This document shows positions 1 to 64,000 of a stretch of 64,000 nt of DNA, piece by piece. The notes beneath the pieces were generated by a model. The model saw nothing but the letters and a program-made list of their open reading frames with translations, ran no database searches and was not told the DNA's origin. The stretch's first letter is position 1. Every line of letters starts with the position of its first letter. The stretch spans positions 112,501-176,500 of the forward strand of contig CAUJNA010000486.1 of assembly GCA_963377175.1 (NCBI GenBank), in the 5' to 3' direction. A program made the position numbers and the translations under genes. The stretch is from Effrenium voratum. Lineage: Eukaryota; Sar; Dinophyceae; Suessiales; Symbiodiniaceae.

Positions 1-645
1 AAGTCCAAACAAACCACCAATACCAACCACCAGTCAGCCCTCGTGCAGCCTAGGTGGCGGCGGCCCTGTTGGTGGGCCACCTGACCAGTGCCTTTCTGAG
101 TCCTCAGGCAGTGCCCCGAGCCGAGCTGAGCCAGGCGCGGAGGGTGGAGGGCTATATGAGGGGCTAAAATACTTACTGTACGCATTTTCCTGTTATGGCT
201 GTTGGTTTTGAACTGCTTGACCATGTTCTGATTGTTTGGACCGGTTTTTTGTTTGTTTCTTCCTCATTCATAGAGGACAACTTTAAAAACAGGCAATGAA
301 ATCGAATGATGCTTCCTGGGTTTTGAAGGAGGCATCTAGCAGTCCACATGGCTTAGTGTTTGTTGTGATTTCTGATTCCTCTTTTGGCTTTCTTCTCTAG
401 AAGGTTGGGCACAGCTTTGCAGTAGTTGCCTTCAATTGTGGTATGCACGTTTGCCCGGCATGGAACACAAATGCACACTCATGCAATTGCGCACATGAAG
501 AGGTGCTGGCATGACCATGACCCAAAGAAGGTGTTTGGGGTTGCATGGGGTTGCACACCAACCCCTAAAAAGTTGTTTTCCCAGTCAGAAATCAAAGCAA
601 GGCACGCGGTTGAAGGCTCAGAACCAAAGCGGTTTGGAACCAAAG
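1..645. other. Non-coding leader, no gene seen
   Basis: T/G-rich sequence without recognisable coding content. Open frames here are short and have no family resemblance. It is probably intron or upstream sequence of the PsbY-like gene that starts to the right. The first exon or exons of that gene, which should hold the plastid-import presequence, were not found here. Confidence 0.4.
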
Positions 646-758
646 CGGCCGTGAGTGGCAGTGAGGCCCAGAGCGCCGTGGTCGCCGCCGGCCTGGCAGC
701 CGCCACCGCCCTGCCGCAACAAGCGCTGGCGGTGCGGGCGGCCAGCGAGGACGACGAG
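646..758 (+). CDS. psbY: PsbY-like photosystem II protein, exon with thylakoid targeting region (partial gene)
   Basis: The GC-rich segment reads as an Ala-rich stretch (AAGLAAATALPQQALA) followed by VRAASEDDE. This looks like a thylakoid-transfer hydrophobic segment with an A-x-A type cleavage site. The right edge is placed before gc at 759, a GC donor, because in-frame joining to the next exon at 843 then gives DDE-GFDLRIV. The left boundary is uncertain and the N-terminal plastid presequence is not found. PsbY is a small one-helix subunit at the edge of photosystem II. In plants it is nuclear-encoded and carries thylakoid signals. The assignment rests on the whole three-exon reading rather than on this segment alone. 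Confidence 0.5.
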
Positions 759-842
759 GCGCTAGTGGTTCAGGGCTGTGGCGGAAGGGGGGGGGGGCTT
801 GGTGTGGGGTGGGTGGGGGGAGGGATTCCCAGAACCCCGCAG

Positions 843-911
843 GGCTTCGACCTGCGGATTGTGGCGGTGCTGGCTCTGCCGCTCTTCGCGGTCTCCTGGG
901 CCCTCTTCAAC
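843..911 (+). CDS. psbY: PsbY-like photosystem II protein, transmembrane exon
   Basis: Follows a CAG acceptor and reads GFDLRIVAVLALPLFAVSWA then LFN. This single hydrophobic helix begins with Asp-x-Arg, as PsbY proteins do, and contains the family-like SWALFN segment. The exon ends at AAC with a GT donor (gtctgg). Joined in phase 0 to the acceptor at 1545-1546 it continues VWRVAFRQVGRIGESAK, the expected basic, stroma-facing tail. A chance hydrophobic frame is the alternative. The phase-consistent splice on both sides and the D-x-R, helix, N-x-W-R order make PsbY the better reading. Confidence 0.6.
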
Positions 912-1279
912 GTCTGGGAACCTGTGGGTTTTGCGGCGGCCTTTCGTTAGGTCTTTTCCAAAGATACGTCTGGGATGGCGGAAGGTGTCATGCAAAACAT
1001 GGGGCGTTTTCAAAGCACCGCAGGAGGAGGCCCGCATTTTTTGGGTGGCGTTCAGTTGGATATAAGAGCCTTTGGTTTGGTTTTTGACATTGAACACACA
1101 GACACACAAGTTGTTGTCAAACTCCCGAAAGGTTGCGCACCCAGTGCTCAGAGACCCGGAGTTCGTTCGTTTGGCATTGGTTGCTTGGGTTGGCGGTGTG
1201 GAGGTTAGGGTCCTCTATCAATTTGCTTTCAAGAGGACTAGGGGCACAAACTCCCAAACAATCAGCATAAGCCGCAAAT

Positions 1280-1495
1280 TGCAGGTAAGATGGTTTGGGT
1301 GACTGGGGTGCAGGTTTGGCTGGGTCGGAGGTGTCCAAAATTTAGTTGCGTTAGCTGGGTTGTTGGTTGGCTGGAGGATTTGCAGGTTGGTTTGCAGGTT
1401 GGCTGGTTGGTTTGGATGATTGGTTTGGTTTGTTTGAAAGGTTGGTCTGGATGCCTCAAGGCTGGCTGGTTTGGTTTGGTTTGGTTTGGTTTCCG
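1280..1495. repeat. Degenerate TTGGT-rich simple repeat in PsbY intron
   Basis: The stretch is dominated by variants of ggttggtttg, ending in four perfect copies of ggttt. It explains the long artificial open frames on both strands. It lies between exons 2 and 3 of the PsbY-like gene. Confidence 0.7.
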
Positions 1496-1546
1496 GGGGC
1501 ACGCATTTTGCGGCCAAAGGAAAATGAGACGCCGGCTCGCTGCGAG

Positions 1547-1597
1547 GTGTGGCGAGTGGCCTTCCGACAGGTGGGGCGCATCGGCGAGAGCGCCAAG
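1547..1597 (+). CDS. psbY: PsbY-like photosystem II protein, C-terminal exon
   Basis: Begins after a GAG acceptor and reads VWRVAFRQVGRIGESAK, a basic amphipathic tail like the one following the PsbY helix. The proposed end is before gc at 1598 (GC donor). The frame stays open to 1723, so the exon could instead run on. The intron between 911 and 1547 is T/G-rich with a TTGGT-type repeat. A further exon carrying the stop codon was not identified. Confidence 0.55.
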
Positions 1598-1723
1598 GCG
1601 GAGACGGGGCTTTGGGCTTTCCGAGCGAGCGACCGATGCGAGCTGACAGGGTCCGGAAACCTTTCTCGTTTGTTTTTTTCTTTGTGGCTAGCTGGTGGTT
1701 GGGAGAGAGCAACAAGGAGTTGA

Positions 1724-4700
1724 GGGTATCGAAACTTGCTTTTGAGCTTTTATATCGAGGGCAAGAACGGCTCCTCTGCAAAGGGAGTTCAACCACACAA
1801 GACAAGGATGAAAGAAAAAATTGTCCAATATCAGTCACAACATTTGCGACTAGTGGTTTTACAGGATTCCCGTGCACCCCTTCCAGAATCCCCGCTGCGT
1901 AGGGCCTTTTGGAGAAAGACCGGGGGAGGGGGGTTGAAGGGGGGTGGGGATGGATCCTGTGCGGAGACTCAAGAGCTTGAGGTAGCCTCTCCTTTAAGTG
2001 AAGGATGTCGGCGCTGCCAGTGGCATCACAGTCTTGGGCAATTCTCACAACCGTGTTTTCTATTTTTGCATTTTGTTCAGGCGGTATTTGGACACGACAT
2101 AGATTGTATTTGCTGATCAGCTAGGATCTTATTTGACTTTCGTCATGGATAGGAGGGAAGCTGCACAAACACAGACAGAGCTTCCCCATTGGAGGAGAAG
2201 GGGAGAGCTTGGAATGTCATTGTAGATCCTGCTGCCCGCTTCGAAGATTCTTAAGTGCTCTTTGGTTGGATCTTTCACCGTTTTGATTTTTTGCAAAAGG
2301 CATTTATGTCACTGCCAACTAAGAGAGAGTACGGTTTCGTTCAGTCCCCCCATATAAACCTTGCTGCCCCCCTCTTCTCTTTCTCTTTCTCTTTTTTTGC
2401 CTCTCCCGCTCGGCGATGCCGGCCTCGGGGTTGGCTTTTGCTGTAGGCACGGCAAAACTCTTGTTTAACGCATGTCGCATACCAGAGTTTGGCTTCCCCT
2501 CCAGAATTTCCGGCTTTTTTGGAACTGCGACTTCCCTCACTCCGACCAAGCTCTGGGGCTTCGAGCTCAACTCGATGCGTGGTTGCCAGCCAATTGTCCC
2601 AGTGTTCGGTCTGCATTGATTTGCTCAGGTTTTAGGTCTGAGATGCCTCCGTTTGGCACGCCCAGTCAAAACAGTCTCAGGCCTCTCAATGATACTCCCA
2701 CGCCAACTATTTGGGTATGCGTGAAAAAGGGGAGGGCCCCAGAATCGGTGGCTTCCTCTTGGTTTCGCTGTGCCTTTTTCTTTGGTTGTGGGCTCTGTGC
2801 CTCCGAGCCCCCTGCGCCTGGCGGCGCCCGCCAGGGCAACGCTCTCTGAGCGTCGCCCCGGGTATTTTTCAACTTGCACCGAGAGAAATGGATCAAGCGA
2901 CCAATCACCAGTTGAGACTATGCCGCACGCAAGAGTGGGATCACAGCGCTGGATTCATGCATCGTAGACCGCGTCGTGCCAGCCTAAGACGCCAGCGTGA
3001 TTTCCTGTGCGCGGAGAAAGGGTGCTCAGTGCTAGTCGAGACTCGTCTTCCCCTCACCCGCCAGCTGGGATTCCTTGAGGCAGAAATTCTTGCATGGTAA
3101 CCACCCCCAAAATTGCTCCCCCTTGGCGTGCACCCGCTAAGAGGCGATATAAAGGGCACTCTTTTTTTTGGGGTCGCGGGTCGCGGAGAATAGAACACTG
3201 CTGCACTGCGAGTCCCGCGACCCGCCGGATCTGGCCCTAGCTGGCAGCCAGCAAGGCAAACATTGTGCTGCATTGCTTGCATAACCTGCGGATTCACACT
3301 GCCCACTAAAGGGCAGCAGGGGATTGATGAATTTAGAGTTCTCCAGAACCCTGAATGGCATCCATAGGGTGTTTTTCAATACAGTGGTGGAGAGGGACAC
3401 CAAAATCTAACCACCTGAAGGAATGAGAGATTCCCCAGAAGGAAAGCAGTCTTCCAGACCCCTGGCAGCTTCCATGTTTGGAGGGAGGGTAGGTGCCTTT
3501 GCAGACAGCCGCGCTTTTTGTTTTTATCGCATGGGGCGGCTCGCGGCTCCCGCAGTCTTCGAGACATGGGCACGGTGCCCGGGCGTGGCCAGGGCGTGGC
3601 TTGCTTTGATTGATGGGCGACTCGTCGGGGTTGGTTTCAAGCGAAACCAGAAAGCACCCATCCATTTTCCGAACCATTTTTTTTGTCATGCTTTTTTGGT
3701 GTTGGACTGGTTTGAAGATGAAAAGGGAAGCGACTCATTTGAGTCGAGTTTCCCGCGGCCTTTGACTGGTTTGGCAATCCCTAGCGCAACCACCCGTTTT
3801 GGGCTGCCCTCATTGGAGAAGCAACCCCATTCTTGTAGTTGTGGATGATTCACACGGCCGGAAGCATCAACTGCAATAAAGCAACAAGGGAACGTGGCAC
3901 CCTCGGGCAAGGTCTGGTTACTCACCTCCCCTGGAGTGACCCCCGAATACCCCAAAAGGCCAACCTTGCGGTGAGGGAAGTCATATGTTGAGCATAAGTG
4001 TGACGAGTTTCTGTTGTGCACCAGCCTGAAAAGGGAGAGGTAACGCTGCCCAAAGAGGTCAGCAGCATTCATTGGTTTTGACCACTCTCCCGGCTCTCTA
4101 CCGGACCGGTTGGTCGCAGATTCGCAGAGTAGCTCCGCGCTGGCCGTTTCAGCTTGAGCTTTGTAACGTGCCGGGTGGGCCTTTGCGGCGAAGGACGACA
4201 GGGGCGGATCGCTCGGCAGTCGGACTGTCTGTTGGGCTTTTTTTGGTCTCGGATGCCCGATGCTGACAGTCACAACCCATTCGGCATGTAGGAACTTGTT
4301 TGGGACATGTCATGCCCATGCCCAGCCTCTTGGGCGTGGTTTTGTTTGATGGTACCCTTTTGGGGAGTGGAGCCAAGAGACCTCTTTGGGGGGTGGGTGG
4401 TATTGGAACCAGGACCAAACCCATGGCTCCGTCTGCGATTCCCAAGGCGCAGTGGTGAGGGCTTCTTCGCTTTGACCGACCTCGCAAAAGGAAGTCATGT
4501 TGGTCGCCCATAAGAAGCCTTTTTAAAGCCAAAGTGTTTGCAGCGATTGATTTGCAACTTGGGTCAGTCATTGGCCAGGTGTCCTGTGAAGCTTGATTCT
4601 CAACCATGCACGCGCCGCAAGAATGGTGGCTTTTGGTATTGTTTTGCATTGTTTCAGCCGCGTTTCCTGGTTGGCTGCTTTTTTGCGATGGGATTCTGTG

Positions 4701-5227
4701 GCCTTGGGAGTCTGAGTGACTCGGCACAGGTTGCCATTCCTCCTGAGAAATGGACGCAGAGCGTGTACTCCACGCCGGACTCATGCCTGGCAAAGGCGTG
4801 CCGGGGGTGTTCGGCATGGTCTTTTGTATTGCACGGCCCAATGTTGCCTAGAGGCAGAGGATATGGCCGAAAGAGAAAGTTACACTGCAGGTGCCGAAGA
4901 TGAAGAGAGGCTGCATTTGTTTGGGCAATTCGGACTCATTCTGGCTTTCCGGGATGGATTCATCCGGGTCATTCCACTTTGATGTCTCCAAACTGGCCCA
5001 ATGGTTTTGTGGGCATGGACATCAACCGCTTCCAAGGGGGTGATCCATTCTCTTTGAACCGCAAGAGGTTTCGCAACAGGGTGCCAGGCGCAAGGCCTTT
5101 AGGGCATGCTTCTTGGCAAAGAGCTTCCTCTCGAGAGCATATTTCCGGCCACCCCACTGATGAAGCTATTTTTCAGAGGCACCATTGTATTTCAGGTCGG
5201 ACCATGTCAATTCACCCAGATATTTGA
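1724..5227. other. Intronic or intergenic DNA, no firm gene
   Basis: About 3.5 kb of mixed G/T-rich sequence. GC-rich islands near 2790-2860 and 4740-4810 could be short exons but match nothing I recognise and have no convincing splice phase. The long minus-strand frames (3686-4273, 4149-4841) have no domain, signal or composition typical of a gene. Confidence 0.4.
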
Positions 5228-5229
5228 TA

Positions 5230-5354
5230 CTGTGGATGGGCGAAATCCTGCACCACTATCAAACCATAGAAGACCATTGTTCGTTGTTTTTTTACAGGGG
5301 AATCATCAGTCCAGGTCTTTTTTTTAGGTGGTGCAGGATTTCGTCCATCCACAG
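5230..5354. mobile_element. MITE, 26-bp terminal inverted repeats, TA target duplication
   Basis: The 125-bp element starts CTGTGGATGGGCGAAATCCT and ends with its inverted complement. The two 26-bp termini (5230-5255 and 5329-5354) differ at one position. TA dinucleotides flank it at 5228-5229 and 5355-5356, as in Tc1/mariner-type non-autonomous elements. There is no coding capacity. A diverged relative in the opposite orientation is at 60146-60273. A small AT-rich interior and a T-run near the right end are visible. Confidence 0.85.
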
Positions 5355-5393
5355 TATTTCCCCTCAAGCAGCGCCGGGCCTGTCCCTTTCCAG

Positions 5394-5498
5394 GCTGAGG
5401 CTGAGAAGCTGTCGTCTATGAGCTTCGACCCGAGCTTCTTCAGCAGTGCATACCGGCGCGCCCGTGACTGGGTGGGCGCGACTCCGGGAGCCCTGAAG
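5394..5498 (+). CDS. Exon candidate, unknown protein
   Basis: Follows a pyrimidine-rich tract ending in CCAG and reads AEAEKLSSMSFDPSFFSSAY then RRARDWVGATPGALK. It is soluble, charged and of ordinary composition, unlike the surrounding intron-like DNA. The right edge is set at a possible GC donor in gaagcg, but the frame continues to 5570. A MITE ends only 40 bp upstream, inside the presumed intron. The protein family is not recognised. Confidence 0.4.
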
Positions 5499-6717
5499 CG
5501 CACCATGAAAGAGAAAAGAAGGGCAAGCGGCAAGCCAACCACCTTGGGTTCTCTTCAGGCAGGGAAATGAAGAGAACCAACAACCCTGTTCCGTTTTCGC
5601 GCTTTTCCTTGGAACAGCGCGAAAACGGGCCGTCTGACTGGGGCCGGCATGACTCTCCGACTCCAAATCCATTTGGGTTTGTTTCCTTAAATGGGGATCC
5701 CCAAGGTGGGTTGTTTCCTCTTGGTTTCCCTCAACGAGAAACTAGAAACAAAGATGCACCCAGCTTTTCATGTCCGGGGTATGGATTCGCGTTGATCTAC
5801 AAGGACTTAGTTGTTCAAAGCCGACCTTTGACCTTTCGGTTTTGCAGTTTTGGTCCATGTTTAGTAGAGGTGCTAAAAGGTTAACTTTCTATTTCTGGTT
5901 TCTTTGGGCAACTGAGAGGAGATATTCGCATGAGAGCCTGCTCGCGATTTGGTGATGCAAATGCTGGTTTCTACGTAGCAGGTGTTGCCTTATTAGATCC
6001 GCATCATAGCCGCAGAGCAAAGTTGAAGGGTACTTGATGAATTTTGGCTTGATGTGGTGCCAAGAGTACAGGCCCCCTCAAAGCGTTTTATTGCCTCGGT
6101 CCTGCTCACATGGCTTCGAAACAGTTTGGACATGTCACTCCAAAATCAACCACGACACGTGCAATATTTTCGAGGATTCATGAACCAAACGCATGCTGCC
6201 GCGCCTATTCAATGCTTCCAGGTATGGTCATGTATGGTTGGCGGCAGCATTCGCCCCTGAATGCTTAGTCAATACCAGCCATAGCTAGTTTGGTCATCTT
6301 CATTTGTATGTTGGTATGTGCCAAAGGCTTTGATTGAAACCTCAAACACGCCTGAGCTCTGACTGTGTCTCCGCCAGGCAGTGCATTGGCCGAGGACACT
6401 CACACAAGGTCACTCGGACAGCAATTAGACACATGGTGAAGCAGAGTGCAGGCCACTAAACTGTCACGAAAGGCTCTCAGAACCCCAGGCAGGTTCCCGC
6501 CGAACCTTGCGTATTTCCTTTCAAAACCCAAGGGATTACCTTCCAAGAACCTCCAACAATTTTCTAAGAGCGCTGCCTGGATGGTGCTGCCGCCTTTGTT
6601 TCTGGCCTATTGGGGCGTTGGGTTGGTGGGAGAAAGGACCAAAACAGGGTTGGCTTTCCCAAATTCCGTCCGCCCGGTCCACTCAACGCCTTGGGCTTTT
6701 TGCGAGGATTGCGTGAG

Positions 6718-6816
6718 CAGCCTGCCGGCCGTGGACACCAAGCTGACGCCCGCGGGGCCCTTGGCCACGCCGGCCAACAGCGCGGAGATGGCCAGCGCCT
6801 TCGGCCTGCGCGGGGG
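6718..6816 (+). CDS. Exon candidate, unknown protein
   Basis: A GC-rich island in AT-richer DNA reads SSLPAVDTKLTPAGPLATPA then NSAEMASAFGLRGG. Its codon-like composition differs sharply from both flanks. Edges are approximate, with an AG acceptor near 6718-6720 and a G-run at the right end. It may belong with the next island at 7228. No family is recognised. Confidence 0.35.
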
Positions 6817-7183
6817 GGTCTCGGAGGCTCGGGGCAGCTCCCAGGCCATCTAGGACGTTGAAGGGAAGAGCAAGGGACACCCAGCAACCAGGGAGGAGAA
6901 GGTAGGGTACAAGTCTCTGGCCCAGGCCAGAGGGAAGCGGCTGTTTGTGGGCTTGGCCAGGTCTCTTTGTGGCCTTTTTCCCAGCGAAAAATTTGGGATG
7001 CTATGCGCATCAAATATCTTCTGACTGGACTGGGGGAAACCGCAGCCTGGCGGCAACAGCAGCCAAGGTGCTGTTGCGTGCATCAGCGAGAATGGCCACT
7101 TGGCTTGCAGACGCATTGCGGAGTTTTGCCATGATTGAGTGCTGGATGACCAAGAATAAATAAAGCCAAGTCCAACCTTGCTT

Positions 7184-7224
7184 GCCTCATTGCTTTCTTG
7201 CTTCCTTGCCTGCCTGCCTGCCCT
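7184..7224. repeat. Pyrimidine-rich CTTG/CTGC microsatellite
   Basis: A run of cttgcttcc and cctgcctgc units directly precedes the GAG acceptor of the exon candidate at 7228. It could act as that exon's polypyrimidine tract. Confidence 0.6.
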
Positions 7225-7227
7225 TGA

Positions 7228-7318
7228 GGCGGCGATATTGACAAGTGCACTTCGCACTTCGATGCGCTGAGCAAGTTGGCGGGCTACAAGGAGCCGGCTT
7301 TCGGGGCACCGGGACCGC
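7228..7318 (+). CDS. Exon candidate, unknown protein
   Basis: After a long pyrimidine tract ending in GAG, one frame reads GDIDKCTSHFDALSKLAGYK then EPAFGAPGP. The residue mix is ordinary and there are no stops. Position and strand agree with the exon candidates at 5394 and 6718, so the three may belong to one gene. The frame may continue into intron at the right end. No family is recognised. Confidence 0.4.
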
Positions 7319-7859
7319 ATCCCTGCAACTAGGTTATGAGAAGGAGAGGACCAAAACCAGCAATTTCCCGGACGCCCCCATGTCAACCTCGAGTTTGGAG
7401 AGAGGCAACCAGTCAAAGCTGCAGGCACTTCCAGGCACCAGCTTGGGATCATCATTTCCAAGAAGATTGCCAATGGCCGGACAGGAGTTCTTTTGCCATT
7501 TGGGGGCGCAGCTGCAGATCTAGTTACCCTATGGGTGAGGCGTCATGGCGACAGTTTTCTGGGCTGAGCGCAGAAACTGTTCATGCCCGGCCCTGTCTTG
7601 GTTTGGCTTCTCGATTGTGGTTCGATTGTATGTCTAGCTGTCAGTGGATTGTGTTTTGTAATTCTGATCGATTCGTCTTTCTCCACACTTGAATGTTTCG
7701 ATCACAATTGCACGGGCAGTTGCTTTGTTCTCACGTATTACTAACTTAATTTTCTTTCATATAACTATTTTGATAGTTTTAATTTTCTTTTTTCCAGTGT
7801 TAAGCTTCAGGGCCACCCTCTGGATGGTATTTAAGCACCAGACGCCCAACCATTTTCAG

Positions 7860-7931
7860 CCAAAAAAACGCCAGGAGGAGGAGAAGAAGAGCTCCATGCA
7901 GAAGGGCTCCGAGTTTGCCTCGAAGGAGTGG
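7860..7931 (+). CDS. Exon candidate, charged segment
   Basis: Follows ccattttcag, a good acceptor, and reads PKKRQEEEKKSSMQKGSEFA then SKEW. The sequence is highly charged and probably helical. It is on the same strand as the preceding candidates. The right edge is uncertain. No family is recognised. Confidence 0.35.
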
Positions 7932-8106
7932 GGTGACGGAGCGCTTTTTTCATGTTGTTGAGGAGGCAGCTAGAGCCAGCTACCACTATACGTCGGTCAC
8001 CAGCCATTTGAAGGTTGGTTCCCCTGTTTATTTCCTATACAGGGAAATGGAATCACTGGGAAAAGGCTTCTTACTTATGGCGTGTTTTCTCTTCCCGTAT
8101 TTCTAG

Positions 8107-8123
8107 AAGGGGGGGGGGGGGGC
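8107..8123. repeat. Poly-G run
   Basis: An uninterrupted run of about 17 G, a simple homopolymer with quadruplex potential. It does not lie in any recognised exon. Confidence 0.8.
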
Positions 8124-8514
8124 GACGCAAGCGGCCAACAGTTGGTTCCCTGAATCTTGCAGCTGGGACGGACCGCACATGAGCGGGGCTTGTTTGCTTT
8201 ACCAACACAATGAGCAAACGGGTCGCACACGGTTGAGGTTTCCATGCACCAGCCAGTTCTTAGGTCCAGTCCCTCCCCCCGCAAAAGAGCGCCCTCCGGT
8301 GGGGATTTTTGGTCTTGGGGAGGACGAGATACCCGATCTTTCTCATGTCCTGTCGGGGGAAGTGATTTGTCGGGAGCTTATACGTGGAACACCCAAAGTC
8401 AATGGGTGCGAGGCGTGTCCCAAATCTTGATAATCTCCTGGAGTGTTCCACTTCACTAAGCTTCAGTTGCATTTGGTTTTCTTTGCGCAGTTGTGAATGG
8501 GAGGTGCTATTCTC

Positions 8515-8645
8515 AGCCCCTTCCACCCCGGAGATGTTGAGACGAATGCAAACAATGCAGGCTGGCTGGAAGATGCTTGCACTGCCCGTGGCCTACGTGG
8601 GTGGCTTGGTGAAAGGAAGCATCTGGGAATGGGAAAGCTGTGAGC
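8515..8645 (+). CDS. Exon candidate with short hydrophobic stretch
   Basis: After a tattctcag acceptor the frame reads APSTPEMLRRMQTMQAGWKM then LALPVAYVGGLVKGSIW. The hydrophobic LALPVAYVGGLV could be part of a membrane segment. Boundaries are approximate and the function is unknown. Confidence 0.3.
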
Positions 8646-11600
8646 AGCCTTGAGTTGGCGCCTTTGTGCGAGTGGGGTTTTGGTGCGTTGAGTCTTGCAG
8701 GGGAAACAGACGTAGGGGTGCCGCATACGATTTTGCCGGTAAAGGGTCGTGATTTTCTTGAGCCAGAGATATCTAGCTATTGTGGAGGCGGACTCTGCAA
8801 TTGTTGGCTGATTCCCACACCTACCTGTGTGACTTGTTTTCTTTAGCACCCAGAGCCCACTTTGGGGAGGGCCTATGAGTTGGATGTGTCCATTGGTGAA
8901 AATCACAGAGTTCGTGGCAAAATGAGACCGATGGCCCCTTCCGAAAGTTCTTTGGAGGCTGTGTTCTCTTCACGTAGGACTCTTTCTGGGGGATTCCATT
9001 ATGTGCCCTTGACAATCATTGGGGGATTCCATCACGGGAATGCAGCAGGATGGCATTTTTTGCTTTTGTGCAGGCCTGAAGTTCATCAAGATCAAGTGAG
9101 GCGCTCTGAAGGTCCGCCGCAGTGAAACCGCTGGTTTTAGCTTGGAGTGGTCAGCTGAGGAACACATTTTGGCACATTTAGCCAGCACAGCTTTCATACA
9201 CCTTCTTGTTTTTTTTTTTTTTTTTCCCCAGAGGGTTTTTGGGAGTAGGAAGATGCGCAGTCGACTCGCCGCTTGGATTGACTTTACCATAAGAAGCGAA
9301 AAAGCGGCCAGCGCGGGGGTTGGGGGGGGGGAATTGGTCGGACCCAGGTCCCCCTCTTTTTCCCCCATGTGTGGAAGGGTACGATGACAACAAGCTCCAA
9401 GCCTCCAGCTAATTTGCCCATGCATTTTTAGGGTCACTCAAGGTCCAAGGGGTCCAAGGGGTGCAAGGGGTCCAAGGTGCAAATTCCAGTCACAGCCCCT
9501 GATCCTGCGTGCATCCTTCCGCGGGCCTGAGGCAGCTCCTGCTCCACGGAGTCGGAGGTGGGCACTTTCCGACTGTGCGGCGACGTAATCCTTTTTGCCC
9601 CGTGCGGGTCTGTCGTGTTTTGAGGACCCCCCTTTTGTTGGGCTGGTCGCAAAAGGAGCCAAAAGCACAACCGTCAGTTTGGAGGACCCCGATTTTAGAG
9701 AGAAACCCCATGTTGCAGGGGACTTTGCGGGGAAGCATATACACTTACTCTTTTTCAGTTTGTAGAGGACTTTGAAACGGACTGTTTGGGTCCGAACTGT
9801 TTGCTTGTTTCCGGCTTCTCCAACAAACCTGCGGAGGGATGAATATTTATTTTTTTGTACCACCCACCACTGTTGGAGCGGGGCAGGGTATGGGGGCTAG
9901 CGCATCCCAGGCTCGGAGATTTTGTCATGTGCGCCTTGGCTTGGATGGGCATTTGAACCCCACATGGTTGAAGTGGAATGGAAGGCTATTTGCTAATTTC
10001 TAAGGACCAGTCATCCAAACCCACCACCATGAAGGGAATCCGACCTTGGTCTTTTGTTTCTGGTTGAACAGCTTGTAGCCAGCTCCTGCTTGGGAGGAGG
10101 GTGTCAAAAATCATGGCTGCCTGCCGCAAAAGAGAGGGAAACCGATGTGTGACCCCAGGAATCTACGCCAAATGTTAAACAGGCCCCCACTGAGAAGAGG
10201 TGCTGGAAATTCTGTGTTCTCATCAAAGCCCACTCAAAGTCTATGTCGGTGCTGAAGCTACTCCATCACAGTCCAGTATTGTTGTTTCTCTGTCAGCCAG
10301 GCTCACAGACAGTTCTACAGGCTACCGGGGATGAACGGTGGCTTAGTTCCGCCTGTGGGATGTGATCCTCCACTCAAATGAGCCGGCACAGATAGTGGCC
10401 GGGCGTGGAGCCAGGCGTTGGTACCAGTGCAGAGGCGGAGGGGTGCAGGGGGGCATGAAGCCGGCTTGAGCTTTGTGGCACCTGTTTCTTGACGGGAACA
10501 ATGGGGCATGCATTGTGCTTTTCCTGCGTGCCTCGCGGCGACATGTTCTTAGGACAACGCAAGGCATGTGGTGCTATAGGTGTCAAGACTGTTGCCTTTC
10601 TGGGGACTGAAAATACTCCCCTTCAGATCAGCATGGAACCCCAAAACCATTAGAAGAAACTCCATTGGGGGCCCCTTGGCGCGTTGCAGCGGAGCAATCA
10701 ACTAGAAGCCAAGCGTTTATGGCCGGGACCAAGCTCCTTTCAACCCCCTTTGCGCGTAGGCTGAAGACGGCACAGGAGCCGGGGTCTGGCCGCTTTGCTC
10801 CCGCTTTTCTCCTGATGTCGCCTTGGCCTTTTGCACAGTTTTCCTCTTGTCCAACACATACACGCACACGCACAAACTCGGAGAGACACAAGCTGCAAGC
10901 TGAAGGACATGGGGAGCTTTGTAGATGAGGCACCTTGAAGGGCAGCATCCTGGCTTTTGATTCTTGTTCCGAGGTTTGCGCCCTCAAACGGCATCTCGCT
11001 CTCAGCGCAAAATGAGACATGGAGATATTTAGAAAACCATTCCCCCTGAGCTTTTGGCGGGGTCTTGTGAGGTCGGCACACACCACCTCAAGACCGAGGC
11101 CCTCTAGGGTAGGCAATTTTTCGAGGTGCGCAGCCTATTTCAGCTGATCATCCATGTAAACCACAGAGGCTCCTTCTTTGCTGTGGTTGGTTTCGTATTG
11201 GTTTGGTGGGGCTCATTGTGGACAATCGGGTTTTACAACCACTGGATATAAAGGGAGTCTCCTTGCAGTGACAAAGTAGTCATAGACATACCTCCACTTT
11301 GATTTCGCAGAAAGGTGACCGCTTCTCACCAAGCACTTCAACTTCTCACCATGGGCCTCTGAATGGAGCCGTACCCCCTGTCAGGTGTGTTGGGCGGGTA
11401 AAGGCTGCAAAGCTTCTCAACATAAGCCTTGTAGGAGTGGCGCCTCCATAAGCGCTTGCCCGCAGACTTCTGCTCCTTCGAGCACCTGGCCGGGAGCCGG
11501 TGTTCGACTTTTCGTCGGAGTCAGCGGAAAAGTCCGTCGGGGGGGGGAATGAATCTGGGACGCAGGGGGCATTCAGAACCAGCTTTGTCAAAGTGTACAA

Positions 11601-11836
11601 GACTTTCGAATCAGCTCGTTGTCAATCGTCCTTGTTACTCCTCCGCTGAAAGCATTGGGGATCTTTTCACAGATACGTTCCGGAGTGAGCTTTGGGCAGC
11701 TTGGCTCTGGATGGCAGCTGGCTTGCAGGGATTGCCATGGATTGCGAAAGTGATTTCCTCGTCATGCACAGCAATAAACCGGCACATTCGGTAGTAATGT
11801 CCAGTGGTCTGGCGCCCATTTGAAAGGGACATGGGG

Positions 11837-11840
<4 letters not shown>
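8646..11840. other. Intronic or intergenic DNA, no firm gene
   Basis: No supported gene in about 3.2 kb. It contains a poly-T run near 9210-9226 and a 10-bp tandem repeat (ggtccaagggg variants) at about 9437-9480. GC-rich islands near 9500-9560, 10390-10560 and 11450-11530 could be short exons but give no recognisable peptide. Confidence 0.4.
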
Positions 11841-11875
<35 letters not shown>

Positions 11876-12026
11876 TCTCTTTCTCTTTCTCTTTCTCTTT
11901 CTCTTTCTCTTTCTCTTTCTCTTTCTCTTTCTCTTTCTCTTTCTCTTTCTCTTTCTCTTTCTCTTTCTCTTTCTCTTTCTCTTTCTCTTTCTCTTTCTCT
12001 TTCTCTTTCTCTCTCTCTCTCTCTCT
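11841..12026. repeat. TTTCTC hexanucleotide array flanked by CT dinucleotide runs
   Basis: About 25 perfect copies of TTTCTC lie between runs of (CT)n on both sides. The purine strand encodes artificial Glu-Lys-Lys-type frames and the pyrimidine strand Ser-Leu/Phe-Leu frames. None of them is a gene. The mirror-symmetric polypurine tract could form triplex (H-DNA). Confidence 0.95.
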
Positions 12027-12610
12027 AAATTTCCCACAAAATGCAGGGGCCTCTCTAATTTCCCGTGCCCAATGATAGGGTAGCACGTGACAGCTTGTCC
12101 GCGGTCGGACTTATGGCGACTTATGGACCATTGGATGCGAGCTGTGGATCTTCAAGACCTGGGCAGGCGAGGGGGCGGCAAAGGTGGGAGCGTATGTTTC
12201 TTTTGGGAGGGAGGGCAGTCCTAAGGAGTTAGTCTGCAGGCGAGTACTCCTTTTTCTCTCCGGTAGGGGTTGCTGTCTAAAACAAAGTAGGGAAGGCCGA
12301 CCTCCCCTACTTTCCCACAACCCAAAAAGTCGGACCCACCTGATGCTTAAGCGAAGTTTCAACCATATATTAATATTAATATATTATATATATATATATA
12401 TATATACATAAACTATGGTTTGGCACGCGCTCCCGCAGAACTGCCAGTGTGCCTTTGCCCTTGCGTCTCAAGAGAGACGAGCCTGGTTGATCCCAGTGGA
12501 TCAAGGTGAATTACGCGGACGCCCAACCGTTTGGAACTCCCCGAGCGTTTGGAATTCCGGAAAGATATGCTGAAAAGATTCGCCCAAAGGTACACTTGTC
12601 TTTGTCGAAG
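12027..12610. other. Non-coding with AT-rich palindrome
   Basis: Nothing gene-like seen. An AT-rich block at about 12361-12416 is a near-palindrome of TA repeats bounded by aaccata and tatggtt. This could extrude as a hairpin. Confidence 0.45.
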
Positions 12611-12689
12611 TGGATTAAGGGAAGGCCCCCGAGCCCCGACCGCGCCAACGCGCTCCCTCCCCACGCCTGGGGTGAGAACGCTGGTTTGT

Positions 12690-12760
12690 CAGCCATGGCT
12701 ATCGACGTGTGCAGTGCATTTTGCAGCAAGGAGAAGGACGTAATGAAAAGAAGCAAATAA
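12690..12760 (+). CDS. Exon candidate, unknown protein
   Basis: After tttgtcag the frame reads AMAIDVCSAFCSKEKDVMKR and stops soon after. The ATG at 12694 has a Kozak-like context. It could be a first exon or a terminal exon. The upstream part of the same frame (from about 12613) is Pro-rich and may be coding too. No family is recognised. Confidence 0.25.
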
Positions 12761-14289
12761 TCCAAAAATAAGAGGTTCCAAGATTAGAAGAATGTCTCTT
12801 TACGAAAGACAGGTTTTTCTTTTGCCAATATGCTATGTTAAAAGCTGTGCCAAATCAAAAATGCAGGTTTCATTATGTTATTTTCTTCTATCTTCATCTT
12901 AATTTGCTTTACGAGAAGTCTCTCACCTTCATTTTTTTTTTAAAATACTAATATACATCTAGTAGATTTACAGGTTTTTATCTGTGCTTTTGGTTGCTGA
13001 GTCTTTTTTCTTTTATGGACAACTTTCTATCCTATGGTCGTATGTTGACATGTAATTAGCCATTGAGGGCGCAGACGCTTTGGTGGGTTTCTTTGGTGGC
13101 TTTCTGAAGACCTAGGCCCCCTTTGAGATCCACTTCAGTGAATTCTGGGCTTTTTTACCGCCTTAGCTCCGCTAAGACATCAGCTAGAGAACAGAGAGCA
13201 AGACCGCTGCAAAAACAAGAGTGGCGAATCCGGCTGTTTCACGACTGTTCGGTTTCAAGCTGCCGGTCAGCCTCGGGACGCTGCTGGCTTGATTGGTTCT
13301 TGATGAGCCGTGGAGCCAAAAACTGCGTAGATCCAAAGAACGTGGCCTCACCCGGTCACTCGCACTTTTTTGGGGCTTTGTGGGATTGGGTCAAATTATG
13401 GCTGAATGGGACAAACTATGTTTTGATACGACCGATGCTCAATATTCGCTACTGTAGAGCAAAGGGTGACATTGAGTATGCTTGCCAAGTCGCAGCTATG
13501 TGCTTCAAGGAAGTTGGTTTATCAAATGTTCATGTCATTTGGGAGCGCAACAGGTTTGGACCGTCTGTCATAGACGAGCCTTTCAAATGGTAGGTTTGCA
13601 CCTTGTTGTGGCATGCAAAAACAATTTGTGCGTGCCGCGAGTGTGGGGCGGCCCCATGTTGGCCACGTGCCGGAAGGGAACCAAAAATGATCCATGTCGC
13701 AGGAATCCTCAAAAGGCGAAAAGGTACCTTCAAAACAATCACATACCCCTTTCAGGCGAAGCTGGCCGCTGCCTTCTTAGCAGCCCAGCGTAGCTGCGTA
13801 GCTGCTCTTCCTGCGAGGCGCGGATTGGCACGATCTGGGCGAGATTTGTTCGACCAACCATAAGGAGGTTGTTTAGATAAGCTTGGCACTCACATCTGCT
13901 TTCACTTCGAACTTGAGGGATCCTCGAAGAGTGTACTGCAGGGTAACTGTGCGAAATGAGTCGCTGCGGCAACCCCATTCTGCGACAAGGGGAATCTCCA
14001 ATGGGATGACCCATTTGGCTCACCAGGAAAGAAGGATTTTTCTTGCCATGAGTGGGAGTTCTGCAGCTTGATTTGGCCATTGGCTCACTGCCACTTAGGA
14101 TGTGAACGATTCAGCCCGTCCGGCCGGACTGCCTGCAGATCTGAGGAGCAGCGGTCTTTGCAGAACAGATATTTTTTTAGGCTTTGCGTCGCAACTGCCA
14201 TCTATGGTGAGTCCTCAAGCTGAAATTGGCCAGATCCTGGTGCAAGAGGACTTTTGCCACACGACACTTCGCATGTGCGCTATGTTGTT
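12761..14289. other. Non-coding, no gene recognised
   Basis: An AT-rich stretch (12770-13060) is followed by mixed sequence. A 156-codon frame at 13123-13593 has no initiator context, domain or exon-like composition that would support it. The last 200 bp approach the tandem array. Confidence 0.4.
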
Positions 14290-17200
14290 TCTGCGTGCTG
14301 CGGTAGGAGTTGAGGCTTTGCGGAATTGGGTCGTTGAAGTTTGCTCTCGAACGAGGGCAGCTGCTGTGTGTGTGACCATGAGGACACAGTCTGCACTCAT
14401 CACCTTCATTATGCCCTGAGCCTCTCTGGGGCTTTGAGGATAAGGTCGCTCGAGAATCTGAGTTTCAAAATGGTACAAGTTGGTGCAAGATGATACAAGT
14501 TGGTACAAGTTGCTTGCTTGGTGACTAAGCATCAGAACGCTGCTCTTGTACAGGTGTTGCTTGACTGCGAAGCTTGCTTCAGCTGTGATGACAAAGAAGC
14601 ACTCCGTGAGCCAGTTTGGGCGCGCGCTGCTTCTTTGCTGGCTGCGCAAGAGGAGTTGAGGCTTTGTGGAATCTAGGCATCGCATTTTTAGAGTTTTCTT
14701 GCAAACGAGGGCAGCTGGGGTATGTGACCATGATGACACAATCTGCACTCATCACCTTCATTATGCTCTGAGCCTCTCTGGGGCTTTGAGGATGAGGTCG
14801 CTCGAGAATCTGAGTTTCAAATTGGAAGAAGTTGGTACAAGTTGATTGTTCTTTGCTGGCTGCGCAAGAGGCTTTGCGGAATCTAGGCATCACCATGATG
14901 ACAGAATCTGCTCTCGTCACCTTCATTACGCTCTGAGCCTCTCTGGGGCTTTGAGGATAAGGTTGCTCGAGAATCTGAGTTTCAAAGTGTACAAGTTGGT
15001 GCAAGATGGTGCAAGTTGGTACAAGTTGCTTGCTTGGTGACTAAGCATCATAAGGTTGTTTCTTGTACAGGTGTTGCTTGACTGCGAAGCTTGCTTCAGC
15101 TGTGATGACAAAGAAGCACTCACCTTGAATGGTGTCGTGAGCCATTTTGGCCGTGAGCACACTTGCTCACCCGAGTATTTGAGCTACCAAAGTCGCGCAG
15201 CTTCTTTGCTGGCTGCGCAAGAGGAGTTGAGGCTTTGTGGAATCTAGGCATCGCATTTATTAGAGTTTTCTTGCAAACGAGGGCAGCTGGGGTATGTGAC
15301 CATGATGACACAATCTGCACTCATCACCTTCATTATGCTCTGAGCCTCTCTGGGGCTTTGAGGATGAGGTCGCTCGAGAATCTGAGTTTCAAATTAGTGG
15401 AAGTTGGTAATTACAAGTTGTTTGTTTCTTGTGCAGGTGTTGCTTCACTGCGAAGCTTGCTCTAGCTGTGATGACAAAGAAGCACTCACCTTGCATGGTG
15501 TCGTGAGCCATTTTGGCCGTGAGCACACTTGCTCACCCGAGTATTTGAGCTACCAAAGTCGCGCAGCTTCTTTGCTGGCTGCGCAAGAGGAGTTGAGGCT
15601 TTGCGGAATCTAGGCATCACCATGATGACAGAATCTGCGCTTATCACCTTCATTACGCTCTGAGCCTCTCTGGGGCTTTGAGGATAAGGTCGCTCGAGAA
15701 CCTGAGTTCAAAGTGCACAAGTTGGTACAAGTTGGTGCAAGTTGGTACAAGTTGCTTGCTTGGTGACTAAGCATCATAAGGTTGTTTCTTGTACAGGCGT
15801 TGCTTGACTGCGAAACTTGCTTCAGCTGTGATGACAAAGAAGCACTCACCTTGATTGGTGTCGTGAGCCAGTTTGGGCGCGAGCACACTTGCTCACCCCA
15901 GTATTTGAGCTACCAAAGTCGCGCTTGTTCTTTGCTGGCTGCGCAAGAGGAGTTGAGGCTTTGCGGAATCTAGGCTTCACCACGATGACAGAATCTGCAC
16001 TCATCACCTTCATTACGCTCTGAGCCTCTCTGGGGCTTTGAGGATAAGGTCGCTCGAGAATCTGAGTTTCAAAGTGTACAAGTTGGTACAAGTTGGTGCA
16101 AGTTGGTACAAGTTGCTTGCTTGGTGACTAAGCATCATAAGGTTGTTTCTTGTACAGGTGTTGCTTGACTGCGAAACTTGCTTCAGCTGCGATGACAAAG
16201 AAGCACTCACCTTGATTGGTGTCGTGAGCCAGTTTGGGCGCGAGCACACTTGCTCACCCCAGTATTTGAGCTACCAAAGTCGCGCTTGTTCTTTGCTGGC
16301 TGCGCAAGAGGAGTTGAGGCTTTGCGGAATCTAGGCATCGTATTTTTCAAGTTTTCTCGCAAACGAGGGCAGCTGGGGTATGTGACCATGATGACACAAT
16401 CTGCACTCATCACCTTCATTATGCTCTGAGCCTCTCTGGGGCTTTGAGGATAAGGTCGCTCGAGAATCTGAGTTTCAAAGTGTACAAGTTGGTACAAGTT
16501 GGTGCAAGTTGGTGCAAGTTGGTACAAGTTGCTTGCTTGGTGACCAAGCATCATAAGGTTCTTTCTTGTACAGGTGTGCTTGACTGCGAAGCTCGCTTCA
16601 GCTGTGATGACAAAGAAGCACTCACCTTGAATGGTGTCGTGAGTCATTTTTGGCCGTGAGCACACTTGCTCACTCGAGTATTTGAGCTACCAAAGTCGCG
16701 CAGCTTCTTTGCTGGCTGCGCAAGAGGAGTTGAGGCTTTGGGGAATCTAGGCATCGTATTTTTCGAGTTTTCTCGCAAACGAGGGCAGCTGGGGTATGTG
16801 ACCATGATGACACAATCTGCACTCATCACCTTAGCCTCTCTGGGGCTTTGAGAATCTGAGTTTCAAAGTGTACAAGTTGGTACACGTTGGTGCAAGATGG
16901 TACAAGTTGGTACAAGTTGCTTGCTTGGTGACTACGCATCATAATGCACATTCTTTTACAGGTGTTGCTTGACTGCGAAGCTTGCTTCAGCCGTGATGAC
17001 AAAGAAGCACTCACCTTGAATGGTGTCGTGAGCCATTTTGGCCGTGAGCACACTTGCTCACCCGAGTATTTGAGCTACCAAAGTCGCGCTTGTTCTTTGC
17101 TGGCTGCGCAAGAGGAGTTGAGGTTTTGTGGAATCTAGGCATCGCATTTTTAGAGTTTTCTCGCAAACGAGGGCAGCTGGGGTATATGACCATGATGACA

Positions 17201-19600
17201 CAATCTGCACTCATCACCTTCATTATGCTCTGAGCCTCTCTGGGGCTTTGAGGATAAGGTCGCTCGAGAATCTGAGTTTCAATTTAGTAGAAGTTGGTAA
17301 TTACAAGTTGTTTGTTTCTTGTGCAGGTGTTGCTTCACTGCGAAGCTTGCTCTAGCTGTGATGACAAAGAAGCACTCACCTTGCATGGTGTCGTGAGCCA
17401 TTTTGGCCGTGAGCACACTTGCTCACCCGAGTATTTGAGCTACCAAAGTCGCGCAGCTTGTTCTTTGCTGTCTGCGCAAGAGGAGTTGAGGCTTTGCGGC
17501 TTCTAGGCATCACCATGATGACAGAATCTGCGCTCATCACCTTCATTACGCTCTGAGCCTCTCTGGGGCCTTGAGGACAAGATCGCTCGAGAATCTGATT
17601 TTCAAAGTGTACAAGTTGGTACAAGTTCGTTCAAGTTGGTACAAGTTGCTTGCTTGGTGACTAAGCATCATAAGGTTGTTTCTTGTACAGGTGTTGCTTG
17701 ACTGCGAAACTTGCTTCAGCTGTGATGACAAAGAAGCACTCACCTTGATTGGTGTCGTGAGCCAGTTTGGGCGTGAGCACACTTGCTCACCCGAGTATTT
17801 GAGCTACCAAAGTCGCGCAGCTTCTTTGCTGGCTGCGCAAGAGGAGTTGAGGCTTTGCGGAATCTAGGCATCGCATTTTTAGAGTTTGCTCTCGAACAAG
17901 GGCAGCTGGGGTATGTGACCATGATGACACAATCTGCACTCATCACCTTTATTACGCTCTTAGCCTCTCTGGGGCTTTGAGGATAAGGTCGCTCGAGAAT
18001 CTGAGTTTCAAAGTGTACAAGTTGGTACACGTTGGTGCAAGTTGGTACAAGTTGCTTGCTTGGTGACTAAGCATCATAAGGTTCTTTCTTGTACAGGTGT
18101 TGCTTGACTGCGAAGCTTGCTTCAGCTGTGATGACAAAGAAGCACTCACCTTGAATGGTGTCGTGAGTCATTTTGGGCGTGAACACACTTGCTCACCCGA
18201 GTATTTGAGCTACCAAAGTCGCGCTTGTTCTTTGCTGGCTGCGCAAGAGGAGTTGAGGCTTTGGGGAATCTAGGCATCGTAGTTTTCGAGTTTTCTCGCA
18301 AACGAGGGCAGCTGGGGTATGTGACCATGATGACACAATCTGCACTCATCACCTTCATTATGCTCTGAGCCTCTCTGGGGCTTTGAGGATGAGGTCGCTC
18401 GAGAATCTGAGTTTCAAATTGGAAGAAGTTGGTACAAGTTGATTGTTTCTTGTGCAGGTGTTGCTTCACTGCGAAGCTTGCTCTAGCTGTGATGACAAAG
18501 AAGCACTCACCTTGCATGGTGTCGTGAGCCATTTTGGCCGTGAGCACACTTGCTCACCCGAGTATTTGAGCTACCAAAGTCGCGCAGCTTGTTCTTTGCT
18601 GGCTGCGCAAGAGGAGTTGAGGCTTTGCGGCTTCTAGGCATCACCATGATGACAGAATCTGCACTCATCACCTTCATTACGCTCTGAGCCTCTCTGGGGC
18701 TTTGAGGATAAGGTCGCTCGAGAATCTGAGTTTCAAAGTGTACAAGTTGGTACAAGTTGGTGCAAGTTGGTACAAGTTGCTTGCTTGGTGACTAAGCATC
18801 ATAAGGTTGTTTCTTGTACAGGTGTTGCTTGACTGCGAAGCTCGCTTCAGCTGTGATGACAAAGAAGCACTCACCTTGAATGGTGTCTTGAGCCATTTTG
18901 GCCGTGAGCACACTTGCTCACCCGAGTATTTGAGCTACCAAAGTCGCGCAGATTGTTGTTGGCTGGCTGCGCAAGAGGAGTTGAGGCTTTGCGGAATCTA
19001 GGTATCGCATTTTTAGAGTTTTCTCGCAAACAGCTGGGGTATGTGACCATGATGACACAATCTGCACTCATCACCTTCATTATGCTCTGAGCCTCTCTGA
19101 GGCTTTGCGGATAAGGTCGCTCGAGAATCTGAGTTTCAAATTGGAAGAAGTTGGTACAAGTTGATTGTTTCTTGTGCAGGTGTTGCTTGACTGCGAGTAT
19201 TTGAGCTACCAAAGTCGCGCAGATTGTTGTTGGCTGGTTGCGCAAGAGGAGTTGAGGCTTTGCGGAATCTAGGCATCGCATTTTTCAAGTTTGCTCTCGA
19301 ACGAGGGCAGCTGGGGTATGTGACCATGATGACACAATCTGCACTCATCACCTTCATTACGCTCTGAGCCTCTCTGGGGCTTTGAGGATAAGGTCGCTCG
19401 AGAATCTGAGTTTCAAAGTTGTTCAAGTTGGTACAAGTTGATACAATTTGGTACAAGTTGCTACTTGGTAACTGAGCATCATAGGGTTGTTGCTTGTACA
19501 GATGTTGCTTGAAGTCGGAGCCTTTCTTGAGCTTTGGTTGGCCGTGAGCACACTTGCTCGCCCGGGTAGTTGAGCTACCAAAGTCGCTCAACTTGTTCTT
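14290..19600 (+). repeat. Tandem array of about 14 exon-like units (320-415 bp period)
   Basis: Each full unit contains a variable (GTACAAGTTG)n stretch, GCATCATAAGG, a pyrimidine tract ending in TACAG or TGCAG, and a conserved coding-like segment of about 180 bp ending at an in-frame TAG. A spacer with CATGATGACACAATCTGCAC then leads to the next unit. Acceptor CAGs lie at 14551, 15068, 15434, 15794, 16155, 16571, 16959, 17324, 17688, 18094, 18455, 18819, 19177 and 19499. The reading frame contains CDDKEALTLNGVVSHFGREH, SPEYLSYQSRA and LLAAQEELRLCG. Copies 1 and 13 have internal deletions, copy 6 has a 2-bp deletion after CAG and copy 14 is degenerate. Partial units lie near 14290 and 14845. 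It may be a duplicated exon-intron module or a satellite that captured an exon. Confidence 0.85.
15068..15247 (+). CDS. Representative exon-like unit of the tandem array (copy 2)
   Basis: After the acceptor CAG at 15068-15070 the frame reads VLLDCEACFSCDDKEALTLN, GVVSHFGREHTCSPEYLSYQ, SRAASLLAAQEELRLCGI and stops at TAG 15245-15247. Cys and His spacing (C-E-A-C, F-S-C, H, H-T-C) suggests metal or disulfide use, but no known domain is recognised. Copies 3, 8 and 11 share an LHCEACSSC/TLHG variant. Copies 4, 5 and 9 share TLIGVVSQF. The frame is intact in most copies. If the donor lies before the TAG, the segment would be an internal exon. If not, it is a terminal exon. Confidence 0.4.
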   Translation, partial: QVLLDCEACFSCDDKEALTLNGVVSHFGREHTCSPEYLSYQSRAASLLAAQEELRLCGI

Positions 19601-20404
19601 TACAGCGGCGATGTGTTCAGTGATGCTGCTACTCAATTCCATTTGATGTAGGGTGCATCGCAAATGTGTTGTGTGGGTCTGTTACGTGGAGTCGAAAAGA
19701 GGTTGATGCAGTCTATATTTTTTTGTTTGACCCCCAAGCAAGATGGCTGAATCTTTCTGAGCCTGTCCAAAGGCAACATTCGTGTAAATGTTGCTTGACT
19801 TGGTAGGAAGCGCTTTTGCTTTGCTTGTGTTTGCGTCGATCCAGGACATGCGACTCCGTGATTCCGGCAGCGGGCCCAGAAGTCTCGCTTAAGACAATAG
19901 TAGTGCTGCCTGCCCGGCCGTCAACAACCCAACCCCCCCGACGGATCCTCACTCCTTTGCTTTGCCAGAGACCCTGAAATGCCGGATTTTCCAGGGTTGG
20001 GGTGCCCCGCGTTTCCGATTGAAGCATTGGGATCCCTTGGACTAGCGCCCTGTTCCCGATATGTAGTTGGGATAGCAACTTTTGCTTGCCTTTCGAACTT
20101 GACAAACCTGTGAGTGTATAAAGGCCCGGACCAGTTGCCAGGGTCTGTCAAAATCAGATTCCTTTTTGAGACCGAACACTTGATTGGAGACTGGAGAAAT
20201 GCTGGGGCCCACTGATTGCCTAGCTGGCTGCCCTCAAACATGTTCAACGGCTGTGCCGCATTGCAGCCGTTTTGAGACTTAAGTTGGCTTTACTCTTGAG
20301 CCAATAGCAACAGCACGCAAACACACACACACACACAGCACATTGCGGAAGTTGAGATGACACTGAGTCCATTTCGCCTCACCCCAACAAGCCCCGCCTT
20401 TCGG
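19601..20404. other. Non-coding right flank of array
   Basis: Unique sequence with no gene seen. It includes a short CA repeat (about 20318-20337) and GC-rich islands near 19850-20050 that give no recognisable peptide. Confidence 0.4.
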
Positions 20405-20520
20405 CCGGGCGTGTTTGAAGCCTCGAAACTCGGGCTCCAAGCTTGTGCCATGGCGGCGGTGGACTTTTGCCCGCCCAAGGTCTTGCAGGCGATCGATCGG
20501 GTCCGATCGACTCAGAACCT
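20405..20520 (+). CDS. Exon candidate upstream of REI1-like gene
   Basis: The frame reads GVFEASKLGLQACAMAAVDF then CPPKVLQAIDRVRSTQNLK. The internal ATG at 20450 lies in a gccATGg context and could initiate. It is on the same strand as and 600 bp before the first zinc-finger exon of the REI1-like gene. It may be an upstream exon of that gene or a separate one. The boundaries and the family are unknown. Confidence 0.35.
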
Positions 20521-21124
20521 CAAGGGAGTTGCATCGGTTTTCTGCGCCACTGGCAACTTAGACCCCCAAGTCTCCCACAGAGGAATCGCCCAAAAGTTTA
20601 AAAGGGGGACCCCTCCCCCTTTTGGGTTCCACGCTAATCTGCAGGCAATGAGACGATGCCGCATGTCTGCAACCCTCCCCCATAGGTCATAGGCTTGATT
20701 CCTGTTGGCAAGTGTCGAATTATCCAGACCTGTTTGGCACTGCGTTTCTGTGGTTTGAAGGCAATCCCGTGACTTGCAGGTCGTTTTCGAAAGGAAGCCA
20801 AAGGGCCCCAATGCTTTCGGGGCTTGCATACCTTGGGCCTGGTTATTTGTTGGTGCACCGAGGCTCCTACTTTGCAAGTAGGTGATCAAGCCGGATGCCC
20901 ACCCCCCCTTCCCCCACAAACACCCTGCTTACAAGGTTAGGCCGAATTTAATTAGGCAGCCAGACTAATTGCTTTGATTATTGGGGCAGCCGCATGTTCA
21001 AACAAGACTCGTTTGTCTTGCTGGGTTTCCTAGGGACAGCCCAGGTTCCTTCCCAAACTCCCGGCTACTCCCGGGGCTTCCCTACCCATCGCACCTGCAA
21101 GTTGTTTGCGCGCGCGCGCGCCAG

Positions 21125-21225
21125 GCGCCGGCGCCCGCGCCCGGAGAGTTCAGCTGCGCGGCCTGCGGGGAGCTCTTCGGCGCAGCCGGGGAGCTGCGGG
21201 CGCACTGCAAGAGCGAGCGCCATGT
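21125..21225 (+). CDS. REI1/ZNF622-like protein, exon with first C2H2 zinc finger
   Basis: After CCAG the frame reads APAPAPGEFSCAACGELFGA then AGELRAHCKSERH. It contains C-x2-C-x12-H-x5-H, with Cys codons at 21155 and 21164 and His codons at 21203 and 21221. REI1/ZNF622 proteins carry this U1-type finger followed directly by YN-x-KR. Ending the exon after gt at 21225 (GC donor) and joining to 22510 gives SERH-V-YNMKRQL. REI1-like proteins act in cytoplasmic maturation of the 60S ribosomal subunit. The following intron contains the CCAAG array. A true initiator exon was not assigned with certainty. Confidence 0.65.
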
Positions 21226-21289
21226 GCCCGGGGCCCCAGCGCAGCTCAAAGCTATTTGCTATTTGCCGGTTCGCCGGGTTCGGGTGAAG

Positions 21290-22150
21290 GAAGCAAGGCA
21301 AGGCAAGGCCAAGGCCAAGGCCAAGGCCAAGGAGGCCAAGGCCAAGGCAAGGCAAGGCCAAGGCCAAGCCAAAGGCCAAGGCCAGGCCACGGCAAGGCAA
21401 GGCAAAGGCAAGGCCAGGGCCAGGCCTGGCCGCAAGCCAAGCCAGGAAAGGCAAGCCACGCCAGGCAAAGGCAAAGGCAAAAATAAAGGCAAAGGCAAGG
21501 CAAGGCAAGACAAGCCAAGCCAAGCCAAGCCAAGCCAAAGGCAAAGGCAAAGGCAAAGGCAAAGGCAAGCCAAGCCAAGCCAAGCCAAGCCAAGCCAAGC
21601 TAAGCCAAGCCAAGCCAAGCCAGGCAAAGGCAAAGGCAAGGCAAGGCAAGGCCAAGGCCAGGCCAAGGCCAAGCCATGCAAAGGCCAAGGCCAGGCCAGG
21701 CCAGGGCAAGGCAAGGCAAAGGCAAGGCCAGGGCCAGGCCAGGCCTGGCCGCAAGCCAAGCCAAGCCAAGCCAAGCCAAGCCAAGCCAAGCCAGGAAAGG
21801 CAAGCCACGCCAGGCAAAGGCAAAGGCAAAAACAAAGGCAAAGGCAAGGCAAGGCAAGCCAAGCCAAGCCAAGCCAAGCCAAGCTAAGCCAAGCCAAGCC
21901 AAGCCAGGCAAAGGCAAAGGCAAGGCAAGGCAAGGCCAAGGCCAGGCCAAGGCCAAGCCATGCAAAGGCCAAGGCCACGGCAAGGCAAGGCAAGGCAAGG
22001 CAAAGGCAAGGCCAGGGCCAGGCCAGGCCTGGCCGCAAGCCAAGCCAAGCCAAGCCAAGCCAGGCAAGGCAAGGCAAGGCAAGGCAAGGCAAGCCAAGCC
22101 AAGCCAAGCCAAGCCAAGCTAAGCCAAGCCAAGCCAAGCCAAGCCAACCA
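21290..22150. repeat. CCAAG / GGCAAAG repeat array with higher-order structure
   Basis: About 860 bp are built from ccaag, gcaag, ggcaaag and ggccaag words. A larger block of roughly 300 bp recurs, recognisable by ccatgcaaaggccaaggcc (near 21673 and 21957) and ggcctggccgcaagccaag (near 21425, 21745 and 22027). Frames of one to three hundred codons are open on both strands (Lys-Pro-Ser-Gln-Ala and Trp-Leu-Gly-Leu-Ala types). These are artefacts of a repeat with no stop codons. It lies wholly in the intron between zinc-finger exon A and exon B of the REI1-like gene. Confidence 0.9.
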
Positions 22151-22509
22151 AGGTCGTGGGCTGCCTGGAGGGGGTGGCTGGGGCTGGTTGGCCTGGGGCT
22201 GGGCTGTGAGAGATGGGCGTGAGAGAGGTCTTTCGGCTTGGGAGGAAGTGCAGTGTGTCAGAATCGCTTTTTGGTTGGTCAGTATTGGCATCGGCTGGAA
22301 AGGCCGGCGAGGCTGGGGTTGTTGAAAGAAAGTTTGAGCAAAGGGCAAGGCGCCCATGGATTACCATTGCAGCGCTTTGCTTTTGCCCTTTTTGACCATT
22401 GGATTTTGGAGGCTTCCTTTTTCTACTTTTTTTGGAGTTAGTCAGACTTCACCGGCTGCGACTCAGCATGAGATGGGCTCGTCTGCTCGGGTGGGTCTTG
22501 CGACTGTAG

Positions 22510-22555
22510 GTACAACATGAAGCGGCAGCTGTCGGGCCTCAAGCCCATCTCCCAG
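22510..22555 (+). CDS. REI1/ZNF622-like protein, YNMKR exon
   Basis: Starts after gactgtag and reads (V)YNMKRQLSGLKPISQ. This is the conserved segment that follows the first finger in REI1/ZNF622 (YNLKRKVA-LPP-T type). The exon ends at CAG with GA as apparent donor (gacccg). Splicing in phase 0 to 22795 continues as EAWERKLRER, again matching the family order. GA donors are rare outside dinoflagellates and need transcript confirmation. Confidence 0.65.
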
Positions 22556-22794
22556 GACCCGGCTAGGCTTCGGGCCGGGCAGCGTGGGTCTTTCCTAAGA
22601 TAGGATATCGAGCTGGACCGCGGTCAAATGGCTTGGATTCACGCACCATCCTGAAGGGAACTTCTCATTTTGACGTTTGGACGAGAAACACAAATTGTTG
22701 AAGGGAAGGTACGCTTTTCTTGAAGGGGAAGCAGAGTCGGAACAGAAAGCCACATGTCTTCAAGGGGCCGTCTTGGGACACCTTCTTCCCTTCA

Positions 22795-22873
22795 GGAGGC
22801 GTGGGAGCGCAAGCTGAGGGAGCGGGATGTGGGGGAGAGCGCCAAGGGCACGGCCCACCTCAAGGCCGGCAAG
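22795..22873 (+). CDS. REI1/ZNF622-like protein, exon after first finger
   Basis: After ttcccttcag the frame reads EAWERKLRERDVGESAKGTA then HLKAGK. The family has a charged helix (E-x-F-x-x-R-V) between the first and second zinc fingers at this point. The likely donor is GC at 22874. The frame continues ARRHRCAIDLSAK, which may be coding if another donor is used. The exon carrying the second zinc finger was not found. It may lie in the next 2.5 kb or be very short. Confidence 0.6.
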
Positions 22874-22929
22874 GCGCGTCGGCATCGATGCGCCATCGAC
22901 CTGAGTGCTAAGAGGCAAAGGCCTCCCCG

Positions 22930-23470
22930 GCCTCCCCCTTCTGGGCAGTTCAAAGGCGATCAAGATCTTTTCCTTAGTCCTTCCCTTTAGATACAAAAGC
23001 GGGCCCCTAGTGGTTTCTGAATGGGGTTATGGAGTGGGATTGGTATTTGAAGTGAAATTACGCCGCTGCCATGGGGAATCACTAAAATGAGAAACACAAT
23101 TCGAAGCAATGGGAGCCACAATGAAAGCCCGCAGAGAACAACCTGAAATAGGTGCGGATGTCCGCCCTCTAAATTATTTGCATGTTTTTGAGTAGACCGC
23201 AGACCACTTGGGTACCATTTGATGATGACTCATGCAAGGTCCGTTCCCAACCCTTTTGAGCCACAAGCAAAAGCCCAGGTCTGCCACTAACCCAAACGCT
23301 GGCGGCACCTTGTTCCGTTTATTACAATGTCAGAAGTCTCATGCAAATGATATTCTTGCAAGAATTCAGCAATCAACATGCCCAAATGCTGGTTTGTTTT
23401 GGATATGGCTCAAAGAGGGCTGGCTTTTGCGACAATCTCCGAGCTCTTTCGCGACTCGGACCAAAGCGTC
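22930..23470. other. Presumed intron of REI1-like gene, no coding seen
   Basis: Mixed sequence without exon-like composition. It leads up to the ankyrin-type reading frame. Confidence 0.4.
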
Positions 23471-23476
23471 CCAGCC

Positions 23477-24160
23477 ATGAAGCTGCTCCTTGTCTTCGCC
23501 GGCTTGGCTCAGGTGGTCGCTCAATCCCTGGCGCGACCCTCGGCCGACCCCTCGCCTTACCGCCGGCTGCAAGAGGAGGTGAACAAAGACGAGTTGAACC
23601 GCGATCTTCACAGTGCCATTCTCCACGGAGACACGGCGGCTGCGGAGGCTTTGTTGACGCAAGGCGCCAACATCGATGACATCTCGCAGTCGGGACCCCA
23701 CTGGAGTCCCCTGGCGGAGGCTGCCGTTCACAGGCTGCCCTCAGTTTGCCTGTGGTTGCTGACGAAGAAGGCCAGCCCAGATGTCGTTGACAACCGCGGG
23801 CGCACGCCTCTCTACCATGCTGTGCATTATGGCATGAAGGACGTTGTGACGGAAATGGTGAAAACTGCCAAGCTCTTCAGTTCTCACGACGGTGACCACG
23901 TTGACATGCTCACCCGCGCAGTTTGGCAGGAGGACGCCGACATTGTGCAAATCCTCCTGACGGCTGGTGCAACATCGAGCGCCGCAGAAGCTGCGGCCAC
24001 CCATGCTCCTTGGAGCATCCAAAAACTCTTCGGCATCACCACCGTGACGACCACGATGGGCGTGACGACCACGACAACCACGACGACCACCACGACCACG
24101 ACCACGACGACCACTCCCGCCCCGGCAACCACGGCCGCAGAGACAACTGCCTCACCCTAA
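23477..24160 (+). CDS. Secreted ankyrin-repeat protein with Thr-rich tail
   Basis: An uninterrupted 227-codon frame starting ATG at 23477. Residues 1-19 (MKLLLVFAGLAQVVAQSLA) are a good signal peptide. Residues 40-175 contain three to four ankyrin-like repeats, seen in DLHSAILHGDTAAAEALLTQ, GRTPLYHAVHYGMKDVV and AVWQEDADIVQILLTAGA. The last 40 residues are a Thr run with Pro and Ala, mucin-like and coded by an ACN microsatellite at about 24040-24120. A CAG acceptor (23471-23473) sits just before the ATG, compatible with spliced-leader addition. It lies on the same strand between REI1-like exons, so it is either nested in an intron or separates two genes. A secreted or surface glycoprotein is likely, with ligand unknown. 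Confidence 0.7.
   Translation: MKLLLVFAGLAQVVAQSLARPSADPSPYRRLQEEVNKDELNRDLHSAILHGDTAAAEALLTQGANIDDISQSGPHWSPLAEAAVHRLPSVCLWLLTKKASPDVVDNRGRTPLYHAVHYGMKDVVTEMVKTAKLFSSHDGDHVDMLTRAVWQEDADIVQILLTAGATSSAAEAAATHAPWSIQKLFGITTVTTTMGVTTTTTTTTTTTTTTTTTPAPATTAAETTASP
24050..24117. repeat. ACG/ACC trinucleotide repeat coding poly-Thr
   Basis: An imperfect ACN repeat within the ankyrin-type frame. The third base varies (C, G, A) while Thr is kept in one frame. This suggests the frame is maintained rather than incidental. Confidence 0.75.
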
Positions 24161-25378
24161 GTCTTGAGCTCGGGAGAATCCCGCCCCCCAGAGGATCCAG
24201 CTACCAGAATAGCAGGCAACCGTGATTTTGCTGCACATCTAGATTTTTCATGATTTCATGGTTTTCTGTAGGGCTGACTGGATCCGCTGGGTTTTTTCGC
24301 TGCTGCGCCAGTGAGAATCGACTCGCAAATGGTCAGAGCTCCTGGGCTGCGGCAGCTTGAGCATGTATGATATGGGTGGCTGGGCAAAGACCTAGTCATA
24401 GCTGGGTCTGAGCTTTAATGGGGGACCCTGTGCCCACCACTTTTGAGGTGGTTCCCCATTAGAATTCGTCAGGAGGTCAGAAAAGAGGTGATGAAATCCA
24501 CTTGCCTTCGCTTTTGAGTCAAAACATGATTGGACGTCTATTGTTAGGATGCATATTGTCCTGGGTCTTTTAGCTCTTTGCCTCCTTCCAAAAATCTGGC
24601 TTATATGTTGGCGCCTTGCTAGGAAGGGGTGTGATGTGTTACCCGGCGTATGATGTGTTAGCGGGGCAGCCCGGTTTTGGTGCCGAAGATGCGGCAACGC
24701 TCTTGTGCGCCAAAGGGGGTCATGCGAGTTTAGAACTACCTTTCCAAATATGACTTTAATGAAAATAAAACAAAAGAGATGCAACTGACCCAATGGCCCT
24801 TTTGGCTTGGCGTTGCTTCTGCATCCACGCAGCAGTGGTGGCTCTACCCTTCATTGGGTATGGTGCCGCGGCGATGATGGTGGTTCGAGTCTACCCTGGG
24901 TCGTTTGCTCCATTCAACACAACAGGCTGTTCAGTCAACCGGTGTGCTTTGGCAACAAGTTCCATGAACCAGGCAAAGATGAGAACACCCAGCTTAGCCA
25001 TTTTTTTGGCTACCCCTCCACCGGTTGGGAGCACCCTCAGTTCAGCACCCACAAGGCGCAGCGGAGAGCGGAGCCTGCTGGCGGCGCCTTGGTGTTTGCT
25101 CGAGCTCACATTTCCCTTGAAATATCACACCTGGGGCGAACTTTTCATTTCTTCAAATTCATTTTCTTGAGCTTTTGGCAACCTTGAAGACTGCTCCAAA
25201 GGCAGGTCAAAAGGTTTGCACTTCGATGAGGGGTTTGGAGACAGTTGCAAACGATTGAACCTGCGCATTGAGCTTTGGAATGTATTTTTTCCCATACCTA
25301 TGGTGTCTTTTTGCACCAAAGCACCAGGGCCAGGTAGCTCCGAAAAGGCGAAAAGGCCTGTTCGCCACTGGTTCACAG
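24161..25378. other. 3' flank of ankyrin frame / intron of REI1-like gene
   Basis: No supported coding region. Near 24840-24900 there is a B-box-like word ggttcgagtct, with no tRNA fold around it. Confidence 0.35.
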
Positions 25379-25446
25379 GCTATGCCGGAAGCGAGCTTGA
25401 AAAGGAGGCGAAGGAGGCAAAGGAGAAGGAGGAGGAGGAGGCACGG
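25379..25446 (+). CDS. Possible acidic/Lys-rich exon of REI1-like protein
   Basis: After ggttcacag the frame reads GYAGSELEKEAKEAKEKEEE and ends in EAR. REI1/ZNF622 proteins have a long charged, low-complexity linker between the second finger and the CLF segment. Position and strand fit. Low complexity makes independent proof weak. Confidence 0.35.
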
Positions 25447-25983
25447 TGTGCGTTGCAGTGGCCTTTGATTCGCCTTCGCAGGGTTCCTTGGAAAAGGATA
25501 CAGTTGGGCCAAATCAACAACCACCTTTACCAGCTTCTACATATAGGTGTATCCTTTACAGACCCTGTTTTGGGGGTTGTCCAAAGCTGACCAACCACCC
25601 ACGGTGAGTTTTTTTTGTGTGATTTGCAGGTGGATGAGCCATGGGCTTAGGGTTGAACTTGCAATAGATGATTTTGCAAGGAACACCAGGGACCCCGAGC
25701 TGCCACACCAGTCTTTTCCAGTACCCCGGAAGCAAGGCTTCGGTGAAGGGGATCGTGTCCTGGTCGTCTCAGGCCTCAACTTCGGACTGCGGCATTCCGA
25801 TACCCAGGCATCATTCCCCCTCTATTTCCTGTCAGACCTAAACCAATTTAAATCGGTTCCTCTACTTCCCGGGCTTTTCTCGCCAACCCAAGCGGTAAGC
25901 ACGGGCTAAGCACGGGTCGGTCGGTCGGTTGGTTGGCTGGTTTACGACCCTTGGCGTGTCGGTTTTTTCTCCTGAGCTCTCCG

Positions 25984-26068
25984 GTTCGAGGCGCCGGTCT
26001 TCTCTCCGCGGCAGTGCCTCTTCGACCGACGGCACTTCGAGTCTGTGGACAAGAACTTGGCCTACATG
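25984..26068 (+). CDS. REI1/ZNF622-like protein, CLF...KNLAYM exon
   Basis: Reads FEAPVFSPRQCLFDRRHFES then VDKNLAYM. This matches the family segment in which C-L-F-C is followed by H-x-S-x6-N-x2-H-M. The second Cys of the expected C-x2-C pair appears as Asp here (CLFD), so this third finger may be degenerate, or a base may differ. The acceptor lies near ctctccg and the donor near atgc. Both are approximate. Confidence 0.65.
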
Positions 26069-26620
26069 CCACTTGGGCTGGACGTTTGAGGGATGCTGGG
26101 TACCCAACAAAAACCCGTGAGCTTGTTTTCTTTCCAAAAGGAACCCTAAAGGAGGTGGCCATCTTTTAAAGTTTAACACCAGGTTCGGGTCGATGTTTGT
26201 TGGCTCAGGGGTGAGTTGGAGGTGTGGGTTTGGGTTCGTTTGGCCTGCCAAAACACACCTTCACTTGGGGAACTTAGTCAGCCATTAAACGGGCTCCTAT
26301 TACGGGAGCCGCGAGTGAAATTGGAGGGTCGATCTAGGCTCAGGGTTGGTTTGATTTGGATATGTAGTCATTTGTCCCCAAGCATATCGTGCAATTCTAT
26401 GGCGACGAATCTGCCTTGCGCAATCGGTTGGTTCAGCGGAGAGAGAGGCCTGGTCACTCGGCCGAAGACATCTCCATGATGGACTGTGCATGCGCACCTC
26501 CAGTTGTCAGTTCGAAGCGCCGATTGCTAGGATCCGCTTGCCTGTTTTGCAGGGCATTTTTTAAATTTTTGACACCAACAAAAAACCAAACGCGTGAGAT
26601 GGATCCTTCCTGAGAGGTGG

Positions 26621-26691
26621 AAGACCTACGACTTCTTCGTTCCGGACAGGGACTACTGCACCAACCTGGGTGGGCTCCTGGAACATCTCTG
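26621..26691 (+). CDS. REI1/ZNF622-like protein, FFVPD exon
   Basis: Reads KTYDFFVPDRDYCTNLGGLL then EHL. The family signature at this point is H-x-F-F-I/V-P-D-x-x-Y followed by a short helix and L-G-E-K. The next bases (ggtgaag) could start the GE pair or be a GT donor. Order, strand and spacing agree with the flanking exons. Confidence 0.7.
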
Positions 26692-26760
26692 GGTGAAGCG
26701 CCGGCCTCGGCGGCGGTGGACAAAACGGCCATTTTGGGGGTTTCTCAAAGTCGGGGTGCC

Positions 26761-26870
26761 CTACATGCTGGGTTTCCTTTTGGTTTCCCTTATATAAATG
26801 GCAACTTGAAAAGGGGATCCACAAGTAATGCCAACTTTAAAAGGGGTCAGAAGCCATTTTGAGAAGCTCC
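26761..26870. other. Dispersed GGTTTCC-type motif region
   Basis: Contains tttccttttggtttccctt followed by two aaaagggg blocks. The same word family (agggaaaccaaaagg or its complement) recurs near 5715, 43095, 52680, 52745 and 58420. This suggests a dispersed repeat, too short here to delimit. Confidence 0.35.
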
Positions 26871-27464
26871 CCAATGGGGCTTGGTGAATGTTTGCCGCCC
26901 CACTTTGGGGCTGAGCTTGACAAGACACCTTGAAAGGATCAAGCAAGAGCCCCTGGTTTGATGGTGCTTTGGCAATAGCGTTGTCCACCTACAGATCCGG
27001 CCCAGACCAAGCCTACACCCACTCTTCAGAGGCCCTGAGTCAAGCTCTATTCACAGCTATGACCACCCCGTGTCCGTCTTGGATCAACCCTGAACCATGC
27101 TTAGATCATGGTGAAAATGGCTCAACTGAGGTCCGCTTTAGCCCTTTGTTTGCGGCCTTGCATCCTCGCGGTTCGGACCCCGAGCATAAGAGCGATGGCT
27201 TGTAGTCTCCTAATGGGACTCTCTTGATATTGGGGTCTCCTCAGGCAGAGCCCTTTTCAAATTCTCGGGCCGCAGCAGAGCGCACAGTTCACAGGAAAGA
27301 ACGTATGCGTCCCGTGTTGTGAGCCCATGACAACGCCATCGCAGGGCAGGAGTTCTTCTTTGTGACGTGTCTTAAACTATTCCCGGCTTTCTCTCATGTG
27401 GGGCAAAAGTGCCTAGCCCCCAGCTTTCAGTGAGTTTTGTTTGCTTTCTTCTCACGGGCCAAGG

Positions 27465-27557
27465 TGCAACGAAGACTGCTGCTGCCTTTTCTGCAACCGC
27501 AGATATCCGGATGCAGCGAGCACCCGGCAACACATGCTGGACTGGGTTGCACATGGT
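27465..27557 (+). CDS. REI1/ZNF622-like protein, fourth C2H2 finger exon
   Basis: Reads CNEDCCCLFCNRRYPDAAST then RQHMLDWVAH. It contains C-x2-C-x13-H-x6-H (Cys at 27483 and 27492). In REI1/ZNF622 the C-terminal finger has the form C-L-W-C-N ... H-M-x-D-K-x-H, which this fits closely. A likely GT donor follows at ggtgag. The copia retrotransposon begins 168 bp downstream in the intron that follows. Confidence 0.7.
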
Positions 27558-27710
27558 GAGCTGCTTTCCTCATTTGTCGCCAGCCACAATCAAAACCTGG
27601 CAAGATGAAGGGTAGGGCCGCCCTCTTAGCTGCCGAATGAGGTTCAGTTCATTTGGGAGGTACGAGAAGGTGGGACTACTGAGCTTCGCCGCAACAACAA
27701 AGTACTCGCA

Positions 27711-27724
27711 TTTTTCCCCATATC
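27711..27724 (+). repeat. Left half of target palindrome plus target site duplication ATATC
   Basis: Host sequence tttttcccc (27711-27719) is followed by ATATC (27720-27724). The ATATC is repeated directly after the 3' LTR at 38814-38818, then ta, then ggggaaaaa (38821-38829). A 5-bp duplication is normal for Ty1/copia integration. Confidence 0.9.
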
Positions 27725-27980
27725 AGTCAATTATCACGATGACATTTATGGCCCAGAGGTACATGAGGTAGGTTCTCATGTAGTCAGTTGCATGTTGTAC
27801 ATTCAAGTGGTTGCCAAAGCATGATCCAATCACTGCTTTGGCTCAAGTGCTGAAAACAGCGCGTTGCACCGCGCTAGCCCCAAGGTTAAGGGAGAGGTCG
27901 CAGTCACGGAGGGGTTCGTTCCTTTTAAGGTCCCGGGTTCCCCCGTTGTTGACAAAACTGTGTTTCCCTCTCCTTTGAGT
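27725..27980 (+). repeat. 5' LTR, 256 bp
   Basis: Begins AGTCAATTATCACG and ends CTCTCCTTTGAGT. It reads the same, base for base, as 38558-38813. The ends are AG...GT instead of the usual TG...CA, with only a short inverted repeat (TCAA/TTGA, 2 bp in from each end). It should supply promoter and polyadenylation signals, but no clear TATA box is seen. Confidence 0.93.
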
Positions 27981-28034
27981 GGTTATCAGCCGTAACGCTT
28001 TTCGGGTAAACGAACCCTTCCGTGACTGCGACCT
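27896..28034 (+). promoter_or_regulatory. Long stem spanning LTR end and primer-binding site
   Basis: Arm 27896-27920 in the LTR and arm 28009-28033 in the leader are inverted complements at 24 of 25 positions. The single difference is a G-U pair in RNA. A flanking A-T pair (27895 with 28034) extends the stem to 26 bp. The 88-nt loop contains the LTR end and the primer-binding site. The stem closes 11 nt before the first ATG of the accessory ORF. A role in priming, packaging or translation control is inferred. Confidence 0.75.
27981..27992 (+). promoter_or_regulatory. Candidate primer-binding site, half-tRNA type
   Basis: ggttatcagccg lies directly after the 5' LTR. Its complement, ggctgataacc, looks like an anticodon stem-loop with TGATAA rather than a tRNA 3' end. 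Some copia-family elements (Drosophila copia, yeast Ty5) prime from a tRNA cut in the anticodon loop. This could be the same, with an Ile-like GAU loop. The primer identity is inference. Confidence 0.45.
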
Positions 28035-28045
28035 GTTGGTCGCAC

Positions 28046-30088
28046 ATGGAAGTCGGCCCTCACCGCGGCACACGCGGTGGGAAAGGGCCGCGTGCCCGAT
28101 TGTACAACACTCTGCAACAGATCGTCGTCGACGAGTACAAGCGGCAGAACAGACGATTCCGGTGGATCAGGTTTGCGGACGCCTCGAAGCAACAGGTCGA
28201 GGCGCTCTTCTCCTGGCGTGAGTCACTGGATAGTTGGCACCTGTGGAATTTTGACCAAGAAGCCTTCGACGTGATCCAGGCCGCGGACAACGCTTATCAG
28301 CAGCGTCTCGCATTGGTTGAAACCACAGGAGTGGTATTGCCGCAGGGTGCGCCATCTCAGGATCAAGCCGCAGCCTCAGGCGCGGCGGGAGCATCAAGCA
28401 GTGCAGCGGACTGGCTTCGTCCTCCGACGCCTCCATCAGCTTCCTCCTGGTTGCAAGATTCGCGCACTCCTTTGCCTCGCATTCGGCCATCTGCAGAGGA
28501 AAGACAAGCCGCAAAGTCAACTCTTCGCGGGGTATACGCTAAAGCTGCGGAAACGCGGCGGGAGAGCAGCAGGGAGCGATCAACACAAAGATCGAGGTCC
28601 CCATCGCCAAGAAGGTCGAGGTCTCCATCGACATCACCGAGACGAGGACCAACTGCTGCTGCCCCTGTGGAACCACGGGCCCATAGTGTTGAACCCGCGC
28701 TTGCGCGGGAGGGAAGGCCATCCAGAACTTCCCTAGCCACTCGGCCCATCGTTTTGGCTCCACAGAATAGCATTTACCCTGTGACGAGGTTTGACGAACA
28801 CGGTACCTGGGTATTGGTGCGGGAGGCATCACAACCACGTGAAGCGGCTCCTCGTCGGCGAGCGCAACGGACGTCTGGGCAGCTTCGCCAAGCCGATCCT
28901 TACCTCCTCGCTGACGAGACGTGGAGGGACCCGCCAAGGAGGTCCTCCACGAGCTCACGCTCACGGTCTCCTGACCGCCGCCCGGCGCCTGCGGAAACCT
29001 TCCGCCTCGACGCCTACAGCTCGGACGAGGACCCACCGCAAAACTTGGAGTCCATCAGGACGGGCAGGTCAGCATACGTGCCTCGGCGCGTTTACGAGGC
29101 GCCGACTCACTCCGAGCCCATCGCGCTTCACAGCCGAAGAATCGGGGCAGTTCAACCGCCGCCCCCAAAGGCCGCCCCCAAGGTCATCTTCGGCAGCAAG
29201 CCACCGGTGCCCAAGGAGGTCCCCAAGACAGTTTCTCCAGCGCCTGCAAAGGCAGATATCCCGAGGAAGTCACCGCCAAGGGCCAGATCTCCGGTTCGGA
29301 CTCAGAGTGCATTCGGTTACAAGGCACCTCCGCGAGGCTTGAACAAGGCCGAACCCAGAAGCAAATCGAGCTCAAACCCGCCACAATTCGGGTACATCGT
29401 CAAGCCGCCACCTCCGCAGGTCGTTCAAGCAGCTGCTGCTAGCGCTGCAACTCCTGAAGCTGGCACGCGATTCCGCTCGCCACCAAGGAGGGCACCGCCT
29501 GCGCCCCCGCCGCCGCCACCTCCGCCTGGAAGGCCGGTGCCGCCCAAGGAGCTTGTTGTTGCTCTTGACTGGCACGGAGTTCTTGACGTTGGGCAGCAGG
29601 GACCCCACCTCAACCCGGAAGTGATCCGACATCTCGTTCAGTTTGCAGCGGACTACGCACCTATAAATTTTATAGTGCTATCCTTCGTGGGCAGGGCTGC
29701 AAGCGAGTATCGCCGCCGCGAATTTCAGGTCGCCCTGGAGCACGCGCGGACAACATCTGGACTCACTTTTTCTGCGATAAAAATCGTTCACGAACGGTTG
29801 GGAAGGGGAGGCAAAGCAGACGCCCTGCAAGGGCTGGGCGTACACGCCCTTATTGACGATACAGCATCGATTGTCCGTGAAGCTCAAAAGACAGGCATCG
29901 CGGCGTTCCGCAACTTTCCGCACTTCGGTCCGAGCGGATTTGCCAACGCGCTTGAGAACCTTGGTGAGTTCATCGAGTCCCGGAACAGACAATCCATTCC
30001 GGCGGCAAGGGGCCTGCATCCATCGCAGTACCTCGAGGAGATCCACCGATCTGCATCCCAGCTGCCCGCCAGCCGGGTACTTCGATAG
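28046..30088 (+). CDS. Accessory ORF of retrotransposon: RS/Pro-rich protein with HAD-like C-terminal domain
   Basis: The open frame begins at 28022; the first ATG is 28046, giving 680 codons (positions below counted from 28022, so subtract 8). Residues 25-110 form an unrecognised alpha-helical, Trp-rich region (ARLYNTLQQIVVDEYKRQ). Residues 175-330 are rich in Arg-Ser (SRSPSPRRSRSPS), like SR splicing proteins, and 330-505 are Pro-rich. Residues 508-660 resemble the HAD fold: motif I ALDWHGVLD (D516, with His where the second Asp is expected), motif II Ser554, motif III Lys598 and motif IV LIDDT (D612, D613). Loss of the second Asp suggests altered or absent phosphatase activity. Copia elements normally lack such an ORF. 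It lies between the primer-binding site and gag on the same strand. The role is unknown. Confidence 0.75.
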   Translation: MEVGPHRGTRGGKGPRARLYNTLQQIVVDEYKRQNRRFRWIRFADASKQQVEALFSWRESLDSWHLWNFDQEAFDVIQAADNAYQQRLALVETTGVVLPQGAPSQDQAAASGAAGASSSAADWLRPPTPPSASSWLQDSRTPLPRIRPSAEERQAAKSTLRGVYAKAAETRRESSRERSTQRSRSPSPRRSRSPSTSPRRGPTAAAPVEPRAHSVEPALAREGRPSRTSLATRPIVLAPQNSIYPVTRFDEHGTWVLVREASQPREAAPRRRAQRTSGQLRQADPYLLADETWRDPPRRSSTSSRSRSPDRRPAPAETFRLDAYSSDEDPPQNLESIRTGRSAYVPRRVYEAPTHSEPIALHSRRIGAVQPPPPKAAPKVIFGSKPPVPKEVPKTVSPAPAKADIPRKSPPRARSPVRTQSAFGYKAPPRGLNKAEPRSKSSSNPPQFGYIVKPPPPQVVQAAAASAATPEAGTRFRSPPRRAPPAPPPPPPPPGRPVPPKELVVALDWHGVLDVGQQGPHLNPEVIRHLVQFAADYAPINFIVLSFVGRAASEYRRREFQVALEHARTTSGLTFSAIKIVHERLGRGGKADALQGLGVHALIDDTASIVREAQKTGIAAFRNFPHFGPSGFANALENLGEFIESRNRQSIPAARGLHPSQYLEEIHRSASQLPASRVLR

Positions 30089-30459
30089 CCATTGCTGCAA
30101 GCCGTTAAAACCGTCGCTTTGCGCGGTACAGCTTTTGCAATTACAAGCCTTCGATTTGCAGACAAATTCTCAATACAGCTTGGCAACATCCCTCGATAAA
30201 GCACCATAGTGCGGCAGTGCGGATCAATCAATCTACAAGTACAATTACAAATACAGAATTCATCAGGTGCAAAGCAGCAGGGCGCATTTTCTTGAGTGGC
30301 TCACTTGAGCGTTTCGCAACGTATTTTCTTGAGTGGCTCACTTGAGCGTGTCGCAATCAGCTGCCAATCCAGGGATATCTCCTCGTAGCACCTTTTGACA
30401 CGCTGCTCAAAGCGCGTGGAGCTAGCTTCGTGTGAGTGCAAAAGTTGCATTGCTGTGTC
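30089..30459. other. Spacer between accessory ORF and gag with 37-bp tandem duplication
   Basis: A non-coding spacer of 371 bp. It contains two adjacent 37-bp copies at 30283-30319 and 30320-30356 (core ttcttgagtggctcacttga), identical at about 35 of 37 positions. Spacer length and the duplication suggest a control region, such as an internal promoter, splice acceptor or reinitiation signal for gag. This is inference. Confidence 0.6.
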
Positions 30460-32733
30460 ATGGCTTCAACGGGTTTGTCACCGCCATCAGAACCCCGTTC
30501 AAGGTCAACCCCAAATAGGGATTCCGAACCGGATGACCCTGACCTAGCCATGGTTCCTGCAGTTATGTCCACAGTTCGCACATCCACACCTCAAAGAGCA
30601 GCCCAAACACGACCATCATCACCCCCGAGTGGTCCGATCGTGTCAGAACCGACATCATCCGAAGCTTCCCCAGCCATTCAGTTTCCTTCACAGGGATCGC
30701 AATTACCTGACCCGATGACTAACGTACCCGCTGCGGCATTTATAGCTGGAGCTGCGGTGCAGCAAGCTCATCGAGCATCCGACCTCGCTGCTCAGGCAGC
30801 CAATCACGCCTTGCATCAACAGCAGGCCGCCGATCAGGCGAGACAAGAGGCCGGATGGATCAGGGAAAGGGCTGTAAGAGAAGTTTCAGACGTTAGGGTT
30901 CAGGCCGCTCAGCTAGCTTCGCAAGCACAGCAGGCTGTTCAAACAGCACAACAAAGTGAGGCTCAGGCTAGGCAACTCATTGAGCAGACACGACAGGAAG
31001 CCTTAGGCCATGTCGAGAACGCACGACAGGTTGTTAATGCCACTCAACAGGACGCTCAGCAAGAGGTTCAACGCATTGTTCAAGAGGCTCAACAGGCAAT
31101 CCTACAAAGGGAGCAAACCATTGCCAGTCAAGAGCATACCATTCGTGGATTGTCTCAGGAAAATTCTGTGATGCATCAACGACTTGGTGATCTCGAACGT
31201 GTTGTTGCGCAGCTCACCCAACAAGCTCGTGCGACCCCTGTTCCGATGCAAGAGTCCCCGCCGAAAGCCGCATCAATAGCCGAAACAGCTACGGAAACAA
31301 GCGCGGCTAAAGCCTCAAGTCAAGGCACAGTTCCCCCAGGAACCCATCAGCCGGTTGGAGCACCTCAGGTTTCAAGTTCACAAGATGCCTCCGGTGTTGC
31401 CGCATCGTCGCAAGGGAATGCTTTTACAAGTACTATCCCCGACCCTCCGTGTGGTTCTGTTCAAAGTTCAGGACTTGGTCACGATGCCCCAGCTGATTCA
31501 AGGGACCCTGGTGGGGGTGCAACAAGTCAACATCTCGTAGGCCATTCGGCAGTGCTAGGAGCAGCGTCCTCTGTTGGAGACGCAGCCCCCGGCGCGTCGA
31601 GGACTAGCGGGTTGGGTAGAGACGGTTCAAGGGATCAAGCCGATGTGAGAGTGCAAGTGACGGCTTTAGCGGAAATGGTTCAGCAGCTTTCCCAATTGGT
31701 TGCTAATCAAGTGGCTCCGCCACCTCCGCCTCCGGCCGCACCACCTCCAGTGCCTCCCATTCCCCTTTTTGGGGCGCCGCCTCCGCCGAAAGCTGGCAAT
31801 GGCACTCATGTTCCACCAGTACCAATCACAATGTTGGGAGGGTTATACTCGTCATCCCCGCAAGCGCCATCGGCAGCAAGCTCCGACACATCATCAGACT
31901 CCAATGGAGATGATGATACCCCACAATGTCGAGTTTGCGGCGGCAGCCATGAAGACACTGATTGCCCATACCTCACCATGAATGGTGGTGGGGGAGGTGG
32001 GGGAGGCCCTGGCCAGTTCCCCAATGCAGACCCGTCTCAAGCTGCCGATCCTAGTGTAGGCATGACCGTCACCGATCACGCCACGCATGAGGAATCCGTT
32101 GTTCGCGTCAAGGACCTCAAGGATCTCGTGTTGCCATCCCCTCCGGAGAACGCTGGTCAGGCTAGAGGTTTCATCAACCAAGTTTTGATGGCCATCGGTC
32201 GACTCCAGAAGACCCCCGGAGATGAAGTTTACCAGTGGGCCCAAGCATGCATGTCCTCCACCGAGCAAGAACTCGTCGCGGACAAGCGTTTCCCACGGTT
32301 AGATCGTGAAATAGCCGCAAAGCTCCTTAAGACCTGCCGCAAAGGTAAGTTCGGGCTCTTGTTTCAGAATATGGTTGAACAAGAGAGAATCTCGTCAGGT
32401 GGGATGCCCGTAGGGAGAATCATGTTGCGTGCTATCTTCAAGCACTTTCAGTTAGAACGAGGTAGGCTCGGAACCTTAGGAGGTCGCAACTTGTTAAAGT
32501 TGTCTCTTGCAGGCCCGTCCCTTGCTGACCTGGATGCCTTTCGGGAGAAGTACGTTTACGTGCTGACCGCAATTCCCGTGGCAGAACAACCCAGGGAAAC
32601 AACCTTGTTTGATCATCTGTTGGATGAGCTGGAAAAGTGCACTGCGCTGAAGCCTAAGGTAGAAAAGGCACGGGAAGCCCCTTTCGGTAGCCACCGTAGG
32701 AAGCCGGAATGGTTGTGGTCCAAGGTTGATTAG
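30460..32733 (+). CDS. gag: Gag-like structural protein of copia element
   Basis: 757 codons from the ATG at 30460; the frame is open from 30436. Residues 1-90 are Pro/Ser-rich. Residues 93-255 are a Gln/Ala-rich heptad region typical of a coiled coil. Residues 255-480 are low complexity and end in a poly-Pro run. A zinc-knuckle-like C-x2-C-x3-H-x4-C lies at C490, C493, H497, C502, one residue shorter than the classic CCHC. After a Gly run, residues 545-757 form a helical domain (LKDLVLPSPPENAGQARGFI) similar in position to a capsid domain. Having the knuckle before rather than after that domain is unusual. It should assemble the virus-like particle and bind RNA. The stop TAG overlaps the opening of the pol frame. 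Confidence 0.8.
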   Translation: MASTGLSPPSEPRSRSTPNRDSEPDDPDLAMVPAVMSTVRTSTPQRAAQTRPSSPPSGPIVSEPTSSEASPAIQFPSQGSQLPDPMTNVPAAAFIAGAAVQQAHRASDLAAQAANHALHQQQAADQARQEAGWIRERAVREVSDVRVQAAQLASQAQQAVQTAQQSEAQARQLIEQTRQEALGHVENARQVVNATQQDAQQEVQRIVQEAQQAILQREQTIASQEHTIRGLSQENSVMHQRLGDLERVVAQLTQQARATPVPMQESPPKAASIAETATETSAAKASSQGTVPPGTHQPVGAPQVSSSQDASGVAASSQGNAFTSTIPDPPCGSVQSSGLGHDAPADSRDPGGGATSQHLVGHSAVLGAASSVGDAAPGASRTSGLGRDGSRDQADVRVQVTALAEMVQQLSQLVANQVAPPPPPPAAPPPVPPIPLFGAPPPPKAGNGTHVPPVPITMLGGLYSSSPQAPSAASSDTSSDSNGDDDTPQCRVCGGSHEDTDCPYLTMNGGGGGGGGPGQFPNADPSQAADPSVGMTVTDHATHEESVVRVKDLKDLVLPSPPENAGQARGFINQVLMAIGRLQKTPGDEVYQWAQACMSSTEQELVADKRFPRLDREIAAKLLKTCRKGKFGLLFQNMVEQERISSGGMPVGRIMLRAIFKHFQLERGRLGTLGGRNLLKLSLAGPSLADLDAFREKYVYVLTAIPVAEQPRETTLFDHLLDELEKCTALKPKVEKAREAPFGSHRRKPEWLWSKVD

Positions 32734-35700
32734 CCTTGGAGCTCCATCAGGACAAACGGAACAGGGATGAGTTTGACAAAAGTCTTCAAATCAAGCCAGC
32801 CGTTATGTCCCAGGGGAATAATTCTAATGCCATGCCCGCAGCAAGCAGCGAGGACAAGCCCAAGAAAAGTAAGAAGAGCAAGAAGGATAAATCTGCTGAC
32901 CAGCAGACTCCGGCAGCCCCTGCGCCGAAGGTTAAAGCTCCAAAGCCGCCTCCTCCTAAAGCTAATGCAGCTCCAGCCCCCAAGGGTAAAGGTAAGGGCG
33001 GTTCGAACGATAACCTTACTCCTAGGTCTAAGGCCATCAGTAAGACAGCCACTATGACCGCGGCGGAGAAAGCCAAGATGCCGTGCATGTTTTATGCCTA
33101 TAATTCGTGCAAGGCCAAGCAGTGTGCATTTCTCCACAGTGATTCCAACAAGTACACTGGTCCCAAGCCCAAAAGTTTGTTGTCCCCGCCGCCGCCAAAG
33201 GCGAGTGCAGCTGTTGCACAGCTCATTCCGGCAATGGCAAGCGTCGCCTCCGATGACAATCGCATTAGTTGGCTTTGGGATACTGCCGCAGGGAGACACT
33301 TGATCGGACGTCAAGCTTTGAATAGCAACATGATCAAGTGCGTGCGCGAGAGCAGCACACCCGTAGGTTTTGCGACTGGGGGTGGTGCCCAACAAGGCAC
33401 TACTTCATTAGGGTTCGAGGACAGCCGAGTGATACCTGCTGAAGAGCAGGTGTACGTCCTCCGTGATTGCCCACCAGCGCAATCCATCGGTAAGACCGTA
33501 ATGGATCAAGGACACCTTTTCATTTGGGATCCACGTGAAAACGTTCCATACCTTGTGCCCCCAAAGGACATCAGTAGATGTAAGATTAACGTGCCCCGCA
33601 ATGCGCGCATTAATGCATCTAGGGTAGTGGAATACGTTCCCCAATATGATGAAGTGGTAAAACCCAAATTGGCAGAGTCGTCAACTCACCTCTGGCCGAT
33701 TGAAGCCGCTGCTATGAGCGCGGCCGAAGACGATGCCGTTTCTCTGTGCGATGACTCGTGCCAAGCGTCAGATGAAGGTGAGATAGATCAGGTTCCTGTC
33801 AACATGCTAGCGGCCGAGGAAGCCCCTCCTCCCGAGGACGAACTTCCATTGATCGCCTTCGGAGATGGTGACCCGACACATGATACTGCGTTGAAGGAGC
33901 AAGCAAAATCTCCTGAGCACATGAGGTCCCATTTCCCGAAGAACCCGTTTTGCAAGGTGTGTTCAATCTCAAAGACCACTTCCGCAAGGGTAGCGCACAA
34001 AAAGGATACTAGATCCGACGACAAAGTCGATGTTCCAACCGCACCATTTCAACAGTTGGCTACCGATTCCGTGATTCTTGCCATGGGCGATGAACATCTC
34101 GGAGTAGGTTTCGGTGGAATCAAATCTCACCATGTAGTACGTGATGTTTTCTCAGGCGTACGACTTGCTTACCCTGTGAGTAGGCGGGACACGCAGGCGC
34201 ATGTTAAAAACTTCCGTCAGTTCATGGGCCTTCGGGCCACTGATTCGCCGCCAACATGTCTAGTAAAAATGGATGCAGCAGGAGAGCTCGAAGGAGCGGC
34301 CCACGAAGTCGGTCTCGTCCCCGAGACAAGCTTACCGAACAGGTGGCCACACAACACCGTTCTGGAGCGCGACATTCGCGAGGAGAAGGAATGCTGCCGC
34401 AGCATCCACATGCAATCAGGGTTGCCTTATTCGTTGCATACGTTTAGTTACCCATTTGCATGTCTCTCCATGTCGTTCGACAGGCCTGCACCATTCAGCC
34501 CAGGGAAAACCCAATGGGAAGCCCTCACCAAAGAAAAGTTCCAAGGGAAGAGATGCTGTTTCGGGCAATTAGTTTGGTACAGAACCAAGACTCCTGGCAA
34601 GCGCACTCTCGATCCGAACATGGCGCCAGCGCTCTTTTTGGGTTGGAGGGTCGATCCGGGGTTGCGGTACCGTAATGTGGTCAAAGTCATGGACTATGAA
34701 GCCTTCCGTAAAGATGGTTCCATTTCCGTTCACGATGTTCCTGAACCGGAATTGTTCGTTGAGGACGGAACCCCAAGCTTTCCGATTGCAGCAGCAGCAG
34801 ATAGAGCATTGCATGGTGGCAAGACAGAAGGGTCTGATCCCCCACCTATGCCCCTGCGAGAGGCGCCCTTTGGTGCCCCACCGACTCCATCCGCTGTCAA
34901 ACCAAAATCCGTGTACATAACTGTTGAGAGGATCATCAAGTTCAAGGAAACGCCAGGTTGCCGTGCATGCACCGGTCATTCCAAGATTCACAGTGTCGAA
35001 TGCAAGAAGAGGTTCTCCGAACTTGTCTCTGCAGATCGAGCTGAAGCAGCTGCAAAAAGCGCTGCCAAAACTGAATCTAAGGAACCCATTCCCATTGTGC
35101 ATACTGAAGGGGATGAGGAGCTAGCTAGAGCAATCCACGCATCCGAGCATGGAGAGGATCCTAAGCCCGCAGTTAGTGCAGAAGATGTTGCGCATGAATT
35201 TGATGCAGCCGAAGCTGGGGAGCCCGCTCCCTCAAGACCCGGTGGCTCATTTTTCGATACTGCGCCAGCGACAGCCGCTACATCGCAAGGTGAAGATTTT
35301 TGGGTGTTCAAAGAAAATGCCAACTGTTTGGTCCGATACCATATCATGCCAAGGCAAAATCTCTTTACCCCAAAAGAGGTCGAGGATTGCCCCGTTTCCC
35401 CAGAAAGATTTACTGCAGCTCGCACCACTCGTGCCGTGTTTCAGGGGGGCAAAGCAGACAACATCCATGATGGTTGGTTTGGTAGCCGACCCAATCGCTC
35501 ACTTGGAGATGCATGGACCGGGTTCACAGTGTTCAAGTTAAAACCCATTCAGTCCGATTGTGTTATCACCACAGGTGCAGCCGTGATGTTAGACTCCGTA
35601 CCGCCGACACCTCTCACCGATGCATCAAAGAACGGTCGTCCGAACACATTGCCAATTTTCGGCATGCCATGCAGCGCAGAGGTTGAAGCTCCACAGCGCA

Positions 35701-38405
35701 AGCAGTTTGAGGTTGGAAATCATCGTGCCCGCAAGAAACAGGCGCGTATTGACAAGTTGCCTGTGATGTTCGAATACGCATGTACACCAGAGTCCAATAT
35801 GGGTCGCGTGTTTGAAGGTCTTGGCATACCTCATGTTAGGCTGGCTAAAGAGTTTATCGACCTCAGCACAGATGAAGGAGAAATCCAGTTGCAGTCGCAG
35901 ATTGAAGGTTGTGATAAACCCAACCTCTGGGCCGCAATCCCCTGTACATCAGGTTCAGCATGGCAACGCCTTAATAAGGCCAAGTTAGGAAGCCAGTTCA
36001 AAAAGAAACTGAAGCAAAAGGTTAAAGAGTCGAGAGAGTTGTTCTCCAGATTCAGACGTCACGCAGAGACTGTCCTCCATCAGGGGGGTAGTGTTTCGTT
36101 TGAGTGGCCAAGGGATTGCGACAGCTGGGCTAGGGATGATGTTTCCGCATTCTTTAGAGAATATGCACACGTCTTCACCCCAGCGACCTTCCATGGTTGC
36201 GCCCTAGGCCTGAAGGACAGCAATGGCTATCCCATCAAGAAGCCATGGAAAGTCATGACCAGCAATAGCACACTCGCATCCGCACTAGGTGCATTCAAGT
36301 GTCCGCACGAAAAAGGGTATAAACATTCGCTTGCAGCAGGTAACAAGACCGCAAAGACCGCTTTCTACCCCGAAGGCATGTGTCTCACAGTTGCCCGTGC
36401 GCTGTATCCAACAGTTCAACCCGTTGTGCCTGCGATGCCTGTCCAAGTGCCATTGCCTCTCGATCACCGGGAACGTGAACAGCAGTTGAAGCACATATCC
36501 CCTCTCTCCGGTTTGGAAGATATAGGTGTTGCTGTTGAGTCCGATGAAAAGTGTCACGACATTCTTGAGCAAGTTCTTGATGTTGAAAATCTCATCGCAC
36601 ATTCCCTAGGACAAGTCACAGAGAAGAAGGATCCTGAGATCACCGCAATGGTGACCAGACTCTTGTCACGTGCCGAAATGTTGGCTTCCCCGGAAGCTCT
36701 TGAAGCCGTTCGACTTGAAGCCACAGGCCTGGAGAAAGCCGGTGCTTGGGATCTAAATTCAGTCCGAGAGTATGATCAAGTCGCTGCTGAGGCGCGACGA
36801 TCCAGTATAAAAGTCCATTTCGGGCAGTTGATGTCGCTAGCATCCGTCAAGTTCGCCGAACTCGCGAAACACCTTCAAAAGATGAAAGGTAGGATTGTGT
36901 ATCGCGGAGACTGTGCGAAAGACGAACATGGCGCAGCAGCTGTCTACCAAGAATTGGGAGCAAATCCCACGAGCGTACAAGGTCTTAATAACTGTCTCGC
37001 TTATGGATCCCTGCCAGGGAATTCCACCACAACAGCGGACGCTATAAAGGCTTATGTGCAAGCACTGCTGAAGTCCAAGTACCAAACTTGGATCACACTC
37101 CCGCCTGAGCTCCGGCCAAGGTGGTGGCGCGAGCGTTTCGTGAAACCTGTGGTTTTGCTCGTTAAAGCTCTTTATGGGCATCCTGACGCTGGCGGACTCT
37201 GGGAGGCACACCTCAAAGGGTTCATTAGTGAACTTGGAGGGCGTGAGGTCGCAGAGTTTCCTGGAAACTTCTGGTTCAAGGAGTCCGGGTTACTTCTCTC
37301 GACATACGTCGACGACTTGACGTTGGCCGGCCCCAGCCACCTTCATAAAGACTTCTGGGAAAAGTTAACAAGACTGGTTGATATAGAACCCCCAGAAGAC
37401 ATATACCGGGTGCTAGGCAGGAATCACCTTTTGATAGATGCTCCAAAGGACCCAACTGAACCCGATCTTAATGCCGCAATGGGCAGATTGAAAGGGGGCA
37501 TGGCGTTCGACATGCGGGATTATGCCCGTCAAACGGTAGCATTATATCTTGAGGTTGCACAGCTGAAAAGTGAAAAGTTGCGTGATGCCACCACTCCATT
37601 CTGTCCCGCTGGATCCCTTGATCCTGCAGATGACGCCTTGGAGGGTGAGCTCGGCTTCGCCGCTTGCCGCGTGTTGATGAAAGCCTTATGGCTCGGCCGT
37701 TTGGCACGCCCAGACCTGGTCAAGCCCATTGGCGACCTTGCCTCATTTGTTCAAAAATGGTCTAGAAACTGCGATAAGCAGCTACATAGGCTTGTTTGCT
37801 ACATAAACAGCACGGTCAACAGCACGCTAGTAGGCACAGTTCAAGATTCGACTGAGGATTTGCATCTGTCTCTTTATGTAGACGCCGATTTCGCCGGAGA
37901 GCGAGATGCAAAATCCACGTCCGGAGGATTCTTGATTTTGAGTGGTCCGCACACGCATTTTCCGCTTGCGTGGGTATCCAAAAGGCAGACATCGGTCTCC
38001 CGGTCAACGACCGAGGCGGAGATTGTATCTCTCGCATACTCCCTTTATCAGGAGGCGCTCCCTGCGCTTAGCTTGTGGGAGCTGATCTTGGACCGACCAT
38101 TCCATCTCAAGATCCACGAGGACAATCAGGCGACTATCCTCGTAGCAAGGAAAGGTTTCTCATCCAAGCTACGCTGTGTCCAGCGAACACACAAGGTGAA
38201 CCTCGCGTGCATCGCAGAGCAGCTTGAAAGCGAACACATCTCGATAGAATACGTCCAAACCGACATGCAGTCAGCGGACATCTTCACGAAAGCGCTTCCA
38301 CCCAACAAGTGGGACCATGCCATCCGGTTGCTCGGCATTCGTGTTGACCTACCAGAGAAGCTTGAAGACGTTCGTGAAAGTAGAGCCGCTAAAGCAGCTG
38401 CCTAG
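32730..38405 (+). CDS. pol: Pol polyprotein of Ty1/copia element (PR-INT-RT-RNaseH)
   Basis: The frame opens at 32730, in the -1 frame to gag. The first ATG is 32805, giving 1866 codons, numbered from there. A CCCH finger (C94-x7-C102-x4-C107-x3-H111) precedes an aspartic protease motif WDTAAGRHL (D159). Integrase has an H-x3-H-x6-C-x2-C finger and catalytic D421, D490 and E526 with the typical D-x35-E spacing. A Cys/His cluster GCRACTGHSKIHSVEC lies near 718. Reverse transcriptase has ADAIKAYVQA as motif A and YVDD at 1501-1504. RNase H has YVDADFAG (D1693), TEAE and HEDNQA. No internal stop or frameshift is seen. Expression needs a frameshift, reinitiation or a spliced mRNA, since only 4 nt overlap gag. 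Confidence 0.95.
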   Translation, partial: LALELHQDKRNRDEFDKSLQIKPAVMSQGNNSNAMPAASSEDKPKKSKKSKKDKSADQQTPAAPAPKVKAPKPPPPKANAAPAPKGKGKGGSNDNLTPRSKAISKTATMTAAEKAKMPCMFYAYNSCKAKQCAFLHSDSNKYTGPKPKSLLSPPPPKASAAVAQLIPAMASVASDDNRISWLWDTAAGRHLIGRQALNSNMIKCVRESSTPVGFATGGGAQQGTTSLGFEDSRVIPAEEQVYVLRDCPPAQSIGKTVMDQGHLFIWDPRENVPYLVPPKDISRCKINVPRNARINASRVVEYVPQYDEVVKPKLAESSTHLWPIEAAAMSAAEDDAVSLCDDSCQASDEGEIDQVPVNMLAAEEAPPPEDELPLIAFGDGDPTHDTALKEQAKSPEHMRSHFPKNPFCKVCSISKTTSARVAHKKDTRSDDKVDVPTAPFQQLATDSVILAMGDEHLGVGFGGIKSHHVVRDVFSGVRLAYPVSRRDTQAHVKNFRQFMGLRATDSPPTCLVKMDAAGELEGAAHEVGLVPETSLPNRWPHNTVLERDIREEKECCRSIHMQSGLPYSLHTFSYPFACLSMSFDRPAPFSPGKTQWEALTKEKFQGKRCCFGQLVWYRTKTPGKRTLDPNMAPALFLGWRVDPGLRYRNVVKVMDYEAFRKDGSISVHDVPEPELFVEDGTPSFPIAAAADRALHGGKTEGSDPPPMPLREAPFGAPPTPSAVKPKSVYITVERIIKFKETPGCRACTGHSKIHSVECKKRFSELVSADRAEAAAKSAAKTESKEPIPIVHTEGDEELARAIHASEHGEDPKPAVSAEDVAHEFDAAEAGEPAPSRPGGSFFDTAPATAATSQGEDFWVFKENANCLVRYHIMPRQNLFTPKEVEDCPVSPERFTAARTTRAVFQGGKADNIHDGWFGSRPNRSLGDAWTGFTVFKLKPIQSDCVITTGAAVMLDSVPPTPLTDASKNGRPNTLPIFGMPCSAEVEAPQRKQFEVGNHRARKKQARIDKLPVMFEYACTPESNMGRVFEGLGIPHVRLAKEFIDLSTDEGEIQLQSQIEGCDKPNLWAAIPCTSGSAWQRLNKAKLGSQFKKKLKQKVKESRELFSRFRRHAETVLHQGGSVSFEWPRDCDSWARDDVSAFFREYAHVFTPATFHGCALGLKDSNGYPIKKPWKVMTSNSTLASALGAFKCPHEKGYKHSLAAGNKTAKTAFYPEGMCLTVARALYPTVQPVVPAMPVQVPLPLDHREREQQLKHISPLSGLEDIGVAVESDEKCHDILEQVLDVENLIAHSLGQVTEKKDPEITAMVTRLLSRAEMLASPEALEAVRLEATGLEKAGAWDLNSVREYDQVAAEARRSSIKVHFGQLMSLASVKFAELAKHLQKMKGRIVYRGDCAKDEHGAAAVYQELGANPTSVQGLNNCLAYGSLPGNSTTTADAIKAYVQALLKSKYQTWITLPPELRPRWWRERFVKPVVLLVKALYGHPDAGGLWEAHLKGFISELGGREVAEFPGNFWFKESGLLLSTYVDDLTLAGPSHLHKDFWEKLTRLVDIEPPEDIYRVLGRNHLLIDAPKDPTEPDLNAAMGRLKGGMAFDMRDYARQTVALYLEVAQLKSEKLRDATTPFCPAGSLDPADDALEGELGFAACRVLMKALWLGRLARPDLVKPIGDLASFVQKWSRNCDKQLHRLVCYINSTVNSTLVGTVQDSTEDLHLSLYVDADFAGERDAKSTSGGFLILSGPHTHFPLAWVSKRQTSVSRSTTEAEIVSLAYSLYQEALPALSLWELILDRPFHLKIHEDNQATILVARKGFSSKLRCVQRTHKVNLACIAEQLESEHISIEYVQTDMQSADIFTKALPPNKWDHAIRLLGIRVDLPEKLEDVRESRAAKAAA

Positions 38406-38557
38406 TGCGCTGCAGCATGCCTGCAAAATTTCCAAAGTGTGCAAAGTGCCTGGGTGATGCTTGAATAACTTGTGTCAGTCGTTGTGATGTAAACTTGACT
38501 TCAAGTTGGCGTGGTAATGCGCCCAAGACACTCCCTCAGTGCCGTCAATGAGGGGGG
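38406..38557 (+). promoter_or_regulatory. 3' untranslated segment with polypurine tract
   Basis: Non-coding 152 bp between the pol stop and the 3' LTR. The purine run aggggggag (38551-38559) abuts and slightly enters the LTR start. It is the expected plus-strand primer. Confidence 0.75.
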
Positions 38558-38813
38558 AGTCAATTATCACGATGACATTTATGGCCCAGAGGTACATGAG
38601 GTAGGTTCTCATGTAGTCAGTTGCATGTTGTACATTCAAGTGGTTGCCAAAGCATGATCCAATCACTGCTTTGGCTCAAGTGCTGAAAACAGCGCGTTGC
38701 ACCGCGCTAGCCCCAAGGTTAAGGGAGAGGTCGCAGTCACGGAGGGGTTCGTTCCTTTTAAGGTCCCGGGTTCCCCCGTTGTTGACAAAACTGTGTTTCC
38801 CTCTCCTTTGAGT
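38558..38813 (+). repeat. 3' LTR, 256 bp
   Basis: Same length and, as read, the same sequence as the 5' LTR at 27725-27980. It is followed directly by the ATATC target duplication. Confidence 0.93.
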
Positions 38814-39770
38814 ATATCTAGGGGAAAAAGAATTCGACCACGGCTCACATTGAACCGGGAAGGACTCGGGTCAGCTTCTTCTTCGTCGCAAGGGCAAGAA
38901 GCTATCTCTGCATTCGGGTTGTTTGGGCAAACCTCTTGCCAGCCAAGCCAAACTAATGCTCAAGCAGAATGGGCTTGGGTGTTCTTGGTTTTGGGACCTG
39001 CCATACGCACATGGGTGTATTGCTTCGAAGGGGACCATTTTGCTGGTTGATTTAGCGGGACCGAGAGAATCATTTGGAGGAACCCATTTTGAAGACAAGC
39101 CAACATGGGTTTGCTTGTTGGATGGCACATTGTTCGGTGTGGTTGCAAGAAAGGGGTCCTCCTATGAGGCAAACCCATAACTTGTCGCAGGACAAGTCAC
39201 ACACCCGCATCGGCACGGAAGCGCGGACGCGGCGCGGTAGGGTGGACTACCAAGGCTCCAAGGAGAGAACTTGGGATTGAAGTGAGCAGCGTTCGGACCC
39301 CCCAAAAGGCCACGCTAGTAGGTGGGCGGGCATTTCTTGCACAAAGGGTTGTAAGTTGTCAAAGGGCACCAAATCCATTTTCGGGCTTCGACATACGAGG
39401 TGAGAGGTGGACCCTTAATTTTGCGTTGCATATCTCTATATATATATATATATATATATCCACATAGAATGCAGTGAGGGACGAGGTAAGAACTATTATA
39501 AGCTGCGCAGATAGGTATTGTCCAAACACGGCACCCTTTTCGGGCCATAGGAGGAAACGCCTGGTTTTCTCAGCAGCGTGCCATTGCCTGATTGCACTTC
39601 GGCTTCAACCGTGGCATTTGGCCTGGAATTCAGCAGTGTGTTGCCCAACTCCTGGTCTGACCAGGCCGGCACCCACAGGCTCTCCTTACCGCGGTTTAAC
39701 AGGTTTTGGCCCTTCGTGGGTGACCCCCTTGTTGGTTTTGAAAGGACGCCAAAAGGAGAGCGGGGGTTTA
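38814..39770. other. Intron right of the retrotransposon, TA repeat
   Basis: Continuation of the interrupted REI1-like intron. It contains (TA)n at about 39431-39459. GC-rich islands near 39200-39260 give no recognisable peptide. Confidence 0.4.
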
Positions 39771-39771
39771 A

Positions 39772-39835
39772 GTGGAGGAGCTGGAAGCGGAGCTCGAAAA
39801 CTTCTACGACTTCACGGGATCCACCCGCCGGGGCC
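39772..39835 (+). CDS. REI1/ZNF622-like protein, FYDF exon
   Basis: Reads VEELEAELENFYDFTGSTRR. REI1/ZNF622 proteins have a short acidic helix ending in F-Y-D-F after the last zinc finger, so this fits as the next exon after 27557. If so, the 11-kb retroelement lies in the intron between the two. The final C-terminal block of the family (LPSG-x-R-x-GHR) was not located downstream. Confidence 0.55.
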
Positions 39836-41265
39836 CTCGGAAAAAAGGGGGTCCTCTTTTTCTGTTGAAGCTTTGTTTGGAGGGGGTTGCTTTTTAGTGT
39901 CAACTACCTACCAACAACTTTTCCTCGTTTTGGAGGGGTTTCCTTTAGCCCCTTTAAAGTCAAATACCAACAAAGGAAAAGGAAGCCACCTTTTTCTTCA
40001 TGGACATTTAAATTTACTGGAGGTTTGGAGATAGGACCCAGAAAGTTGTCTCAACATTGGGAGAACGCCCCCCCCCCCCAAACTGAGGTTGGTTTCCCTC
40101 CGATTTCCTCTTCGTTTCCTTTCGATTTACAGTCAGAGTCCTTCCCCTACTCAACACAAAAACCAGCCAGAAACTCGTCTTGAGTTTTGAGAGGTGTGAA
40201 TTCTGGCAGATTCTTCCGGTGCCATTTAAGGAAGAAACTGCCTGTAGTGTGAGTTTTTTTGCGCGTGTATGGAGGAGGTTCTCGGCTTCCGTGCAGGAAC
40301 ATGCCTACACACTTTGTTGTAGAAGGTACATTTTGGTAAGGGACTGAAACATCCACATGATACACCTTCTGAACAAAAGAGGCAAGATGCTGTGATGGAT
40401 GAAGTCCTGCACAAGGTTTACCCCAGAAACTACAGGGTTTCGTCCAACTGGTGCAGGGTTTTGTCCAGTGGAGAGCACCTGCCAGCGCTACTTGCGCCAT
40501 GTGTCGGAACACCTCACAATCGTTGGGGGACATCCCCCAGTTGCTTGATGTCCACCAAAGGTCGAGCCACTTAAGATCCATTCCCGCTGTCCCTTTTGAT
40601 GGTACCCTTCTTCCTGGTCCCTCTATTGTGGTTACAAAAACAACAATTGGATTGAAAGAAGGGTATTTGCGAATTCCAACATTTTACGTTTTTTGGGTTG
40701 ACGAAAGTCGCTTCCTCGCGAACCTGGGGGTGGAGCCAGGGGGCTTCCGTTTCAGGTGAGATCACCGAGCGGATCACCGAGCCGGGCCAGCGCCTGGCGC
40801 CGGGCGCCCCAAACGTCGAAACGTGAGGCCGGGCGTCCCCTTCGAATCCGGGCAGCGCCTCTTGGATTTTCCGGGTTTTCCGGGCGCCGCGGAGCTTCAG
40901 GGGAGCTGTCGGCGCCTTCCCGCAAGGAGCCTTACAAGGAGCCTTGCGGGGGCTTTGAGAAGGGGCTTTGAGAAGGAGCCTTACAAGCGGCCTTTATAAG
41001 GAGCCTTATAAGGTTCCCTTTGTGTGGAACATGTGCTTGGGGGTTTGGAAGATTTCCTTGCCGCAGCCTCGAATACGCGCAAACGCGTGACGCGTGCACG
41101 CACAAATGTGCACACACCTTGGCTGGCTCTCATCAACTGGCGGGTCCACTAGAGGGCTTGTGGAGGGAATTTCCCCCAGTCAGGCTCCATGTTGGGGTCT
41201 TGGCGGCCCAACCAGGATCCCCCCAGTATGGTTCCCTCTCGATGGCAGGGTGGTATCGAATTTGC
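39836..41265. other. Intergenic or intronic DNA with a decayed MITE
   Basis: No gene is supported. 40390-40471 resembles the TA-flanked MITE: ctgtgatggatgaagtcctg at the left and an inverted ggtgcagggttttgtccag at the right, both diverged. A GC-rich block at 40745-40960 contains duplicated words (gagcggatcaccgagc, gccgggcg) and repeated aaggagcctt units but no recognisable peptide. Confidence 0.4.
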
Positions 41266-41269
41266 CGGC

Positions 41270-41334
41270 AAGCTTCACTGAGGGCGATCTTCCGATACTT
41301 CGACGAGGATCGCGACGGCTTCCTGTCGCATGAG
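41270..41334 (+). CDS. EF-hand protein, exon with first part of calcium loop
   Basis: Reads SLRAIFRYFDEDRDGFLSHE, an EF-hand entering helix and the calcium loop from D1 (DEDRDGFLSHE). The exon ends at GAG with GC as donor. Joined in phase 0 to 41610 (GAGCTC...), the loop gains the canonical Glu at position 12 (SHE-ELSAL). That splice-restored residue supports both exon edges. The protein should bind calcium through this loop. The rest of the protein is not recognised with certainty. Confidence 0.65.
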
Positions 41335-41609
41335 GCCAGAAAGGGGTGCCTGCCGCCATGTGTTCAGCTGACCATATGTAGTGGTGATGCACAATTTAGA
41401 GTAACATTTTGCAACAGATTGAATGATACTTGACATTTGAAGTACAAGGTGGCGCTACTGTTTCAAACGCTTCTGAAGAGGGCCCTAAAGAAGGTATATA
41501 TAAAGTAAAGTTAGGGTTTGTCCACGTAATTCAACAATACGTAGTCGTATCTTTCAATCGGGTTTCAAGACGTTGACATGTTGGTCGCTGCTTCTCCCCC
41601 AACCCGCAG

Positions 41610-41684
41610 GAGCTCTCCGCTTTGCACCTGGCCACCTCGGGGGAGGAGCTGTCGCTGCCGAGGTTCCGGGGGGCCTGCGCCCAG
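41610..41684 (+). CDS. EF-hand protein, exon after calcium loop
   Basis: After aacccgcag the frame reads ELSALHLATSGEELSLPRFR then GACAQ. This is the exit helix of the EF-hand and a following linker or helix. The proposed end is CAG before gc (41685). It joins in phase 0 to GTGGATGCC at 41884. Confidence 0.6.
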
Positions 41685-41883
41685 GCGCGGAAGTTCAGAG
41701 GGGAGAGGGTTCCATTTTCTGACTAGCCCTTAAACCTTAACCCAGCGGTAAAGGGGGGAGTCAACCATGGGTTTAAGTCTACCTTGAGGAAATGAAGCTG
41801 TTGGTGCCAACCATGGTGCTCTACGTATGAGTCGGCCTTCCATCTCAGAACCCCCCCCCCCCCACTGCCCGGCCCCGGGCCAG

Positions 41884-41919
41884 GTGGATGCCAACCCCAA
41901 GGAGGGCTTGGACGTCCAG
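41884..41919 (+). CDS. EF-hand protein, short exon
   Basis: After gggccag the frame reads VDANPKEGLDVQ, ending at CAG before a GC donor. In EF-hand proteins an N/D-P-x-x-G-L segment of this sort often marks a degenerate second loop. A poly-C run lies just upstream in the intron. Confidence 0.5.
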
Positions 41920-42352
41920 GCCACGGAGGGAACGGCAGCACATCACCGGCTTTATCTGAACAAACGGAACATTTGGACCCTCACAGCTGGAGGTTGTTCC
42001 TTGGGTTTTCCCGAAGAACCACCCAAAAATACAGTGCCATCACAACAAGATAGACCCAGTTAGAGGATGCGAATCCCTGCAAATCCGACAAAAAGCGGGC
42101 GGTTTTTGGCTGCATCCTGCAAGGAACCCTGAGTTTGCCTGACAGATTAGAAAGCGGCAGACGAGCCAACTGGGAGGATGATTTCGGGGGCCCATTCCAG
42201 TTCGGACCCCGAACCTTCTCACTAGCCCATGTTTCACCTTTAGCTTTCTCCTATTGTCGTCGCATTTTTGGTCCCTTCACGTTTTTTCCCTTACTTTGGG
42301 TGCATCCTTTGTCAAACCCCAAGCACCCGAAGGTGTTCGCCGGCTCTGGCTT

Positions 42353-42453
42353 AGCTCGTGCCAAGCTCCGAGCTTTCGAGGCGCTGGGCCAGCTCTACGC
42401 GGAGGGCTTTGCGGAGTTGGAGAGCCACTTCAAGGTGCTGGAGGACTTCCGAA
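42353..42453 (+). CDS. EF-hand protein, helical exon
   Basis: Reads RAKLRAFEALGQLYAEGFAE then LESHFKVLEDFRS, a strongly helical, charged segment. The left edge is either an AG at 42331-42332 or one at 42353-42354. The right edge is near gaagtgaag (GT donor). It follows the EF-hand exons on the same strand and probably belongs to the same gene. Confidence 0.5.
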
Positions 42454-42461
42454 GTGAAGCC

Positions 42462-42514
42462 GCGGGGCGCGGGGCGGGGTGGGGTTGGGGGGGTTGGGGG
42501 GGGGTTGGGTGCGT
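42462..42514 (+). other. G-rich run with quadruplex potential
   Basis: Several tracts of three to nine G (ggggcggggtggggttgg and onward) begin just after the helical exon. A G-quadruplex on the plus strand or in the transcript is plausible and could influence splicing. Confidence 0.6.
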
Positions 42515-42636
42515 GAGTCAAATGGACCCACAATTCTGGGAGGGTAGTCCTAGGACTAGCTGGTTGCGACTCACTTGGCAGTGAATCAGGCTGGGGGTGT
42601 CCCTTCGGTTGATATTTAAAGGGAAGCCAAAACGAA

Positions 42637-42788
42637 AGGAGACTAAGACATTAAAGGTTCAAGGAAGGGGGCCGGCCGTGAGAAGCACTCAAATGGGGGT
42701 TTGGAGCCCAACGACAGGAGACTAAGACATTAAAGGTTCAAGGAAGGGGGCCGGCCGTGAGAAGCACTCAAATGGGGGTTTGGAGCCC
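42637..42788. repeat. 73-bp tandem duplication
   Basis: 42637-42709 and 42716-42788 read as the same 73-bp sequence (starting aggagactaagac, containing gggggccggccgtgag), separated by 6 bp. It is a recent local duplication within a presumed intron. Confidence 0.9.
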
Positions 42789-42929
42789 TAAGATGGCGTT
42801 TCCAGTTGTTCTCCCCTTTGTAATCTGGCGGAGTTTTGTTTTGACCTACCCGTGGGGATGCTGCCGGCAAGGAAAACCTAGACCGAGTGAAAAAGTAGAT
42901 GCCTGAATCCACTTGGGAGGTTCTTCCAG

Positions 42930-42990
42930 GCGCAGCCCTGCCTCCGCCAGGAACTCCTGGCGAAGAAACTGGCGAAGGGCCGCAAGAAGG
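42930..42990 (+). CDS. Exon candidate, basic helix
   Basis: After ttcttccag the frame reads AQPCLRQELLAKKLAKGRKK. It is basic and helical and possibly belongs to the EF-hand gene. Splice phase to its neighbours is not established. Confidence 0.35.
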
Positions 42991-43429
42991 CGCCCCCCCC
43001 CGCATGGGTCGATGGCGGGGCTTCCGGGCAATTCGCGTCGCTTGGGTTGGTCCCTAAAAACTGAGTGTGGAACCTTCCAAAGAGGTTGTCTAGAGGGAAA
43101 CCAAAGGGAACGGCAAGAATTTTAGGGTTGCCTCCCTATTTTGGCACGTCAAATATGTGATGGCGTGCAGACAAGTTCGTGGGGCCTTCCTTACCGCGGG
43201 CTGACGCTTCTTGTGCTTTTTGTCGGATGGGAGGCAACATTGAGTGCGCATTTACACCCAGAGAAGCCAGAGAAGCTTGGAACAGGTTCACACAATTCTT
43301 GTTCTTTGGACGTGGCCTGAGGTGGCCCGGGGTCTTCACAATTCCGTGATAGTCTCATTGTGCCCCAGATGGCCAGATGGGGGCCAGCGACAAGACATTG
43401 GCCTTAAAAGAAGGGATGTGCGCTTGTAG

Positions 43430-43495
43430 GAGGAGCAGGAGGCGGGCGAGGATGAGGAGGATGAGGATGAGGAAGATGACGAGGACTGGGCCCAC
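43430..43495 (+). CDS. Exon candidate, acidic stretch
   Basis: After cgcttgtag the frame reads EEQEAGEDEEDEDEEDDEDW, an acidic low-complexity segment. A GA-rich repeat could give this by chance, though the acceptor and clean frame favour an exon. Confidence 0.35.
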
Positions 43496-43515
43496 AGGGA
43501 GTTGGGCTTCATCAT

Positions 43516-43540
43516 GTTTTTTTTTTTTTTTTTTTTTTCT
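43516..43540. repeat. Poly-T tract
   Basis: A T-run of more than 20 bases followed by C/T-rich DNA, leading to the acceptor at 43598. It probably serves as a polypyrimidine tract. Confidence 0.8.
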
Positions 43541-43600
43541 CCCCCTTTTTTCTTCTTCTCGGATATCCAATGTCCAAGTGTTTTTTTGTGTGTGTTGCAG

Positions 43601-43700
43601 GTCTCTGAAGTCAGCATCGAGTCGTTTGTCAGAAGCACCCTTGAGAGCAAATGGCGTGTCCTGCCTGTCCAGAGTCGTCAAAGTCGACGTGTCGTGGAAA
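43601..43700 (+). CDS. Exon candidate, unknown protein
   Basis: Bounded by a strong acceptor (tgtgttgcag) and a strong GT donor (aaaagtgagct). It reads VSEVSIESFVRSTLESKWRV then LPVQSRQSRRVVE. These are among the best splice signals in the window and here use GT-AG. No family is recognised. Confidence 0.5.
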
Positions 43701-43730
43701 AGTGAGCTCTAAGAATGAAGGCCGCGACAC

Positions 43731-43832
43731 ATATGTATATATATATATTATAATATATACACATATATATATATATATATAGAGCACCCCTACACACATC
43801 TCTCTTGATCTCTCTCTCTCTCTCTCTCTCCA
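43731..43832. repeat. TA and TC microsatellites
   Basis: (TA)n at about 43734-43781 and (TC)n at about 43799-43830, with a short unique link. They lie in the intron after the exon candidate at 43601. Confidence 0.9.
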
Positions 43833-44230
43833 TGTAGATATGCATATGTACAGAACCCAACACCATGGGCCCAGAACAGGATCTTTCTCATGTTCCTTTC
43901 ATGTTCCTTGAAGCTTTTGGGCAGGATTCGGACGGAAGCTCTACGGAGATTGCCGCGCGGCAGCATGATGTTGACGTGAACACGAGGCAAAAGTGGCATC
44001 AAGGACCGTGTTCTCTACTTGGGAGGAACCTTGTGCTTTTTGCTTTGTGGGCTGTACTGATTCTTGAGACATACGTTTTTGGGACGTGCTTGAAAGCACC
44101 GCGGCGGGACGTTTGCCGTTCTGCAGTTGTTGATCAAAAGTAGATTGTTTGCGTTGATAGGTTTCACAGCATTCTTCTTGTGCTTGCCAGGGTCCAAGCC
44201 CCCTCCCCCTTCCCCCCCCTTTTTTTGCAG

Positions 44231-44277
44231 CTGAGGTCGAGTGCGACGACGAGGCCGAGTTCGAAGAGGCCAGGAAT
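44231..44277 (+). CDS. Exon candidate, acidic
   Basis: After a long C/T tract ending ttttttgcag the frame reads EVECDDEAEFEEARN. The acceptor is excellent. Phase does not join directly to the donor at 43701, so either another exon lies between or one boundary is wrong. Confidence 0.4.
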
Positions 44278-44340
44278 GTTCATTTGGGTCTAGTTGTTTG
44301 GCGACCCGAACCTAAAAACCCTCCTCGCTCTGGCTCCACA

Positions 44341-44412
44341 CGGCCCGTGGCGCATAAGCGCACCCGAGTGCATGCACCTCGGGATGCAGGTTTGAGTCCT
44401 GCCGGTCTCACC
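44341..44412 (+). other. tRNA-like relic with A-box and B-box words
   Basis: gcaggtttgagtcctgc forms a perfect 5-bp T-arm with a 7-nt loop and contains a consensus pol III B box (GGTTTGAGTCC). It is followed by cggtctcacca, which looks like an acceptor strand ending in CCA. A D-arm-like gcgcataagcgc and a ccgag/ctcgg stem lie upstream. The anticodon loop is 9 nt and the 5' acceptor strand does not pair. It is therefore a tRNA pseudogene or SINE head rather than a working tRNA. Confidence 0.35.
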
Positions 44413-46021
44413 AAGATCCAGCAGCATATGCTGCGGGTGCCTCTTTAAACAGAAAGTGGGCTGCAACCAATGAACATTGATGGCCACTCAGGCCTTCTAT
44501 ATGTTCCGATTCTGACGAAAGGCGACTGGTCCAACGAGACTTTTCGGGTCGGAAGAACTGAGCGCTTTCTCTGGCGAACATGCGAACAGGCTTGGAGCTG
44601 CTGAAAGGGATCCAGGGAGCTTCCGCATGAACTCCAGGTCATGCGGATCCTCGGGCTGCAGCCGGCCACGGTTCTGGAGAACGGCGACCTCAGGCGAGCG
44701 GGGACGCGGCCGGGTTTTGGACTTGGGCGCGTGTTCCGGGGAAGTTGGGTATGAATTCTGATTCGGGAGGCTCTGGTGGACATGCGGAATGTTGTTTTCT
44801 GTATTTCCCATTCAAGTTCATAGCCAATGTCTGAGGGGGTCCTGATATTTTCCTGACACGTGGGAAGGGATCATTGTTTCGACTGTTTGGGCATCCCAAC
44901 CACGGCCCCTAGGTTTGGACCAAATTGGGGACGTGGTTCATGTGGGAAATGTTGGCAACGGATGCAGCATCTCACGTCACCCCACGAGTCGTATTTTCTT
45001 TTTCTGGACAAGACTCGGTCGGGTCCACCTGCGTGGGGTAACGAGACGTGGCGGAGAAGAAACCCCTGGATTGCCTTGTTTCGGGATTCACTCGATCCCA
45101 GCAGATGGGCCTTGCAGGCCTTCCCACAACCCTGCGGGCGGGTCAAGCTTGGGATCAAACCGCCGCCCGATCCAAACAAATCGAACGAGTTGGTTTGGCA
45201 TTATGTCGATTCCAGCACCCATCAATGAGGGAACACTAAACGGGACGCCTCTAAGGCAAACGGGTTTCAGCTTGCACCAAAGGACGATGATGTGCATCCC
45301 GGCACCCATGTGTTAGAACCCAATTTAGCAGCAAATCAACAAAGGCGCCTGCCCCCCACCAGCCCACCCCCGGGTGGAAGCTTCGGAGGCTCCCGAGCGG
45401 CATGGTGGCAACCAACCGGGACGTTGCGCACATCTGGAAGCAGAGAGGAGGGGGGCTGGCGGTGACAGGGACTGAGTGAAAACTTGGGGCGATCGAGGGA
45501 AGGTTTTTGCTGGGGGGGGTTACGACCCCAACGCTTCCGTTCCTTGCTTCATTGGTTTCCTCTGAAGTCTGCAGAATCTAAGGCAGAACCAAATCAAGGG
45601 TGGTTCCCAAAATATTATTCCACTAGCACCTGACCAAGCATTCGCCTGCATAGGCTTTTGTGAGGGTTTCGTGCCCCAGACCTCCACTTTCGATCCTTTG
45701 CCCTCCTTTTCTCATTCTTTTTTCTGGAGGGGGTCCGTGCCCTTTTCGGCTTACTTTGGGAAGCCAAAAGGAACTCATTCATTTTGAGCGTCACTGTTTT
45801 GACACGTACAAGGCCGGCCGTTTTCCCATCTCCGGAGATCGGCTTCCGGTCTCCAGGCACACGCAACCAGCTGGCGCTGGCTGGAGGCAGGTTTTGGCTT
45901 AGCTTTTCGGATGATGCTCAAGCCATTTTGACGGAGCCAAGCGTGGCGTAGAATGCCGGGCCAGTTTGGGCATGCTGACAAATGCGGCCTTCTTGATATG
46001 CCCAGGCCTGTTTTGCCGCAG
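44413..46021. other. Intronic or intergenic DNA, no firm gene
   Basis: GC-rich islands near 44590-44720 and 45350-45430 could hide short exons but give no recognisable peptide. No mobile element is delimited. Confidence 0.35.
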
Positions 46022-46116
46022 GTGGCCGCCCTAAGAGCGTGAGGGCCCACCTCATGTTGGCCAACGACGCGGCGGGCAAGGCACATCGGACGCTGCGACT
46101 ACGCTGCGAAGAGAAT
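46022..46116 (+). CDS. Exon candidate, basic peptide
   Basis: Bounded by ttttgccgcag and a GT donor (aatgtgagc). It reads GRPKSVRAHLMLANDAAGKA then HRTLRLRCEEN. Both splice signals are good. The basic composition suggests a nucleic-acid-associated or ribosomal-type protein, but no family is recognised. Confidence 0.5.
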
Positions 46117-46737
46117 GTGAGCAATCTTGCTGGTTCATGCTGCTTTGCGGGAAGCACCTGTTCGTTTTGCAGTTAGAATCAGCCGTGGGAAATTGCGGCA
46201 GTCTACGCGTCTCCTTCCTTAATCCTCCTTCGAATTGTCATGGTTGGCATAGTTGTTTGCTTAGTACAGTTGCTCGCGGAATGTCAGGCCACTCTTGATG
46301 CTCCCTTAGGCCGTCCTCCCTTTTTCTGGCCTGCCAGGTTGAGCTTAGCCGCAGGTGGGCGGATTGGGAGCGGCGGAAGACTGGTTCCCCTTGCAGCGGG
46401 GGGTCGAACCATTCCATCACAATTCCGACTGATCAACAATATCCGAGTCATTTTTGGAACCAAATGACGGCAAAACCAACGTTCAACATTCAAAAAGAGC
46501 ATATGGGTTGTCTCTAAGTAGGGACACCCTCAGAATGAGTGGTTCACTCTTGGTGTCCATCTTAAGCAACCCCAACAAGGGTACGCTTAAAAAAGACACG
46601 CCCATACAAGGAACTCAGACACCGAATTGTGTCTAGGGTTTGCTACGGGGAGGCTGTATTGCCTGGCATTTTCTTCCTTGACGCGCTTCAACCACGAGGA
46701 CTTATTGCGGTAGCAGAACCTTGGTTAGGATTTTTAG

Positions 46738-46968
46738 ATGTCCACCTTGGCGCCAAATGAATTTGACTACCTTGGAGCCTTGGGGGGGGGCAATCTTTTG
46801 TTTTTTTGGGCCCTGCGGAAGTTTCCGGCGCGGAATCCGCGACTCCGGCGGTATGTCGGGCTTGCCAGGGAGCGGCAGCGGGAAGGCAAGCGCGTCATCG
46901 CGGTGCTCAGGGAGAAGAATAAGCAGGACATGCGGCTCGGCGCCTTGGCATGCCAAGTTTCTTGAGCT
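46738..46968 (+). CDS. Exon candidate, highly basic peptide
   Basis: One frame is open from ATG 46738 to a TGA at about 46963. Its right part reads ALRKFPARNPRLRRYVGLAR, ERQREGKRVIAVLREKNKQD and MRLGAL. The left third is G/T-rich and probably intron. The true exon likely starts near 46808. The charged helical part resembles an RNA- or ribosome-binding segment but is not assigned. Confidence 0.4.
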
Positions 46969-47470
46969 GGGAGATGCCCATGTATTCAGGGGAGGGCAAC
47001 AGTAGTATCCCGGTTCTTGGATCTACAATCTGGGGATTTCATGCTTTTTCTTTACCGATTTGATTGCTCACATGATTTGGGAGTTTCCGGTGCGATGTGT
47101 GACGCGAACACTCCCCCAAGCCTTGCGCCAGCCTGGTCGCTTCAAAGGCAATGCGACAATCCTCAATCCTTACCTTGGGTTCTGATAGGGTGCGTTTGTA
47201 GTGGTTTCTCAATAGGGATTATGAATTGGGGTTGTGTAAACAGCCCAGCCAGGCAGTTCGACACCCTCAAATGGGCGTGAGTTTCCGTGGGAAGCTGGTT
47301 TCCTTCAGCCCCCAAGCCTGCTTGGAAGGGTGGATCCCTTCAACTGAACGCTTGTGGGCGGGGTTTGTGGAGTTGGACGGGCTCCCCCCTTGGCTAGCCC
47401 GTGTCAACCCCAAAAAGGAGTACCCTCACAAAAGAACCCTCCCCTAGCCGGGAACCCCCCCCCCCATCCC
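46969..47470. other. Non-coding, no gene recognised
   Basis: Mixed sequence ending in a C-run at about 47457-47466. Nothing gene-like seen. Confidence 0.35.
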
Positions 47471-47476
47471 AACTAG

Positions 47477-47556
47477 GAATGCAGATGAACCTGGTCCTCA
47501 AGGGCAAGCCCAAGAAGTTCCGGACGCTGATGGGCGACGCCAGCGGCGCTCGATAA
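47477..47556 (+). CDS. Exon candidate, possible 3' terminal exon
   Basis: After catcccaactag the frame reads MQMNLVLKGKPKKFRTLMGD then ASGAR and stops at TAA 47554-47556. It is basic and of ordinary composition, and may be the last exon of the gene containing the basic exons at 46022 and 46808. Confidence 0.4.
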
Positions 47557-50500
47557 GTCGGCGCGCCCGACGTCGGCGCGGCTGCAAGCCTTTGGCTTTG
47601 CCGAAGGCTTGGACCGAGGCGCTTGGGCAAGGGGGGTTCTGGAATTATTGGATATCCAAGGTGAGTGCTTCTGAAAATGGCTTCTGACTCCTTTTGGGAA
47701 TTCATGCCTTTTTTGGCGTCTCGCTCTGGCCCGGCGCAGGCCGCAAGAGTCAGTCCCGTCAATGACACGGGCCTCCCGGGCCAAGTGCCTGGGTTGCCTA
47801 AACCAGGAATTGGATGCCGGCTTGGGTTGTTTGATTCTAGCTTTCATGGCCTGGCACGTGCCGACGACGACGGCAAGCCGAATAGCCAACGGGTTTGCAT
47901 GGCGGCATCTCAGAGCACACGGCAAGGTGCAGACTCCTTTGAGAGGCGAGGGCAAGTCTTGAGCCACCCAGCCCAGGGATCCGAAAAAAGCACATATGTA
48001 AAAATGTGTATATACATATATACTGTACACAATTATGTAGAGAACATGTATACGTACATCGCAACCGTACTGGCACTCGGGTTTGATAGTGATTTATCCT
48101 TTCTACGAGTTTGACGTTGTGTACAGGGCGAGATGGCCGGTTTTTGCCCGTGCTGAGGCGCTTGTTCTGTGAATGCGGCAAACTGCACGGAGTCACTTGT
48201 GCGTTCAGAGAACCAATTCTCCAGAATTTGTCTAGAAACACTTTCGCGCTTCTTGCATGGTCCACACACACACACATATGTATAATATATATATATATAA
48301 TCCATATATTCTATATGTGCTGGCTGTATGTGTGTATATATATATATATAGACATGTATGTTTATTTTTTTGCACAGGTCAGATAACTTCTCACACCCTG
48401 GGGTCTGCACGATGCCCCGATGAGACTCTGAAGAGCCGCCTTGGCATTTGTCCATAGCAGGATGTGGTGCTTTCCACATTGGTGGATGTAGCTGCGTCCG
48501 TGTCCTTTCCGACGTGTCGATCGGTACGGCCAGGAAGCTGTACAGAGTCTCAGGTTTCACGGCAAGGGGGGCGTTCCTCCGAAAGGTCTTAAGTGACTCC
48601 CCCCGTATCCATATCCGAGCGGAGGGGGGAGCCATCAGCTCTGTACAGCACTCAGCGGAGAAAAAACACGCACACACACACACATCCGTTCGCAGAGGGT
48701 GTTGCCTCAAGCCGAAGCCAATTGGGTTTTGGAACTTCCAAATGGTTTGCGTTTTTACTGGTTTCCGCTCTCTGGACTTAATAGGCTGGCTTCTTCACCA
48801 GCCACAACCACGGGTAGTCTGTTTTTGTTGGGCTTTGAATCTTCAATCGTCTTCACTTTGGCATTATTTATGAAGCTGCCCGAGTTTCATTTGCTTGGTT
48901 TCCTTGTGGTTTGACTGCAACAACCGCTCAACATGGAGAGCACCCCATCTTTGAGAGCACGCATTTTTTCAATTGTTGGCAAGGTTGGAGCCGGCTTTTG
49001 AAGGGCAGATGCCCTTTTTCAGGTTGGTTTGAATGGGCAAAACAACAGCATTTAGGGGTCGCTCGATTGTGACACAGACCCCATTTGATGACTGTTGCGC
49101 AGAGGAAGACATGGTGCAGGGATCAACTTGTTGTGTCAGCGAGACCGTGGGTCATTTGGCCGGGGATCCTAAACTTCTGTCTGGCAAGAAATGACCACAC
49201 CTGCGGCTCCGTTCTTTTTCTTTTTGTCCCAGTCGGTTCGTTCGGGCTGGTGGGCAATCAGGCTACGGGTATTTCCTGACATCATAAGGACCCCTGTTCA
49301 AGAGGGAAGCCAAAATGGGTCAATTGAAAGCGGACGTTGCATTTTTGTCGGCGCTTTCTGCGTTGAACCCTTGCGCCGTCCCTTGACACCCCACGCGCCC
49401 AAGTAGGCTCCATCGCGCTCCGAACGCTGAGGCCAGTCGGATTAAGCGTCCGGTTCCATGCGGCAAGGGTGACAACCGCGTGACAGGCGGGAAGGGCCCT
49501 TTCATTGTTCCCAGGAGAAACCGCCAATACCTTTAGCCACGAGCCCTTTGAAGAGGGACCGTCGCCCCATGCCAGAGTAAGGACAGAGCAGTGGTGGCCT
49601 TGTTCCCGGTGGGTTCTAGATGACGGTCGTGATCATGTCCGGGGATTTGCGCGGTCAGGATTTATGTCAGGGCGCTATCGGGATCTACCTGTTCAGCAGA
49701 AAGTTGGGCTTGTTTTCCACGGTTTCTTCGAGGCAATAAACTGTAAGTTTTGGACAGGCGCCCCCAACAGCTTCTTGTGACATGTTCCAACTAGCTGGGT
49801 GCCCCCCCCCCCTTCTGAGGCGTTGTAAGGTTTAGGGATAGGCCGCCCTCCTATCCCTTGTTCAGTGAGGGCAAAAAGGGGACTTGGGTAACCTCCACCG
49901 CGTGTTTTGGACGAGCGTCCCCCGAAGGCTTCTTGTGACGCGCTGCAATTTCTGAAGCGTTGACAGCTTCCAATCCCTTGGCCCGAAGGGGGAAAAGGGG
50001 CTCGGGTCGCCAGTTTGGCAGAGAACATGCTTTTCATTGCAGTTTTTGTTACGGAAGTGAGAGGTGTGTCTGTCCGCGCAAGGCGGAGGTGGTCAAAGCA
50101 GGTCGCGCAGCGCTCGGGTTGCCGACAGTTTTTGAGTGGCCCAAATGGCTAGGTTAGGCTCTACGTTTCAGCCTCTTGGAGCCAATCCTCTTGGAGCCAA
50201 GCTCAAGAGAAAGAAGGCAGGTGCATGCTTGATGAACTGGTGCAAGCCTGATGAACTGGTGAGCCTGACCCGTGCCAATGTTGACCAGATTTGTAGAGGA
50301 TGTCCTGCAACTGTTGCGCTTTAATTCCTGCGTGCGGGTGCACCTGGCAAGGGTATGCGTTCTCGGGTTGCCAACGCGGACGTGCGTGGTGCGCCCGGCA
50401 GCTTGCTGGAAAAAGAAGCCTCTCCGCTGCGAACCCACTCAGGGAGACGTCCAGTTTTGCGTCGAAACAATGTGACTTTTGCTGAGGCAATGGTTGAAGG

Positions 50501-50860
50501 GCTTCCCACGGCTAGTCAAGTATGTCGGAGCAACGCTCAGCAGTTTTTTCATGTCTCGCCAGTCTTTTTTGTACTTTGGGCAACGATCTTTGGAACACAT
50601 TGCAGGCAGAAGGCTTGTGAAGCCGGGGAGTTGCTGTGGGCAGCAGTAGGGTTCAATCGTGTTGCCGTGCGAATTGCAAGGTAGACTTGAGCATGGGGCG
50701 CCCCGGGTTTGATTGTGAAGGCCTTTGCCATGCGCCCACGTGCCGCACGCCCCACACTTCACAATTTGGCGACTCATTGGAACTGTTCCAGAACAGCCTC
50801 AAAGATCTTCTTGAGAAAAGGAGTCTAGTCAGCTTGCAGTCTTCGCTTATTTGCTGGCAG
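47557..50860. other. Intronic or intergenic DNA with TA/CA microsatellites
   Basis: No supported gene. TA/CA repeats occur at about 47993-48022, 48264-48300 and 48330-48352. A frame at 48448-48690 (CGAFHIGGCSCVRVLSDVSI onward) is compositionally plausible but lacks clear splice sites. A C-run lies at about 49802-49812. Confidence 0.35.
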
Positions 50861-50915
50861 TCGCGGCCGCTGAATATCCTCCGCGAAGGCATCGTGGCCC
50901 GCGTGAGGCCCAGAA
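50861..50915 (+). CDS. Exon candidate, short
   Basis: Bounded by tgctggcag and a consensus GT donor (gaagtgagtgg). It reads SRPLNILREGIVARVRPR. It is short but has good signals. The family is unknown. Confidence 0.4.
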
Positions 50916-52670
50916 GTGAGTGGGAAAGGGCTGCTTGGAGAGACTTTCAGCTTTTTGTCGAGGTGGTTCTTTGCCTAAAACATGAAGGTCGGCAGTCCTT
51001 TGCCTTGTCGAGGACAGCAACTCCCTTAGGGTCGAAGCGGACAGGATGGAAAAGGGGGGCTTCGTGTCCAAATTGCTCCGGAAATGCATCTCTTGGTCCT
51101 CCCAGCTGCTTTAGCTTGCCATGCCGAGTCTGTATGGATGTGGCTTGACGTTCCTGGTTGCGATCGTTACTTTTCCAGGAAGGATCTTTTGATGTTGAAG
51201 TGCGTGCTCAAATAGTTTGCAGGGCTTCGGGCAGCTCCGCTAACCATTTTGCGACACTGCCGCCTCTGCAGTTTCGATCCTGAGGCGCTGACTCGGAGCC
51301 GGTTCTGTTGGTGGGCCCGGCGCCCAGAGTCAAGGCTGGTTTTGGGCGTTGGTGTCCTGGAGTAAAAAGAGCCGTCGCGGGGGGGGGGGGACGTTTGGCT
51401 TCACGCAAAGGAATTGCAGACTGTGCCTTGGCCCACTTCGCCCATTTCTCCCGCTCGGTCTGTTCGGCTCAAAGACCCTGACAGCGAAGCCAAAGGAGCT
51501 CGCTTTCCGGCGCGCGAGTCCAGTGCCCGGCCAACAAACCAACAAGGGGGCTTTTTGGGAATCCAGATCCTTCTGCGGCTTTCCAATGGCTTGCCACTAG
51601 CCATCGCCCAGTTCTTTGATCAGCGACCTTGTGCCTCCCTTGGCTATGGAGCTGCCTCCAGACTTTGTCCTGCAGCGTGGATGCAGGGAGTTTGGGAGTC
51701 AGTGACTTGAAGGCCCCACGTTGCGGTGTGCTTGGAGGTCCAAGTCCAAAACCCACGAATAGGAGATGAGATGAATAGCAAATGAAAGAGAAGAAATGGT
51801 CATTTCACCCCACCCCCAAACTGCGGTCACCTGTCGGCAGGGGGACCTGGCACTATCACCCCCTTGCAACAAATGGAACAGGAGATCCTGACCCAAAAGC
51901 TCCTCGAAATGGATTGTGCAACACTGAGCAACATTTAGGAGTCCATCATTTCGATTGTTTCTAGGGGTTGTCAAGGACAAACACCAGTTTGTTGTTTCCC
52001 TTAAACTTGCATGAGCCTATGTTGAAAGCCCAAGCCGAAGCCCCCTACCCTTCTGAAGGTGGTCCACCATAACCACATTTGGTTAGTTAGGGGGGGTTGA
52101 CCTATGGCGAAGTCAAGGGGGGCCAGCCGAAGTCAAACCCAGCTGCGTTCGGGGGAGCAGGGTTTGGCCAGCCTCTTGTTTGAGTATCTTTTTTCAGGAT
52201 TGGTGGATTCCGCGCTTTGATCAAACATGCTAACAAGCAATTCTAACTCCTTTTTCGCTTTCCCCTTTGCGGAATTGGAACAGAGGCCTGGTTGTTTACT
52301 CCCTTGCAATTCAACATGGAACCTAATACGCGCTCATTTTTACAGGAATCTCATTTTGGGGGATCCTTCTTTTTCGGGTTCGAACCCTTCAAGAAGCGGC
52401 GCCAGCCGGCTTCGGGCTCTAAAAAGGGTTCGTAGTCACAACTCATGCTAAGTTGCAGCGGTAATACTGAACCCATTTAGGGTTACCCCAACTGGACCTC
52501 GACAAAATATCGAGCATTGACGATTGACCAATTTTTGGCCCAGTGCTTCCGGGCAAGCCACTGTGGTAGGCGTTGTCTCTCAACCTTTTTCTTGCCAGGT
52601 TTTAGGAGTTGAACCAGGGATTGGACCGGGGCTTGGTTTCTCTCAAAGGACTGGGACCGGTTGGTTGCCC
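50916..52670. other. Non-coding, no gene recognised
   Basis: G-run near 51379-51390. GC islands near 51270-51330 and 51480-51530 give no recognisable peptide. Confidence 0.35.
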
Positions 52671-52674
52671 CTTG

Positions 52675-52753
52675 CAGGGAAGCCAAATGGACAATACCCA
52701 TTTTGCAGCAGCTTTCCAACTGCCACAAGGTGGTCCGTTTGGTTTCCCTGCGA
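52675..52753. mobile_element. Foldback element candidate with GGTTTCCCTGC ends
   Basis: gcagggaagccaaatggac near the left end and gtccgtttggtttccctgc near the right end are inverted complements at 17 of 19 positions, with about 40 bp between. Related words occur elsewhere in the window (5715, 26765, 43095, 58420), so this may be one member of a small dispersed family. No target duplication is clear. Confidence 0.45.
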
Positions 52754-52785
52754 AACCGCCGAAAAAGCGAGTGCCCAAAAAGAAA

Positions 52786-52925
52786 GACACGCCGAGCTGA
52801 TCCACCGGAGCCGAAGGCCGGACAACTTCGTGGGCACCGCCAAGGCCACGGCGGCTTCACGCCTGGAGGGCCAAGACCGGTGCCGGGATCTCGGGATGCC
52901 GCCCGATGTCGGGGGTCTGACGGTC
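52786..52925 (+). CDS. Exon candidate, unknown protein
   Basis: The frame reads HAELIHRSRRPDNFVGTAKA, TAASRLEGQDRCRDLGMPPD and VGG. It is GC-rich against an AT-richer background. It starts only about 30 bp right of the foldback candidate. Boundaries are not set by clear splice sites. Confidence 0.35.
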
Positions 52926-53941
52926 TGAGCTGAGCTTGGGGACTTGATAATTGGTTTTTACGCTCGATCTTGGTGGTGAGCCGTGTGCCAATTTGGAGAG
53001 TTGGTTCGAACCACCTGACAAGTGGTGGACATGAATCTGCGCATTTCGAGGTCCACGGAAGGGCCTCCAATTTCTTGTGGGGAGTGGGTCACGGGACCTG
53101 CTGAACGCAGGGTTCAAACCAACGGGGTCCCATCGCTAGAGGAGCAGATTTGGCACAGGCCAGTGGTGTTTTTCTAACATGCTTTTAAGGGCACCGCGTC
53201 ACCTCGGTGTTGTTTGTTGTTTCGTTTCGTAGTTTACACCTCAGTGTTGTTTTCAGTGGCCCGGCTTGGATGGACTCTATGTTTGGCTTACCGCAAGACA
53301 CATGGCTTGCCTTGTTGGACGCGCTTCCCGTAGTTTTTGGGTTGGGTTGGCATGTCTTTTTTTTGGGGCACTTCGTCGAGCAGATTCCAAATCAGCATTT
53401 GTTTTTTGAGGGGGGAGTGAACATCAAACAGAGCAGCCATTCATCATAGATATCCACGATCATCGTTGGAGACCGGCGTACTTCGCCCAGCCAAAAGCGG
53501 AAGATATTCCTGTTTGGCCGGATCGTTTGGTTGGTGGCTTTTAGCTCAACTTGGAGCCATTGAAGGGTTTGGGGCAACTGTTCCAGCAAGATAATGGTGG
53601 ACATGATTTTGGCTGTTTGCCTTTGGAACCCACCATGGGGTGATTTGAACATGACAGCAAAAGGGAGCCACCCTAGCTGTCTGATGACCTGCAGTTTCCC
53701 GTTTTTGGCCAACTTCTAGCCACTGCAAAGGATACGATTTTGGAACCTTAACAGGTGGTGTTCCCCGAATGGAGATTACCTTACAAGGTACTTTGCGGGA
53801 GGGTAACGGCAACACCGAATGAAGAAGCTTTTGATTGATGAATAGGCTTGTCCCATTTAAGTTCACTTTTGCTCGAAGCACCGCCCTAGTAAAGCACTTG
53901 CTCTTTATTCCGGGGCCCTCCCCCGAAAGTTCTGGTACCGG

Positions 53942-54045
53942 CTGCACCGACCGAGGCGCGGTGGTCCACGAGGAGTTGAGGCGGCTCTTTTCGAAGGGTT
54001 CCAAAGCAGCGGCGAAGCCCAAGGCGCGGTTTGGGCTCTGCGCTC
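53942..54045 (+). CDS. Exon candidate, unknown protein
   Basis: The frame reads DRGAVVHEELRRLFSKGSKA then AAKPKARFGLC. It is charged, partly helical and GC-rich. No family is recognised and the boundaries are approximate. Confidence 0.35.
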
Positions 54046-54229
54046 CCGGCTCTCGTACTTTTTCGGTTCTCCGGGTGGACTTGTTCGCTGGCCAAGGCGT
54101 TTCTCCCTTCAAAGAAGGGTTTGTCCTTGGTCATCGTGCCATACTGTTTATCCCTTTGTTCCTTTTTTGCTGGGAAAAGGGGAAGGGAGATTGTGTGGCA
54201 ATTTTGTGGTTAGCTGAACATCTCTGAAA

Positions 54230-56670
54230 CAATTGGTGTTCTCCTATCAAACAGCGGTCCAGACCAGATCACTTTGGCCAAGTCCCCCCCAACATTAGCC
54301 TGTTCTTACAGCTTGACTTTTTGGCCAGAAGCAGTCGATCTTATTCTCAGGTTCGTTCCGGATGTGGCTTTGCAGTTCCGATCATGCTTTGCGAACTCTG
54401 CGAGGTAGAGGTAGCAACTCTGCTCATATGATTTGGTTATCTCCAGCTCAAGGGAGATAATGAGATGCGCGTGGGCGTTGCTACTGCGGCCTTAAGGGCC
54501 GCGTCGAAGTTCCACTTTTCCTTGACTTCTGAGGTGAAATTGACGTCACCCATGCAGGGTCTCTTCTCCAGGGTCCCTGGTTTCCCACCGGTGGCAACTG
54601 TTTTTTAGAAGAAATGTCTGGCAAAGCAGAAAAGCCATTTTCTCGGGGCGGCAATTTAGTAGCATGTGACTCTTCTCTTTGTTCCTTGTAGCATGGTTGT
54701 GGAGAATCATTTTTTTGAAAGTGATGAACTAGCCATGGGGATCAGACTCCAATCACTTCGGTAAGACAGAGAGGGCCCGATTTGTCACAACCATGAGCCC
54801 TCGTTTGTTTTGGGTCTGCAAAAGTCATTTTACCCCTGTGCCCTGAGTTGATAGGGATCGGTTGTTTGATGATTCAATGCCCTGGCTTTTTGAATGGGAA
54901 GATGACCTTGGCTGTTGTTGGTCTGTCTTTTTTAAAGGGGACTCCCCAAGATGGTGGTGGTCCAGTTGTTTTTCTTGGCCCAAAAAGGGGCACCGCAAAC
55001 ACACCGACAGCCCCAGAAACTCGTCTTGGGACGGTGATTTTTTTTTCTTCCTCAAATAAACCACAAAAACGCGGGATACCGCCCCGAAAAGGCCAGACCT
55101 GTTTTGGTTGCGCCCTTCTGGCAGGCGCGGTCCTCCAGAGACGACGCTCCAGCGCTTCCGGCGGTTGCGGCGGCGGCAAGGCCCCCGCGGCCCGCGCCGT
55201 TGGAGGAGAGCTCCACGTGGTCCTCCCGGAAGTCGTCCTTCGCGTGCCGCGGCAAGTCGTTGGGGTGGGTGGTTTTGAAGGCTTGTGGTTGCAGGTGGTT
55301 GTAAAGTGGTTTTAAGGTGAGGCAGCAAATGAGGCATCGGGGTTATCTGTTTCAAGAGCAAAGGAGCAAACGGGAGGCTTTCATGAGCCAAGAACTCCGA
55401 GGGGTTGTTGACGGTTGAACCCATAATACTCCGGACCCAACAGAAAAGGTTGGGAGTCAAACAAAAGCAGTCCTAGCTGTTAAGGCGTTCCTAGAATGTC
55501 AAGCCAAGAGGACAGATGTTTTAGTTTTGTTTGAACCCCCAAACTTTGTATGTACTGTTAGTCTCCATGGCACCCACCGGAATTCCGCTGGCAACCAATT
55601 TTCCTTTGGTGGGAAGGAAGGCTTGGTGGGGCACTCCCGGACTCCAGTGTGCCTCAGGTTAGGATCTTATTTCTTTACAAATCGGCCGGCCTGGCCGATT
55701 TGCGCCTCCGAATTGGTTGGTTCCATCCATGACACCAAAGGGGAAAGTAGAGCACTCCTTCCCATGGTTTTGTCACGGGCACAAAGTGTGCCATCTCCAT
55801 TTTCACGGCGAGTGGTTGGTTCTCACCACCCTTTCTCTTCGAAGCCGAAACCTATCCGAGGCCTGAGCGCAGGCGCGGGAGATCTGAGAGACGTGAGACA
55901 AGTTGTTTGGGGTGCGGCGCCATCTGGAAGACATCTGGAAGAATTGTTTTTGGGCTTGCGCCACATTTCAACGATGGCTGCCTCTAGCAGTTGGCTGAGT
56001 GGCATGAATATTTGGCAAGGTCACATACTGCGCAGCTTCCAGTCTGTAGAGTGCCCTGGCACAAAGTTTATCGAACATGTGGTTTCTGAAAGACGGCCAA
56101 CCACCCACAACCAACCCACCCACCGACCCAAAGACCGACTGACTGACTTAGCGACCAACCAGGCCCCGCTATGATGGACAGATGATGGATTGACTCTGAC
56201 TACGAAATCTTGGTTTTTCAAAATATACCCCAAAACACTCTAGTTTCACCCCTCCTGTGGGCATGCTGCCATTCTGGCATCGAGTCGCGCCACGGCATCG
56301 GTCATGCTGTAACTGGGGCCAAAGGTCCCCTCTCGCTCCTTTGGGAATGGCAAGTTTTGGATGAATGCCCGAAGTCGTTGCTCGGCCATCGAACAATGCG
56401 CTCTTGAACTGCCTCGATAGCTTTTTCGCAAGAAGTGCCATCCACAGAGGCCTGAGGCACACTCCCTTTGCAAGATCGGGCTGCGTTTGTCTGCTTCGGA
56501 GGCCGTCGAAGCCGCCCACGCCGCTGTGTGCTGCCCTGACTCTGTCGTCAGAGGAGGGGTGTCTGCGCTGAGCACGCAGGGTTCATCTCACAGGCAAGTG
56601 GAGTTGTACCAAGAATAATGTCGACTTCACATTATGTCCGCTTCACATTAGTAAACGCCCCCCCTCAACA
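54230..56670. other. Intronic or intergenic DNA, no firm gene
   Basis: The GC island at 55120-55260 is open in more than one frame, so the coding strand cannot be told. Another island at 55860-55900 and one at 56430-56560 are similar. No recognised element. Confidence 0.35.
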
Positions 56671-56671
56671 G

Positions 56672-56696
56672 TTTTTTTTTTTTTTTTTTTTTTTTA
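56672..56696. repeat. Poly-T tract
   Basis: A T-run of about 25 bases just left of the GTACTTGTA minisatellite. Confidence 0.85.
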
Positions 56697-56734
56697 ATTA
56701 AATGTTTTCCGGGCAGAGTACCGTAGTAAAACAA

Positions 56735-57020
56735 AGTACTTGTAGTATTGCTTCTAGTGCTTGTAGTACTTGTAGTAGTAGCTATAGTACTTGTAGTGGT
56801 TCTTGTAGTACTGCTTCTAGTACTTGTAGTACTTGTAGTACTTGTAGTAGTGGCTGTAGTATTTGTAGTAGTACTTGTACTGCTTCTAGTATTTGTAGTG
56901 CTTGTAGTAGTGGCTGTAGTAATACTTCTAGTACTTGTGGTACTTGTAGTACTACTTCTAGAGTATCTTGTAGTACTGCTTCTAGTACTTGCAGTACTAC
57001 TTCTAGTACGACGAGTACTC
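56735..57020. repeat. CTTGTAGTA minisatellite
   Basis: About 285 bp of variants of agtacttgtagt with underlying 3-, 9- and 12-bp periods (TAGTACTTG, TAGTAGTGG, ACTGCTTCTAG). Both strands are open in several frames. All are low complexity and not genes. Many AGTACT palindromes allow hairpins. Confidence 0.9.
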
Positions 57021-58837
57021 GTTTATTAATGTGAAGCCTTTTACTAGTGCGGGTTTGGGGAGCTTGTGTGGGGTACCTCACGCTGGACTGTTGGGGCATC
57101 ACTTTTACAAAGAGATGTCACTTAAAGCCAGACTTCCCCGGGCATGTATGTGTTTTGGAGATCTGAGGTCTGCTGGGGAGGCTCTGAAGGTTCCAGTTAT
57201 GCAATTACCTGGCCTGGTGCGCTGCGCACTTGTTGCACGTGTCTCTGTGCCATCAACTTCTGCACGCTACCTGCTTACATTTGAATCATTTCGGACTGGT
57301 TTGGCCCCTGTTAAACAAAGAAACTTGTTTGGCTTACCCCAGCGTTTGAGGAATTTCATTAATGTGAGTTTATTGGGTGGTTTATTACTGATGTGCTTTG
57401 GAGGATCGACTTGGGGGGGGGGGGTGTTGTATGTCTGCAATTAACTTTTGAATTAACCCCTTCTTAATTTAGTATTGGGTGAAAAAGCGGGTCCGGTGGC
57501 CCAGAATGTTATTAATACGGGCCCAATAATCAAACTTAGGTTGACATTAGGGATGCACAATCCCAACCGGTGCAGCCAGTTACTTCTTTACATGCTTCCG
57601 GGTGGACCATTTTAGTACCTATCGGTTTTGATTCTGACTGAGATGTCGCGTGGCCTGCGACAGGAGCAGCGGGGCTTGGCGCAGGAATACCAGCTGCGCT
57701 CGGAGAGGTGGGGATGGAAGTTCCACCATCTGGGTTGGGTCTCTTCCACGCGTGTGCCAAGTGAGCTAGATTTTGAGGAGCTTGCTTGGGTCCGATAAGG
57801 TGAGTGGTTGGTCCGTGTCTCCCTTCGATAAATGGCCTCATGCTTTACACGGAAGCCAATTTTAGTCTCATCGAATCCCTTCGCATGGTCGGTGTCGGGA
57901 TTGTCTATAATAATGTTTATTGGGGCGCAGAAGAAGGGCCGCAGGCAATCCGATGTGGCGGGGGGGTCTTCGGCGGCTATCTTTGCAAAAAGTAGTTTCC
58001 TCTGATCGTTGCCAGGGGTTCCTGTTAATTTGTGGAGTACCTGCAAGTATTGTTTGAAGCCTTCTCAAGGAGGGAATTCTAAATCACCTACATGTAGAAC
58101 CCCTTTGACACAGCTGGTATTCGGCTGGTTTCTAAATGCAACATGTATCCAAGGAACCCTCAAAGAGAGTTTCCCTTCTCTACCCCCAATATCTGGTACG
58201 GGTCCTTTTTTTGGGGGGAACCCCCTCCCTGGTTCAATTGTTCTCCTCCAGTATCTTTGTATCTTTGGGTTTCTTTTGGGGTGTTCCTCCCCGCAATCTG
58301 GGCTGGGACCTGGGGTTCGGTTCGATTCGAGGCCCTGGAGCCAGGAGGAGGAGAACCGCGCGGTCCTCAAAACGCCGCGTCTGAATCGGGCGGCGTTTTC
58401 ACCGGGCGGCGGTTTCGGTTTTTCCCTTTGGTTCCCCGTTCTGAACCAACCTGCAAAGGTAGCCTCAAAAGACACACGCAAGTTTTCAATCGGCTTTTTT
58501 CGAGGGTAGCACTTTCGAGGCTCTTGTATGGCAACCACCGGCAACCCCGCCATTGAGAAGTTTCCCTATTTTGAGACAAACCTATACATTCGCCGATTGT
58601 TTTGGCCTGTTGCTCGTGTGCATTCTCCTTTCGGAAGGGCCAAGCTGAATGATGTTTCCCTTTTTCGGTGGGTCGATACTTTTACGTTGGACATATGGGA
58701 AACTGGGAACTCTGTTGTTTTGCCGCACAGTAGATGGCAGAATTCCCTCATTTGGGTTTCATTCCTGTCTTTGTCGATTCCCACGTCTGGAAAATCCTTG
58801 GCATACCCGAAAGCGCCCCTCTGCCAACGAGCGACAG
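57021..58837. other. Intronic or intergenic DNA, no firm gene
   Basis: Mixed sequence. A GC island at 58320-58400 could hold a short exon but is not assigned. A GGTTCC/AGGGAAACC-like word lies near 58420. Confidence 0.35.
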
Positions 58838-58885
58838 GTGAGCTGCGGCGGCAGCTGATGAAGATGGGCATCAACGAGGCGGGGG
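58838..58885 (+). CDS. Exon candidate, short helix
   Basis: After gcgacag the frame reads GELRRQLMKMGINEAG, a typical soluble helix and turn. It is followed by a G-run. The family is unknown. Confidence 0.35.
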
Positions 58886-60145
58886 CAATGGGGGGGGGTG
58901 ATGAGGTGTCAAGAGGAGTCGGGATAGCGCGCCTTTTAGGCCGGCAACCTTTTTAAAGGAATGGCAACAAGAAGCCAACCGCACTGGATGGACGATAAAT
59001 TTTGATTGGGCAAGGGGATGTGGTTGCGTGTTTGAAGAAGGGCGTTGCGCCGCCAAAGGCTTGGTTCCGCCCCTTGCTGACCTGAAGGTTGCAAATAGAG
59101 AACTGCGCTTTCTCGGTTCCCCTCTCGCGGGCTAACTTTAAATGAGTTTGGTTCGGGTTGTTTTCCCTTGACGTCCAAAATCCGGCGGTGATTTTGTCCT
59201 GTAAACTTGTTTTCCAAGTCGAACCTAGCAAAGTGGAAACCTCACAGGTGGTTTAGATTAGTTTGGGGATTTGCACTCCTGGTTCTTGTGGAATTGGGAA
59301 ACCGTCAACCAAACCACCAATCTGCACCAACTAGGACTGTGACCAGTGTGTCCAGTGATGTGTTGTCCAAATCCATGGGCCTCCGTGTCAGGCCCGGCCT
59401 CACTTCGAGAGCCTTGCTGCGGAGAACCACTGGCTGCGCCGGCAGGCGCGGCCGCTTTCGGCGCGGCGAGAAGTGGGGAAGTTGTCGCGCTTCCCTCGTT
59501 CTCTCGCTGGTTTCCTGGGACCAAAACCAATTCTCGTGTTTCCCACGTGTTCTGAATTGATTTCTTTGGGTTTCCTTGGCCAAAACCTCCAGAAAGCCGG
59601 CACAGGGGCGACAGATCGTGAGCCCAGCTTGATGTTGTGCTTTCCTTGGGTGGCCCACCAATTTCGAAGGTTTTCGTTCAGACCGCGGCTTGTAGGCCAC
59701 CCCCCCGGCTTTTGCTTTTCGCCGTCTGCTTCCTGAGAACAGTTTTGGCTGGGGTGCCCAACCACCAGGGCCCATGGAATTTGAGGGAGGTGTCAGAAAG
59801 AAACAGGGGCCCATTCCCGTTGTTTCACACCATTTGATGGCCGGCTTTGACACTTGACAAACAAGGCTGGCAAAACAATCTGATTTGTTTTTTGTTTTTC
59901 CTTCAACAATCAGCAGTTCACACAACCCCAACAGCATCTTGGGATCCCAAGACACCTGTTTGTAAGCAATCACCTGGTGGGGTTTCAACCAAAGGTAAAT
60001 TCAATTCTCTTCACTGTTGTTGGCATGTTTGTAGGTTTAGGGTGTCTTTGTTTCTCTTCATTTTCCGTAGTGGGCTGCAAAGAAGAGTTAAAGTTTGTCC
60101 CGCAAGCTCATACCGAGGCTTCGCCAGTTGTGTAAGCAAAGCATA

Positions 60146-60273
60146 CTGTGGATGGATGAAATCCTGCACCTAAGAAACCCTGGAAGGATGATTCCCCCTT
60201 AAATACCAACAAACAATGGTTTCAACCATGGCTTCATTTCTTGGTGCGAACAGTTTTTTGCAACCATCCACAG
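60146..60273. mobile_element. MITE, second family member, TA target duplication
   Basis: The 128-bp element starts ctgtggatggatgaaatcct and ends caaccatccacag, flanked by TA at 60144-60145 and 60274-60275. It aligns to the complement of the element at 5230-5354 through its interior (gatgattcccc, caacaaacaatggt). The orientation is therefore opposite and the copy is more diverged. The right inverted repeat has small insertions. Confidence 0.8.
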
Positions 60274-60373
60274 TACATCCCAAAATCAGGAAAACAAATG
60301 ACCACTGGATGTTGGACTAGAGACAAAGAAGTTTGCAAAGGAAATGACCGACACCTCTTGGCTCACCGATGGC

Positions 60374-60492
60374 TCGGAGAGGTGACCGCGAAGCTCCTGA
60401 AGGCCTGGCTCTCCGAGGGCCCCAGCGGCGCATCCACCAGGCGCGGCCCGCGGACCACGGGCAGCCGCGTTCGGCGGATCGTTCGTGAGGCA
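60374..60492 (+). CDS. Exon candidate, unknown protein
   Basis: The frame reads LGEVTAKLLKAWLSEGPSGA, STRRGPRTTGSRVRRIVREA. It is GC-rich, lies 100 bp right of the MITE and has ordinary composition. A pyrimidine-rich region with T/C runs follows (60520-60560). The family is unknown. Confidence 0.35.
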
Positions 60493-60499
60493 CTCGGCG

Positions 60500-61700
60500 G
60501 TTTTCGCGGCGGTTTTCGTGCTCGTTTTCTTTTTCTTTTTCTTCTTCTTTTTTCTCCCAGGGCCTAAAGAGAACGGAGGAGCTCTTCCTGAGTTGGTAGC
60601 CCTTCGTGGGGGGTCTAAAAGAAGACATGCCATGTTGCTCTTTGGTTTTCTCCGGTCGGCTTTTCTCGATGTGGGGTGTTTTGTGTTTTGTTTTTCAAGG
60701 GCCACAGTCAAAGGTGTTCCCTTGAACATGGCGAGGGAACTCATTTTTCCAGGTCTGAATTTCGGTCGGCCAATGGGGCCGTCCTTGGGTTTTTGCTTGT
60801 TTCCCAGAAGCATGGCAGTGGAGGGTGGAAGACTAGCAGCATCTTAGAAAGGATCTATCCGATCCACGTCCATTGCTGGACAAAGGTGTTGCAGGAAACC
60901 ATTCTTCAATAATGGTTGCTTTGTGTGTCAATTGTGTCCAACTTGAGTCAGGCCTGTCTTTTTCGAGGGTCCCCCTGTTTTGTGGTTCTAAAGGAAATCA
61001 ACAGGAAAACCACATTTTTTTTCCCCCGTAGGCGGGGATCTAAAAACAGGCACACCCAAATAGGGGACCCCTAAGACGAGTTTGTGGCCTTTTGGTTTAC
61101 CCCTCCACCCCCAGCACAGGGTTGCTCGCTGGCTGCGAAACGCCAGCATTGCCAGGGTCCCGACACCGTCGAGTTGGACGGGCTCAGAGAGCAAGAGCCG
61201 AGGCGGCTCAGAGTCTGTGTGTTTGGGTTGATTTTGGGCCGATTTGCGTTGATTTGGGTTGACTTGGATTAATTTTGAAGGCAAGGAGGAAGCAACATAA
61301 TTTTGGGGCTCACAATCATTTTGAGACGCACCCGTGTCGGATTTTTTCGTTTGGGTTGGCTAGAATCTAGCGGCTAGAAAACGGTGGGGTTGAATTCAAT
61401 GTTCCCGAAAGGAGGCTTTCATGGGACCTGTGAGGAAAGCGTAAAGCGACAGCTTCAATCCTCAAAACGGAGATTGGGATTGAGGCAACCAGAGTCTGGG
61501 GCCAAATCCGGCAGATCATTGTTTGGTCAGATTCTACGAATGATTGCATCCAGCCTATCAATAATCTGAACATTCGAAGCAATTCTCTCACACTCACTGA
61601 AAGGGCAGCAGATGTAGCCACTCTAAATTGCTGTGATACCTTGTGGGCCTTTGTCTCTTGCCAACGGAATAGCCACAGCGGTTGATGCAAGTGTTTCCCA
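60500..61700. other. Non-coding, no firm gene
   Basis: T/C-rich run at 60525-60560. A GC island at 61130-61220 (frame with HCQGPDTVELDGLREQEPRR) could be an exon but lacks clear sites. Confidence 0.35.
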
Positions 61701-61729
61701 CGAATGCATAGGTGCCCCAGCCCGCGTCA

Positions 61730-62090
61730 GGTACTATCCCCTCCCGCGCGTCAGGTAGCTCCTATCCCGATCCCGCCGCGTGTCAGGTACCTCCCACCCG
61801 CGCGTCAGGTACCATTCCCCCCCCCCCCTCCTGCTCGTCAGGGGCCTCCTGTCCCAATCCCGCGTGTCAGCACGTACCCCATATCCCGATCCCGCACGTC
61901 AGGGTAATATTCTCCTATCCCGCATCCCCTCCCGTTTCCTGCACCCGCTACTCCCGCACGTCAGGTACCCCCTACGTGCTATCCCCCCTCCCACACGTCA
62001 GGTACCTCCCATCCCGTGTGTCAGGCACTATCCCCCCTCCCGCTTGTCAGGGGCCTCCTATCCCGCTAGGTGCCGCACGTCACGTGCTCT
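61730..62090. repeat. GTCAGGTACC-type minisatellite, left block
   Basis: Irregular units built around cgcgcgtcaggtacctccta and tcccgatcccgc, 20-45 bp apart, with C-run insertions (about 61816-61827). It is strongly C-rich on this strand. The frames it opens are artefacts. Confidence 0.85.
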
Positions 62091-62467
62091 ACCCTCTGCC
62101 ACAGCATTTGCTGGGCCAGGTCGTAAACCAGTCGCAAGGTGCGGTGATGGTAGATCAGGGAGGCGGTCGAGGCCTCTCTCTTCTGCAAAGTTTCCGACTT
62201 GCGCTGAACCACCTTGAAAGTGCCCCATTTCCGAATAGCAGGCTAGGACGTGGATCGTTTGTCACAGTTGTAGGTTGCTCCAGTCAAGTGCTGCTTCCTA
62301 CCACATGGATGCGTTAATCAATTTGCTAACTCTGTGGTTTGAGGGCGAAGGTGCCTTTGGCTTGTCCAACTTGCTAGCTTTGTCCTGTCCCACGGCCAAG
62401 GCCAGCAGCAATATCAAAAGCGGGCACGCATTCAACAAGTAAGCAAGTATGTGAACCTGAGTCTAGC
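62091..62467. other. Unique spacer splitting the minisatellite
   Basis: About 375 bp without the repeat word and without a recognised gene or element. It could be an insertion or the original unique sequence between two independently grown blocks. Confidence 0.5.
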
Positions 62468-63225
62468 CCGCGCGTCAGGTACTATCCCCCTTCCCGCACG
62501 TCAAGTCCTCCTATCCCAATCCCGCTGCACGTCAGGTACCTCCTATCCCAGACCTATCCCAATCCCGCGCGTCAGGTGCTATCCCCCCTCCCACGCATCA
62601 AGCGTCAGGTATCTCCTGTCCTGATCCCGCACGTCATGTCCGCTCCCGCGCATCGGGTGGCTCCTCCTTGCAAGCCCGATCTTGCACGTTTTCCCGCGCG
62701 TCAGACCTCCTGTTCCGATCGCACAGGTGATCCCCCTCCCGCACGTCAGCTACCTCCCATCCCGAGGCCGCGCGTCAGGTGCCATACTCCTTCCTCGCAT
62801 CAGGCGCTTCCTCAATTACTATTCCCCCTATTCCCCCTCCCGCGAGTCAGGTCAAGTACTATCGCCCTCTAGCACGCCCACGCACCTCCTATCCCGATCC
62901 CGCACACTCCCGCACGTCAGGTACCTCCCTATTTCAACCGCGTCAGGTCCTATTCGATCCAGTCAGGTACCTCCTATCGTAGTCGATCTCACGCGTCAAG
63001 TTCTATCCGCTCCCCGTGCATAAAGTACCGATCCTGATCCCGAGCGTCGGGTAATATCCCCCCTCGTGCTCAGGTATCCCAATCCCGCGTCCCCTCTCCT
63101 GCGGCAGGTACCTCCTGTCTCGACCGATCCCACCCGTCAGGCTCCCACACGTCAAGTGCCATTTTCTGTCCCACGCGTCAGGTGCCTCCCATGTTGTTCC
63201 CGCGCGTCAGGTGCCTCCCATCCCG
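62468..63225. repeat. GTCAGGTACC-type minisatellite, right block
   Basis: The same words as the left block (cgcgcgtcaggt, tcccgatcccgcacgtcag), more diverged, for about 760 bp. Unit length varies. No CRISPR-like constant repeat and spacer spacing. Confidence 0.85.
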
Positions 63226-63683
63226 ATCCGAATGTAAAACAAATAGGATGATGTAGGTGCATGCTTATGTGTTTGTATGGTAACTACATGTTCGCTATAG
63301 GGCGGGTGTCCAACCCACTTCGATCAGTGGTAGGATTGAGAGCCAACTCGCCCACTCTTAGATGTCTGTGTGGCCGACAGGACATAGATCCCCAGCTTGA
63401 GTGATCGCATTTTGTAGCGACCGCGTTTGCAACAACGGCAAACGACAGCCGCGGAGTTCAGGGTCCCATTTTGTAAGAGAATTTGTTCTCCACACTTCCT
63501 CACTTTGTAAAACGCTTTTGCTAGAGCCAACTTCTTATACTATAGGTTGACTGCTCCAACCTTCCCCCCCTTAATGCACAGGGGGATCCATTTCCCGCTT
63601 TTGAATTTGGAGCCTCTTCGGCTGATTTGGCAAGACTGGACATCGCTGGGCGACATCCATCTTGCTGTACAGACGCTACGCGC
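63226..63683. other. Non-coding, upstream of a possible secreted-protein gene
   Basis: No gene is supported. cttgctgtacag (ending about 63671) is a good acceptor 12 bp before the ATG at 63684 and could receive a spliced leader. Confidence 0.4.
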
Positions 63684-64000
63684 ATGCGTGAGCCTGTTCT
63701 CGCGCGCAGCACACTCATCTCAAGTCTTCTGCTTTGGTTGTTTGCTTGCCCAGCTGTCACGGGGAGGGCGCTCCACAAGGAGAAGCTTCCTCAAGCACTT
63801 GCAGAAAGCCATAGACCTGGAAGCTGCCTGGCGGGCTCACGCCCAAATTTCAGCCGCCTCCGAAACACAGCGTCGCTGGCTGCGGCCGGCCAAACAGCTT
63901 CGCAGCCACAGAGCCGAGTGCTCAACGAGTCTGTTGTTGACAGCGCGGTTCCTGGCAAACTCTGGGACAGCGTCACGCGGGGCCGGCCTGTGACCCAATC
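63684..64000 (+). CDS. Possible secreted protein, 5' part, runs off the window
   Basis: From ATG 63684 the frame stays open to the window end (105 full codons). It starts MREPVLARSTLISSLLLWLF then ACPAVTGRA. This is a basic n-region, a hydrophobic core and a small-residue cleavage region like a signal peptide. The remainder is Ser/Arg/Gln-rich with no recognised domain. A competing frame at 63547-63993 is closed and has no signal. The product is unknown. Confidence 0.4.
   Translation, partial: MREPVLARSTLISSLLLWLFACPAVTGRALHKEKLPQALAESHRPGSCLAGSRPNFSRLRNTASLAAAGQTASQPQSRVLNESVVDSAVPGKLWDSVTRGRPVTQ

Follow-up and report, generated by a model that had tools for sequence, protein, structure and literature searches.

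In the window, the whole 64,000-nt stretch of Effrenium voratum DNA analysed here, a likely copia-type LTR retrotransposon carries an extra open reading frame ahead of gag. This ORF is probably a genuine accessory gene of the element's lineage, whose product would hold a tethered domain of the haloacid dehalogenase (HAD) superfamily with a phospho-aspartate at D508. Copia elements are usually taken to need gag and pol only. The earlier note on this DNA had reported an intact 680-codon frame between the primer-binding site and gag, and its coordinates and numbering are right; the observation itself is confirmed, and the interpretation placed on it is partly supported.

The features expected of a Ty1/copia LTR retrotransposon, namely LTRs, target duplication, primer-binding site and polypurine tract, are all present. 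The 5′ LTR (27725..27980, + strand) is 256 nt long and identical over its whole length to the 3′ LTR (38558..38813, +), its direct repeat. The target-site duplication ATATC, unstranded and read from the sequence, has its left copy at 27720..27724 and its right copy at 38814..38818. The identity of the LTRs and the cleanness of the target duplication indicate a recent insertion. The first base of TGGTTATCAG (27980..27989, +), a primer-binding-site type by sequence at the end of the left LTR, is the last base of that LTR, and the polypurine tract GAGGGGGG (38550..38557, +) directly precedes the 3′ LTR. Three long + strand frames occupy the interior, no two of them in the same phase: the extra ORF, a gag-like ORF and pol. 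The primer-binding site is bracketed by a 26-nt inverted repeat, whose LTR arm (27895..27920, +) is 96% complementary to a leader arm (28009..28034, +) ending 11 nt short of the extra ORF's ATG; the RNA fold of this region has a z of -5.09, with 0 of 200 shuffles equally good. The spacer that separates gag from the extra ORF contains two tandem 37-nt copies, 95% identical, at 30283-30356. Both LTRs also contain the 11 bases TTTGGCTCAAG (27837-27847 and 38670-38680), found nowhere else in the window, which we take to resemble the 3′ end of the dinoflagellate spliced leader. By chance 0.09 occurrences are expected in the window and 1 of 100 shuffles had two, the two matches being copies of one. 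A search of the window for the full-length 21-base spliced leader with up to 3 mismatches gave no match, and Rfam at the gathering threshold and a tRNA scan found nothing in its 64,000 nt.

The gag-like ORF (30460..32733 from its first ATG, +; frame open from 30436) contains a zinc-knuckle-like CX2CX3HX4C motif. Motif and gag assignment were made by eye and position; the ORF has no gag match in Pfam and weak rows only in NCBIfam. The pol ORF (32736..38405, +; frame open from 32730, first in-frame ATG at 32805) displays a DTAAG protease site, DDE-type integrase residues, the YVDD of reverse transcriptase and RNase H, and this order of protease, integrase, reverse transcriptase and RNase H, with motifs assigned by eye, is that of copia. 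Its sole informative Pfam match is the copia-type RVT_2, with E-values of 0.0027 and 0.00039 (the latter for 36900-38402) at bit scores below the Pfam cut-off. Pol gave no integrase match in Pfam and no match in NCBIfam, and a part of pol gave none among PDB sequences. With RVT_2 under the curated cut-off, the copia label rests partly on motif order and is therefore likely rather than firm. The pol frame overlaps gag by 4 nt (open from 32730, gag ending at 32733) inside TGATTAG at 32727-32733, so its translation may depend on reinitiation or on an unusual shift. About 250 residues of pol (35640-36380), placed between integrase and reverse transcriptase, appear methyltransferase-like by eye (FEYACTPESNMG, IPCTSGS, VSFEWP); the stretch has no match in Pfam. 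Elsewhere in the window, 20981-22222 shows long open frames on both strands and many short CAAGC/CAAGG-type repeats and is not gene-like; the repeat scan of this stretch covered the part from 22000.

The extra ORF lies between the 5′ LTR with its primer-binding site and gag (28046..30088, +). It encodes 680 aa from the first ATG, or 688 aa from a GTG at 28022, in a frame open from 28010. Its residues 1-330 contain 15 RS/SR dipeptides, with Arg/Ser-rich segments at 28556..28645 (+, residues 171-200) and 28937..28981 (+, residues 298-312), and residues 331-500 form a linker with 26% Pro, the Pro-rich last stretch of which (29489..29545, +, residues 482-500) adjoins the C-terminal domain. The Pro-rich linker described before is thus borne out; of the 'SR-like tail', the Arg/Ser-rich character stands, while 'tail' is a loose word for a region N-terminal to the domain. 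This Arg/Ser- and Pro-rich tether, probably disordered, also includes a short motif, VTRFDEHGTWVLV (28781..28819, +, residues 246-258), which is kept as VTRTDESGTWALI in the distant relative P0009. Identification as an SR protein was rejected, as no RNA-recognition motif stands by the RS domain (no Pfam match in the 688-aa ORF), and so was a mis-framed gag, given the separate gag-like ORF downstream.

Searches with the ORF or its domain found 40 protein clusters, 39 of them significant and one, P0040, at an E-value of 1.5; on these returns a chance ORF was rejected. Residues 490-680 as the query matched 9 proteins among 2306 candidates. They include a 688-aa cluster with 91 member sequences and a 682-aa cluster with 9, these member numbers not being equal to checked copy numbers, with one contig listed per cluster; apart from P0009, the other matches are shorter or frame-broken forms. 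P0009 (1106 aa, 38 members) has a domain 39% identical to that of the window protein and the same layout, a low-complexity body with VTRxDExGTWxL and then the C-terminal domain. As a query it retrieved two further relatives, of 1061 and 1095 aa. From 7946 candidates a five-domain profile picked out 29 proteins at E-values up to 10; 28 have an E-value of 5.8e-7 or lower, and some of these relatives are only 30-33% identical. In P0034, the relative for which genomic context was seen, 59 domain residues (80% identical) are joined to the reverse transcriptase of the same pol (95% identical), which places the extra ORF and pol together in at least one further copy; the ORF is accordingly present in related copies. 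In viral contigs no relative was confirmed for the domain or for a 500-aa part of pol. Two separate copy proteins, P0007 and P0008, go out of frame at nearly the same point, following SAIK (29771-29782), by mutation or sequencing error. An extra ORF with conserved catalytic residues thus recurs across copies, as in LTR elements with an accessory enzymatic ORF, and the related copies suggest that it is a maintained part of such elements.

The predicted HAD-fold domain, delimited by structure models and fold searches, spans 29552..29977 (+, residues 503-644). Motif I reads DWHGVLD (29567..29587, +), with D508 in the nucleophile position and H510 replacing the second Asp. The alignment assigns the motif II Ser to S546 (29681..29683, +), the motif III Lys to K590 (29813..29815, +) and the motif IV Asp-Asp pair to D604-D605 (29855..29860, +). 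Counted from 28022 these residues are D516, H518, S554, K598, D612 and D613; the four motifs named from the sequence at that numbering are all in place, as is the His in lieu of the second acidic residue of motif I. The residue set of the HAD superfamily, a nucleophile Asp, a motif II Ser/Thr, a motif III Lys and a motif IV acidic pair, is present. The alignment comprises 39 rows, the window protein and 38 clusters, with P0007 and P0008 omitted as frame-broken in the domain; rows were cropped at a DW[HR][GN] match where present, and 11 of the 39, partial or broken, were omitted for the list of invariant columns only. D508 is kept in all 27 rows with a letter there, S546 in 33 of 34, K590 in 31 of 35, D604 in 33 of 34 and D605 in 32 of 34. 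The H510 position holds His in 26 of 27 rows and Arg in one, the weak relative P0040.

A HAD phosphatase by the strict DXDX[T/V] motif, as defined from HAD 5′-nucleotidases (PMC3946280), was rejected on this absence of the second motif-I Asp. With His in place of Asp, the domain could be a pseudoenzyme as well as a phosphatase or a phosphotransferase. The pseudoenzyme is the main rival to the enzyme reading: the HAD fold would be kept for binding, be it to RNA, to a host protein or to a phosphate group, hydrolysis would have been lost with the second Asp, and the protein would serve as an RNA chaperone, a nucleocapsid-like protein or a host-targeting adaptor. The lack of that Asp in 27 of 27 covering rows, the replacement of K590 in 4 of 35 and the Arg/Ser-rich tether all speak for it. 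Against it, P0009-P0011, P0024 and P0028, with 30-37% identity in the aligned part of the domain, retain the other catalytic residues, more conservation than a binding module would call for. The second Asp of the 5′-nucleotidases, moreover, is described in PMC3946280 as thought to hold the attacking water and as meeting Mg by its main-chain carbonyl, so a His at this place need not stop phospho-aspartate formation; the steps after the phospho-aspartate may be altered. We regard the pseudoenzyme as possible, if rather unlikely, and hold to an enzyme as the preferred reading.

The substitutions between copies bear on whether the ORF is in use. Their BLOSUM62 scores were set against 5000 resamples in which those codons received random one-base changes. 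In the domain the mean is 0.57 against -0.49 for random changes among eight domain copies (0 of 5000 resamples as high), and 0.61 against -0.52 among five longer copies (13 of 5000), which include P0001 and P0005 with frame-shifted stretches in the tether. The tether scores 0.10 against -0.64 (0 of 5000), and the C-terminal tail shows no clear bias (985 and 231 of 5000 resamples). Changes beyond one base step were dropped, which kept 37 of 45 changes (eight copies) and 18 of 20 (five longer copies) in the domain, 91 of 112 in the tether, and 9 of 10 and 14 of 16 in the tail. The conservative substitutions point to purifying selection, as a protein-level measure distinct from dN/dS and with the independence of the resamples inflated by the kinship of the copies. 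The ORF might instead be a passenger, or a recently captured host gene without function, riding in one expanding family. Frame-broken copies are common among the clusters returned, and the 39%-identical family alone is no proof of use in this element; yet near-full-length open forms make up clusters of 91 and 9 member sequences, the substitutions are conservative, and divergent relatives have the same tether motif and domain order, all of which makes a passenger very unlikely.

A HAD fold had been proposed from the motifs, and the predicted structure and the fold search agree with it. Two models were built, the first from the window protein and 9 clusters, the second from the window protein and 20 of the 40 clusters; Foldseek supports a HAD fold with the first and is mixed with the second. 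In the predicted model, motif I stands where strand 1 of a Rossmannoid core ends; motif residues also mark the ends of strands 2 and 4 and the beginning of the helix that precedes strand 4, the placement that a HAD fold requires. In VIA-align the first 16 rows are HAD-type, 3ewi (which we take to be a known HAD domain) or uncharacterised by title. Of 23 viral-library rows with E-values up to 0.001, 9 are named HAD, polynucleotide kinase/phosphatase or deoxyribonucleotidase, 10 are unnamed or uncharacterised, 3 are prohead protease and 1 is XkdF-like. That the ORF encodes a second structural, gag-like protein, its HAD likeness being that of a generic Rossmann-like fold, is most improbable in view of the separate gag-like ORF downstream, the placement of the motif residues and the names in both fold searches. 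The C-terminal domain is thus predicted to be a small HAD-superfamily domain. The word 'captured', used for it earlier, finds no support: the domain matches no known HAD family profile in Pfam or NCBIfam, which divergence may explain, no solved HAD structure among PDB sequences, and no confirmed relative in bacterial and archaeal genome contigs. Membership of the polynucleotide kinase 3′-phosphatase family by sequence was rejected, with no Pfam or PDB match; the likeness is in fold only.

The element's anatomy, the open frame, its recurrence and the conserved motifs are observed, and the fold is predicted; expression, RNA binding, catalysis, substrate and benefit to transposition we infer as follows. 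The protein would most likely be made from the element's own 5′-proximal RNA, on which the extra ORF comes first after the leader, gag possibly being reached by trans-splicing or reinitiation. Its basic Arg/Ser- and Pro-rich tether would keep it bound to RNA or retained in a nuclear compartment rich in RNA. There the HAD domain would take up Mg, with D508 becoming the phospho-aspartate, and H510 would either assume the acid/base function of the missing Asp or make do without it. The candidates for its substrate include the phosphate ends of element RNA or cDNA, nucleotides and phosphoproteins, and the protein might act on RNA ends, splicing or particle RNA, as had been suggested. In its most specific form, which we offer tentatively and consider unlikely to hold in full, a HAD family with a near-invariant Asp-Trp-His, encountered here in no proteins but that of this element and its relatives, mostly of unseen context, would be brought to the element's RNA by an RNA-binding RS/Pro tether. 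It would trim or transfer phosphate on RNA or cDNA ends there, or would dephosphorylate RS-type splicing factors, favouring unspliced or trans-spliced genomic RNA. If so, it would be the first gene for a phospho-enzyme in a copia element and would add a new catalytic variant to the HAD motif, within the open-access literature searched. The domain offers a natural variant with His for the acid/base Asp, and an ORF that is maintained would give a handle on how elements manage RNA ends, splicing or host phosphosignalling.

Among solved proteins, the predicted core resembles those of MDP-1, HisB-N, GmhB and the T4 polynucleotide kinase 3′-phosphatase (1u7o/1u7p, 2fpr, 3l8e, 1rc8). Taking the register from the first aligned residues of the structure alignments, and if no gap precedes, D508 corresponds to residue 165 of T4 polynucleotide kinase, 11 of MDP-1 (1u7p) and 10 of HisB-N, presumably the nucleophiles. 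It differs from these proteins in its 11-18% identity in the listed alignments and in the His at the second motif-I Asp. That retroelements may carry extra enzymatic ORFs is well established. LINE and DIRS elements of Symbiodinium have captured cytosine methyltransferases (PMC5890265); like the present element they are dinoflagellate retroelements with an enzyme domain whose key residues are conserved, but the enzyme is of another class and resides in LINE ORF1 and DIRS pol rather than in an LTR copia element, the Copia elements treated in that account being without the methyltransferase domain. In bdelloid rotifer LTR elements, as described in PMC5408684, ORF3 is a DEDDy exonuclease or a GDSL esterase, likewise an extra enzymatic ORF with catalytic residues conserved or nearly so, but of other folds and named after gag (ORF1) and pol (ORF2). 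Orchid Ty3/gypsy elements encode an AlkB-type m6A RNA demethylase, reported as active in vitro (PMC9289625), which similarly is an extra ORF for an enzyme acting on nucleic acid and kept in a lineage, in Gypsy rather than copia. The same source assigns 15 of 15 unusual domains passing its filter in 121 angiosperm genomes to Gypsy and 0 to Copia, and additional ORFs of plant LTR elements are described as lying more often between pol and the 3′ LTR (PMC7264820). Among the matches listed from the open-access literature, no LTR element appeared with an ORF for a HAD protein or any other phosphatase, and no open-access paper was found joining dinoflagellate, retroelement and haloacid dehalogenase. 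The present ORF differs from these examples in its predicted enzyme class, in the copia-type element that bears it and in its place before gag; if it is maintained, a HAD-fold ORF in this position would add a class of enzyme to those that retroelements have acquired.
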